From Polytrichum commune (Eukaryota; Streptophyta; Polytrichopsida; Polytrichales; Polytrichaceae), in assembly GCA_950295325.1 (NCBI GenBank), contig OX485806.1, positions 25,048,001 through 25,112,000 on the forward strand: 64,000 nt of DNA. The letters run 5' to 3'. The translations under genes and the position numbers were made by a program. How positions within the stretch are numbered: the stretch's first letter is position 1; every line of letters starts with the position of its first letter. Below are positions 1 through 64,000 of this stretch, in pieces. The notes under the pieces are model-generated. The model worked only from the letters and a program-made list of their open reading frames with translations, made no database searches and was not told where the DNA came from.

Positions 1-108
1 TTGAGTTTCCAGTGCATAAACTGTGCTTTCCAACTCTTCTACTGATCTTGAAAGGAGCTTTGCTTCATGCTCTTTCTCTTCCGCCTGTGTCTTACTCAGC
101 TCTGCAAT
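1..108 (-). CDS. Kinesin-12 exon 29 (partial)
   Basis: After the donor at 287, an acceptor (CTATGCAG) precedes 108, and the frame reads [29 protein letters not shown] and onward to the window edge. This closely matches the distal stalk of plant POK kinesins, where an IAEL...EEKE...[12 protein letters not shown]-like motif precedes the C-terminal region. The phase fits exon 28 exactly. The remaining C-terminus lies outside the window. Confidence 0.85.
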   Translation of the reverse strand, partial: MAELSKTQAEEKEHEAKLLSRSVEELESTVYALETQ

Positions 109-3100
109 CTGCATAGAGGAGTAACCCAACATGCAGCCCTTGAGAACAAAAGAAGAGATGGACAGAGACAGGATGTACATGTTGCCTGTCCCAAATGTAC
201 CACATATAAACTGGAAAGAATCTTGGGATTGACCAGAGAGCGTGTAGTGATTGGCAGACCGTAAGGCAGGGTAGAAATGGCCTTACCATTCGAGCTTCGG
301 ATGCAACGGCATCACGTTCATCCACCATCGCTTGTGACATTTCCAGCTGCTCGTTCAAGACAAGCACCTGTGTTTGCAGGCGGTCTCTTTCATTTTCTAC
401 CTCCTTCAAATCACCTGTGGCATCTTCAAGTGCATTTGACATGTTTTGCTCCACAATTTGCAGCTCATCTTCCAAGCTCTCTATCATCTGCCGTTTCTTG
501 TCAAGCTCAGTTTCCAGTGCACAGGCAATTCCTTTCCAGTGTATAGATTGGTTCCTGGCTTGGATTGCTTCTTCAGTCATTTGTGCAAGCTCTGCCTCCA
601 ATTTCGTCCTTCTATCTCTCTGCAAGTTCAACTCTTGCTGTAAAGATTCGGTTGCAGCACAAGAAGTTTCATATTCTTGCCTGAGTTGCAGGTCCTGAAG
701 CGCAGACTCTTGTAACAGACTGATGTCAGATTCCAGGCTCTGCAGTAAGTCATCTTTCCGCTTCATTTCCCTCTCAAATGCCTCCATTTCCAACCTTGTC
801 TCACTTAATAATGTTTCTGCAGCTCTAGCTTTCTGCTGGTTCGCATCAATCTGGTCCTGAAGATCTTTCACTGTGGACTGCAGCTCTGATCTCTCGTTTC
901 GAAGGGATTTGAGCACCTCTTGTTGAGTGCAGTGTGTGGTGAAGTGCTTCTCCATGCTAGTCTCATTTATTTCAAGCTTTTCCTGGAGCTCAGAAACCAT
1001 TGCGGTGAGACTTATTCTTTCATCCATCAAAGCTTCCCTGTCAACATTAATCTCAGATATATGCCTATGGCATTCTTGTAGTTGCCCCTGCAAGGAGTCC
1101 ACTTCCTTCGTGAATACTCTCTTCGTTGCAAGAAGCTCTGCACACATGCTTGCTAATGTGATGTCTTTCTCATTCGTGGCTTCCTGGACTCTCTGCTGCC
1201 AGTTCCTCAACTCAGTCTCTTGGAGTGTTTTGAGGTTCTCAACCTCATTTTGTAGAGCACTCACTTCGGCACCTTTCTGTTCCTCTAATTGTGAGAATGA
1301 TGTACTCAATTCCTCTAGTGCAGCTTCACAATATCGAATTTGTGCCCTGAGCCCGGAAACAACCTGTAGCTGGGACTCGACCTCAGCAGTGCGGTGCATC
1401 TTCTCTTCCTCTAGGTCGCTGACCTGCTGGAACGAAGAATCAAGCTGACTTTGGAGTAGCGAAAAGTGGTCAACAATTTCCTGCGATGATTGGAGCATTT
1501 GTGCATTCTGTACACGGCTCTGCTGCAGCAAGTTCTCAAGATGGGTTGTAGCAGTTTCTTTTTCCTTTGCCTCCTGGGCAGCACATTGCATCTTACCTGT
1601 AAAAGCCTGCAGCTCAAGTTGCTGTTTAGATGATGCAACGAGGGCCTCTTGAAGGTCAATCTGAAGCTTCGACACCTGCGATTCCAAATTGGAGCTATGC
1701 TGACTCTGTACTTCGAGTTCCTCTTTCAGCACTTTTTTATGCATCTCCAAGGTGTGCGTCATTTCAAGAAGGTGATCTCTTTCACGTTCAAGCTGAGAAG
1801 AAGTCAGAATGTTTTCCTGCAAGGATGCGAGTGTCTTTGCAGCTTGAGCTTGGCTGTGTTGCAGATCATTCCGAAGGACAGTTGCTATGTCACCTTTCTC
1901 CTCCACGTCCCTCAAGGTGCTTTCGAGCATATTTTTCAGATTATCCACCTCAAGTTGTTGTTGGGATGATGCAGTGCTGGACTCCTGCAAGTTCGCTTCG
2001 AGTTGCACAATTTGCATCTCCAAAGAAGATATTTCACACATCCGGGCCGCCAACCCCTCCTCAAGTTCCTTCTTCTCATTTTCCAAGTTGCTCAAGGTTT
2101 CCAAGAGCCTTTCTCTTTCACATTCCAGCTGTGAAGTAGTTTGAATGTATTCCTGCAAGGATGCTAGTGTCTTTGCAGTTTCTGCTTGGCTGTTTACCAG
2201 ATCGTTCCGAAGGACATTCTCCATGTTATCTTTCTCCTGTGCCTCCCTCCAGGCGCTTTCAAGCATGTTCTTCAAGTTAACCAGCTCAAGTTGTTGTTGG
2301 GATGATAAGGTGCCAGCCTCCTGCAACTTCCCGTGGAGCTGCACAATTTGCAAATTCAGAGAGGATACTTCACACGTCCTGGCCGCCATTCCCTCCTCCA
2401 CATTCTTCTTGTCATTCTCCAAGTTGCTCAAGCTTTCCAAGAGCCTATCTCTTTCAAGCTCCAGCTGTGAAGAAGTTAAAATGCTTTCCTGTAAGGATAT
2501 GACTGTCTTTGCAGTTTCTGCTTGGCTGTTTACCAGACCGTCACGAAGGACATTTGCCATGTCATCTTTCTCTTGTACCTCCCTCAAGGCGCTTTCAAGC
2601 ATGGTCTTCAAATTATCCAGCTCAAGTTGTTGTTGGGATGATGCAGTGGTGGCCTCCTGCAACTTCGCCTCTAGCTGCGCAATTTGCAAATCCAGAGACG
2701 ATACTTCGGACATCCTGGCTGCCATCCCCTCCTCCAGTTCCTTCTTCTCATTCTCCAAGTGGTTCAGGCTTTCCGAGAGCCTGTCTCTCTCACTCTCCAG
2801 CTGTGAAGAAGTTACAATGCTTTCCTGCAAGGATACGATTGTTTTTGCAGCTTCTGCTTGGCTGATCTCCAGATCTTTTCGAAGGACATTTGCCATGTCA
2901 CCGTTCTCCTTTGCCTCCCTCAAGGCACGTTCAAGCATGGTCTTCAAATTATCCAGCTCAAGTTGTTGTTGGGATGATGCAGTGGTGGCCTCCTGCAACT
3001 TCGCCTCTAGCTGCGCAATTTGCAACTCCAGAGACGATACTTCAGACATCCTGGCTGCCATCCCCTCCTCCAGTTCCTTCTTCTCATTCTCCAAGTGGTT

Positions 3101-6100
3101 CAGGCTTTCCGAGAGCCTGTCTCTCTCACTCTCCAGCTGTGAAGAAGTTACAATGCTTTCCTGCAAGGATACGATTGTTTTTGCAGCTTCTGCTTGGCTG
3201 ATCTCCAGATCTTTTCGAAGGACATTTTCCATGTCACCGTTCTCCTTTGCCTCCCTCGAGGCGCATTCAAGCATGGTCTTCAAATCATCCAGCTCAAGTT
3301 GTTGTTGGGATGATGCAGTGGTGGCCTCCTGCAACTTCGCCTCTAGCTGCACAATTTGCAACTCCAGAGACGATACTTCAGACATCCTGGCTGCCATCCC
3401 CTCCTCCAGTTCCTTCTTCTCATTCTCCAAGTGGTTCAGGCTTTCCGAGAGCCTGTCTCTCTCACTCTCCAGCTGTGAAGAAGTTACAATGCTTTCCTGC
3501 AAGGATACGATTGTTTTTGCAGCTTCTGCTTGGCTGATCTCCAGATCTTTTCGAAGGACATTTTCCATGTCACCGTTCTCCTTTGCCTCCCTCGAGGCGC
3601 ATTCAAGCATGGTCTTCAAATCATCCAGCTCAAGTTGTTGTTGGGATGATGCAGTGGTGGCCTCCTGCAACTTCGCCTCTAGCTGCACAATTTGCAACTC
3701 CAGAGACGATACTTCAGACATCCTGGCTGCCATCCCCTCCTCCAGTTCCTTCTTGTCATTCTCCAAGTGGTTCAGGCTTTCCGAGAGCCTGTCTCTCTCA
3801 CACTCCAGCTGTGAAGAAGTTACAATGCTTTCCTGCAAGGATACGAGTGTTTTTGCAGCTTCTGCTTGGCTGATCTCCAGATCTTTTCGAAGGACATTTG
3901 CCATGTCACCATTCTCCTTTGCCTCCCTCGAGGCACGTTCAAGCATGGTCTTCAAATTATCCAGCTCAAGTCTTTGTTGGGTTGATGCAGTGGTGGCCTC
4001 CTGCAACTTCGCCTCTAGCTGCGCAATTTGCAACTCCAGAGAGGATACTTCAGACATCCTGGCTGCCATCCCCTCCTCCAGTTCCTTCTTGTCATTCTCC
4101 AAGTGGTTCAGGCTTTCCGAGAGCCTGTCTCTCTCACACTCCAGCTGTGAAGAATTTACAATGCTTTCCTGCAAGGATACACGTGTTTTTGCAGTTTCTG
4201 CTTGGCTATTCTCCAGATCCTTCCGATAGACATTTGTCATGTCGCTGCTCTCCTTTGCCTCCCTCAAGGTGCTTTCAAGCATGGTTTTCAAACTATCCAG
4301 TTCAAGTCTTTGTTGGGTTGATGCAATGCCCTCCTCCTGCAACTTCGCCTGGAGCTGCAAAATTTTACTTTCCAGAGAGGATACGTCAGACATCCTGGTC
4401 GCCATCCCCTCCTCCAGTTCCTTCTTATCACTCTCCAAGTTGCTGAAGCTTTCCAAGAGCCTGTCTCTCTCACACTCCAGCTGTGAAGAAGCTACAATGC
4501 TTTCCTCTAAGGATACAAGTGTCTTTGCAGTTTCTGCTCGGCTGCTTTCCAGATCATCCTGGAGGGCATCTGCCAAATCACCTTTCTCTTGTGCCTCCTT
4601 GACAGCGCTTTCAAGCATGGTCGTCAACTTATCCAGCTCAAGTTGTTGTTGGGTTGATGCAGTGATGGCCTCCTGCAACTCCACCTGGAGCTGCTCAATT
4701 TGCAATTCCAGAGTGGATGCTTCAAACATCCTGGCCGCCAACCCCTCTTCCAGTTTCTTCTTGTCATTCTCTAAGCTGTTCAAGGTTTCCACAAGCTGGT
4801 CTCTTTCATATGCAGAAGCTGCAACGGCGGTCTGTGAAGATACCAGCACCCTCGTATTTTGCTCATAGCTCTCCTCCAGCTGTTTATTCAGGTGGGCTAT
4901 CATGACCTCTTTCTCACGCAGCTCACTGCCTGTGCATTCCATCACAGTTGTGAGAATTTCCCGTTCAAGCTTAAGCTTAAGTATTGTGTCGTTGGCCTCT
5001 TGAGAGATGGCCTCCAGCCGTACATTCTGTCCCTTCAAATCGGCCACAGTATGCATATACACATCAGCTGCCTCCTCCAACACTCTTTTCTCATTCTCCA
5101 AGATGCCCACGACCTCAACAGTAGTCTCAAGCTCACCCACATGCTGCCGTAGATCATCAAGTTCTGTGACCAAATCCGCCATCCTACCTTGAATCAAGAC
5201 AACCTCACTGGCATTCACTTTAGCTTCCCTGCTGAGGGCCTCAATTATCATGTTTTGGTCTCGGAGCTTTGAAGACGCTTCCTGCAGCTCATCTTGCGAC
5301 TCTCTCAGTTTGCCCTCAAGGCTACAGATGTTGTTCTCAAGGCATATTTTCTGGTCCAAGAGACTGACAACTTCCAGTTCCTTTGATTCCTTGGCACTCA
5401 TTTCATCAGCAACCAACATCTCCAGCTGCTTGATAGTGTCTCTCAAGTTCTCCATCGTTGCCAACTGCATCTGTGCTGACTCACCCAGAGTGAGCTTTTG
5501 CGCCTCCAGCACCCTGAGGTTCTCAGCGCTCATTGTTAGCTCTTGGCACTTGTTCTGGTACAACCCATCGAGCTCAGCAATTCGCAGTAAGCTACACTCG
5601 TGCTCCGACGACAGGTTTGTAATACAGCTTTCCTTTTCAGCTATAGATAGTGTTGCCACTTGAAGCTCCTTTCTGGTAGCTGCCCAGCCTGTCTGTTGAA
5701 TCTCTATCTCATCCAGTGCATTTTTTAAGGCTGCTTGTGATGATTCCAATGACACCTCAGCGCTCCTCAATGCGATCTGCAGGGCCTCGGTCTCCACACC
5801 ATTCTTATGCATCACATCCTCCGCATCTGTGAGCTTTGCATTCAGTGCAGCCACCTTCAAGTGTGCTTCCTCTTTGGCGATCATCATCTCACCTATCTGG
5901 ACCCGAAATTCTTTCTCAATCTCATGGTGAAGGTCAGCTGGGATACGCAAACAGCCCCCCTGGAGCAACATTCGCATGTCATGGATCTCCAGTCCCAACG
6001 CCTGGATGTCTCTCTCCACATGATCCATGGTGATGGAGACTTCATCCTCAATGATGTCCATCATCTCACCGCCCTCCAGAACACTCTCCTCCTCCTTCAC

Positions 6101-9100
6101 CTTCCATTTGAGCACCTCACGTTTCTCACTCTCGCTAGCTTTCACGAGAGCATTGATAAGTACCTCCGCCTCCTTCAATGTGGCCAGCCCAGCCTCGAAC
6201 TGTCTCCTCAAAACCGTCACTTCACTGCCTTTCTCAATGGCATCCAGCCTTGCGGCCTCCCGCTCTGCCTCCAGCTCCTCCCTCTGCCTGCCCCACTTGT
6301 GCACGAACTCCTCCAATTTGACCTCTGAATGCACCAGAACATCTTTCATCTTGTGCAACTCAACCTCGAAATGCCCCACCTGAGCCTCTCGGCAGCTGAT
6401 TTCATCTTGGGCTGTCTTCAATTCTCGTGTCATGTTGCTCAGCTCGTTCTCGAGCTTCGTCCTCTCCTGGAGGGCATTCACAAGCTCACACTCCATCTGC
6501 CTGTTACTCGAAATGATGTCCTCCATTTTCGCCTCTGAATGCACCAGAACATCTTTCATCTTGTGCAACTCAAGCTCGAGTTGTCCTACCTGAGCCTCTC
6601 GGCAGCTGATCTCATTTTGGGCATTCTTCAAATCTCGTGTCAGGTTGTTGAGCTCGTCCTGGAGCTTCGTCCTCTCCAGGAGGACATTCAGAAGTTCACA
6701 CTCCACCTGCCTGCTACTCGAAATGGAGGCATCGAGCTCCGTCTGCACTGACAAGATGGTCCTGTCCTTGTCAAGCACCTGCGCCCGCAAATTTTCACAC
6801 TCCCTTCTTATCTTTTCAACCTCCCTCTTCAGACCATCCAAATGGTTTTGTATGGGCTCTGTATGTGCAATAGACCTGTTTTCGTTGCAATCTGGGATTC
6901 GATTTGAGCAGCTGCTGCTCTGGTGTTGAAGATCAATCGTGTACTGTTCCCAATGTGAGAGCTCGAGCCGCAGCGCCTCGTGCTCAGCATACAGCTGCTT
7001 GTTGCTTTCCTTCAGTGCTGAACTTTTTTGCAGGAGCTGGGCAATGCCCGCATCTGCAGCAGATAGCAAGGACCGCGCCTCTGTAAGATCCACCTGGGTA
7101 ATTTTTGCAGAGGTTTTCAGTTCGATATAGTCCTTAGAAAGCTGGGTTATGTGATTTGACATCCCTTCTCTTTCGTTTGCCCACTGGGTTTCAAGCTCAC
7201 CTAAACGCTCTAACAGTGTTGCATAATTCTTTGCAGCCGAAACCCCTTGTTCCTCGGCCTCCTTCAAGGTTTGGCAATACCCTCGCTTTTCCGCCTGCCA
7301 TTGCACTTCCAAAGCCTCAAGATTCTTCTGGAGGTCAGTGAGCTGTGCAGAAACCAAGCTCTCTTGAGAATTTGCATCGTGGAGTTTTACCTCCAGAGCT
7401 TCCTTCTGAGCTACGAGTGATGAGAACTCCATCTCCCGGCATTCCAAACAACTCCTCAGCTTCTCATTTTCCACGGAGATTTCTCTTAACTGGGACTTGC
7501 ATTCCTCTTCTGACGCAGCAAGCTCCTTCATCAACAATGCTGAGACATCCAGTTTCTCCTGGGCTTCATTGGCGTAGTCTTCAATCCCATTCAACTCCTG
7601 TCGTACCATGGCCAATTCCTTCTCCTTCTGCATGACAAGCGCCCTCGACTGCTCTAAAGCATTCTCCAATTCTTCCACTCGCGCAACGAGGGTCGAATTC
7701 TCTGAGTGTGAGTTGTCCAGCTCCTCAAGCAGCCTATTCTCGAGAGCAGCGGAGAGATCCTCCATCTGTTTCTTGTCCTCCTGGGCTCTTTCCAGCTCTT
7801 CTTCCATGTTTCTGCAAGAATGCCGAAACTCACCTTTAATACACTCATTCTCAGTTTCTAGCTTCTCCTTCACATCGACGAGGACATCTATTTTCGCCTG
7901 CATAGCTTCAATTTGACGGTGCGCTCCTTCCAACTTCTCTTCAGCCTCCTGGATCTTAAGCTTAGAACTTTCTGCTTCTTCCCTAAGATCTTCACCCAAT
8001 TGGCTTAGCTCTTTCACTTCCATCTTCAGTTTGCAATTTTCATTCACAGACTCCTCTTTGGCATGTTGAGCCTCCTCCATGCGCTGTGACAGTGTGATTT
8101 CTCTGGTGCGCGCATCATCCATTTCAGATTGCAGAGCGGCAAGAAGACCTTCCAGTTCAGCCAATTTCCTTCCTCTCATCTCAAGCTGCAGCACAAAGAC
8201 CAGAATGCAAGTAAATTTCTCAGGAAAATCAGAGAATGAAGCAGCTGCCAAAAAGCCCAAGGATATAACAACACAATGGACACATCTTCCAGTTGGAAAG
8301 GAAGTGATAGACCTATGACTTCTGATGCTATAGATGATGTTAACTGGATTGAGTTGATAGCATCATAGGGATGAAGATTACAAATACCTCTTGGTCACAT
8401 TCTTCAGCACAATGTTTCCAAGCTTGGATCTCATTTTCCAGTTCGGCTGCTACCCTGTTCCCCTCTTGTAACAAAGTCGTTTTCTGAGATTCAGCTTCAG
8501 ATAGTTGGGCCTGAATTGTGTAGAGTTCAATGCGTGCAGCTTCTAGCTCCTCCTCCAGGTTTCTGCTCTTCTCCTCGACTTCCTTGGCACGCGACTCGAG
8601 CCCCTCCTTTTGAAGAGCCCAATTCTCTTGTGCAACCGCCATGGCAGCTTGTGTAGTGGTCATCTCCACTACCTTACCCTCTGAAACCTGCAGCTGTTCC
8701 GTGATCAGGGTAACCTTCTCCCTCAGAGCTTCTAAAGCCTCCCCACTTTCAGTCACCTGGATTTCGAGCTTCCCCTTTTCCACATCCAGTCTCAGCCTTC
8801 GATCTTCACATTGCAACAACTCCTCCTGCACCTTCATGAACTCGTTCTGCATCTCAAGTAATGCCTGATCCTTATTCATGATATCCTTTCTTGCTTCATC
8901 CAAGTCTAACATCCATCGTTGATTATGACTCAGGAGGAGCTCAAACTCATGCATATGCTCCCTCACTTGGGCTGCAGACTTCTCAATGTCACTCCGTAAG
9001 CCCGTGATCTGATTGTCCCGTTCCTGTAACGAGGCATCAAACTCAGCATTCTTGAGCCTCTGAACTTCTTGATCTGCCACTCTGCAATCCAGGGACCAAC

Positions 9101-12100
9101 ATACCAGAGTGGAGAGAACCATGGACGACTTATTCCACGTCTCTTCGGTTCTCTCCAACTTCAATGCAAGTTCATTCTTCTCTATAGCCAGCCGCTCCCT
9201 CTTCGTCTCGCAGCCCATCAATTCTATCTTGAGGTTGGAGATTTCTCCTCGCATCTGTGCTAAAACAGTCTCGCTCTGGCTCTGTTGCACACCATCAAAC
9301 AAAGTACTCAATTCCAGGCTGCTGGTGCCTTTGTTTTCGAGCAATGGGTTCTGTACATAGATTTCAACCTCTGTTTTCGAATCTGCCTCCTTCAGAAGAG
9401 CGTTTGACGGGTCTACTTGAAGATCATCTTCGAAGCTTGATAGAAGAGAACGTTTCTCTTCAACACAATTTCGCTCCACCTTCGCAGAGCTATCTGTAAC
9501 CATCTTTTCAGAAAGCCACGACAAAAGGACCGAGAAAACGTTCAACTTCTTTTCCAGGCCTCGATGATTCGTAACACTCCCTTTCCCCTTTGAGCCAACC
9601 GCAACTGCCTGCGGTGAAGGTGAAGTCACCATGTGCTTGAGCTGCATCCTACTTGGACTAGGTGAAGTCATCATCATGTGCTTGAGATGCATCCTGCTCG
9701 GACTGGGTGAAGTCATCATGAGCTTGAGATGCATCCTACTCGGACTGGCATCTCCCAATAACAATGATTCAGAACGTAAGCTTTCCATCTCATTAACAGC
9801 TTCAGTAAGGGCATGGTCTCCTTCATTGAGGTATTCAAGGAGCCTGGTTGTGGCCACCTCCCAGTTCTGGAGTGCCCTAGCCTCCACGTCCTTCTGTCTT
9901 GATAAAGAATTGGCCGGGCTCTTGCTCTCTTGCCGCTGAACAGCCTCAACGACGAGTTCTACATTTTGAAGCTCCGTGATAAGTTCGGTGGCAGTATTCT
10001 TTGCTACGGCTTCCCTCTGCTCACCTAGCTGAAGCTGCGGTTTCAGATTCATTAACTCCTCCTGCAGAGATGTGATGATTGCTGAGGCTTCAGGCTCATC
10101 ATCAGATCCCATCTTCTGATGCTTCTGGATGGATTGAAGGTCTCGTTCTCCCTGCACATCCTCGACATCGGATACTTCAAGTTTACTGATGGCATCCAAG
10201 TTTTGATCCTCAACAGTTTGTTCACCTGGATAGTGAACATCGGGAGAGGATTTCTGGAGGATCTCGTGATCGGGATTATGGCCAGTCTCCTCCACGGTAA
10301 CTTTCCGGTGCGCGGCAAGGTCCAGCAACTCCAAGTCGAGCTCCAACTGCTCGATTGTGGCTGCATTTGTGGTGTCATCAGTTGTCGTCCCTTGAGCGCT
10401 ACCAGCTTCCTCCAAACCCAATGGCGACATACAATAAGAGCAGCTTGTCTTCTCGTTTGTGTTTGACAGCTTCTCAATCAGCCAGTGCGCCTTGTCAAGT
10501 TCTTCCCGCAGTTCAGATTCCTACAAATAAATAAACCATTCAATGAAGATGGATGATGTCAAATGCACTTCCCTTGCTAATCCTTGCGGCACTTCCAAAC
10601 AAAAATCATTCAACAATAAGAAGGCACGCCAATAAGCTCCTATAGAGGACAAGTAAACTACACTAAATTGTCCTATTATCTATTGTGAGATGAGCCACAG
10701 TAATTCTTTAGAACCCACAGTAATTCTCATAATGCAATTTACTATGGGCCACGTATATTCCATCAATGCCAAATCTTCCTTTTAAAATTGGTGTGACCAC
10801 ATTGATTGTTTTCGTAGGAAATTGATGTGGGTGACTAAAGGAAGGACCCGGGGTCTTGGGCCCACATCATTTCCACTCTGACTAAAGGACAGTTTGTGTA
10901 CTTTCGAAGATTGGTTCCCCACCTTCATGCGAGCGGCAGCTGCTGAATCTTCAATAGCTTTCAGAGACAACCGTTGTTCCTCCGCCATGGCCTTCGTCTC
11001 CAATCGTATCTGCTCCACAGATTCTTGCGCTGACGCAGCTGTTTCCTGAATATGCAACACCATGAAAGCATAACAGTATTATACATGCTTGACTAACGGT
11101 AACGCCACCCGATTACAGTCCTGTTAGGGCACTTCCCAAATACGCAAGTTGCCATTACCACAAAGGGAGGAGCCGATGTTACTTGTATACCTGAGCAAGT
11201 GCAAGGCTTGATTCAGCGGACTGCAAGCGAACGGTCAGCATTTCAGCTGCATCCAGTGCACCCCTCATTTCCTGGAGCACCGCAAGAGCATCATCAGTTA
11301 GAATTAAAAATTGAATATGTGTATGTGTGTGTGTGTTTTGAAAATTTTACATTTATAATTCTTTCACCGTATCTTGGAGAATCACATGTTGACCTTGTAA
11401 CGACATAAGCATAAGAAGGTGATGAAAGGTTGAGGCCCAGTGTGACGAGCAGCCGGTTCCCCTATATCCTGCAGATTTTATATAAACATTTTTATTGCTG
11501 TAAAACTGAAGGGTTTATCCGGTGAAATGTTACCACAATGAATATTTTTCTGGGTCCAAGGTACCTGAAGCTCAACTTGGAGGTCGGATGCATTTTGTAG
11601 AGATGCCTTCAGCTGCTCATCAAGCTGAGCCCGTGTTCTTGCCTCGTTCTCAGCTCTTTCATCACTCTGTTGGGACACGTATAAGATTAGAGCAGGCCTT
11701 TCCTATTTTACGCATTTGCATCAGACGACGGCTGCAAGCCCTCATGTAGCCAAATGGGTACAGGTTTGTGCTTAAATTTAGAAGCCGGACCTGCCGTAGC
11801 TGGGCTTTCAGTTTCGAGATGAGGTCTACGTGTTGTGCATGACCCCATTCTACAGCTTCTGCATCCAGCGCCTGCATCTGAATAACATTGTGTTAGCCCC
11901 TTCCTTCTGTGAGACTACAGGTACAACAATCTTGGATTAGCTTTACCCCAATCTTACGGAAACGAATGAGTTTAGTAGTATCTGATTACCCGAAGTTGTT
12001 CGAGTTCCTTCGAATGTGCTCGACACTCTGACTTCACACCCCGAAGCTCGAAGTCCACTTCATCAAGTTGCCTGCCACAAGATCCAAACAGTGATTTACA

Positions 12101-15100
12101 AATATGTAAGAATTGGGTTGATAATTTCACCATCACAATGCTATTTGTCATCAAGTCTGTTTTTACAGACTAAAATATCAAAAAAGTTGTACTCAATTTC
12201 TTTCAAATCTCCACAAGCTCGTCAATACAATGATGCACACGCTGTACATTTTTGCAGTGCCTAACCCATAATTGCAGCTCCAGATACATACTGTAGTTAC
12301 TCATACAACTCCAAAGCGTTCATCCTGCAAAAGATACTGTGCACCATCTTTATCTGGTGAATCAAACAACTCTGTATTTTCTAACTTTTCATGTGCGCTC
12401 AGGAGTACATCTCAATGCGGCCACTGCTGCTCCACACGTTGGCAATCAACTTACTTGGCAAGCCTTTCATTGACCTCTAAACTTGTACTCAAGTTCTTTC
12501 GGCATTCCTCTACCTCCCGCCGGTAGTTGTCCGCCTGCACACGCAAACATGGCCACATTATATTTCATATTTCACCATAACTGGACGTGTAAATCAGAGA
12601 AATCTCGAGCACAGTGACATCATCATAGTGCAACAGAGCATACCACACCATCTCAAGCGTTCACCATCATGATCATATATACCTCTATACGGAGCAATTC
12701 GATTTCACGCTTTGCGGATGCGAGTTCAGGCGCCAACGCCTCCCTCTGCAGCAACATCCAGAGGTTATTCTAACACTCTACAGTGATCATTCGAAGCCAA
12801 AAAGGCTCACGAGGAAAAAGTAAAAAAAAAGTTGTGAGAACATCCAAAAGCAGAGGGAGCAAGAAAACCACTAGAGGCTCAAACCTGCGGAGAAGTGAGA
12901 GCATCAAGCGTGAGTTTACTATCCAGCACGTCCAGTAGCTGCAAAACCGGTTATAATCCAGTCAGGAACACGTGACTCCGTTGTAATGTTTCTCAGAAGA
13001 AAAGAAAAATAATCGCTCATGAATTTGTCACCTTAATCCTGTGAGAATCTTATGCTCATTTTCTGTACGATGTGTATCGAAGGTCAATAAACAGTAGGAT
13101 TCCGAACCTGATCCCTCAAGTTGGATATCTCGTCAGCCATGGCTTCCCTCTCTCCACCTGTGTAAAAATCCTGGAACCTGCACAAAATGGATCCCTCATC
13201 AGCGATACATCAAAGGCCTTGTGGAGGCCATAGACAACCATTTGTGTAGATACAAGGACGTTAAATTTCTGTGCATTCTGTTACGGGAAAGAAGTACATT
13301 CAAGGTGAAATTGAAGGCCATTGGGAGGAGATTATTGGCAAACCTGCGAAGTTGCTCCAAAAGCCGTATATTCTCCATGGCGAAGCGCGTCAGTTCAGGA
13401 TTGCGGTCAATCTTTGCCTGTAGAAGCTGCAACTCCTCCACGAGTGTATTCTTCTCTTGCATGAGGTACAATTCGGCTGTCAGAAATCCAGCTGACAGAG
13501 ATTCCAGCCTTTTGATCTTGTCCTCGCGGAAACGCAGCATCATCTTGCTACACTGGGTATCGTCCTCCCGCTGCTTCACCTGAACAAACACAAAAGCTTC
13601 CATTCAACATAAAGCACGCCACTCGACAATTTCGAGAAATCAACAAACTCGATAGGAAAGATATGACTTGATGTCCATCGTCAAGATGACACAAAGAAGC
13701 ATGTTTAGTGCTCACTAAGCGAGTCAGCTGCTCAATTTCGGCAGCCAGTCTTTTCTGGGACGATTCTGCTTCCTGCTCTCTTCTGAGAGCTCCTGCCAGA
13801 ATTCCCTCCATCGCATTCAGCTGGTACCCCGACACCCGCAAGATATGTTATGGCAGAGGTAATGGAGTAAGTTCATGCATATTCAAGCTCTTCCGTAGAA
13901 CATGCTGAAAGCAAACATGAATGAGCAGCAGAGAGGACTTGAAGGCATGACTCGATTACCTTTTTGTAATAGAATCTTGGGCCAGTGACAGTTTTATTGT
14001 ATTCCCATGATTCCATGGAGCATCGACTTTGCTCCTCCTCATCGACAGGCACCAGTGCCATGCTTTGAAAATGGCCTCCTTTAAGCACACTATCCGATCC
14101 TGAGTGCCTTGAAGGAGTTCTTGACAATCCTTGCCTTCGCCATTGATTTAGCTCTTCCTGTCCAGATAGAAGACATGAAGTCAGTTCCCATATCTTGAAA
14201 AGGCAACAGAAAGATGCCAACCTGCACTAATCAGGTGAGAATTCCTACTGATCAAATGCAAGAAACCAATGCTGACATTTCTGAACCTCTTTCATTAGCA
14301 CACCTTTAGCTCTTGAATCTCTTGACGAAGGCCGTTCAGATCTCCAGAAGCGTCTTCGTTTACGACCGCCTGTCAATTGAATTGCATCATTGTAAGACTG
14401 TTAAGAATCAAACAATCTCTACGTTTTGGTCATTACATCATATGATTAGTAAGAACACAAAAGTAGCAATAATTCTGTCGAAAAAGTTTAGTACGACATC
14501 ATACATTATTACGGATGAATTTGGCCCGTTGAGCAAATTTGAGCGTACTCAAAGTTTCAAGCGCACAGCTGCCATACACAGAGCCAGGACACAAATCTTA
14601 ATTAGCAAACAGTTTGCAAGATGAAGCACGAGACTTCGAATAGCACTTCGTTTTGATATTTGAGACAAGATCAACAACGCATTGAACCATGAACGATCAG
14701 GATAATTACCAGCTGGAAGGGCTGATATTGGCAATCATGGTTGTCTTGGAGTTACCTCCTAAGGAATCCTGCACCCAGGAGAGGGAACAAATGTGATGAT
14801 TAAATCCTCGGGCTTGGTGGACCACAATTGACTGCTGCCTCGTTCATTAAATCTCGGATAGGCTAAAAGATAGGCAAAGCGAGTACAAAAATAGGCGGGC
14901 ACTTGTGCCAAGCTTAATCATACCTGGAGCAAATATGTAAGCTTTGAGTCACGGTAGGGTACATGACGCTGCTTGCCATTTGCAACATCCACCAGGATCA
15001 TGATAACAAGTCTGCAGAGTCGACACAAACTACTCATTAGAAATATGGAATACTGTTACCACTATCACAATCTGCTTCTTCCTGAGGAGGAGTTTTATTT

Positions 15101-18100
15101 ACAAGGGTGGACTGTTCCAAAAGTTCCACATACCCAAGAGTTGAGAGCGACTTGTTGATATTGGCTGCCTCCTTCAACCGTTCACCTTCAGCACCCGAGT
15201 TCTTTTGTCTGCAAAGAACGTGTTTGTAGCCCATCATTGCCTGATTTAAAATTCTATCTATCAGAACAAATATTAAGGAAAACTGTTCTCTGTTGAGTTC
15301 CAATGAAGATGTGTACAGGACTTTACCGTTCCGAACCTGCAAGATCCACCAGATTCAATCGTCCATACCGGGTATTCGTCACTGAGTCAAATTCCCTCTG
15401 CACAGTCCAGAAGAGTGTCATGGAAAATCTGAAATGCCCAGATAGCATCAGCATGAACATGGGTAATACTCTGAGTTTCTGTGCCTGCAGATAGACGAGT
15501 TCAAAACCTAAAGTTTTAAACCTGACGTGACCTTGTTGAGAACTTGTTTACCAATGAATACACGAAGGGGATGCTAACCTTGCTTTCAACAATGCAGGTA
15601 AACACACAATGTGAGCGACTGCTCTCTCTGTTCATATTAGTAGCCGCCATTTTTCTGTTGGCAGCTCCCTGCATACACATTAAAGCAACGGAGAATGAAA
15701 ATATAATCGTTGTTGTATCAGGGAATTCGATCAAGGCCCTTAATAATGCTATTCTCCAGGTTAGAAAACTAGTCAGTGTCAATGACAAACTGATACAGAC
15801 TCAGAGATACTCAGGTAGTGAAACATTTCTCACCAGGAGGAGAAGGTGGACGACATCTTGAACACTTACAACCTCGACCTCAGATAAATTCTCTACATAC
15901 ACGCCCTTTCTATTATCCTCCCGCATCTGCACGGCCCACCATATAGTGTGGATTGGATCCCTTCATACCGAAAATTAGAAATCGGAACAAGAGCATCAAG
16001 AAAGTTGCACAACACGAAAGACTTATCAATTATCAATATACCTGCAAGTTGGTAGAAGTGGGCTCTAAGAGGTCGGTAATCTGCTCGTTAAAAATCTCCA
16101 GAAAGGAGCACTTGCAAACGTACTTCAACTGTTCATGCGATCGAGCTGCTTCGTCCTGTCCACAGAAAGATCAATCAGACTCTGTCCTCAGGTTCCCATT
16201 CTTCATGTAGATGCTGATGCTAGAGACATGCAGATGCCGCTCGTCAGTTTTAAAATGCGAGCAACAATAGAGAAATGGTTCAGAGAATGCATACCATTTG
16301 AATCTTGGAGAAAAGATACTCAAACACTCGTGGAGTCATGCCCCTGTTCTTGCTGGGCAGGTGCTCAAGACCCACGAGGTCACCGAGCATCGTGTGAGTT
16401 TTCCCACTTCCTGTCTGTCCACATCCTCAAATCCGTCAACAATAGTGAACTTATTTAGATTCAATTCTCGATATCTTGACTGCTCTGACCACATACAATG
16501 CGCATGTGCTTGCACCAATGTGGAAAATCTACACCAATGTTTTTGCCAACCAATAGTTCGTATTCAGTGGGCATGGTCACACATGTTGTCACTTGAGACT
16601 GAAAATTAATCTTCATAAGTGGTTTCTGTTGTGTGCAGAAATAATTCCAAGGGTAGCAGCAACTTTGTAATTTTTCCTTTTGGATTATTTGGACATAAGA
16701 ATATGGAGCACTAGGCATTAAGGAGAGAATAGAGCCTGAAGCACTGAGAAGTTATGTAATTCGAGGTGCACAGATCAGAGGGTTACTCACGATCTCATGA
16801 CCTCATAGGTATTGACAATTGGATCTTCTCAAAAGCGAGTCAAAGGAAAGTCTAGAGTTGATAGACCAGAATTGCAAAGAACAGAGAGAGCTAACCTGGC
16901 CATAACAAAACATGCAGCTATTGTAACCAGCCATGCAATTTTCCACCATGGGAACACCGGCTACTCTGAACAGCTTCTCCTGTAAAGTCAAATATTTGTG
17001 TCAGTGATTTCTTCAGGTACACAGAAGCTCAAACTCACATTCGCAACATAGTGAAAATGAGGCACATTCTTCCAGTGGATTCTAAGACCCCCAACAAATT
17101 TTGTGGGCCACCATGTTTCGTTACCTGAGTAATGTGCTCGCCAGCAACATGGTCGAAGGTGAATCTCGACTCAGGTTGCCCTGTCCAAGTTATTGTGTGG
17201 GGACTATCTTGCCGAACACATTTGTTGAAGCCTTTCACAGCTGATTCCGCGGCACTGATGGGTCGCGTGCGAATGATCACCTGTTTCAATCCAATGCCCA
17301 GCATAATTATCTTTCCACCCCATGTGTACGTAAAAAACGCCTCTGAAATAGCAGAATCCACCCTGATGAAGACACACACCTTCACAATAGATTCTACAAC
17401 ACAACGTATTCTCACTTGAATTACTATTGATTCGTGTTTATTCGCCAATACCATGTTGATCCGGGCTTAATTGAGCAGATGTATAAGGTTGTTCAAAATA
17501 CAAACCACTAGGACAACAGTAGCCCAAACTCCAGTTCTGTTTAAAGCATCGTACCAAGTCACATTCTCGAGTGCTTGCTTGTCTTATGACAGAAAGAGAT
17601 GCCCATCGACGAACATCCAAGAAAATACGAGAAAAGCAATGTAGACATGATCACAATGTAAACCCCACAATTTTCTTCCCAAGAATAAGGAGACAGTATG
17701 GTCCTTCCAGGACACTATTGAGCAGATGTACAAGGTTTTTCAAAACCCAAACAAAGACACTAGGACAAGAGTAGCCTAAACTCCATTACTGTTTTTAAAA
17801 CATCGCATCAAGTCACAGTCTCGAGCGATTGCTTTTCTTATGACAGAAAGTAAGCGATGCTCGTCTACGAATTTTCCAGGAAATTCGAGAAATCCAATGT
17901 AGAGATGTCAATTACGATGTGACCCCCACAAGGATAAGGAACGAACAAAACCTAAGAACATCCACACACTCACCCACCTGAACATTGTGGTCCTTCCAGA
18001 AGGCGGGATTCTCCTCGATATCTAATTGCTGTTCCACCATCGATTTCCCAGCTCCTCCTCCGCCTCCCCTCGCACTGCTGCTCACGCTGACCGCACTCGA

Positions 18101-19049
18101 GGGTGTGGCTCCATATCTGAGGGACCTCGTCACGCTGCGGTTCGGGGTGGTGGATGATGTTGTTGAGGTGCTAGAGCTGCTGGGAGGATTATTTTGGTTG
18201 AGGATCTTGGACCCTGCATCCCCTGAGTCACTAAGGGGTGGCTTACCACCTTGAGATGGGATTCTTGAAGGATTCTTAGGAGTCTCCGTCTTGCTAGCCC
18301 CAGTGTAATTTACCGACTGCAAATAACAAACACTGCAACCATCATCAATGTGCTCATAAACCCCTAGACCTACCCCACACCCACATACGCATAATTGAAT
18401 GCAATCTCAACAAAGTACATCCTAACAAGAGCTGAAATAACTTATGACTCCATTGGATCCCGATTTGCTGTACCGAGGAGAGCTGTCGAGCAATATTATT
18501 CTTCGTGGGGGTTGCGCTGTTGCCCCCAGGGTCACTGTCAACGCTCTTGTTGGGGAAGCTTTCTTGCAACGAGCGACCCATGGCGGGCGGTGGTGCAGGA
18601 TTCTTCATACTATGATACTGCCATGTCAGCTTCGTTGATGATGATGTTAAAGATGATGTTATTCTTGCATTGGAGGCTTGCATTGGACGCTTCTCTCGAG
18701 GCTTCTCGGGTGTGTTGGAGGCTGACCCACCGCCGCCAGGATTTCCATCCACATTCTCTGACTGTCTGTACGCAGGGGCCGTCCGCTTCTTTCCTCTTGG
18801 AGTGCGCGGTTCGGGATGTGGAGGCTCCGCAGGTGAGGATTCCTGCTTCCTGCTCGTTACTGCTGCTGCTTCGGGGACGGGACAGAGCGGATGCCTCCCA
18901 CTCGTCAACGAAGACTCTACGTTATTGCTATTGTTGCTATTGTTGTTGGTGTTGATGTTGATATTGTTGTTGATGTTTTCCAGCTGCACCGTCTTGGCCG
19001 ATGGCTTCTGCGCATACATGCGGACCGGGGACCTGGCCTTCGTCGCCAT
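1..19049 (-). CDS. Giant kinesin-12 (POK/KIN12-type), 3' end outside window
   Basis: Plus-end-type kinesin of the plant kinesin-12/POK group; family members act at the cortical division zone and phragmoplast during cytokinesis. Exons (minus strand, phases checked): 19049-18474, 18316-17978, 17280-17125, 16979-16896, 16414-16295, 16155-16042, 15926-15834, 15668-15579, 15397-15327, 15208-15134, 15011-14924, 14768-14710, 14568-14505, 14369-14304, 14157-13960, 13820-13716, 13579-13344, 13177-13108, 12938-12885, 12745-12683, 12534-12455, 12071-11990, 11877-11791, 11666-11565, 11271-11191, 11045-10923, about 10502-8388, 8185-287, 108-<1. These give at least about 4,466 residues with no stop, far above the roughly 2,000-2,800 residues of Arabidopsis POK1/POK2. 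Order: disordered N-terminus, motor (residues about 306-643), conserved neck, long coiled coil. The starts of exons 16 and 27 are the least certain. The start is the first ATG of a phase-consistent first exon ([14 protein letters not shown]). Confidence 0.93.
287..8185 (-). CDS. Kinesin-12 exon 28: giant 2,633-codon coiled-coil exon
   Basis: One uninterrupted open frame of 7,899 bp from the acceptor before 8185 ([19 protein letters not shown]) to the donor ATG|GTAAGG at 287. The predicted protein is almost entirely Glu/Leu/Gln/Lys-rich heptads with few prolines, so a very long rod. Two internal duplications are visible: a 70-residue tandem repeat at about 6310-6740 and nine to ten copies of a 112-residue repeat at 4816 to about 1457. 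The segment between 1450 and 287 is non-repetitive coiled coil. No other domain is recognised. Dense +-strand open frames over the repeats are shadows. Confidence 0.92.
1793..4816 (-). repeat. Nine in-frame copies of a 336-bp (112-codon) coiled-coil repeat
   Basis: Period measured from a shared marker (CCTCCAGTTC) at 2731, 3067, 3403 and 3739: exactly 336 bp each. Each unit encodes LE.ERDRL.E.L..LEN.KKELEEG, then a QLEAKLQEA segment, then TMLE...REA, then a SQAE.AKT..SLQESI block. Copies 3 to 7 are the most alike, and copies 4 and 5 (about 3136-3808) are nearly identical at the DNA level. Outer copies diverge progressively, and a tenth degenerate copy continues to about 1457. 112 residues equal 16 heptads, so duplications keep the coiled-coil register. 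Confidence 0.95.
6310..6740 (-). repeat. 210-bp (70-codon) tandem duplication in kinesin stalk
   Basis: Two adjacent copies of a 70-residue unit containing QMECEL-like, [17 protein letters not shown] and [13 protein letters not shown] blocks. The marker GAATGCACCAGAAC recurs at 6327 and 6537, 210 bp apart. 70 residues is 10 heptads. Confidence 0.9.
8388..10521 (-). CDS. Kinesin-12 exon 27: mid-stalk, about 705 codons
   Basis: A long exon in one frame from about 10502 to the donor GAG|GTATTT at 8388. It starts with [18 protein letters not shown], a POK-like stalk motif. The best-looking acceptor (AG before 10521) puts the exon in the wrong phase for a direct join to exon 26, whereas an AG before 10502 keeps phase 0, so the exact start is unsettled. 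The middle holds a three-copy SP-rich micro-repeat (about 9610-9755) embedded in otherwise acidic coiled coil. A loop containing [15 protein letters not shown]-like charged segments separates heptad regions. The C-terminal part ([19 protein letters not shown]) is again coiled coil and joins in phase to exon 28. Confidence 0.85.
9610..9755 (-). repeat. Three-copy SPSRM micro-repeat in kinesin exon 27
   Basis: The protein reads [43 protein letters not shown] in tandem (about 48-51 bp per unit). Each unit has several S/T-P dipeptides next to basic residues, the minimal sites for proline-directed kinases. It interrupts the coiled coil. Confidence 0.85.
10923..14369 (-). CDS. Kinesin-12 exons 14-26: neck and proximal coiled coil
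   Basis: Thirteen small exons follow the motor. They include the neck ([19 protein letters not shown], then [19 protein letters not shown]) and the block from [18 protein letters not shown] through [28 protein letters not shown] and [18 protein letters not shown], which is highly typical of plant POK/kinesin-12. After that comes continuous heptad-rich coiled coil. Exon 16 is placed at 13820-13716 with the acceptor ACCAG, because extending it upstream (a possible [11 protein letters not shown] segment at about 13910-13870) runs into an in-frame TAA. Introns are 70-400 bp. Confidence 0.82.
14505..17280 (-). CDS. Kinesin-12 exons 3-13: motor domain
   Basis: Eleven short exons encode the ATP-driven microtubule motor (residues about 306-643). 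Visible motifs in order: VIIRTRPIS opens the motor; [14 protein letters not shown]; the P-loop [11 protein letters not shown], split between exons 4 and 5; switch [11 protein letters not shown] in exon 8; switch II DLAGSER at the exon 9/10 boundary; then [39 protein letters not shown] and [15 protein letters not shown]. All nucleotide-contact motifs are intact, so the motor should be active. One family position that is usually Gln (LLLQGAANRK) is Leu here, at the exon 7/8 junction. Exon 9 uses the phase-correct acceptor before 15397; an earlier AG would run into a TGA. Confidence 0.93.
17978..19049 (-). CDS. Kinesin-12 exons 1-2: disordered N-terminal extension
   Basis: Exon 1 (19049-18474, 192 codons) and exon 2 (18316-17978, 113 codons), both phase 0. 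The 305-residue extension precedes the motor. It is rich in Ser, Pro, Asn and Thr, with an Asn-rich run near residue 25-45 ([14 protein letters not shown]), Gly- and Ser-rich stretches, and basic SP/TP motifs. Low complexity suggests intrinsic disorder. It ends in [12 protein letters not shown], the short conserved lead-in to the first motor strand in plant kinesin-12. The donor after exon 1 is GTACAG and after exon 2 GTGGGT. N-terminal extensions before the motor are known in POK kinesins; this one looks longer than usual. Confidence 0.85.
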
Positions 19050-19286
19050 TCCTAACTACTTGCCACTTGCTCCAACTTCTTCCCTCTTCAGTGATCCTCC
19101 CTTGAGGACGCATGCCCAATGCATATTGTGATTTATTGCATATAGTGCTATATTGCTATCTCATCACAACCCAATGCGAACTCTTCCACCAAACCACTAA
19201 TTCATTGAGCCCCTTCTTTCTTCAGTGATCATCCTCCCTTTAGGACGCATGCCATGCCACATCCACATGACTTTAGTGTGACTCTC

Positions 19287-19290
<4 letters not shown>

Positions 19291-19327
<37 letters not shown>
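19291..19327. repeat. (CT)n microsatellite
   Basis: A near-perfect CT run of about 37 bp, 240 bp upstream of the kinesin start codon. Confidence 0.98.
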
Positions 19328-19331
<4 letters not shown>

Positions 19332-19398
19332 ACTCAGCCACTAAGTCACTAAGCCCCGTCTTGCTTCAGCGATCCTCTCCTTGGGACGTATGCCTGGA

Positions 19399-19401
<3 letters not shown>

Positions 19402-19460
<59 letters not shown>
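19402..19460. repeat. (CT)n microsatellite
   Basis: A perfect CT run of about 59 bp in the kinesin upstream region, the longest simple repeat in the window. Confidence 0.98.
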
Positions 19461-19463
<3 letters not shown>

Positions 19464-20716
19464 GGACACATCGCTAAGCTATATTGCTATGATCTCACAA
19501 CTCACCAATACAAATAAAAAAAACTCTCGGAAACAGTATGTATACTCACTTTATGAACAAATTTACACCACTCATATGTGCAGACTGCAATGCGAATTCT
19601 CAAATCTTCCCTCCTGTGCATCTTTGAGGGGAACACTCACAAACGTGACGATCACCATAGGCTGCCGCCATACATGTCAGCTGCGCACACCTTCTTGCAA
19701 TGCCATTGAACTCACCATCCTCAACACCGCCACTTCTCGCACTTCGGAGCATTTTCGCCACTCACAAAAAAATTGCACTGACGAGAAAAATTAAATAAGA
19801 ATTTCCCAGCTCTCTCAGGATCGGAGGAAGTAGCCTGAAGGCCAGAACTCCCCCACCAATTTCAAAATTCTTTCAAACTCCCTCCCTTTCCCCCGAAGTA
19901 AATTACATAAAACCTCTCCCAATCTGCTGCAACACAATGCAAACCCAACAAAATTTCGATTCAAATTCTTTGAGCAACAAACCCCACCACTCCTTCTACC
20001 CCACCAGCAGGAATCGTAACCACGCCCGCAAGATTGCCGTAAGAGGTCGAAGATTGTCGGCCTTTCTGCGCGCCCCGAGCTCAAAAACGGTCCGACCACG
20101 CACTCAAGACGAACCAGCCCAATTCAAATGGAGAAGAAGGGCCAAAACAGGATGATATTCATCAATCCAGTCTCCTCTTTTAGGAAGCGAGATGAGCATA
20201 ACCCATATTTCCATCCCCTCTCCTCCCAATATTCATCCACAATCCGTCCACGCGACAAAACCAAGAAACGCGCCGCGAGGGCCGGCGTGGATGAGGCGTC
20301 TCGGAGCGGATGAGATTCGTGGATGAAGTCCTGCCCGGGCGGGAATTGCTGGGGGTTCAAACCGTTATGAACCCAAATTTGGTTAGTTGGCCTTGCTTGG
20401 GGTGAATCACGTAGGGCCTTCATGGGGGAGCCAATTTAGTGTGGACTTAAATTTAGTGTGCCTTCAAAGCCTCACTAGCCCCCCATTCCCTCCCATGCAC
20501 TTTGAATGGATTAAATTTAACCAAGCACTTCATGGGGATTGACATGGTCAAGGGGGGGGACAACCCAATTATGGTAGGGAGCTAGGGTTTATCATGTTTG
20601 AAAAGGTTTTTGGGGATGTGAATTTTGATTTGAATTAAAAAATAATATTTTAAATAAATGAAGACCAAATACCACTGAGTTACCAGTACCTTGGTTTGTG
20701 TGCCTGAATACTCCAG

Positions 20717-20945
20717 TTTAATGGATGGGGAGAATCAACCGCTAGTTATATATAGATGAACCGGTTGAGTGTGGGAAATAACCGGTTGAAGTTCAAGACT
20801 TCGGGAGGATTACCCATCATTTTAGGGAGAGGAATCCATGGGATATACCTCGGATTACTAAAGAAAAACCGAAAGATCACAACATGTAACCGGTTCGACT
20901 TGGAAACCCTAGGATCCTCGGGAAGAGGTCAAAGCAATAAACTAC
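20717..20945. repeat. AACCGGTT-containing dispersed repeat, copy A
   Basis: About 200 bp recognisably homologous to 60241-60430. Shared blocks include GAACCGGTTGAGT, GTTGAAGTTCAAGACTTC, ATCATTTTAG, ATATACCTC, ACCGAAAGATCA and GTAACCGGTT. Copy A contains three AACCGGTT octamers. It encodes nothing recognisable and its family is unknown. Confidence 0.85.
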
Positions 20946-23930
20946 ATGAATTGTATGGCATCATGGTTTGTGCGACATGTGCCATTATTTCCTCTGTAAA
21001 TGTGCATATATAGGATTACGATGACAATTCTCAAGAAGAGAATACACTATTGAGTTGAAAGTCTGATTTAATTTGTACTAGGGTCAAAATGAAGCCTTGA
21101 TATCATTTGTTGTGAAGTAATCTATGAATGTGACAACTTTCTTCCAATCTATGAATTGGAAGATTGTGCATTGTCATTGTCTGGTATATATTAGTCCTAT
21201 GTATGACCAATTGTCTTGTGCTTAAGATACTTGTGGATTTGAGAGAATGTGGGAATACTTACAAGTTGACTTGATTCAAACAAGTGTCTAAGAGGGGATG
21301 ATCTGTCGAAATTCGGGATTGTCCTAGAAACAATGGGATCCACCCCCAATTGTTGCTTAAACGGGATCTTGGCATGCCATGAAATGAGAACACAGTACGA
21401 AAGAGGCCTACATGTTACCCGATCATTCTTGACAATTGTTTACTGAAGAGTCGTAGTGACAGAGCACTTGGACTCTATCAAGGATAATGTGACAGAGCAC
21501 TTGATGAGTTGCCACGTATCAAGGATAATGTGACGTGTTTCCAGTGGTTGGTGCCCAGATGAGTTGGCCTTTGTTTTTTTATCCTTTTCCCCAATAACTT
21601 TATGAGGGATTAGTTGATCTTGTAGCTGAATAAGAACATAGAATAAAAGAATTGAACTCTACAACATGGGATGGACTCTAGAAATCATCCTAGTTAAATG
21701 TGTATTACAATTAAGATATTAGAAATCAAGATATAAATTATTGTTAGAATTAATGAATTAAAGACCCATATGAAGTGTAATTGAAGCAAATTAAAATAAC
21801 TATGGCAGTGGCACATGAACTAACATTTTATGGCCAATAGCTTGGATACTTAGAGGTGGAAGTTCTTCAATTGGTCTAGGTAAGGACGATGGTCCCACAA
21901 CCTCATTCAAATTCAAATGAATCAATAAACACCATAACCCGCAGGGTTGTTGCTACAATATTTCATGACTCGTTAAGTTATCAAATAATTAAGGAAAGAC
22001 TATTGCTCGTATTGGGGTACCCTTGGCCTTGCTTACATGTGGTTATTGGATACTCAAAAAGATTATTGATGAGTTATGACTCCCTGCATTGAAAATCCAT
22101 GGTGTAACGAGTTGTCACGATTGGACTATGATTGGCCGAGAGACTGCGCAATTGCATGTACGGCACTGAGTGACCCTCATAATCCACTCTTTAGTCTCTT
22201 AATTTTCTAAAGGCCACTAATCTAGGTTTGATACCCAAATCTTATCCTAAAGTCATTGTGATCTATCATTTAACCTAGCAGTGACACTTAGAGTTCAATT
22301 TGACACTAATTTAGTCTTCCTTGTGTGGATTTGTTGAACGGAATCCAATCCAAAAACTTACCTACATTACCACAAAGCATTATGCACCAGACATCTACAC
22401 AATAACACACAACTTAAAAAATATCTACTCAATCAACAATCACATAAGACACCCTTATCACAACACAACCACCCGGATAAATTACTCATATCGGCCATAG
22501 TCAATTGAATTATATGGTCCACCCACAAGAGCACGATACAAAAAGTTGGAGCACATACATGTATCATAGGCAATGAAAAAATTGATCAACTTGCAAAGGA
22601 AGGGACCACCCTTAGATACTCAACCCCACACCATACATCCACATAGCACATACCACCCCATATTGGCTTGATGGTATGCCAACCAACGAAATACGCCATC
22701 TCCATGCTTACATAAACAAAACACACATAAAATTAAATCAAGACACGCCCTAAATAAACACCTGTACATTGATAAATGGGTCTCCAATGACCAAACCAAC
22801 CATAAACTATCCAACCACTTTTGGAAAGCCCCTGGAATATATGATGCACAAATCACACAACACATTAAAATTCCAATATGCCTAAATTCATGGGCAATCA
22901 CCAAAAACACATCTTCTAGCCCACCACACACCTGAACCCCAATTATACACTATGCCCAAATAACAAAACATGCATATGGCCACATATCCTATCCACATGT
23001 CCAAACCCACACATTAAAAAGCTCCATATAGCCCGCCATAATAAAGTCATCCATCAAATAGTCCATACCTTGCAACCAAACAAAAACACATAGATTCTAC
23101 ACTCACTAGTGTTGGCAACCACAACTCCACACCCCAGGACATAACAATCCCAAAATGGTTACAAAAATGCACATGCCACAACACGCCATGCAACTACTTG
23201 GCCCATCTTAGGCCAGACATCTTACGCATAATTGGAGCCTCTAACGATAGCCAACCCCCACTAAACCCAACCCCATCAAATGCATTACAATTCTTAGAAT
23301 CCACTCACTGCCATAACAAATTTCTCCCAATTGCCTAGGCGGAAAATTCCAACAAATACAACCCACTCATCCAAGCAATTAGAACTAAGGGCTGGAAAGT
23401 CATCCCCCTCATCACCAATACAATCGGTGTTAGAAGAGCCATCCATGGACACTCGTTACAAGCACTCAAAAACCTTTGATTCCCCCATGGTAAATCAAAT
23501 AGCTCATGAAACACATCCACATAATAGCTATAAAATACGTTACTTACCTTTTTTTATTGAAAAAAGAAAACGAAAACGAAAAAACACTTGACAACAAAAC
23601 ATGCCCCAGTTGATGCACCCTAGGGAACACTCCCCTTCGTCCCTGACTACAATATGGCAAGGAGCCCACCTCCCCATAGGGAGGAAGTAACCCTACCTTG
23701 GCGCTTGGTCAAATATGATCAAGATAAGGATGAGTGGGCTCCACATTCATGTTAATGTAACAACTAAACACATACGTTTATTTTATTGGCTCTATATGTA
23801 GGACATAAACTATGCATCAACTTCTTCATTTCAAGAGCAAATTTCCTAACCACTTTGCGTTCACACTTGGAGGTTACTTGTTCTTGTTATTTTTGGTCCA
23901 CTTTATTTAATGTGGATGTTAACTATAGTG
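20946..23930. other. Intergenic, AT-rich, no gene recognised
   Basis: No conserved protein, RNA gene or clear element end was seen. A short direct duplication (AAGGATAATGTGACAGAGCAC-like units, about 21455-21535) and C-poor/A-rich stretches (22.3-23.6 kb) are present. Open frames are short and look random. Confidence 0.5.
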
Positions 23931-23931
23931 T

Positions 23932-23932
<1 letters not shown>

Positions 23933-23961
<29 letters not shown>
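23933..23961. repeat. (GA)n microsatellite
   Basis: A near-perfect GA run of about 29 bp in intergenic DNA. Confidence 0.95.
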
Positions 23962-23964
<3 letters not shown>

Positions 23965-24299
23965 GACTAATCTTGTTTGGATTAGACTCTTGTCACAATA
24001 GGTTATGTCACACCTATTGTAGAGTCATGTTATGTAGAATAACTGACAACATACATCCCTGTCAAAGCATGGTCTCGATAATCTCATGGTATATTATTAT
24101 ACATTTCTCAGTACATAAATCCTTTGTTAAGTAGAGACTTGTAGTAATTCCTGTTTGAATTAATAGGTATCCAGTATGACATATACGAGTCATTCATAAC
24201 CCCTTTGCAGACATGGTATTCCACATTAACAGATTGCTGTGTAATATATATATTACACCCACCTTCCTGCAGAGATATATAACGAGCTATATCGGTTCT

Positions 24300-26400
24300 T
24301 AGATATGCCTTCACCAGTTCCCTATTGCCAGTTTACTTGGAAGCAACCCAATATGACCAGTTCAGATGGTTATTTGGAAGAACATGTAGGTCGTGAGTTA
24401 CCCTGGTTTAATACACCCAAGGACACATCAATGTAACCACTACTCAGATGGTTACTGGGACTGTCTAGTTGTATGAATATCAGCTTGATTATGAAAGCTT
24501 ATTCATGTAATACGCTCCTATGTAGTTGTCGAACCAGCATAGAGAGTAAGTTTCCACAGCTAAGGTATCCAATTAATCGACCGGCTCTCAATCTGTTCTT
24601 CGAACAAAACATCCTAATAAGAGTGTACCATCCCTTTATACTTAGCACCCAAATGGTCCTGATAAAAATATAAGCACTCTTTGTATTTTCCTTCCCCCCT
24701 GTATTACTAGCTTCTCATGTGGCCACTGAGCGTACTCAGAGAAGGACTACTTCTTTTCTGTGTTATTTCAGTAGATTCGTTTCGACATAGTAAATAGTTC
24801 TGTGAACCAGGCTCTCATATAGTTATTGAGACTGCACAGAGAACCCTATGACTTCTTGCTGCAGGGATCAATTTTAAGAATTGAGCTAGTGCAGATCAGT
24901 TCTTATGAGCCTGACACAAAATTTCCTTTCTTAAGGACCCTTACCAACACATCTCTACAGTATATCATGTACTTGAATGGTAACCATAAGAATCGGGGGT
25001 CATGAGACTCCGCATGATTTTTGTACAATTTTAAGTGCTCTTTCTTAGATGGTTGTTTTGGGACTACATAAGGCCCGAGTATTTTCGGAATCATCTTGAT
25101 CTGAAAGTACTCCTGTATACATATCTCTCATATGGTCATAGTTCCACCATAGAGTGTAAGTTTCCTTTAAACAGTATATAATAGTATATCTATTCTCCCA
25201 GCCCCCCAACAGATATCAGAAATCCTTTGGGTATGATTAAGCTCTACATCCTTCAGTGGTATATATTTATGATCAACTCTCAAATAATCATTAATCAAGA
25301 ACATAGAGCGGAAGAATCTTTGAACTTCCAGAGCATTTCTATATAGCTTGTTCCCACATAGTTACTGAGACTACTCAAAGACTGACTACTTCAGTTCTTT
25401 GTTATCTTAGATATGATAAAACACACTAAGAGCGTCCCCACCAGACCGGGTACACGCCAAATAGAGTATATAATATTTTATACCTTTGGGGAGCCCTCCA
25501 TCTTGGGCGGGGCAGCTCATCTTGAGTCAGAGCCCACCAAAGCCTAGGCATACCCCCGGTATAATTAGGAAGCAATCAATAAGACAACGACACCTATTAT
25601 CTGACATGGGATAAAGTAGGATATCAGAGTATCTGATATTAAAGTAATCTCTTGGCGGGCCGGAGGAGGGCTGCCATATGAACCATTTATGGCGGGGGAA
25701 GGCCCTTACTATACCCGGGCCGGTTCTAAATTATGCCGGACCGGACATTGGTGGGGCTCAATTTATGCCGGTACCGCCACCTAAGAACCCGGGATGCCCC
25801 ATTTTTGGCGTTGGCATGCCCTATGCCCGGTCTGGTGGGGACGCTCTAAGGAGTTAGCTCTCATGTGGTCTCTGAGTATACTTAGAGAACCGAATTATGG
25901 TTCTATGACTTCATATTCGTGTGACCTGTTCTTGATTGTTCATTTGAGAAGAGCGTGAGTTATGGGTTAACTCAAAATAATTGTACAGTTTGTGTGACCA
26001 CTTCTCATAAAGTTATTGAGAATATAGAGGGTATGCGTATTTTCGAAATTATCCTAATTCGAAAAACACTTCTATGTGAATATCTCTCAAATGGTCAATA
26101 AATCACCAGAAAGTCTGAGCTACCTCTGAAATACTTTATACAGCAGTATTTCAGACACCTCTCAAATCGTCAGCAGAAGTATGTACAGTATGAATATACT
26201 CAAAATCAGTGTCCTCAGCAATATATTCTGATGACCAGCTCTCAATTGGTCAGTAAGAAAGAATATAGGTTGGAAAGTAGTTTTGAGATTTTCAACAACC
26301 AATTTCTTTGTGTCCCTATCTCTCTATGTTACTGATACTCCGCAGAGACTAGCTGCATTAGTACTTCGGTAACTGAAAGCACATCGAATAGTTCAGTTAT
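24300..26400. repeat. Degenerate tandem array, unit about 70-80 bp
   Basis: A diverged motif resembling GCTCTCATATGGTTACTGAG followed by ACTCAGAGAA recurs at roughly 24355, 24441, 24510, 24583, 24652, 24714, 24812, 25044, 25127, 25270, 25350, 25858, 26005, 26086, 26160, 26240 and 26325. Most spacings are close to 70-85 bp or twice that. The array is interrupted by the MITE at 25430-25846; removing the MITE leaves an 88-bp spacing there. Individual copies are poorly conserved, so this is an old array. It could be a satellite relic or the 3' region of the neighbouring retroelement. Confidence 0.6.
25430..25846. mobile_element. PIF/Harbinger-type MITE with TAA target duplication
   Basis: A 417-bp element with perfect 21-bp terminal inverted repeats starting GAGCGTCCCCACCAGACC (left arm 25430-25450, right arm 25826-25846). 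It is flanked on both sides by TAA (25427-25429 and 25847-25849). Three-base TWA duplications and GAGC-starting termini fit Harbinger/Tourist-like MITEs. It has no coding capacity and its GC content exceeds its surroundings. It is inserted into the tandem array. Confidence 0.88.
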
Positions 26401-27374
26401 TTAAGAAACAAAGTAATAGCAGGGAAGTATATTGGAATCTCTCTGCAGCTTATGAGTTTTCACAACATGTTCATATCTCCTGACTATCTTATGTAAAAAA
26501 CAGTTGCAGGTATTAGTCAGTTTGTAGAGTGATTAAAATGTAATTATCAAGAAAGATAATACTCATAATCAATTTTATGGGTTTCAAAGAGAAATTTCTA
26601 GAAAAATTGTAATGAGTGGACAGTTTCTTCGGAAGGTGCGCAACACTTGTAGAAGAGGTCCTCACCTGTTCCCATGTTTCCCAAAATACCACACGATATG
26701 TTAGTGGAACGTACAACAGGTGTATTTAGACCTCTTACTTGTTATCGATGTCAACAAGGCAATACCACTTCCTTGGAAATAGGTACAATTCATCATACTC
26801 TACATATTTAGTTGCATAAAAAGAAAATATATCATGCAATTCTGAAATCAAGAATTCATTGAATTTAAGTGAATAGTTGATTGTCCCATGTAGTCATATC
26901 TTTCTTCAAGTGTAGTCTGTGCAGATTTATCTAATCCTGGATCTACACCTTGAAGTCGTCTTGAGATGAGCTATTCTTGTTCATCTTGAAGCTACTGTGG
27001 GATCTTGAACAGTGTGAATCGTGGTTTCCACATAGGAACTCCTCTGAGCAGATAACTGATTTTGCCCACACTGCGTTAAGCTCTGTAGACTAGAACTATT
27101 CTGTGACGGACTGCCGTAGTAACCTCAATTGCAAACAGGTACCACACAATCTGCCGTTACTGTTTGCAAAGGCCTGCCTATGCGGCGCTCTTAGGCATAA
27201 TACTCTATAGAAGCTATCTCACAATGTCCGGGGTAAGTCTGTCAGAAGTGCCTTCTGTGTCTCAACTCACAATATTATAATACTCGTTTTTTTCCCGGGC
27301 AGCCCGTAAGATTTTCAGTAGAGCCCGTTAATCAAGAAATCAAGATAGAGAGAGAGAGTCCACCAGCCTACCTT
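26400..27374. other. Intergenic, no gene recognised
   Basis: AT-rich sequence between the tandem array and the retroelement. I see no conserved ORF or element terminus. It may be the 3' untranslated part of the minus-strand retroelement. Confidence 0.4.
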
Positions 27375-27439
27375 GGTGGCATATGACTCCCTATGTATAG
27401 GTGAGTGGGGTGCACTCACCATATAGGGAGTGCACCACC
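27375..27439. other. Long imperfect hairpin downstream of the RT ORF
   Basis: Left arm 27375-27407 and right arm 27413-27439 pair imperfectly (GGTGG...ACTCCCTAT...GGTGAGTG against its complement) around a 5-base loop. It lies about 350 bp beyond the RT stop codon in the RT's direction. It could be a structured 3' element or a MITE remnant. Confidence 0.6.
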
Positions 27440-27790
27440 AAATCCCTTATGTACTGTCATAAGTCATCACAGTATTATCTTCTCTGTAGACCACCAGTTT
27501 AACAGGTAATCAAAGTTTCTCATTGTTTACGTTATTGAGGTGATTTCATGGATAGTGCTCAATGACAAGTGTATGTTTAGTAATTCATACGGACTATAGC
27601 AGGGTTTGCTATATTTTAAACCCTTATCGTTGTCTGTATAATCAGTAATGGGGGTCAAGTTGTTTTCCTGTTCCCAAGTAAGTGGAAAGTACCATTACTT
27701 AGAACCAGCTGTCCGAGGCGGGAGGTAGGAGAGTCAACAGGTGAAGATAAGAAGATGCAATTATGTAGAGGATTTGAGTATGGTTGGTCT

Positions 27791-30184
27791 TTAGAAAGAC
27801 GAATCTTTAGGAAATGTAGAAACTGACCTCTCTAAGTTGTGAACAACTTTCATGAGATCAAATCTGAGACCTGGGAAGGAGCCATGTCGGAGAAATTTTA
27901 TCAGTCGACTTTTTAGTTTGTGTCGCCGAAACCCATTTGCTGTTAAAACTTGCAGCAAAAAATCCAATTCGTTTAGGGCATCATGTTCGTTGCTAGACAG
28001 GTACAGGATTGGGAAGGCTTGGGACTGTATGATGTTGTAAGATTGTGAAACGCTTCGGTTGGATCTGAATTGTAAGAACTGGGAATACTGGAAAGGGAGG
28101 TTTCTGCGTTTGTTAAACTTGTGTGTTCGAAACACACCATCGACTTCATTTATGACAGATATCTGCATATTCATGAAATGAGCGTTGGTTCCACGTTGTG
28201 GGAACATAGCGGAAAATCTATCGATTTCACTTTTAATTTCGACAATACCAAGAGGGTAGATCCAAAAGGGATTGGATGCAATTCTTTTGGAGTTGGGATC
28301 CAAAAATTGTAGTACATCCCCGTTATTCAGAATGCAAAGGTCATCTATGTATCGAAAAAAGTATCTGAATCTTTTCATGAGATCAGTTCTCCCAAGCGTA
28401 GCGAGTCGAGATATGAAACTGGCTTCATAATGCAAGAAATACATATTGCACCAGAGTGGACTACAAGAAAAGCCCATGGGGATTCCAGAAATTTGTTGTC
28501 ATACTCGATCTCCTAGCGTAACAAAGCAATTGGAACTTAACCAATGATTGAGACAAACTAGTCTGTCCTCAGTAATTTCTACCCACAGTCTACCGTTTGG
28601 GCTGTGAAATGCCCATCTTGTCGAAGAGGCAATCATCTTTCTTTCATCAAAACGTACCCAAAGTTTCTGTTCATTCCTGGGATGGTTGATCCGTTTTTGC
28701 TGGTAAGCAAACGAGATTTGTTTCGAAATAGCACCCATTAGATTGTTATTACCCTCAAGCGGAATTGCTTCATAGCAGTGGGCTATGTCAGCAACGAAAA
28801 TGTCATGTATCTTATCTGGCAAATTGAGTGTCAGGTCGATAACTGAGTCTATCATCCAAAAGTTTTTGATCACAGTATCCATTAGCGAACTGTAAGTCTG
28901 AGTACGTTTGGCAAACCATTGCTTGAATACTGGGATGATTCTCATTAGAGCTGTCGTGATAAATTGAGCTATAGTGGAGAATATAGACTTATGTGCGTTC
29001 GTGAGCTAGCGGTAAGTATTCTTATGCTGCTTGAACGTTCCCATTAGATATGGGAGTCTAGCACTCTGCAGAGGAATTTCGGATAAGAAGGAGCATATTT
29101 TCTCAAACACCTCCTCTGCCTTCCACAGAGGGTTAATCCACTCCCCATTGTGCAGACAAGGAGCAAAGTCCTTACCTTGGAGCCACAGTAAAGCTTGTGC
29201 ACGCATGTGGTTGACGCAGATAAAACTAGCATTAGAAGAGGCTTTGTCAAGCCCCGCCACAAACAGAAATTACTGGATCCATTGCAGCTCGTCCATGATA
29301 GAATGGATTTTTTTGAAAGATGGCTGAGAATATTTGAATCCTCCAACATTCAGTGATGTTTTTTCTTTTAGAATTGCCCATGATCTATTTCTGATCCAAG
29401 GGGTTTGGTCACACGGATCAATTTGCAAAATCATGCATACCTGTGTCCAGGCATCAAAAACAGTCTCCACTACTTCGTGGAGAAGAGTTTGACGAAGTGG
29501 GATATGGTTTAGTCCATTTGTAAAGTTTTCTTTTAGAGTACTATCTCTAATGATCTCAGTATCCATTGTCTGAACATGCACGTCTGTTACCGAGAGGATC
29601 TGCATACTAGGGGTTATTCCAGCTGTATTAGGATCCAAATATTTTGAAAATCTCTTGGGGGAATTATAGGGACATGGTGATCTAAAAGTATTGTCGTCAA
29701 AAATGAAGTCCCGGAAGACTTTTGCTGGTCGATAAGCCAAAGAGGAAAACTGCTCATGGTATCGCCACCCGAATGTGATGTTCTCGAGATGCGGTATTAG
29801 ATCTTCATACCTTTGTCTCATGAGAACATCCATGCATATGTGTTGGATACTAATCCACTCCATAGCCCTATTTGGGTATAGTGAATGAACAAAACCTATC
29901 CTCTTTAGGTTGGATTCTTTAACCAACATGTTCCTTCCCAGTATATCTTGTGTAATTGATCTTGAAATGGCAAGTATAGGAGTGAAATCTGTACATACCA
30001 GAGTCATTGAGTCAGAATGCTTATTCCCAGCTAATATTTCTGCCGAAAGCTGGAGAAGAGATGGTGGACGTATTCGAGCCGCCGCTTGAGCCATCAGCCC
30101 CATTATGGAGTTCACTATTGTGAAAGAGAAGCTCTCTAGGAGACTCAGAGACGTATGGAGCATTTCGTACTCGCATGTGACCAT
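27791..30184 (-). pseudogene. Reverse transcriptase ORF2 with three premature stops
   Basis: A single frame of 798 codons from the ATG at 30184, interrupted at 29272-29270 (TAA), 29008-29006 (TAG) and 28501-28499 (TGA). RT motifs follow in order: AGLDKASSNASFICVNH; LMGTFKQHKNTYR; motif A ADIAHCYEAIP; motif B GIPMGFSCSPLWCN; motif C FRYIDDLCILN (about 28341-28353); then a thumb-like C-terminus (FNKRRNLPFQYSQF). The N-terminal 300 residues have no recognised domain. The LDKAS and K.HK motifs before motif A and the linker after YIDD favour a Penelope/telomerase-type RT. No endonuclease domain is seen at either end, as in the endonuclease-deficient Penelope-like elements. Confidence 0.75.
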
Positions 30185-30191
30185 TCTGTTG

Positions 30192-31622
30192 CTAATGAAC
30201 AGCAGAAGAGCTAGTTGCTCCAAAGCGTCTGTGGTTGCTGTTGTTATACGAGCCTCTTCCTCTGCCCAGACCCTGGGTTGCAGGACGTTGGTGAGATGCG
30301 AATCCACGGCCACGCCCAAAGTTATGAGTGTGTTTATGTGGGTTACTGCCAAAGTCCTGGTTTAAATCCGGTAGAGCTCTTTTGAAGGAGAGATTTGTAG
30401 TGTGGCTGAGCCCTGTATTCGAGCTAGGACGGATCATCCTCTCGATCTTTCTGATGCCAACGTCTTCTCCATATTTGGATAGAAGTTTGTTTTTTGGATT
30501 AGTTGTATATTCAAGAGCACCTTCTATCATCATAGAGCGAATATGTGCAAAAGTGATAGATGCTTTAGCTGCATCCCTAGCTGCTGTCTCCAGCCACCCA
30601 ATCAGAGCTGCATATTTCGAGCACAAATGTCCTTTCGCAGGAAAGAAGACATCCAAATTGTGAATCATGCACCATACCGCATAGTCGAACCAGATCATTT
30701 TTCCTGTGCACGCCTCTTTGGGTCCATTTAGTGGACACCCACAACGAATAAACGGGCGATTGACATTCCACCAATTCTGGCGGTGTTTCTTATCCCTTTG
30801 AAGTCCTAAGGGCAGATCTTGCCTAGTGCAAACATGTACCCCTTCAGTGATAGTACATTTTTTGGGGTCATATGCCGAAATGGGAAAGACAGCAGTAAGC
30901 TTGCACCCATTTTTGATAGGTTGCTTATTGTTAACAACATTCGAAATAACAATAGCAATTTCTTGGTCAGAGAGGGATGCCCAACACTTCCACATCTCTA
31001 CTGTGATGGGACCCAAGTGGTTAATGTTCGGGTGCATCCACATCCGATTCTCCAGACCTCCAAGTCGCAGCTCCAACTGCCTTGGGGGGAGCCAGGGTAC
31101 CGAGGGTCCCAAACCTGATGCTTCAAGTTTGTCGAGGTCTGCAGCGGCTTGATTCGCAACTATCTCAGCACAGTATTGGATGATCGAGTCTTTCTCATCC
31201 TCCGGAATCGGTAACCGTGTTAAGAGTGATTTTGGGCGTTCTGAAACAACATCTCGTGTTGGAGTGTTTCCTATGATCAAGAGTTTGCTATTTCCCTGAT
31301 TGGAACCATTTTCCATCAAGTTCTTGACTTCCGGATTAGCACTCAATAGGGCATCATCGATAAGTTTGGTCTGCACTGCCATTCGCTCAGAGTCTTAGTC
31401 ATCGGTGGCCAAAATATTGGGTAATTCGTCAAACAACTCCTGGAGTTTCCGCATACCCTTCTCCTCAGAATGTAAGCAGGCGTCAAGCAGCATAGTCCAA
31501 TATCTTAGATCCAGAACCTCAAGTAAAGTAGGGGCGTGTAGACCTCCGTTGGTGTCCGCAAGAGCCTTAGTATCCAGTTGTTGCACCGTAGTGTGGAAAT
31601 TAACGCTAGCAATTGAAGCCAA
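30192..31622 (-). pseudogene. Retroelement ORF1, RG-rich tail, one internal stop
   Basis: One frame of about 477 codons broken by a TAA at 31397-31395. No family is recognised. It has an acidic, helical N-terminal part, a central region with clustered Cys (FIRCGCPLNGPKEACTG) and many Trp/aromatic residues, and a C-terminal tail NFGRGRGFASHQ...GLGRGRGSYNNS typical of single-stranded nucleic-acid binding. By position it is equivalent to the gag-like ORF1 of retroelements. The upstream frame meets a TGA before any ATG, so the original start is missing. Function is inferred from composition and position only. Confidence 0.6.
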
Positions 31623-31654
31623 CGTGGCCTGGATGCCTGGTGTGAATCATCAAC

Positions 31655-32200
31655 AATGTTCAGAATTAATACTATGTATCATTTAAAAGTTTGTTTAGAA
31701 AATAATACTCCTAAAACTAAAGAAACTCGTTATAAAGAATGAACACATGATTTTCTAAATGATTTACACAATGGAAGAATTTTAAACGACGATGAATACA
31801 TTGACAAAATGTTGATAAGTGCAGGTGTTGGTGGAATTTGGGGTGATTTTACTGCTGTGAATTGGATCTCTGATTATTTGTCTACACCTATTACAGTATG
31901 GAACGTAAACAATGGTCATAAATTGATAACAACGTTATACATTTAGCATATGATTCAAAAATAAAATATTTTGAGCCCATTGAAAAAATACCTAGATTGA
32001 AGCATAAAAACCTTTCTATTCAACCCAAAAATTACGAAAATCTACATTTGGATGAAAAATCAATACTTCAACTAAATTTAATTACTTCAATAAAACAAAA
32101 AAAATTCCATACTCTAGAGGTCATGAACGTAAAAATATTAGAAACAACCTTAATAAATAAAATTGAGAAAAAAAAATTTGATAGAAAAACCAATGTCTAA
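31655..32200 (+). pseudogene. OTU-cysteine-protease-like relic
   Basis: AT-rich + strand fragment with the pattern of an OTU domain. It reads MFRINTMYHL, then after a TGA break HDFLNDLHNGRILNDDEYIDKM, GVGGIWGDFTAVNWISDYLSTPITVWN, and after a frame change VIHLAYDSKIKYFEPIEK. In OTU proteases these correspond to the nucleophile helix, the W-G-E/D central block and the C-terminal HFEP motif. The catalytic Cys position (usually C-L-F-R) reads T-M-F-R and the His position reads K, so activity is lost. OTU domains are often carried by plant and animal transposons; this is probably a TE passenger. Confidence 0.55.
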
Positions 32201-32520
32201 AAAAAAATAACGTGAGTTTCAAATTTATGTCAATTTAACAATGATAATAATTATGATAGGATTGTTTTTAGGAAAAAATAAAAACAAAGAATGTATTGGT
32301 CAACACAAATGAATGAATTTTTGAAAACTACAATAGAATATTCCAATCTAGATTACAAAGCCATAACTGTTAAATTTATTTCATTAAATAAAAGATTATA
32401 CGTTACAATTCCACAAGTTCTTAAACATATTAAGTTGATAAAATCAAAAATCCGTAATAAAAACCAAAAAATAAAATATGAAAAAATGTTAGCATTGTGA
32501 GCCCAAAATGGTGCCCACAT
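32201..32520 (+). other. AT-rich continuation of the OTU-bearing relic
   Basis: Very AT-rich sequence with a 69-codon frame (32291-32500, Lys/Ile/Asn-rich, starting MYWSTQMNEFLKTTIEYSN). No family is recognised. It shares the unusual base composition of the OTU relic and is probably the same element. The composition changes sharply near 32510. Confidence 0.35.
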
Positions 32521-34655
32521 GTGGTGATTAACTCTTCGAAACCAATTTTAGTTTGACTTTGATGTGTTATGATTATTCACAAAACATAAAAAGAGTGAAG
32601 TGTGGTTTGGATTTAAGTTTAGGCTTTAGAATGTGTTGTGTGATTATTTCAAGGTTGAATTCAATAAGAGTATGCCTTGATATTGTGAGTAGGGGGTAAG
32701 GTGAAGCAAGGTGAGCTCCGCGGGTTAAATGCCCACTTTTGGATCCACCTTGGTAGTTTAGGAAGAAGGAAGCTTAGTGGAAGGGGATTAGTCCCTACTT
32801 TGAAGGTGAAGGTTAAGGGATTGTGATTGGAGGTGCTAATCCTCTCACCCTATCCTCACCTCTCTCTCCCTCTCTCCCTCTCTCCCTCTTTGCTACTTAA
32901 GGTGGTTTCTCTCTCATTTTCCTCTCTCTCCATCAAGCGCTCTCAAGAGAGCAAGCTCTTAAAGAGCTTGAGCCACGTGTGTGAGACATTAGTTCTTAGT
33001 GAAGTTAATTAGTTAAGCTCTCTCTCTCAATGCCTCCCAATTGAGGGAGCTCTTAGAATTTAAAGTTGCACGTGTTGATTAGTTAGTAGTTAGTGGAATT
33101 AGTGTGTTAGATTAGTTTATTATTTAGGAGCAAGGAAAAAGAAAGAAGAAGAAAAACTTAGAAAACATGTGATTAGGGAAGGAGAGAGTTTGGATTAGGG
33201 TGCAACTAGTGGTTGGGATACTGTGAGGTAAAGTAGGCAACCCCCTTGGTTTCCAAGCCAAAGGGTTGAGTCGTGCTTACTTTTCGTTCACAAATACATT
33301 TTATAAGATTCGAAAGTCTTTTTGAGAGAAAAGATAATAGTTATCCTCTTAAGTATCCGATTAGTCCAACTTAAGCTTAGTTACCTTGGAATAGGCAACC
33401 TAGACCCTTTTAATGTAGCTAAACTACTAAAAATCAATGCAAAGAATACCAAATGCTAATAAAACTTCTAACTAATCAAAAAGGAATATGAAGAAAGAAG
33501 AAATATATGAGCTGCCTCACGGAAACCCTCATAACTTTTGGACAAAGTTTTAGTTTTACGCAAGATTAGGATGCAAGGATAGATAACTTCAAGTCCTACC
33601 TAGAAATATAAAACTTGTAGAAAATGGCCCAACCAGCTAACCGGGGTGAAGCTTCAAAGTCAGCAGTGCTACATCAGGAGCTGTCTCACGGAAACACTTA
33701 TAACTTCTAGACAGAATTTTAGATGTGCATGAAACTAATTTTGTTGGAAAGACAATTTTATTATCTATCTATGCATATAAAATAAATTGAAATCAGATTT
33801 ATTGGTAAGACGTGGCAAGCCTCTAAAGTACGCTGTCCTATATGATTCAAGTTGCTAACTAATTTTCATTCTATATAAACTAAGGTTGCTTCACTAACAA
33901 GTAAAGAAGAGGTGAGGAATGTGAATGTCATACAAAGAGGAAAATACTAATAAAATTATAAGAGAATATTTTATTTGAAAGATAGAAACACTTACTCCTT
34001 CTCAAGGAGTACAACCACTCCCCCTACTAACTACTAACTACTAATAGAAGTCGGGGACACCTAAGTTGGCGAGATAGATACTAAGCGTCGAGAATGTTGA
34101 GGCTCTAAGGGCCCGAGACCGATGAAGTGGAATAGTGGTAATCTTGATGGAGTTTCGACGCCTCTTAAATAGGTGGTCGAGGTAGACACTCCGTGGTATT
34201 CCGTCTTGCCACGTCTACCCTCGCATTGGATCCGCTTAGATCCATTTTGACTTAGTAGTGCCCAAAGACACCGATCAACTTGGATCTTCTCTCGTCGAAG
34301 CGAATCGGCTTGGTCAAACGTGCATCCATCTAGTCCACGTTGTTTTGCTCCACTCCTTTAACCCGTTGTCGCGTAGTCACTTTGGATTTAGCCCTTAGCT
34401 AAGTCAATCTTAGCCTTACCAACCACTTAAATCTTGCCCTAGCTAAGTCAATCCTCACATAGTCCTATAATATTCCGTTAATGCTTGTCCTATTAGGATT
34501 TACTTACTAGGCTAGTTTCTAACTCCCAACTTACCTAACCGACCTCATATTTACTATCTAAAGTCTATTTACCACTTATATTAGGTTAATTCGATAAAGG
34601 AATCAAAATAAACCTTCACATATACCCATTCGGGTATTATAACTTCATATACTGA
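32521..34655. other. Intergenic, TC-rich microsatellite, no gene
   Basis: Contains a (CTCTCC)n stretch near 32860-32890 and CTCTC-rich sequence to 33040, otherwise unassigned. I looked for long terminal repeats between here and 35.2 kb and found no convincing direct pair. Confidence 0.4.
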
Positions 34656-34659
34656 AATC

Positions 34660-34960
34660 AGAAGGCAGTTGGGCTTGGAGGTTAGACCACCCGGGACTGG
34701 AACAGAAGGCAGCTGGGCTTGGTAAGTTAGGCCACACCGCGACTGGAATCAAAGGCAGCTGGGCTTGGTAAGTTAGACCACTCGGGACTGGAACAGAAGG
34801 CAGTTGGGCTCGGTAAGTTAGGCCACACCGCGACTGTAATCAAAAGGCAGCTAGGCTTGGTAAGTTAGGCCACACCGCGACTGTAATCAGAAGGCATCTG
34901 GGCTTGGAGGTTAGACCACACCCGGGACTGGAATCAGAAGGCAGCTGGGTTGCCTAACAA
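34660..34960. repeat. Minisatellite, seven units of 44-47 bp
   Basis: The unit contains AAGGCAGCTGGGCTTGG, then TTAGGCCACACCGCGACTGG or TTAGACCACCCGGGACTGG. Unit starts (AAGGC) fall at 34662, 34706, 34752, 34797, 34844, 34891 and 34938. Two subtypes (GGCCACACCGCGACT and GACCACCCGGGACT) partly alternate. Confidence 0.92.
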
Positions 34961-35815
34961 CAATTCATTTAGACTATCTAGGGGTTAGCAAGGCTAGCTC
35001 AAGTAGTAAGTATTAGCACATAAAAAACTAGATCACATTAGGCCATCTTTAGTGGTAGCTAAGAAGTTATATTCATTTAGGCTAGTTGGTGCCACGTGTG
35101 GGTTTGTATGAGTGTGTTTAACCATTGAGAAAAGTGTTTTTCAACACTTGCACCTCTTGGTCAAAATAACTCACTTGCATTATTAATGGAGAATGTGGAA
35201 GATTCTTGCAATGGCAAGAAAAAGGAAGTGAAGGTTAAACGAGCGAGGGGAATGTCCTTAAGGGCATGTGTGGCTAAAGCCACGGGTTGGACGCTTGAGA
35301 AAGCCAACTCTACCACAAGCCAAGAGGCTAACATTAATAAAGTACAATGAGTGGAAACAATATGTGTTCTTTTGGACATAAAAATTACTTTGCACATGGT
35401 TCAAGTTTGTAAGAGATACATGTGACTCACAAAGCCATCACCCGGACTAGGACGCTTAAGGGTGGTGGATTTGGCCTCACAAGCATTGATCAACATGACT
35501 CAAACGATGAACATAAAAAAACAAATTACAAAATAAAAAACGCCCATATGTTCATTGGAATGATTATATATTTATATTAAATATCATATCATACATAATC
35601 ACGATTATGATAATATTAAAAAATAAAGTAATTGTATTTTATGAAAGATTTCTCGATTGTCATTTTACGAATGAACAAATTGCCAAACGTTTAAAATATA
35701 TCAATAATAATAAAAAAATGATGTACAATACGTAAAAAATAAAATAAATGTTGTATATCAACCAGAGACACAAAATAAAGTCATTGAAGAATATAATATT
35801 AACAAAAATATAAAG

Positions 35816-35853
<38 letters not shown>

Positions 35854-36550
35854 AATCCAATAATAGTCATTATAAACAATCATCAATGCAAATATTGAGA
35901 CATTTGAAATATATATATAGAAAAATATAAATAAAATATAAATCTAATATAAATCTAATCGTCATAATCAAAATGTTTTCTTTAAATTTAGTGAGGCGCT
36001 AAATGATATACCAATATATGCATATTATTTGTGTGAAATATTATGTTTTTATATTCAATGCATAATATTGAATAATATATTACAAAAACAAATACATTTA
36101 GTACCTCCATGGCCCATTTGTTAGATTTATATTTGCCAACTGCCAGCCTTCCTTTGGGATCACCGGAAGTTCATCACTTGCTTCCGTTGCCTATCTTGCT
36201 CTCAACAATTGTACAATTGTCTACAAATTAAGTGTTTTGGTGTAACAATTTTTAAAAAAAATTCTTACCCACAACACTGCTAATCAGCCTTCTCTATCTT
36301 ATAATTTGCAGCTTGCATCGCAACAAATATTGCAATGGATGTGCGGATCCTTGTAGTTGAAATTGCATGTTAATTGGGAACAATATTAGGGACTAAGGGA
36401 CACTTCACAATGTTTGGATGTACCCATGGTGAAGAGCAACACTTTAGAACCCATGTCATTTCAAACTTCAGAAATTCATAACTAATTTTAGCTAGAAACA
36501 TCTAATTTTTTTGATTCAAAGTACGTTGGTCTTTGATTGGATTTTTCTTA
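34961..36550. other. Very AT-rich intergenic DNA with (TA)n
   Basis: Includes a (TA)n run at about 35820-35848 and low-complexity A/T from 35.5 to 36.1 kb. No gene is recognised. Confidence 0.6.
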
Positions 36551-36558
36551 TATATTTA

Positions 36559-38361
36559 CTATATACTTTTAGAGGCTAAATCTACTAGCAGAGGATATGC
36601 TTCTCTACTCTCACTGGAGTGGTCTACAATATCTACATGGTTCACATACAAATGACTCTCATGAGCTGAATGATAGTAATACGACAAGAAAAAATGCAAA
36701 TGGAAGCATTGCAAATTATCTTTACCTACTCTCCCTCTTGCATATGCCAAGTCTCTCAAGGTAGACAATCCACATGGCAAACATGGAATTTGATATAATG
36801 TCGGCTCTGGAGCTTGACAACGAGCCCTCCACATTTGTGGACCCGGAGGTCCTAAATTTTGAGTCCCCATGTGTTGATGATCATCACCAACATGCATATC
36901 TTGCACATGTGAAGTCCACTTGAAAATGCACAACAAATATGAAATGAATTATTCTTATTTAAGTTGCTGTAAATTGAACCTTTCAAAATAGAAATGGAAA
37001 TTTAGGTAAAATGAACTCACCCGTGCAATTTCTCAAATTCACGGAAATAACGAGTTGGGACATGGGAAGGGTAAAATCTGTCATTTTCATTGATTTGGCG
37101 AACTAGGTGTGTGTTCCATACACCAACATACTCATCAACTACTTCTTACAGAATTGGAAGAAAGACAACTACAAATGACGCCCTTTGGTAAAGATCATCC
37201 GGAATAAAGAAACCTTCAGTAACCATTTTTTTGAATGCATTCTTGTAGTACCAAATTACTTTCTCCCATAGATACCGCCACCAATGTTCAATTCTCTGCA
37301 CACAAAGTTCATTTATTCAAATATATTATTCCCACAAAAAATAATAGAAATCCAAAAACAATGATACAAAAACAAAAAAATAGCGACAAGAAATTCATTG
37401 AGAAAGACGATACTTATCTGATTGTGAACTGAAGAAGCAACTAGAAAAGGGTTTCTCGTGTCCACCCGTGTCTCTTCCATAAATTCACGAATGAGTACAT
37501 GTTCTGCTGCAAAATGTGAACGAACTCGTAGAGGGGTGCCAAACTTCTGCACAACCATTCTAAATGGCTCGAACATGGTTTCTTGACTTTTATCTACAAC
37601 AACTTTTGCATACAATACGTAGTATGATGCACCATCGATACATTCATGAATGCGCAAGCCATACATGCAAGTTTATCATATGCTGCAATACAGGAAAAAT
37701 AGATTAGTATAGTGAACTCAACATTTGAAAGAAAACATGACATAAAAAACAAGGAGAATAAATTAAACAACTAAATTAGAAAATGTAGATTGAACTCACA
37801 ATCAATATGCCATAGTGCCATAGGCATTGTGACATTGTATTGTCGCCGAGTTAATGGAAGCCCTCGACGCCTCCTTTCATAATGAGCTTGTATATGATTC
37901 ATCACATTGTTAAAATTCCCAATACTTGTAACAATGATAGATTATTAAGAAAGAAACAGTGAAACCAAAAAAATAAACACAGACCAATATAAAATAAAAT
38001 TTTAATCATCACTAGTACTAAGAAATAAAAAGATACCTGACAATACTTGCAATGCTCTTGCAATGTTCCTTCTTGGAGGCCTGATATGTAGACGTCCCAA
38101 GGCTGCTTTCACATGAAAAATACCCCAATTGGCTCCATGCTCCCGAATCGGGAGGAGAGCTTGGATTTTGTTGGAGAGCTCTTCGATTGTGAACTTGTCA
38201 AACACCCTAAATTTCCGACCTAATGCCTTTGTCATGAGCCTCTTCAGCCTCCTTGGATCTGAGATATTCAAGGTTGCAGCAATCCTTTTAAGTGGAACTC
38301 TTTCTCTCAACATGCTCAGAACATAGTCCACCAAATCCACAGGTAGCTCCATGCCTTCCAT
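36559..38361 (-). pseudogene. Intron-containing rve-integrase-like transposase relic
   Basis: Exon-like blocks on the minus strand: 38361 to about 38037 (HTH-like N-terminus MEGMELPVDLVDYVLSMLRE, then LKRIAATLNIS and a GRLHIRPPRRNI linker); about 37915-37800 (ends MALWHIDC, first catalytic Asp); about 37666-37422 (GASYYVLYAKVVVD, then RVRSHFAAEHVLIREFM and SSVHNQ); about 37306-37020 (RIEHWWRYLWEKVIWYY, bearing the catalytic Glu); and a possible tail at 36936-36559. The order matches stand-alone integrase-core proteins with the SVHNQRIE..WR signature. The second catalytic Asp is His (RSHFAAE), the splice donor after SSVHNQ is ATAAGT instead of GTAAGT, and a TAA follows FLPIL. It is therefore inactive. 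Confidence 0.65.
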
Positions 38362-38940
38362 CACTTAATCTGATAAAGAGTCTCTGTCGGAAATTAATCA
38401 ATAGTGACAAAGGACCTCACCTATGTACAGGACCTCACAGACGTAAGGGTTAGTTAGTTTAGATGCTTCATCAAAATGTTCTCATTCATTAATCAAGTGA
38501 TCATGTGCAGATATAAATAGATAGATAGATAGATAGATAAATAGATGTTGTCATCCTGCATTGTTGAGGCATTTTTCTTCTGCTCATGAAGTGAAGTAGT
38601 AATACCGGTGCTTCCAGGTCTGAAGAGTACCTGAGTCAACACAAAATGGGTAGTGCCTAATTATTTCCAAGCAGGCTGCTACTCTTTGTAAAACAACATA
38701 TCAACAATTCATTATAAGTGTTGAAAGTGATTTGGGTATCTATAGTGAGGACTTCACCTTATTTTGATACAGTGTGGTATGGGTATTTGAAGGATTTAGA
38801 AACTATCCTATGTCTAGCTGCATTGACAAGACTCTGGAGCCTCCCAAATCCACCCATTGTCGGTGACTTCGACCTAACCTATGAATGTCGAGAGAGATGG
38901 AGGATTCAAGTCTCTAAGACAGCTTTACTGTAGGAATCAC
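38362..38940. other. Intergenic, small ATAG repeat, no gene assigned
   Basis: Contains a (TAGA)n tract at about 38515-38545. A minus-strand start MGGFGRLQSLVNAARHR, just after an acceptor-like ATTCATAG (about 38860-38810), is suggestive of an exon but cannot be linked to a known protein. Confidence 0.35.
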
Positions 38941-39535
38941 TCGAATCTGCGGGGTTTTAAGGGGTTGCTTGATAAACCTGAATAGGACTGGTAAACTGGA
39001 TACATCATGCCATTCAAAACCAACCACAGAGTTGGGAGACAATCACATCCCCAGAATTGACACGGTTTAGAAGGAGAAGGAGAAGAAGAAGAATCATGGA
39101 AAGATGGACACACCTCAAACTCTTGAATCTCATCTGCAATGGCTACACCCAAACAGCAGCAGTAGCGCATGATCGCACACCATAACTTGAATCTAGTGTA
39201 GATTCCACATTACTGCAGCCCGACCAGGATTCAATCCTTCGGACCACAACATGAAGCGAGTGGCTCCACAACACCCAACCGCACCTCTTAAGCTATCAAA
39301 AATGTTTTGCTCAACGGATGCCACACCACAAAATTGCAGGGAGACAGACTCCAGAGCTGCGAGCAACAGTAAGCGGTAGACAATTTGATACCGTCCTGGC
39401 ACCCACCGAAATTACATGTTGTGAAGCGTAATTGGAGAAGTTCCTGTGTGTCGCGGCTGAGTAAGAAGCGAGAACGAGGATGGTGGAACAAGAATGATCG
39501 CCGGGCAAGGGACGGAAGGGAAGGGGAAATGTATT
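38941..39535 (-). other. GC-richer segment, possible unrecognised gene fragment
   Basis: Higher GC than its surroundings, with minus-strand open frames (39508-39311, Ser/Ala/Arg-rich and organelle-presequence-like in composition; 39170-38937, containing VAIADEIQEFE). Neither starts with a confident ATG in good context, and no family is recognised. It could be a decayed or transposon-captured gene fragment. Confidence 0.25.
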
Positions 39536-39537
39536 AG

Positions 39538-39663
39538 GTAATCGTTTTATTGGAACCGGTTATCGGTGCAGAACCGGTTTTGTCAAGGTGGCGAGCCCGC
39601 GAGGGCGAGCCAGCTGGACAGAACATGTTTTGCACTGATGACCGGTTCCAATAAAACGATTAC
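39538..39663. repeat. Inverted repeat with 23-bp perfect arms ending ACCGGT
   Basis: Arms at 39538-39560 and 39641-39663 are exact reverse complements (GTAATCGTTTTATTGG, then AACCGGT). The spacer is 80 bp and contains another ACCGGTT. Confidence 0.95.
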
Positions 39664-39667
39664 TGGA

Positions 39668-39858
39668 CGTAACCGGTTGGCCGCTTTGTTGAGCTGCGCA
39701 TGTGACCTAAACAGTGGGTCACCTGTCGTCTTCTTCAACATATCCGATTTAGATGATCATAACCGGCTGGGATGTCGAGGTTATCGTCTGCAAACCTGTG
39801 TGCTCAGAGCCAATCGTGTAGTGCCACCTCGGCGAAACAAAGCGGCCAACCGGTTACG
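39668..39858. repeat. Second inverted repeat with 23-bp perfect arms, CGTAACCGGTTGGCCG core
   Basis: Arms at 39668-39690 and 39836-39858 are exact reverse complements and contain the palindrome AACCGGTT. It starts 5 bp after the first inverted repeat. The spacer is 145 bp. Confidence 0.95.
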
Positions 39859-41250
39859 GTGATGGTGGACGGTCTTTGGGCAGACCAAGAAGTATTTTCG
39901 TATGAGAAAACATGTATACATACGAATATACATATACCTATATATCGTATACCCCTATAACCTATATACCCATATATGTATGAATACGCATTGATATCCG
40001 CCAAGTGTACTGGGTCGAGCTTGGGCTATAGGGAATCTTCCCCGGGGCACCGGGCATCTTCCCCGGGGTACCCTATTTTACATTATATGGCCCTTTTGAC
40101 ATTCCATAGGAGAGGGCGGGCGCTGGGCGGGCAGTGAGGCGCAGGTCCCTCACTGTCCCGCCCTTAGAGGCGAGGCTTGGCCGGTCTTTCCCTTGCTCTT
40201 CGTCTCCAAGTTGCATACATGTCCCAAACTCACAAGGCCTAACCTCGTGCCGCACTCAAAGTTGGACAGGGTATTTTCGGCATCCCATGCATGCAATTAG
40301 TAGTCGCGAGAAAAGGAGGAAAACTTCCAACTCCCAAATTAGGAGCTAAACCTCCTCCGTCCCCAAATCATTTAAAACCCCTTTTGCATCAATGGCTAGC
40401 AAAACCGGTGTTTGGAACCCATCTTTCCTCCCTTTTCAAAGACTTTACGGTTAATTTCAATAAAATATCATGTTTTGTGGTAATACCCTATATGCCATCT
40501 CCGACTTTAGGTTGTTAGCGGAATCATTGATGTAATTGGGTCTTAATTGGCCCGAGGTATGGACTCTTCATTTGGAAACCTAAGGGATGTGTGTGGGTCA
40601 CTATGAAATTAAATCCCTTACATGTGAGAAGTTTATAAAGAAAAAAAAAAACAAATGTATGCATACTAATTGTAGGCTAGGAACTGGACGCATGTATTTA
40701 TACTAAGCTTTTCAGTTTAATGTGATGAATGCCTCCACTACATATACAAGATATTATTCAAGAATTTAATCTACTTTTATTACATATGAAATCCACTTTC
40801 ACTTTCCAATGAGAAAATCATTGAACATTTTTTGTTCCATAGCATGTAACTCAACGGTTGCATTGATCAAAAAAAGAAAGACAAAAACACAATAACTTAC
40901 ATAGAATATGGAGGGTAGAACTCAAGGGAGCCTCATGAACACTCCAAGAGCCTCAAATTTGTAAACACCTACAACCCAAAATGCAAACCCTAACAAGAAT
41001 GGGTAGGGTAGTCATTGAGGACTGTTATCATATATAACAACAATGGATGAAAATGTGATTTAGATGAAACTAGTGCACCTATTGTCAAGTTTTTATCTGA
41101 ACCTTAGGGGCCCCTTTTGTACATCTACCTTCATATTTCTTGATAGACTTTTGGGTGTACACACTAGAGAAAATTAATACCTCTTAGGTATATTATATAC
41201 ACTAATGTCTCCAATAATACCCCTTCTTACTTTCACATTAGTTCATACAT
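39859..41250. other. Intergenic, no gene recognised
   Basis: Contains a TA-rich, partly palindromic stretch (39897-39985), a direct duplication around CATCTTCCCCGGGG (40030-40075), and moderately GC-rich sequence to 40.35 kb, then AT-rich DNA. No conserved ORF. Confidence 0.45.
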
Positions 41251-41256
41251 GGTATG

Positions 41257-42826
41257 ATTGGTCCCCCCCCCCCCGGGTGGTTAAATGGTTATTTTTTCCG
41301 GGTAGCCCAATTTTCCTAGCCTGATATGAAATCCACAATTAGACAAGATGGTTAGCAAATGTAGATCAAAGTCAAAGCCACTTTCCTCGTGATTTGGGAG
41401 CTTGTGTGAATGTCTCATTCACTATCAAAGTGAAAATGCCCATGCTCATTAACAGGTCATAGAGGTCACCCAATCCGCCCCCTTCCTCCCTCTAAATTAT
41501 ATTGACTATTAAGTCCATAATGGTTATCATAATATGAGCACATAGTTCAATCTCTTTTACACACATGTCTATCCGCCATCCATTTTTGAATCCTAACTAC
41601 ATACCACTCAACTATAGGTATCCAATAAAGACCGGTAACCAAACTGGGCATGTCTACTTTATATACTAGCACATACCTTTCAAGGACTTGAATTCAGGAA
41701 TCTCTCCACACAATGGTAGGGACCGCTTGCAACATCACTCCAAAAGTCATTAGTTTCACCCACAAACTCTTGTTAAACCATCCCCACACCATGTCTCCAC
41801 CCCTTCACAACATGGTAATTGATCTATAACATGTAATTTGCCCAATTTACGGAAAGGCGGCAGTAGCGTGCAAGCAAAGAGACTCTTCATTCACACTTGC
41901 TTTCTCGAGAAGCTGGCGTTTTTGTTTATCCATCAACAATAAATTCTTATCAAGTTAATAAGTTGGTTCATTTTATATTGTATACACTTTCTATCGATTT
42001 TTTACAACAATATTTATATTTCATAACCAACACTTTGTGAAGTGATGTGGATGTTCATGATTATGGATGCCACCAATCCTTCAACTTTTCTTTAAATATT
42101 TGCGCATTCATAATTAGTGTGGCCCACCAATCAATGGCAAAGCCATAAACTATGGAAAGAAAATGTTCAATAATACAAGTGAATCTATAGTGTGGTTTAC
42201 GACGGGATCTACAAATATGATCTCATGGTGTGATATCACCACGGATTTATGATATGGTGCACAAGTATTGTCTTCCAAGCTTTGAAGGCGGAAACAAGTG
42301 GAAATTAAGTGGTAAGTTGGCCTTAAAAGAAGAAGAAATGCTGACCATGTGATCAACGTGATTGGAATGCCCGTTCGACCCACCCTTGGCATTAAACCCT
42401 CAGGGCATACTACCAGTGGTGCAGGACTACTAACCCCTCTCGGGGTGGGCACTATAGTGACACATTATACTAGTTCCTAGCTAGCCACTAGTGCCTTGAG
42501 GATACCGGACATGGAATCCCCCCAAAGGGCTTTGAGGTACCCATACAACAAGGTCCAAGGACCCCCCACCATAGTTGGGTGGACTAAGATGGTGAGGTTG
42601 GCCTTAAACTAACGACCCAATCAATGAATGAGATTCCAAGTCACGTTCCATATTCTTCACAACTTCATGAAAGGTCACCCAATGCATGGGAGGAGCTATA
42701 TTAAATGAAACATGTGCCAACGCTATGTTTATTTACAAAATGCATGACCCATGGAAACTTTAAACCAATAAAAATATGGTCATTTTGTATTCATTTGGGC
42801 ACCCGGGGGGGGGGGGTTCACCAATA
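41257..42826. mobile_element. Candidate element bounded by inverted C12/G12 termini
   Basis: The left end reads ATTGGT, then C12 (41263-41274), then GGGTGG. The right end (42801-42826), read on the other strand, gives ATTGGTGAA, then C12, then GGGTG. A further AAATG follows in both. The resemblance in inverted orientation suggests imperfect terminal inverted repeats of a 1.57-kb element. No coding sequence or target duplication is recognised, so the class is unknown. Confidence 0.35.
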
Positions 42827-44650
42827 GTAATTTTCAACCATAACTACGCAATTATGATCAACATTTATCATGCTAGGTTTGTTGTGAAGCTTATTCTTCG
42901 TTCTCAAATAAACATTGTATGGAATTGGATAACCGTGAAGTTATCACATTTATTAATGATAGGCATCATGTCCATCATGGGCTGTCTTCCGCGTTTTCCT
43001 CACAACAATTTGCACCAACAATTCACGATTGTGTTCATTACACAACTATAAAATCTTAGTAATAATGTTCATAAATTGCAGTTTTGTTGTTTGTGTGGTG
43101 GTGTCGCCTCACAATGATCAATGAATTCCATCCAAATCAAGCCTTGACTTCTTCTTCTTCTTCTTCTTTTCTTCCTACATCGTCTTTCATTTCTATTTTG
43201 TAAGGCAAACCATAATTTATTTTTATTTTTGTGTGTGTAATATAGTCGTTTGCGAAACATTTTGGCATGTACATGAAAAAACTACTAACCACCACGAATG
43301 CATCTTATTTGAATTGCTCGTGCATTATTAAGATGGGCCAAGACTGAGCAATATTGCACTCTTAGTCCATATACATTGGGGACGCTTCACAACATGGTGC
43401 TTACTTAACGATTTGTTTACATCGTACGAATAAGTGCTAAAATGTTTTGAAGATAAGATCCAAAAGACTATACATTTCATGTTCAAAGTCGTCGTGTTTT
43501 CCGGTCTTGAGAAAAACACTCTCCAATCATTCAAAGATGAATTTATTTGAGAATTCGAACCCAATCAACGATGCAAATGTCACAACAGACTATGTCATCT
43601 TAGCGGTCGAAGAAAATAATATTAATGGGTCTCCACTCAACATTATCTAGTACCAAAAGCCACTTTATATATTAAGTGAAATCCTACATTGTTGAATAAA
43701 CTTCTACTAAGTCAAAAGATAATTTCAACCACATCTTGAGAAGTCAACTTTCCTTGACTTTATTTGATCGTGTTTTTAGTGTTGTCATTTCGGATCATGC
43801 TAAGAACAAATTTTCAATCCCAATAATACCTTTTCTCTAGTGACTTCAATTATCTAGTAATGCCACTTGAGTTTAATCTGGCTCCCTACAAAATCTTTAG
43901 TATTCATTGTTTGAACTCTCATCTATCTAAGAGTTGTTCAAGAGTGATTTTGATTTTGGGTTAAAGGACTCAAGGGTTCCAAGCCTTGGACAACTAACCA
44001 ACTAATTTAACTATCAGTTAATTAGTTGCCTTTCGTAACTGTAGTTGATCTAAATTCGGTATGCCAAGAAATCTAGTTAATTGTAGTTATGTCTAGTTAA
44101 TTAAATATCTAGTTAATCATCAATTAAAGTTGAGTGCAACATGTTTACGGAAGTTTGTTGTAGTGTTGTAGTGTCACTAGTGTGTTATTTGTGTTGGTGT
44201 TGTACATGAAGGTTGTTTCGGAACCCAACACTCTGCATGATCGTATGAAGCCGTTTCTTGACGATCCTCAGTGGTCCAAATACCCTAATACATATTAAAT
44301 ACCCTCAACTGAAGCAATTTGAGAGGCGAACTTGTTTGAATTTATAATAATACTTGGAATTTTTCTAGCTAACTATAGTTGTTCCCTCAAATGTACTGAA
44401 ATAAATCTAGTTAACTATAGTTATTTTGGCAATTGTCCAAGGTGTGAAGGGTTCTCAAGGGAAAAGGAGTAATGATTGATTTGGAGATTGATGCTCTTTG
44501 TTTTGGACAAATCATACATGTATTGTAAAGCACATGGTGAGTTGACTAAAACACATACTAAAGAGTTTTATGAATTATTTGATTAGTTGGTAGAAATTTC
44601 TTAAAAAGAATATGAATCAAATGTAGTGATTGTTTTAGGAATATTTTTGG
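42827..44650. other. AT-rich intergenic, no gene recognised
   Basis: No conserved ORF. A short (CTT)n tract lies at about 43147-43168. Sequence upstream of the gypsy RT relic (44.2-44.65 kb) may belong to the same retrotransposon. Confidence 0.4.
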
Positions 44651-45825
44651 TAAATGCAAAAAATTAGATGTGTGGTGACTATCAACTAATTAACAAATAA
44701 AGTCAAATAGATTTACCATGTCGTCTCTTGAAGAGATATTTTTATATTATTTGGCATGCAAAGGTCTTTAGGTACTTAGATTTGAGGTTTGGCTATCACC
44801 AATTACCGGTGAAGCAAGGAGTCAAGCACAAGATTGCATTTTGAAGAATTGATGAATTTGGAAATGATAGGTTGTGTCGATGGAAATTTTTGCCATTGAG
44901 AATGAACAATGCACATGTTGAATTCTAGAGAATAATGGATAGAGTGTTTTTATGACTGTCCTTTTATGAGATGTTATATAGATGATATCATTGTCTTTAG
45001 CAAAAACGTAAAGGAACATCCAAAACATCATACTATAATGTTGGAGTGTGTTGGTGAAGCATGGTCTAATGATACTCCCAAACAAATACACATTTTTTGA
45101 TTCAAAAGTAGTATACTTGGGCATATGATTAACACAAGATGCCTTGCGATGTTGTAAAGCAAAAGGGGGGGGGGGGCGGGGGTTTGACAAGTATTCAAAA
45201 ATCCAAAGATATGAGTCATTTGAAGGGTTTTCTTGGAATGGCCAACTATTACCGAAATTTTGTTGTAAATTTCAACCACATAGCTAACCAATAACGATGC
45301 CCACAAAATTTGATCAAGAGTGGGTATGGGGTGAACAAGAAGCAACATTCATAGTGTTGGAGAATAAATTGGCTTCTACACCAATTCTACAAGGACCAAC
45401 TCCATGAAGGTCATACAAACTGCATACAAATTGGAGCACTTTAGGCATTCGAGTTGTCCTTGCTACGATGGATAATGAGGGCAATATAGTTGTAGCAATT
45501 TATATTACTAGATCAAACAACAATGTTGAAGATTAATACAATTCATGAGGGAGAATGCTTAGTTGCAATGTGAGCAATTGCACACTTTCGATGTTATTTG
45601 ATTGGTAGTGCATTATTTTTTATAACAAACTATCAACCACTTAAATGGCTTATAAAATCTGATAAACTATTTGCGAAACTTGCAAGGTAAGCCTTTTTGC
45701 TACATAGATTTTACTTCAAGGTCATGTATAGGTTAGGATTTGTGAATATGGATGTTGATGGATTGAGTAGGATTCCATGTCCAAGCCAAAGGATTCTACA
45801 AGAGTTAGGTGGCATGTTAGGGATG
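44650..45825 (+). mobile_element. Ty3/gypsy polyprotein relic: RT and RNase H
   Basis: Read across frames, the + strand shows CGDYQLIN, LDLRFGYHQLPVKQG, LPLRMNNAHVEF.RIMDRVF, the active-site-like YIDDIIVFSKN (45 kb), FLEWPTITE, and then the RNase H block GECLVAM.AIAHFRCYLIGS, FFITNYQPLKWLI, LHRFYFKVMYRLGFVN and DGLSRI. This order is diagnostic of Ty3/gypsy pol. Multiple stops and frameshifts, plus a G12CG5 tract at 45165-45182, show advanced decay. No protease, integrase or LTR could be identified, so this is a fragment. Confidence 0.9.
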
Positions 45826-48570
45826 ATGATGAGGAAGTGTAAGGGTGGCATGCATCATCATCCACTGGTTTGATGATGGCAAATAAAGATTCATCAAAAG
45901 GTGCTTCTAAAGGAAATTGAAGGACACCTACTAGGACTTCAAAAATTCATAGTAAACACAAAATTAAATCATGTTGAGATTTTTTTTTAAGATTTTAAAA
46001 GATTTTTTTAGAGTTGTGACCTAAGGGATTTGTTAACCCATTGTGATTGCTATTTCATTGATCTGACCATGGAAGGATAGCAAACAACAAATAATGTCCG
46101 TTTAAGACATGTTTACCTTAACAATATACTTTCATTGTTGATGTTGTAAATGCAATGGACACCACTTAGGGTCCAGGTGTACCATCGTATCAATGGAGTT
46201 AAATGGGTTTAGTTGATTCTCTTAATTTAATAAAATTTAAATGGAATAATTGTACTACAAATGAATAGCCTTCAATTTTAACTTTCTTTGGAGTCTACTT
46301 CACCATTTTAGGCCTAGTTCAAACGAGCATCAAGACAAAGAGTGAACAAGGGCACCCCAACTAGTCTTTCATCCCCCCCAAAGTGCTTCCACATCATCAA
46401 GTCATTGTGTATGCCGTCCAATTCATGAGACACGGCTTCAGACTTGTCATAGCCCTAACCGACCCTAACTAGCCCTAACCGACCCTAACTAACCCTAACC
46501 AAACAAGCATGAGCATTCCTCCACCATAGAAGTTGGAGCCACCCCCCATGCAAGACCCAAAACTTCTCCATTGAGGTGGCTACATTGGTGGGTGACATGG
46601 CGGGTTGACGAAGTGGACACAAAGGAGGGTCATGTCCATGTAAGGGCCCAAATCCTTTCACCTTGGCCCACCAAACTTTCAAGCTTGAGATTGATATTTA
46701 GTCTAATGTCTCAAGCTTTTGAGTCTTAATGGGCACTTACACACAAACCACAAGCAAGATTGTTGATGGTTGGGAGTTTATTTCATCGGGCTCCATTTCC
46801 TATATGAACAAAGTGTGATTATTTCCACCTTGTCTAGACAATTCGTGTGGCCGACATCAATTTTCACCCACACTCGTAGGACTATTTAGTGTACTTTTTG
46901 GGCATGCTTATGGGACATACATGCTAGTAATTATGGTGAAGCTTTGAGAGTTTAGGACTACTTAGTGTACTTTTTGGTCATACATCCTAGAAGTTCCGAA
47001 AGTAATCAAAGCGGAGTAGATCTCCCTCGTCGTTGAACATTCAAGTTGGAATGTGGTTGTCATAACATTTATCAATTATGGATGTTGCATTCTTCAATCA
47101 TTGTATAACAATTTGGCAACGTTTTGCTCAGTCCTTAACTCTAAATCCTAAATGGAATGGAGAATATTCTAACAAACATTCACTCTCAGTTTCTTGATGA
47201 GTTGTTCTCCAGTTTTTATCATCTGGAATGGGGATTAAATTCTGTCAGTGAGCTACAATACAAGATGCAAGGGTGGTGGTAAATTAAATATGACATTCAG
47301 CATCACTTGCTATTTAGAACTTCACGTCTCATTTTTTATAACAAAGTTCAAATCGGTTGTTTGAATATTGATGAGCATTAACATTTTTACTTGTAAAATA
47401 TTACACTAATATTAAAATTTTATAGCACTCTGTAATTCCAAATGATAACTTAGTGTAGTTAACTTTCATTAGTGGCTGAGATAAGTTTAGGGTCCAGCCG
47501 CACTTACCGGTTAAAGCTTATGTTAGAGTAACATAACTCAAATTAGTTATATTCTGCCCGCACTGCCCAGTAAAGAGAATTAGACTGAATTCCAACCTCA
47601 AGCTTGCGAGTTCGGTGGGCCAAGATGAAAGAATATGAGCCGTTTCATGGGCCTGAGATAGTGGAATAGAGAAGGTTTGAATTGCAGATTATTCATTTGG
47701 AGTAGAGTACTGATGTTATGGGCTTGCCTAGAAAACCTTTGACATTGGAATAAAATAAGTGTTCATCCCCATGTTTGCCTCACTTCAGAATAATTTCAAA
47801 AACAGAACAGTATTGTTTCAACACAATTTGTCCACTTACAGTAGCCATTGTAGATGCCATAAAGGCCACAACTATCACTTGCTATAATTCTCTTGCAACC
47901 CGTTCAGGCATCAAACCTGGACCTCACATTGCCTGGCCTGTCACCATCCAAACATGAAAGCCCAGGATCTCCTACTAAATGACCTCGCATTCTAGCACAA
48001 TTTTATTTTCCTTTTAGCACATGTAAATGAGCGCCCTCAGACACTTGCTCTGGGTTTGAAAAAGATGGTCATGCTGATGTTGAATACCTGGTAACGCATA
48101 TTGGTCCAGGCTATATGAAGCTTCTGACAAAGGAAATTCTTTTGAAGAGACGCCAATCCTGCAGATCTTGAATTGCAAAAGAAAGCTGCAGCTCACAAAT
48201 GCCAGAAAGGAGCGAAAATTGCTGAATAATACTACCTACCAGAAACTGCTTCTGTCAATGGACTGCCATTGGGCAATGCAACCTCTACCTTGAAATCTTG
48301 TTTGTCAGCTTGAGAAATGCTCTTTGTATCCTTCTGAAATGAATTAGGCAGATGCGCCACACTTTGTGCATGACATCTTGCATCCCTGCACAAATGATAA
48401 CATTCAATCAATACCAGACACTCTGCCTCCTGGAGCTTCACATGAATCAAAAAATGAGCTTCACTGCCTTTTGCAACTGCATCCAGTCCAACTGCATCTG
48501 CAAAAAATCTAGAAAATTTAACTTGGAGTCATAGGTGACAGAAGATACCTGTCAAAATTGAAACATTCCC
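45826..48570. other. Intergenic plus CYP40 3' flank
   Basis: Contains a 10-bp telomere-like tandem repeat (46451-46500) and a direct repeat pair (TAGGACTA.TTAGTGTACTTTTTGG at about 46877 and 46952, spacing 75 bp). The segment 48.2-48.57 kb downstream of the cyclophilin stop may be a spliced 3' UTR. No other gene is recognised. Confidence 0.45.
46451..46500. repeat. 10-bp CCCTAAC tandem repeat (five units)
   Basis: AGCCCTAACC and GACCCTAACT alternate, then AACCCTAACC. The CCCTAA core resembles plant telomere DNA, but the period is 10 and not 7. Confidence 0.9.
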
Positions 48571-50324
48571 TCATTGGAACATCCTGGCATATGCTTTCTT
48601 CTCCTTTGCACTACGATCATTGATCTACACACCAAAAGCCAAGAGGATCATTAGATAAGCACACCAAGTTTTAAGTGCAAATGCCCTGATTGGATCATGT
48701 TAAATCTGCGAGTGAATTCCACAGAAATGATAAAGAAGCCTCTGCAATAACCTCCGAAAACGTCTTGCAACACTATCCTTGCCTTTCTTTGCACCTTGAC
48801 AAAACAATACTGAAGCTTATTGAGTCGTACCTTCTTTTTGACGTTGGCAAGCTCTTTCTTGATTCCAGCTGCACAACATGCACCAACTAGGGTCAGACAT
48901 GGACAACATGCATTCTCAAATCAATCTACAAGTTCCACATTAAGGTGCATGACCAAGTGGAGATGGCAAGCTACCATATCATTCTCGCACACAAGGCAAG
49001 TACCTGAACCAAGAGCACGTGACTAAGCCCCTGGAAAGTCTGAAATACTGAAGACAAAGTCCAAGGCACAGCCTTAAATTTGTTGCAGATAACTCATGAA
49101 TTTGCCTATTTGTTACATCAACATTTCTAGTACAAGTGCTGACGAGGAGCTAATCTCCTAGAATAACTCTGTTAATTAGCAGACTCAAAAACTTCCAGCG
49201 CACAAGGCAGGGTTCCTTGCATATCTTACCGTCGTTTGGTTCAATGTTTGAAGCTTTTGTCAGGCTCAACAACGCTGAATCAATGTCCTGCAGTGCTAAT
49301 TGAGCCTGCAGTAGGATTTGAGAGTTAATATATTGGTCCACACTAGAGACATGATCAGCCCAAATATTGAAGATGTTTTTGTCGCATGATACCACGGCAT
49401 TTGGTGCAATATCAGGATAGCCATCCATGGACTAAGCAAATTGGGTGCCAGACAACCATACAGAGATTCAAATGAGGAGCACAACCAAGATGTGAAAGGC
49501 CAACGTGGATATCACCTGGCCTTGGCGGAAGAGAGCCTTGACATTATCAACTCCAGTTTGCATAGCATAGTCACAGTCAGTGAGTGCTCCTTGAGGATCA
49601 TTCAGCTTCAACTTGCAGGCCTGTATTATCAGTGTTATTTTATGTAGAATTGCTATCAGTGATGGAAAATCTTCACCCAAACAATAACATACAGTGTAGC
49701 TGGTTATGAAAGAACCAGAATCTGGGCTATCATTCAAGTCGCATCTGTCTGCTAATATACTTACCGCACTGTTGGTCAGAATGACAGATTTCGTCTTTCG
49801 TAATGAGTTGCTTCTCACTGTCCAAGTCAACAAACATTCAAAGATGTCAAGTCATCATCTGCCCAGAAAGCCACAGGAACAAGTATAACCATTGTAGTGC
49901 AGATACACCATGAGACCAAAGATGATTGTATTAGAGCAGTTGCTATGCACCTCAGTACATTCAGGACTTACATTCATCAAGTTCCTCCTTCTCCCAGCAT
50001 ATATCAAGGTAGCGAAGTGCCTTGCGATATTTTCTCAGAGCAGTCTTGTAATCCCCTTTCTGTTTCAACAATGCCAGAAATATCACAGCAACATGTTGAC
50101 AATCAGAACACCTAGACACTCTGCAGGAAAAATCCCACCCATTTGAGAACATGATTTCAAACAAAACAGTAGAACATTCTAGATACCTAGAATGCATACC
50201 TTGAAATAGTCATTCCCAAAACTGCGAGCAGAGTCAACTGCTGCTTCCCACCAAGCTGATTCAAGTGGCTGCTCATCCAAATCTGAGGGCCAATCTGGGT
50301 ATTTGTCTCCATCTTGTGCAAAAC
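48571..50324 (-). CDS. CYP40: CYP40 exons 3-9: linker and TPR domain
   Basis: Seven short exons encode [20 protein letters not shown] (TPR1), CWEKEELDE...[14 protein letters not shown] (TPR2), [13 protein letters not shown] and [12 protein letters not shown] (TPR2/3), and [18 protein letters not shown]. Asn and Lys/Arg residues of the HSP90-binding carboxylate clamp (GN..FK, TNSA, KALFRQ) are visible. The gene ends with MFQ and TGA at 48573-48571. Confidence 0.94.
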
Positions 50325-52574
50325 CTACGTACACACAATACACTTAGAAACTCTTCCATCCTCATTACAGGAAAACACGCATTTAGTCCAACCAAGAACT
50401 TATTTGTTTCAAGCTATTGCTATCAGTTGCTCGTGACTACACAGCAGAATATGTCAGGCATGATTGTAGGAGCAAGCACTTCCAACAGACATATTCTTAC
50501 ATGGGAGGCAATTCTGAGAGCTAATCCCTTACCTGCAACGCCATCTTCAGAACCTTCTGGCAGCTCACCACAATCCACGATGCAGACCTCATTAAATGGA
50601 CGAGCACTTGCACTGTCGGTAGGCTGATGCTCAATGGAGCGCACTACCCCCATGCCTTTAATCACCTTGCCAAATACAACGTGTCCTCCATCGAGGTGTG
50701 GAGTCCTCGTGGTGGTGATGAAAAACTGGGACCCATTTGTGTTAGGCCCGGAATTTGCCATGGATAAAACACCTTTTCGTTCATGCTTCAACGTAAGATT
50801 CTCGTCCTCAAAGTTTTTCCCATATATAGACTCGCCACCAGTTCCGTCTGCGTTTTCAAAATCTCCTCCTTGGATCATGAAGCCTTTTATTACTCGGTGG
50901 AAAATACTGCCCTGTTGAAATGAGAGCATCGAGGATACATTCCGGGAAGAGAAAGCTGGTCAGTCAACAGGGATGGGAGCCAAGCGGTGTATCCACAGGG
51001 GATCACACGCTTTTGGAGCCTGCAGACAGGGAAAGACTTTAACCATCTACAAACACACTTCCTATCCTCCACGTGTGTGCATGCCTTCATACCATGGCGT
51101 GAGTACGTATCTCGATATAAAGAAACATCACCATATATAACATTTTCAAAATGGATAAAGGAAAATATATACCCATTTTGACACATTTCATCCCACTTTC
51201 TATACCCATTTTCATGGCCATATACATCATTTTGAGCGAGAAAGAATTGCTGCATACCAGAACACCTCTCAACCATCCAATAGAATGTGGCCAATTCCTA
51301 TCAAATGCCTCGAACTACACTACTTCGGGGTCTGTAAAGCTAATTCCGGTGTCAAATCAAGGAACGTAATCTCCGGACTACAGAGTAACTCAGGGGTTTT
51401 ATGTTGGATGAATGAGAGGTAGAATCGTATGCAATAATTCCCTCTGGCCATCGTCTTGTATCAATTTTTCACAGGGCGTGGATATGAAGTGTCATGTGTA
51501 GATTGGAGAGTGGATAAACTGTCACCAAAACATTCAAACCAAAAATTACCTAGGAAGACCGTAACTAGTGTAGATTAAATTAAACTCCATAATCGATTAA
51601 CCTCCGTTTCCATGCAGGACACTTGAAGGAAATACCCGTAGACTGTGCATGGGTACCTCCTTCGTCTTTAAGGCTCATCTTCTTTCACTTCAAGAAATTA
51701 CCGACAAGTGTCATCTAGGCATGCCTGGCGCCTACAGTGTGCAAACCGTTATCAGACAGTCTTAAATGCTGTCATAAGAAACGCATTGTGTACTCGGTGT
51801 TAGTGATTGAACCACCTCTTATGATATTTCACGCCATCACGTGCAAAATACTCTCTACGTCTCTGCTCAACATTGTCTACGAATGCGACCGACTTTCCTC
51901 AGATATTCTGAGATACTATGTTCTGCTAGGAATGGTTTCAATATTTTATTTATTCTGTTGAGACCGCAATAATCCTGAAACTCTTTTCTTGATGATTCTG
52001 CGTACAAAGAAGGTGTAATTTCTTGGTCGTCCAAGTTCCAACCCATTTTCATTGTAGACATATCTTGACCCGACAACATTTATATCAACGTCCTATGACG
52101 CTTTTTCAATACAGTAAACCAGGAGCACCAATTAAATAAATCTCTACAGCAAAGAGCCTGTGAGGAACGATTGTGAGGAGATTATCTAAATTGAATCCAA
52201 CTTCACTATGCCGACAGTTCATTGAAAATCATCAAAAGTTCCTTTTCCAGATACACAGAATCAAAATGTGGAGACCATAATACATCAGTGACATGGTAAG
52301 GAAGGGATCAGTTCTTCCGTACTTTGAAATGAAGGGGGCGCCCGGAGCCTTGCGCATTGCCTTTGTCGCCCGTGCAAAGAGCTCGGAAATTCTCGGCTGT
52401 CCTCGGCACCACGTCCGCAAACAGTTCAATGACAATCCGTCCTTCCATGTCTCCACCGATGCTGATGTCCATGAACACTCGAGGATTTGGCTTCGTCGTG
52501 ACCACTACATCCACTCCTCCATTCGCTTCTTCTCCATTATTCACGCTCAGATTCTCCATCGCTTCCACGGCCAT
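48571..52574 (-). CDS. CYP40: Cyclophilin 40 (PPIase-TPR co-chaperone; SQUINT type)
   Basis: Complete nine-exon gene: 52574-52323, 50911-50533, 50324-50200, 50059-49972, 49817-49765, 49620-49516, 49305-49230, 48868-48831, 48624-48571. All phases agree, and the 389-residue product ends KKAYARMFQ. Domains: short N-terminal extension (1-25), cyclophilin PPIase (about 26-200), linker with DWPSDLDEQ, then three TPRs (about 240-375). Cyclophilin 40 catalyses prolyl cis-trans isomerisation and docks on HSP90. In Arabidopsis it supports AGO1 loading with small RNAs and the juvenile-adult transition. The start chosen is the first ATG in frame (MAVEAMENL); a second Met five codons later is the alternative. 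Intron 1 is unusually long (1.4 kb). Confidence 0.96.
50533..52574 (-). CDS. CYP40: CYP40 exons 1-2: cyclophilin PPIase domain
   Basis: Exon 1 (84 codons) reads [12 protein letters not shown] and [23 protein letters not shown]; exon 2 continues [31 protein letters not shown] and [12 protein letters not shown]. The catalytic Arg, Phe and Gln of FHR...F..QGGDF are intact. The position equivalent to cyclophilin A Trp121, which contacts cyclosporin, is His (TPHLDGGH), as in other cyclophilin 40 proteins. Reduced drug affinity is expected from family knowledge. Confidence 0.95.
50912..52322 (-). other. CYP40 intron 1 (1.4 kb)
   Basis: Intron between GTACGG (donor after 52323) and TTTCAACAG (acceptor before 50911). 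It is ten times longer than the other introns of the gene. No mobile element or RNA gene is recognised inside it. Confidence 0.8.
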
Positions 52575-53540
52575 GTCGACCCGCGACGAACGAGAACGAC
52601 CGAAAGAAACAGCTCCAATCCTCCTCGTCAAAATCCACCTTCCAATTCTACGGTGGCTCTATCTCACCTCACGTTGGAAGGATCTAACAATATTCCAACA
52701 CTCCAACCAGTGAAACTAATTGTATATTCTCCCTCAAAGGCTTCCTACCAAACGGCTGGGACTCAAATCACCATCACCAACACCGCATGCAAAGCAAAAG
52801 AAATATCACTCCCCGATCAAAAACATACCAATCTCCTCACACAAAAATTCACTCCTCTGCCACATTACCTTGCCACCACAGTAATCTCCCGCCCCCTTCT
52901 AAACCTCCCCCTCCCGTTTTCTGCCTCTCCTCCCTCCACAAGAAAGCCAAGAAACAGCTCCACCGATTCAGAAGGCGCCAGATATTGCAACAAACTCTCC
53001 CACACCGATCCAGGCTGCCTACCAAAACCCTCGGGGGGCTGTAGGCGCCAAATATTGCGAGTCTCGAGAAGAACAAGAGGAAACAAACCTGGATCTCATG
53101 CACAGGAACCGCCTCCAGTTCAACAAGAGATGGCTACACATGAAGTAACGGCAGAGAGAAGGTGAAGCAGTACTAATAGGTAGGGAGGGGGGGCAGCTCT
53201 ACTTGCAATGAAGAAGCGCAGACGAGCACCAGAGCGGAACCTTTCTTTCACGCCGTCAAGCGTTTCGCAACAGAAAGAAGAAGCACAACACACACAACAA
53301 GGAAAACGGTGGAGAGAGAGAGAGAGAAGAGAGAGAATGTGGTGGGGAGAAGGCGGGCGGGCAGGCGGGGCGGGCAGGGCAGGGCAGGTAGACATTCTGA
53401 GGCGGGCAGAGGTAGAAATTAATCCACATGGGTTATTAGGGCACCAGCCAAGTGATGGGAGCGGGATGGGGTGGCCGCCACGTCGGCAGACGTGTGACAA
53501 GGTTGAGGTCCCCTTAGTTGACCTAATTAGGCTTAACATG
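52575..53540 (-). promoter_or_regulatory. CYP40 upstream region, GA tract and G-run cluster
   Basis: GC-rich upstream flank. It contains a GA microsatellite (about 53311-53336) and a G-run cluster (53344-53390) 770-815 bp from the start codon. The transcription start is not identifiable. Long open frames on both strands here are compositional. Confidence 0.5.
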
Positions 53541-56500
53541 AACTAGAGTAGACAGACCTATTTAAGCTATTTTGCATAAGTAGAGTAAATGTGTGATATT
53601 ATGATGATTTTTCACACGTCTGGAAATTGATATCACAATGTTTAACAAAAAAAATTAGCAATTTAATTCCAAGATTTGAAATTACTGTAAATTTTTAAAG
53701 GCAAAATTCTCTCCCAACCCATATTCACATCATATGTCAATCTATTCCCGATAACCAGGAGACAAAAACTTGTGTACAATTAGGGTGAGCTTCCATGTAG
53801 GTCACTCATCCACCAGATTTTAGTGTGAATAAGGACAAACCCACCCAAATATAGAGGGAAACTGGTGGGGTAGGGTTCGTACGTGCTAACTAGCTACTCC
53901 CATCTTCTCCAATCTAGGCCCACTTACTAACTTCTTCCTCCTCCCAGTTACCAAGGATGGAGTTCTAGACCATAATTGATTCTCTTGAGTCTTCAACGGG
54001 TGTTAATCTCTATGTGACTGGCACTTGTAGGTTAAAGGTTCTTTAGTGAGCACATGGAAGTCTAGCGGCCCATATCCACAGCCCTCCACATTCTAGCATA
54101 TTGCTAGAATGTGGTTGGATGGCGGCTTGTATTAAACTACATCCGAACACCTCTGACCCATTATTATCTAGAATCTAATGGACGAGCAACCTGCATGGGA
54201 GCTCACCCTTAGTGCCCTTTTGAATGAATCCAAATCCATGCCCTTTGAACTTGTTTTTTCTAGCACACCAAATGTGACGGCTACATATGTGATTCTTCAT
54301 GTCTTTTTCCATCATGTTAGAAAATGACGGCTACATGTGTGGAACTTCACAACTTAGGGGACTCTATATATTAAGAGTGGTGGGGGGGGGTCAGAAATAG
54401 GTTTGTCTATTGTACTTAGGGTTAAGGTGACTTTACAATAGCCTCCATATCACTAAGGCCATTGCGCTCTGTTAATTTATACTAGCATTGTGGCTCATTA
54501 TGTTGCAATTTGGATTCTTTTACGTCAATATGATGTGAATCCAAGATATGATTAATGTGTATTAACTAAAAATATATAGTGGAATCAACTATAAGGTAGG
54601 TCTTAAACAAATTTGAATAGGCCATATCACATGTTAGTTATATCAATGGGGACCTTGAACATCAAAATTATCAAGTTTAGTTGTGCAAGATGACATTGGA
54701 TACCTTTCCCAAACAACCTCGACACCCATGGTTCATGACATGCACGACCTTGCCTGACCTCATCAACATGCCTAAGCCTGCCTCATCCAACCCCATTAAT
54801 ATATAGGATATCAATCTCTTTGAAATCATCTTGGTGTATTTCTAGTCCTATAAGTATTTTGGCTTCATGGAATTTAGAATGAATTTCATTTCACTTCATT
54901 AGTGTTTAGTCCAAAAAACTCAAGGTCCAAAATACCCCTCGATGGACCTTACATTCAAACTAGGAAAATATTTTACTCAAGCTTGATTTATGGTTTCTCA
55001 TATTAGGAGTGTTTTCTTGAGTTAGGAACGCCGAGATTTGGTAAGAAAGTTACTAATGCCACATTAATGTCACTTTATGCTTTGAATACCTTGGACATGC
55101 ATCCTACTTAGGGCCACTCTTCCATGAGACCAAGAGCCCGTGACCATTACACTTCAAGCACTCTCATTGGTGGAAAAGGCGGAGCTAGTCCAAGTTCGCT
55201 TCACACTACGCTTGAGGGACCAACGGAGTATGTGAATGCAAGATGGATGTCAAGTCTACATGGATTCCTACATGGCATTGAATGAAGCATGTTTCATGGT
55301 CACTTGGACTATTTTCAAAAAACCACCTCTTGGAGGTAGGTGTAACACAAAATCAGGAGACCATGGCATCCTGAATGCTCACAATTGTTGATATATTATA
55401 TTTTATCATGTGTGAGGACCCGCATGAACAAAAATTCATTGAAATAGAATTTAATTGAGGGCTTGGTCACATATGGCTTCACACTACACTTGAGGACCCG
55501 TGACCGCACTACATGATTTTGGAGGTGTCTTGGGACAGCCTTTGGACACTTTCTTTTGGGCTCTCACAATTTTATGGTCACGGCTCTTGGCTCGTGTGTG
55601 AAGTGGCCCTTAGTGTAAAACTCCTCCAGTCCAAAACCCGTCCAAATTTTGCTCTCAATGGATGGGGTTGCTTAATTTTGGAGTTACTTTGGTCTTGGAC
55701 CGTAGTGGAAACCCACACCCTTAGCGTGGGCTCCCACTTGTGGGTATCATTAACTAAGTTGTACGTTCACCTACATCATAAGTACTAGTAATCTAATTAT
55801 TAATCTTAACCCACTTGTATTCACACTTGCGTATAATTTAGTAGAAAAATATTGATAACAAGGAAGTAATTTAGCAATGTTTACACAACACCTTAAGACA
55901 TATAGCTTGTTGTAGGTTTTGTGACATTGACACATGTATTAAAGTCAAAGCTAACCACAACCTTAACCCTACTCGAGGGCATGTCGTAATTAACCACATA
56001 AATAAGCTTGTGTTGGGCATTAACATAGGTAGTTTTACTTTGCATTGATAAGTAAAGACAATCATAGCCTAGAAGTACAAGTGTGAACCGGGGTAAAGTT
56101 ACCCTAAAGTGCGACACCACCCTTAAATAATCATAAGGAGCACCTCCACCCCTCAAGCTCTATAGTAGTCAACACTACCAATGCTTAGTAGTGTAGCTTC
56201 TAAGCTTTAGCAGATCTTCATTGCCGACCAAATATAAGGGCACTCCGTGGTTTTGTCTCTTATCGATATACTAATAACACGTGAATGTGTATACAAACGT
56301 ATTTTACTCTTCTATGTGTTATTGATTTGACTTTATGCCTTTAGTCCCGCCGGGGTGGGGGGGATCTACTTGGTGGAAAAAGGATCCAAAATCGCATGTT
56401 AGGGTTATTACATTTACAAGGGGATCTAGATGTGGTTTCCATCAACCAGCCGTAGGATGTCAAAGTTATGTACCTCGAATTAGCCCTCAATAACTTTTAG

Positions 56501-57400
56501 TCAAATCATGTATGAGCTTGTTGCTTTTCTTATAATTTGAAATCCACAATATTGGCAAATATGCCTTTGTGTAATACATGCCAATATTGAAATTCTGCCC
56601 AAAAGTGTCACTATGCACAAAGGACTTTGGAATATGGGGCATCTAAGAATCTACCCATCTCAATTATTGTTCACGCCAAATATGGCCCACAAACCTTGTC
56701 ATTCCCTCACCTAAATTTGGCTTGCAATGCGCGTAGTCAAATGAAAAGTTGCCTACAAAGGTTTTTCTTTTGAATTGTTCTCAATAGTCCATATGTGCTT
56801 GTAATTGCAATTCTCGCGGTGGATGTTTACCTTTGAATACACACGGTTGGATGCCCAAATTGAATGCCCTTCTATACAACCAACAAATAAAATATGGAAT
56901 CAATGCCTACTTGCCATGTGGGCAACCTTTGAGCTTGAGAGAGCCATGCCCTACCCAGATGAGACCACTTGAGCGAAGTCCCTGCAAGGTGACACAACTA
57001 CCATAGAACATAGGCCTCAACCAACACACTCATTGGCCCATATGAGGCCATTTTTGGATGGCAAAATGTTACTCAATATGAGTTTTTACGTTTCAATGAC
57101 ATATTAGTAGACCATGCCTATGTTACCACTATAATATGATAACTTCAACTAAGAACACCTAATTGCATATCTAAATTTAATGAATAACCAAGTAATTAAG
57201 CACATAAAATAAATGTTCACAATCACATGACATTTACTCACCATCCAAATGTGAGGCAAATGTATCAGACCCACAACATGTGCAAATGGAATATCACTCC
57301 ACCATCATGAACTAAACTTACACTTATAAATTTTTAAACTAAGATATGCTTGTATACAAATCCTAAATAAAATTAGGTGCAGTTCAAGTTAGTGTATATC
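53541..57400. other. AT-rich intergenic, no gene recognised
   Basis: No conserved ORF or element end was found. Short frames (for example 55513-55788) lack any recognisable motif. Confidence 0.45.
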
Positions 57401-59689
57401 AACCATCATGTTTTTTCATGTCGAGCTTGGGTTGTGAGTCTTCATGAACATGTTTCCAAGCATTGGCAAAGCCCCCCCCCCCTCCCCCAAGACTCACACA
57501 CCCAATTGGTCCTCTTGCAAATACACTACCCTCACTAATATCCATGTCCGATCGTCTCTCATAGACAAAACTCCGGATCACCACACTTTGCATTGCATGA
57601 TGGCTCATTAGCTCCATCAACTCCTCTACGTCCTCACATATATCTCCCATCACATTCACTATTTAGTTATTTTCACTCTTAGGATGGGAAGGCAATTTGT
57701 TGAGTTCATAAAAATATGATTTCCATTGGCAAAAGAAATATTGTACATGTTATGCCCAATCTCCAAGTCAATGTGGTTGGACTCAACCAATCCCAATATG
57801 ACTCATCCTCTAATGCACTCCTACTTAAGGTAGTTGAACTCTAAAAGCAATACTTTAAGAAAAAAAACATCTTGGAAAATTTCTAAAAAGAAAATCCACG
57901 GTTTAGCAAATCTATACAAAGTCTATAAAAAATACTTTCAAAAAATGTAAATTTATATGCGATCTACATAAAATTTGCAGAGTCGTTTAAAGAAATGACT
58001 CGTTGATGTTGGATTGCTAGGTGAGAATCACCACCAACTCTACCTCATTGTGGGTGAGGATCTTCTATTAGATGAAAGTGTTGATGTCCCCCCTTTTGTG
58101 GATCACTTCTTACACCGCCTCGTTGAGCGGATAGATCTCTAAGTAGCCGTTGTAATTGGCCAAAGGTGGTGCTCTTCTTAAAGCATTCTTGCATTCTTCT
58201 TACACTGCTACTATGAATAGTTGAAGTGGTGCTACTTTATACTTAATACCACATATAAGTAATTGTTTTTAACAATGACTTACTTGATGGCACCGTTGCA
58301 CTCACTTGTTGACGGCTTTAGGATTTTATTTTATTTTATTAAAAAAAAACTATTGCCATAAGGAAGGTGTTACTTGAAGGCACCGCTACCTCATACGTGG
58401 AGTCAAGTGTGTGATATGAACTCTTACGGGCATTGGTAATTATGCATGGCTAGCTTTGAAAGCATCAAACCCATCATGCTTGTCACTAAGGTAGTCGTGC
58501 CACATTTGATTACTTATCTTGATTAGATCTCACCCATATTTGTGATTGGTATGTGATTTGGTGTGGATCCAAGAACATACATAAAAAAGATACGTGCTTA
58601 ACAATAATCGGACTCCCTAATCAAAATATGTTAACCATTCTAGGTTCAATAGTCAACACAATTGGGGAGACCTACACTCTAAACTTTGTAATATCAACCT
58701 CCTTAATGTCACTCCTTCTCTTATATATCTTGAAACCCTAGAGAACGGATGTTCTCAATTTACATATCACTCCTTATCGTCACGTTTCCCTCTCGTATGT
58801 CATGGGCTTGGACATTAAAATAAAGTACCAAAGAATTCAAACCACATGCTTGCCTACATCACATTTTCATCATTGTAAAAATTATCATTATTGCAATGTT
58901 GGCTTTGTGTTATTCCATATTGTCACATGCTCCACTAAATTTTATCACCCATCTATGTCGACACTACATAACTCCTTATTTTCATGTGCACTTTGGTTGC
59001 CCAAGCGTGAAATTACATAGTTTAGAGTGTATATGACCATTTAAAGAAGATGAGAATATCCACTTTAATAATGAATAAGATATTCACATAAGCTCTGAAA
59101 ATTACGAGAAAGCAGCTACGGCCTCGATTGGGCTTTGCGAATCATCTCATACTAATCACATGTTTCACATTCTAGGAGAAGTGAGCTAGATCGAAAAAGT
59201 AACCATTTAAGTATTGTCTACCTTATGTAGTGAGCTCACAAGGTCGACCAACCTCTGTTGACATGCTAAAGTAGGATCCATGTTAAAAATGTTTGTAAGT
59301 TGTGCATCTTCCGCTAGTTACTTATCGATGGTTCCACCTTAAAACCCACCAACTACTATCACAAGCCACTAGCTACTCTTAAAATTTACTAGATATTGGT
59401 TACTACTAAGGCCAATGGTCACAAACACAGTGTCTACTCCTTGCAAAGGGTGAAGTACACTAAATATGATATTGAGTGTCACGTACTATTCGGATCTACA
59501 CAATGTTGCTATATCTTTTTTCCTATAATTGATGTAAGCTTTTACTAAGTAAAGTTGTTAAAATTCTATCATGTCCAAACCACCAATTTAACATTTATTG
59601 GTAAAATACAAGATATACGATGAATAGATAGATATAAGATTGTGTAATTCCAAATGGTAAGTGACATATTTAGTGTAGTTCTATATCCA
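57401..59689. other. Intergenic, no gene recognised; part of a dispersed repeat
   Basis: A C11TC5 tract at 57472-57488 lies in an 86-codon minus-strand frame of unknown identity (57659-57399). Sequence at about 58553-58660 and 59030-59195 is similar to 61170-61260 and 61290-61450 respectively. Confidence 0.4.
59030..59195. repeat. Dispersed repeat, diverged copy 1
   Basis: About 150 bp alignable with 61290-61450 in the same orientation (AAGA.GA.ATATCCACTTT, AATGAATA.GATATTCA, CTACGGC..CGAT, CTAATCACATGTTTCA). Identity appears to be around two-thirds. Family unknown. Confidence 0.6.
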
Positions 59690-60010
59690 CCGTCATTGTC
59701 CTTTACGGCGTGGCCAACGATGTTTTACTGTATGAGCTTCACTCCGGCGTCCTTCGGAGACCGGAGTTCGTCGCATCTATCGGTGGTTTCCCATCACGTG
59801 ATCGAGAGCTAGAGCTCTTCCGATGTGTTAATTTGCGGGCCCCTGTACTGGCGCAATCGTCAATTGTGTTGCCCATCTTCAGTCGCCGAAGTTGCCTTGT
59901 TGATGACAGGGGTGCTATAATAATCAGTACTGCAGATGGGGAGCGCGGAGGAAGACGACATGGGTGCTGGATGCATGCACTTGCAAAATCCCAAGACACG
60001 CACTAAAGTG
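59690..60010. other. GC-rich island with 98-codon frame, unidentified
   Basis: Open on both strands (59710-60006 + and 59999-59739 -), flanked by AT-rich DNA. The + frame reads DVLLYELHSGVLRRPEFVAS and onward, with no recognised domain. It could be a captured gene fragment. Confidence 0.25.
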
Positions 60011-60200
60011 AGAATCATAGCCTTGAATTAATCATGGCAAGGTTAGAAGCAGAAAGGAATGAGAGGTTTTGTACTTGACGGGTGAATGAATCCGAGCCTG
60101 GATCTGGCTAAGTGCTTGCATCCGCATAGCTAGAGTTGGAGGAATTCTCCATTGTGCCTGGACTTTGCGCCTCTTGACCTCACCACCAGAGGATGAGTGA

Positions 60201-60216
60201 GGGGGGGGGGGGGGGG
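60201..60216. repeat. G16 homopolymer
   Basis: An uninterrupted run of 16 G, 25 bp before dispersed-repeat copy B. Confidence 0.95.
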
Positions 60217-60240
60217 TTCCTCCGAGCTCACATTTCCTGC

Positions 60241-60430
60241 CAATGGACTGGGAGAACCGACCGCTAGTTACGGATGAACCGGTTGAGTTTGAGAAATCAC
60301 TCGTTGAAGTTCAAGACTTCAGAAATTTACTGATCATTTTAGAAGAATTTGTAGAATATACCTCAAAATTAATAGAGAAGAACCGAAAGATCATAACACG
60401 TAACCGGTTGGACTTGTAGGATCTTGACCG
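60241..60430. repeat. AACCGGTT-containing dispersed repeat, copy B
   Basis: Homologous to copy A at 20717-20945 in the same orientation, with shared GATGAACCGGTTGAGT, GTTGAAGTTCAAGACTTC and ACCGAAAGATCA blocks. One of the three AACCGGTT octamers is mutated in this copy. Confidence 0.85.
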
Positions 60431-61290
60431 ATTGTGTCCAAAACCCTCCCCGGACACTGCTTCCTGCTTGATGTCGGGCATTAAGTCTGGGGAACTAAAC
60501 CACTTCTCTCTCCACCGAGTGTTGTTGACCTCGTAACTAAACCAATCCTCGTTGCTCTCAGGACGACGTCTCTGGGTCCACCCCAGCGCCTCCGCAGCTT
60601 GGCGCCTCCACGCAAACCTCAGGTTTCTGGGAGATGGATGATGCGCCCTGCTTCAGCAGCCTGCCAAACCAAGGATCCTCAAGAAGTCCATCCACATTCA
60701 AACGACCCAAAATGGAGTTCACTTGCCACACTCCTCATGCGTTCTGAGCAACTTGAACCGTCCAGTCCCAATTGGTATAAACATCTGCAAGAAGATGATG
60801 AGGAGGGATCGGAGAGACGCCTGCAATGCATTGTCCAAGTTCAACATCGCCATTGTTCAAAGCATTCAAATAGCTAGCAGGGAATTCAAATGCGGGGCAC
60901 CTCTTCAACTACTTCGAAGCTTCGTTTTGTTGGATTTGCATGGCTGTCGAGAAGACCATGTGAAGATCAGTGTGGAATTTCCTCATAATTTTTGGAGCTC
61001 ATTCGAACATCTTATTCAACACAAAGCGAAGATTCTCATGCTCATCGAATTAGTGATATAGGTCCCCCACAGTTTATGTTGCCGATCGAGCCTAGAATGG
61101 TTGGTTCACATTTTGAATACACAATCCAATTGCTCATCTTAAATGGACACCTATATTTGAGTGATGTGTGGTTAGGTAAGGATTTCAGAATGGATACCAA
61201 AAAGACACGTGTTCGATCGAGATTGGACTATGTTCTCAAAGTTTGTTAACCATTATGTAAGTTCACTCCTCAATTTGAATGCAATTGGGA
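60431..61290. other. GC-richer segment, possible gene fragment, unidentified
   Basis: Between about 60440 and 60900 the GC content is raised and several overlapping frames are open (for example 60723-61061 +, GINICKKMMRRDRRDACNALS). No known family is recognised and no intact gene can be proposed. Confidence 0.25.
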
Positions 61291-61450
61291 GGACTTGTAG
61301 GATAATTTGATAAGAAGGAGGATCTTCACTTTGACAATGAATCGTATATTCATTCATACAAACTCCAAAAATGATGGCTACGGATACAATTTGGGTTCAA
61401 GCTGATCATGCCGCACTAATTACGTGTTTCATATCCTATGACTAGTTGAT
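61290..61450. repeat. Dispersed repeat, diverged copy 2
   Basis: Partner of 59030-59195 in the same orientation. It ends about 30 bp before the Tourist-like MITE. Confidence 0.6.
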
Positions 61451-61482
61451 ACATACATTTTCATTTTAAAATTTGTGGCTAA

Positions 61483-62031
61483 GGGGTTGTTTACACCATG
61501 GATCATGAAGTCATCCCAAGGTGCTGTAAAATTTGTGATTGATTGTTGAACTCATCCCGGGCCACTTCGGTTTACACCAAGGAAAAAATGTCAAAGTGAT
61601 CATGGAGTTTGAGGTCCCCAAACAACATATTTTATGGCCTACATTATCCACTAACATGGTCCAACGGGTTTTGGGTTAGGAGAGGCAAAAGAGGTGCTCT
61701 CGTAAAGGGGGGGGGGGGGAAGGAAAAGGCCCATGGCAAAGAAATATTGTTATAATAATTTTCTAAATAAAGTTTCTTTTGGGGAAGAGAAGATGAAAAA
61801 AAGAATGGTCAAAACTTTAAAAAAATTTCAAGGTTGCCCTTTTTGGACATACATCTAAAAAATCAACACATTCATGTTTTGGTGCATGGTCATTCCTCTT
61901 GGTCCACATTCGGTTTACACCTAGTGAGGGACCCAAAGGCTGTGTAAATTGATTTTTAAAGAAATCGGACCATGGAAGTTGGACCATGGAAAAAGGTCAT
62001 CTTTCATGGTCCATGATGTAAACTAGCCCTA
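61483..62031. mobile_element. Tourist-like (PIF/Harbinger) MITE
   Basis: A 549-bp element. The left end GGGGTTGTTTACACCATGG and the right end (other strand) GGGCTAGTTTACATCATGG form imperfect terminal inverted repeats of about 28 bp. It is flanked by TAA on both sides (61480-61482 and 62032-62034). GGG...TGTTT termini and TAA duplications fit Tourist-like MITEs. It contains a G13 run (61707-61719) and no coding capacity. Confidence 0.78.
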
Positions 62032-62034
62032 AGG

Positions 62035-63730
62035 CATGCTTACTTTATTCGACTCCTCTTGAGCATTCAATGCCTCTACCATCCCATTTTCTTTATTTTA
62101 TTCCAAAGTAGTTCCAACAATAATTTCTCACAATGATGAGGACCTTTCTCAAAATAGGAAGAAAAAAATAAATGTCAATTTTGAATGCACCAACATGAAT
62201 GAGAGCCCATTCACCATACACTAATCATTATCAAGGACGGCCTTACAAATATGCAAGCATATGTTCCACGTAATAGACTTTACCACAAAAGGGTGGGATA
62301 GTGGGCGAAACATAAGCAGAAATCCCAAGTTTCAATGTATTCGATTTTTGTATAGGTTTCCTCTTCCATGTTACGACCTTTGAATAAACACATGATCAAA
62401 GAGTTTCCCTCTACTTCTTAGCCTTGCCAAAGTTTAATTTTGAGTTTGATTGTTTTCACTTGGGAACATATAAAATGAACTTAGGGACTTGGGAGCCGTA
62501 AGGCGGGTGGGCCTAGCATCTCTATGTCTAGAGTATTTGTTGGAACATGAGAGTTTCCAGCTTACACACCAAAGACAAGATGCGCCTCCAAACACCAGAT
62601 TATTGTCCCAACCTTATAGGTATAACTGTAATGTGTGCATATTCTAGCATTTGATTTCCCATCAACACTTCCATTTATTAAGATATATATGAGTTGTTTT
62701 GTGTGTAAACATGCACCCCTCACAAGAATTATGTTTCTAGCAGCATTGCGAACAAAGTTTGTTTCATGCTAGTGTCCCTTGTTTATGGCAACGTAGGATT
62801 TGTTGCACTCATGTTATGAGTCCATGAACAATGGGATAATAATACACCTTCAATAGGTTTGTGGATGATTCTCCCTACCTACTCACCGTATTAAACTCGG
62901 GGCATGGTTATTCGGTCAAGATGTTTTGTTACATGAGCTTTTGGTCTATGATAAGTACCCTACCATTTTCACCTCGGCTTTTGTTTTCAAGCCAAAGGTG
63001 TTGCAATATCTATATACGTTGTCACACACATCGAGAAGGAAGATGTTGCATACCAAGAGAACCTCCTCTCTATCCAAATTGAAACAAGCCCTTTGTGAAG
63101 CTTGTGGCTAGTCCATCCCACTTGCTTCCTCCATTACTAATTTGGGGCTTTAAAGATCTACCTAATTACATTGTCGAATCACTATGAAAACTAAAGACTG
63201 ATTTATTCACCTCTATTGCATGACATTTTTGTGAGATAAATGTAAGATACGTTCATATGCAACAATCTCTCCTTTAACAATCTACATGTGAATTAAAAAG
63301 AGGGTGCAACATGGAGCATAGCGTTGCATGTGTGATTCAATGTGTGATTTGAGTTGGAAGAGAAAGAGACAGGAGAATAAGGTTATGTGTAAAGTCTCTC
63401 AAAGAGGGATGAAACTGCGGGTTTGATCTTTCTTTGAGAACATTTTTTTTATTAATAGTTTGTTAGCTTGTCGTGTATCAAAGCTCATTTTCAAAATTAG
63501 GTGAAACTTTTGAGACCTCCATTTTTCACCTCAAAACTTTGAGAGAATTTTAGGATTTGAAATAACTTGGATTTGCATGGGACCCGTTGTCTTAAATATG
63601 ATATTGACTAGGATACATCCTAGCTTGACCCATCCATCCTAGTAGGACATCTTAGAAAGCCGATTTTTAATAGCCCAACAATAATTCTCATAAACTCAAG
63701 GATTGGGACTAAAGCCACCCACCCATGGTT
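62035..63730. other. AT-rich intergenic, no gene recognised
   Basis: No conserved ORF, RNA gene or element end was seen. Confidence 0.45.
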
Positions 63731-63734
63731 TCAT

Positions 63735-64000
63735 CACTAGTAGAAAACTATGCCCAAAAGTACCGCAGCCGAAATTGGTTGCGGTTCCTTTGACCAACCT
63801 GATTTGCAGTCACTAAATAACTACATATTTTTCTTTTCATTTTGCGATTGCGACTTTCAATTTATTTTTGGCGTGTAATATACCGTTGGAAAGGTATTTT
63901 CATGGCCTTTCCAATGGTATATTACACGCCCCCAAATTCCTAAAACGTCAGTCGCTAAATCAAAAAACAAATTTACAGTCGTGTAGCGACTGCAGATCAG
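63735..64000 (+). mobile_element. CACTA-like transposon terminus (cut by window edge)
   Basis: Starts CACTAGTAGAAAA, the typical En/Spm (CACTA) terminal motif. Subterminal GC-containing motifs follow in both orientations (ACCGCAGCC, TTGCGGT, CAGTCACTAAAT, CAGTCGCTAAAT, GTAGCGACTGCAG), as expected for transposase-binding subterminal repeats. The preceding bases CAT may be one copy of the 3-bp target duplication. The other end lies outside the window. Confidence 0.75.
63870..63930. repeat. 25-bp-stem hairpin inside the CACTA-like end
   Basis: Arms 63870-63894 and 63906-63930 (GGCGTGTAATATACC...TTGGAAAGG and its complement) pair with one mismatch around an 11-base loop. Confidence 0.9.

Follow-up and report, generated by a model that had tools for sequence, protein, structure and literature searches.

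A probable Penelope-like retroelement family with a telomerase-type reverse transcriptase and no recognisable endonuclease, located in CT microsatellites of Polytrichum commune

The window, a stretch of 64,000 nucleotides from the genome of Polytrichum commune, contains on comparison of sequences what is fairly probably the decayed copy of an active-looking, low-copy Penelope-like family with a telomerase-type reverse transcriptase (RT) and without a recognisable endonuclease, which would be primed at CT/AG repeats. Relatives of telomerase that lack an endonuclease are generally assumed to rely on free ends of chromosomes. New is the location of the elements and of their solo long terminal repeats (LTRs) in (CT)n microsatellites.

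The copy in the window and its family

On the minus strand of the window, an ORF1 with an RG-rich tail (FGRGRGF...GLGRGRGSY) is situated upstream of an ORF2 encoding a telomerase/Penelope-type RT (Table 1), and all RT motifs named in the first-pass annotation were recovered on this strand, LDKAS at 29251-29237, KQHKNTYR at 29032-29009, GIPMGFSCSP at 28486-28457 and YIDD at 28351-28340. This copy is dead with neither ORF open. Three in-frame stops (TAA 29272-29270, TAG 29008-29006 and TGA 28501-28499) interrupt ORF2 before its final TAA at 27793-27791, and ORF1, the start of which is missing, is interrupted by two (TAA 31397-31395 and TAG 30194-30192), with homology to intact copies starting abruptly around 31646. 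The extent of 27791-31640 given initially to the element covers the ORFs but not the element end, since the 3' LTR runs on beyond 27791 to about 23957. Between its matched parts (around 26519 and 24110), this LTR spans approximately 2.4-2.5 kb compared to approximately 0.7-1.0 kb in the LTRs of L013, L015 and L011, an oversized gap which makes a later insertion likely. The (CT)15 tract after the LTR end combines LTR-coded CT with what is probably target microsatellite.

Table 1. Features of the element copy in the window (positions within the window)
Feature	Positions	Strand	Remarks
ORF1 remnant, RG-rich C-terminal part	30021..31646	-	5' end missing; family stop TAA 30023-30021
ORF2 (RT) remnant	27791..29962	-	counted from first residue conserved in both clades
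RT fingers, LDKAS to KQHKNTYR	29009..29251	-	
RT motif A, VADIAHCYEAIP	28760..28795	-	
RT motifs B (GIPMGFSCSP) and C (YIDDL)	28337..28486	-	
(CT)6 tract opening the 3' LTR	27347..27358	-	
3' LTR, interrupted	23957..27358	-	starts at CT tract, ends around 23957
Conserved structured RNA block of the LTR	26634..26764	-	helices P1, P2, P3
(CT)15 tract	23933..23962	-	directly after LTR end CAG

The C-terminal 235 amino acids of the window ORF2 have 69 matches (E <= 0.01) at 54 places separated by over 5 kb in the same genome, far beyond chance, with 14 of the matches inside open frames of 725-867 amino acids and open ORF2s of 725-749 amino acids present at other loci. Among the 14 elements with at least 840 nt of an LTR pair read, the two LTRs are 100% identical in nine and 99.7-99.9% identical in the remaining five; in the stretches examined for L011, L012 and L014, a long LTR pair was absent. 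Three usable pairs per ORF, leaving out the misframed ORF2 pair L013/L015 and pairs with saturated dS, gave a dN/dS of 0.12-0.17 for ORF2 and 0.04-0.09 for ORF1, values that indicate purifying selection on both ORFs. Open ORF2s, near-identical LTR pairs and this selection together make the family look alive elsewhere in the genome. Complete LTRs are long direct terminal repeats of about 1-2 kb, and solo LTRs were complete at nine of the ten sites read. Fusion of ORF1 and ORF2 through splicing at the nearest GT/AG sites was rejected upon a hand count, as the frames misfit in L003/L008.

Reverse transcriptase type

Pfam RVT_1 is matched by 9/9 ORF2 members (best E 4.1e-5), and a long spacer separates the RT motifs A and B. 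In comparisons by hhalign, the E-values of which stem from two-sequence comparisons not calibrated against a database, the ORF2 profile A1 aligned with the telomerase reverse transcriptase (TERT) of the host over motifs A-B (E 2.2e-5), motif C of TERT not aligning, and over 289 columns through the thumb with an approximate Penelope composite, not an actual protein (E 1.2e-6). One L1-like LINE (E 0.74), another LINE (E 0.61), one gypsy-like RT (E 0.042) and one group IIC segment (E 0.097) did not align, and an origin from LINE, gypsy or group II elements was rejected on these one or two examples each. The proposed difference from LINE and LTR enzymes is supported for the examples compared, as is the Penelope/telomerase-style assignment with respect to the RT type; membership in the Penelope-like order is suggested by the composite. 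A search of the host for group II maturases yielded no more than three matches, all of them short and interrupted by a stop, and neither a LINE, LTR or group II RT nor an endonuclease domain was found when looked for. Equally, Pfam at E<=1, with most matches above approximately 0.1 lost to the filters of HMMER, detected neither tyrosine recombinase nor RNase H as features of DIRS elements, nor an integrase, in 8 ORF1 and 9 ORF2 members.

With respect to structures, a sequence search of solved structures with the window ORF2 gave no match, the ORF2 family profile one at chance level (E 0.47) and the ORF1 family profile 21 at chance level (best E 0.32), and single-sequence structure prediction of the window ORF2 provided no usable fold (mean pLDDT 32.9). 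The viral contigs contained no confirmed relatives and no Penelope-type motif pattern. As a host marker, dynein heavy chain was taken in place of IFT57, for which the overlapping matches at a single place resemble coiled-coil noise.

CT microsatellites and a conserved RNA block

Elements and solo LTRs are located in (CT)n microsatellites. An association with telomeres, as considered in the first-pass annotation for this type of element, is not supported by the positions of the 54 places, none of which lies closer than 0.1 Mb to a contig end and three of which lie within 1 Mb (all on C4) versus 1.9 expected; the host, a green plant, possesses a TERT gene of its own (L028) and telomeric repeats of the TTTAGGG type. 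The boundary table covers clade A, with 20 boundary pairs tabulated for 23 loci upon leaving out L017, L018 and L040 with their irregular boundaries. A CT tract directly precedes the LTR in 19/20 pairs, with L038 having a TA run in between, and the outer 5' CT tract exceeds the internal one in length in 10 of 11 full elements. At the 3' side, the CT tract is at least 10 long, more than the approximately 8 bases coded by the element, in 10/20 boundaries; in the other 10 it is no longer than element-coded and the tract alone is there no proof of the target. An exact direct repeat of 3-15 bases next to the tract is absent from the tabulated boundaries, apart from the TA run at L038.

The target is best seen in a multi-copy host repeat, where the full element L016 and the solo LTR L041 reside at the same CT tract. 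The 5' flank of L016 is 96.1% identical to the uninserted copy L045 and that of L041 96.7% to the uninserted copy L043, compared to 91.1% between L016 and L041; as each is closer to an uninserted copy than to the other, these are separate insertions. All five uninserted copies read keep an unbroken ...GGCAAGCTT(CT)nTTTG... at the insertion site. Furthermore, direct abutment to another LTR at CT tracts occurs in 5/23 clade-A loci and is probable in two more.

Each LTR possesses a conserved structured RNA of approximately 105 nt with compensatory pairing, and the 5' LTR is followed by a covarying hairpin. A rough first look gave 813 and 205 candidates for the LTR block. Helix P1 forms 4.91-5.0 of 5 pairs with native strands versus 1.23 with strands swapped between clades, and P2 7.73-8.0 of 8 versus 3.99, in helices picked by eye on the same sequences as used for the counts; at the level of these sequences, covariation between clades is counted as shown. 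Pairs were counted on anchored strings because the MAFFT alignment A3 shifts P3 by two columns between clades. Rfam has no credible match for the block, and a hammerhead ribozyme was found neither in L001, L003 and L010 (Rfam, E<=10) nor in the window (gathering threshold) nor in a 221-base stretch of L010 searched alone (Rfam).

Alternative explanations, proposed mechanism and relation to known elements

That the LTR block acts as a DNA element, with promoter or splice signals and incidental pairing, is improbable. A good splice donor, ACAGGTGAGG, does occur within the block in 15/18 sequences and the choice of helices by eye on these very sequences favours such a view, but two helices kept by two-sided changes between clades are not predicted by splice or promoter conservation. 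Movement similar to LTR retrotransposons, whereby double-stranded cDNA with complete LTRs would be produced first and host recombination would then link its CT ends to CT microsatellites, is likewise considered unlikely. The 99.7-100% identity of LTR pairs and the mostly complete solo LTRs are compatible with it, as both are also the outcome of a classical LTR cycle, and so are a G-rich stretch immediately before the 3' LTR and the 172 identical bases of another LTR end that flank L017. On the other hand, the hallmarks of LTR retrotransposons were not found, that is RNase H and integrase (by Pfam in the 8 ORF1 and 9 ORF2 members), TG...CA ends (by eye) and a target-site duplication (apart from the TA run at L038, in the 3-15 base range); the gypsy-like RT does not align and, as judged by eye, the covarying hairpin and no constant tRNA-like primer site follows the 5' LTR. 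In L018, the 3' LTR is complete but the 5' LTR begins internally and not at the CT tract, the type of 5'-shortened copy left by target-primed synthesis, with later deletion possible.

Somewhat unlikely, yet of more weight, is the presence of an own endonuclease, a diverged or new nuclease situated in ORF1 or towards the N-terminus of ORF2, which would make the family a relative of Naiad/Chlamys with the endonuclease on a separate ORF. These Penelope-like elements (PLEs) with N-terminal endonuclease reportedly combine pseudo-LTRs, microsatellite bias, a CxC linker and lack of a hammerhead ribozyme, with green algae and spike mosses given among their hosts; an insertion-in-fingers domain is characteristic of them. 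Direct terminal repeats, insertion in CT tracts, lack of a hammerhead match and the green lineage of the host are shared by the family described here, in which a conserved C-x-C...C is present in ORF1. The low dN/dS of ORF1, which could hide a nuclease, and a weak Pfam match of 1/9 ORF2 members to the Mre11 accessory DNA-binding domain (PF22155, E 0.01) also agree with this explanation. Against it, Pfam at E<=1 detected no catalytic domain of a nuclease, whether GIY-YIG or another type, in 8 ORF1 and 9 ORF2 members, nor did Pfam find a LINE-type APE or REL endonuclease in the same members, and an approximate I-TevI domain sequence gave only E 0.56 with ORF1 and E 0.26 with ORF2 (hhalign), so that the earlier claim of an RT element devoid of recognisable endonuclease is upheld by both approaches. 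Naiad/Chlamys carry the GIY-YIG joined to the RT, whereas RT and ORF1 are separate ORFs here with the C-x-C far from the RT. Chlamys elements are also reported from Ectocarpus (PMC12477816).

Under the preferred reading of a Penelope-like family without recognisable endonuclease, we infer for priming, the form of the RNA template and the roles of ORF1 and of the LTR RNA the following course. The element RNA, coated by ORF1, would present CUCUCU at the LTR end for pairing with an exposed (AG)n 3' end, supplied by a CT/AG microsatellite or by an older copy at its CT tract, which might prime cDNA synthesis by the ORF2 RT, with the structured LTR RNA positioning or processing the template. Once the cDNA extends to a CT tract with which an LTR begins, the (AG)n end of the cDNA could re-pair with the target tract, whereby a stop at the first CT tract would give a solo LTR and a stop at the second LTR-ORF1-ORF2-LTR; ordinary LTR-LTR recombination as the source of solo LTRs is equally open. 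A more far-reaching, rather doubtful proposal is that of a separate two-ORF endonuclease-free Penelope-like lineage, which would use CT/AG microsatellites and its own termini instead of chromosome ends, with the LTR RNA as a new structured class, possibly self-cleaving or RT-anchoring, and a circular or tandem RNA template resulting in two identical LTRs or one.

Among the closest parallels are the endonuclease-deficient, EN(-), PLEs, including the clades Athena and Coprina and the Selaginella and conifer elements, which equally have a telomerase-type RT without GIY-YIG and, at the 3' end of the RNA, repeats that can pair with the primer tract. Characteristic of Athena/Coprina is a position at chromosome ends, joined through telomeric repeats, whereas the tract is CT/AG and internal to chromosomes here, along with complete LTRs and a conserved RNA without hammerhead match. 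EN(-) PLEs are reported from Selaginella, Pinus and Picea (PMC9033089), and G-rich telomeric overhangs serve as the attachment sites of Terminons, apparently via C-rich repeats at the RNA 3' end (PMC12477314). Canonical Penelope/Poseidon elements share direct pseudo-LTRs and tandem copies and start cDNA synthesis in a stem-loop close to the junction of LTR and ORF (PMC11167929); in contrast to the family here, they possess a single ORF, a C-terminal GIY-YIG and a hammerhead ribozyme, and the one studied cuts AT-rich DNA. The host TERT, with which ORF2 aligns by profile from motif A to B, matches the telomerase RNA-binding family PF12009, which is not among the ORF2 matches at E<=1, and is a host gene, whereas ORF2 is part of a mobile multi-copy element.

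An intact-looking family whose landing sites are internal to chromosomes and marked by a simple sequence open to testing raises the question of what supplies the priming 3' end, and uninserted sites and young copies together in one genome make this question directly approachable. The family thus offers a way to study the movement of elements without an obvious DNA-cutting enzyme. Equally, with a template or priming signal still missing, the conserved LTR RNA offers itself as a candidate, and telomerase RNA biology can be drawn on for direct comparison.

Copies, coding capacity and the window copy

Searching the 408 Mb of the genome (seven large contigs) with the last 235 aa of ORF2, the reverse transcriptase of the two-ORF family, recovered at least 69 matching stretches (E <= 0.01), equivalent to at least 54 places when spaced more than 5 kb apart, and 14 of the 69 match rows are held in open frames of 725-867 aa. 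Eighteen element loci, not counting the window copy, were fetched and form two clades, A and B, with 40-43% identity in ORF2 and 33-35% in ORF1 between them; the window copy belongs to clade B. In copies with both ends, direct terminal repeats range from approximately 1 kb (clade A) to approximately 1.6-1.9 kb (L013, L015), and among the 14 elements with at least 840 bases of an LTR pair read, the two LTRs are 100% identical in nine and 99.7-99.9% identical in five. In L011, L012 and L014 a long LTR pair was not seen within the stretch fetched. The element L018, whose 5' LTR measures only 195 bases and is 99.5% identical to its own 3' LTR, was either shortened at its 5' end on insertion or trimmed by deletion afterwards. 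Its 3' LTR is complete, whereas its 5' LTR, on the reverse complement at about 1407, begins about 770 bases in rather than at a CT tract.

The dN/dS ratio amounts to 0.12-0.17 for ORF2 (three usable pairs among seven tried) and to 0.04-0.09 for ORF1 (three usable among five tried). dS was higher in ORF1 than in ORF2 in all three usable pairs of elements (L001/L003, 1.36 versus 0.70; L001/L004, 0.30 versus 0.18; L010/L016, 0.65 versus 0.26), which may reflect recombination between copies or a differing constraint on the codons of ORF2. As the conserved N-terminus of ORF2 precedes the first AUG in 11 of the 13 copies with an unbroken frame (exceptions L009 and L016), the start of ORF2 is probably located upstream and reached via splicing, frameshift or reinitiation. 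By eye, an AG is found just before this N-terminus in most, not all copies (L001, L003, L010, L013 and others).

The window corresponds to C4:25048001-25112000 of the genome. Its copy is dead, as in-frame stops and the missing ORF1 start demonstrate, and with a 3' LTR downstream it is larger than the element of the first-pass annotation. Between its matched parts this 3' LTR spans approximately 2.4-2.5 kb versus approximately 0.7-1.0 kb in L013, L015 and L011.

Features of the window copy (positions in the window)
Feature	Position	Strand	Remark
ORF1 remnant	31646-30021	minus	two in-frame stops, start missing
ORF2 remnant with reverse transcriptase motifs	downstream of ORF1, to 27791	minus	TAA, TAG and TGA in frame
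(CT)6 tract opening the 3' LTR	at 27358	minus	downstream of ORF2
3' LTR end CAGCTCT	at 23965	minus	continues into a 30-base CT tract

Elsewhere in the window, two long CT microsatellites of 36 and 58 bases (19292-19460, plus strand), of the kind used as targets by the family, have no element match adjoining, and 53820-54209 matches the DNA flanking L015 at approximately 80% as another dispersed repeat. Two long open frames of 2756 and 726 aa on the minus strand (92-10520) appear to encode a very large coiled-coil protein whose internal repeats are nearly identical; the other strand is likewise open at 2145-4868.

Affinity of the reverse transcriptase

Pfam RVT_1 was matched by all nine ORF2 members (best E 4.1e-5), with one tabulated member scoring 17.6 bits versus a cut-off of 29.6. 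Other Pfam matches of ORF2 at E <= 1 comprise five families with one member each, the top one being the Mre11 accessory DNA-binding domain (E 0.01), and the eight ORF1 members gave only two matches at E <= 1, both at chance level and in one member each. GIY-YIG endonuclease, integrase and RNase H did not occur among these Pfam matches (nine ORF2 and eight ORF1 members, E <= 1), nor did a hand-typed I-TevI domain align with the family.

In profile comparison, the family aligned with the host TERT over motifs A-B (E 2.2e-5), motif C being unaligned. A hand-typed Penelope composite aligned over 289 columns that begin at the KxHK motif and reach the thumb (E 1.2e-6), which may serve as a lead, not as a test. 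No alignment was obtained with an L1-like LINE (E 0.74), a second LINE (E 0.61), a gypsy-like reverse transcriptase (E 0.042) or a group IIC segment (E 0.097), each comparator being a single example and three of the four classed by eye. One LINE-type reverse transcriptase, L030 (G000:C4:1208900-1211300), with GTIQGDTLSPYLF and YADD in a long open frame, is unlike the L1-like enzyme of L029.

LTR structure and insertion into CT tracts

Each LTR contains a block of approximately 105 bases. Comparing L001 with L010, two elements with 61% identity in their ORF2 proteins, this block shows 91.7% identity across 120 bases; comparing L010 with L015, a member of the opposite clade, gives 73% across 104 bases. 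In 18 sequences (11 of clade A, 7 of clade B), with one bulge permitted in P2 and P3, swaps included, 4.91 (A) and 5.0 (B) of the 5 pairs of helix P1 are retained versus 1.23 upon swapping strands between the clades, and 7.73 and 8.0 of the 8 pairs of P2 versus 3.99. The helices were chosen by eye in the very sequences that were counted, and the comparison is essentially the one contrast of clade A versus clade B. P3 is near-invariant and uninformative (7.64 and 8.0 versus 7.75 strand-swapped). An additional AUAACA/UGUUAU pairing crossing P2 in clade A is not conserved in clade B, and Rfam gave no credible match in L001, L003, L010 or in a 221-base stretch of L010 by itself. Within the block (for example L010:6747-6877), ACAGGTGAGG doubles as a good splice donor; 15 of the 18 sequences have it, with both clades represented. 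Directly after the LTR end, a second hairpin follows; as judged by eye, both strands of its stem differ from one subfamily to another, in clade A as well as in clade B.

The boundary table covers 20 of the 23 clade-A loci (11 full elements and nine solo LTRs), leaving out L018, which starts inside the 5' LTR rather than at a CT tract, L017 with a composite 3' LTR and the solo LTR L040, truncated at its 3' end. In 19 of the 20 loci the LTR stands immediately behind a CT tract, a TA run intervening in L038, and among the 11 full elements 10 have an outer 5' tract that exceeds in length the one at the start of the internal 3' LTR. The 3' CT tract reaches at least 10 bases, exceeding the approximately 8 coded by the element, in 10 loci and is shorter in the other 10; save for the TA run at L038, exact direct repeats of 3-15 bases adjoining the tracts were found in none of the 20.

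In a multi-copy host repeat, the full element L016 and the solo LTR L041 occupy the same position. Since each 5' flank is closer to an uninserted copy (L016 to L045, 96.1%; L041 to L043, 96.7%) than to the other (91.1%), the two are separate insertions into the same tract in different repeat copies. A joined-flank query gave 598 candidates, of which 40 were scored to yield at least 76 matching pieces; in all of the best five (L043-L047), the ordering being biased towards uninserted copies, an unbroken ...GGCAAGCTT(CT)nTTTG... spans the junction. This is direct evidence for a CT microsatellite as the native target of the L016 and L041 insertions. In five of 23 clade-A loci (L006, L017, L033 and L040 by alignment, L002 by eye) another LTR abuts with approximately only a CT tract between, and probably also in L005 and L007. 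The full element L017 is bracketed by an identical 172 bases of the LTR end of another subfamily (reverse complement 431-602 and 6715-6886), and its own 3' LTR passes into this foreign piece partway along, a join such as template switching or recombination would produce.

Rough first-look searches gave 813 candidates for a clade-A LTR piece of 131 bases and 205 for the LTR piece of the window, with 40 of 40 scored candidates matching in each case. Nine of ten clade-A sites chosen away from reverse transcriptase copies are complete solo LTRs, the tenth being the cut L040. Solo LTRs may be formed directly or may be left behind when the two LTRs of an element recombine.

Telomeres and a proposed priming mechanism

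None of the 54 reverse transcriptase places lies within 0.1 Mb of a contig end and three lie within 1 Mb, all on C4, the contig of the window, versus 1.9 expected. The presence of TTTAGGG arrays (seen at the start of C1) together with a TERT gene suggests that the host telomeres are maintained in the usual way. The host genome also harbours 13 dynein heavy chain matches at eight places. As flowering plants and conifers are not known to possess dynein heavy chains, the host probably belongs to the plants that form motile sperm, being a bryophyte, lycophyte, fern or streptophyte alga.

Penelope-like elements without endonuclease are listed for Selaginella, Pinus and Picea in a review (PMC9033089), and among the papers within reach of the literature searches none was found that describes the present family. 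For one Poseidon element, a stem-loop close to the LTR/ORF junction is where cDNA synthesis begins (PMC11167929), and in the telomeric Athena Terminons the 3' end of the RNA carries C-rich repeats that apparently aid attachment to G-rich overhangs (PMC12477314). Because the LTR of the family ends in CUCUCU with a conserved stem-loop immediately after and the target is CT/AG, alongside these parallels, we infer how priming may proceed, as we do for the form of the RNA and the roles of ORF1 and the RNA block: an (AG)n 3' end, laid bare by breakage or an unusual structure, would prime ORF2 at the CU tract of the LTR with no dedicated cutter involved.
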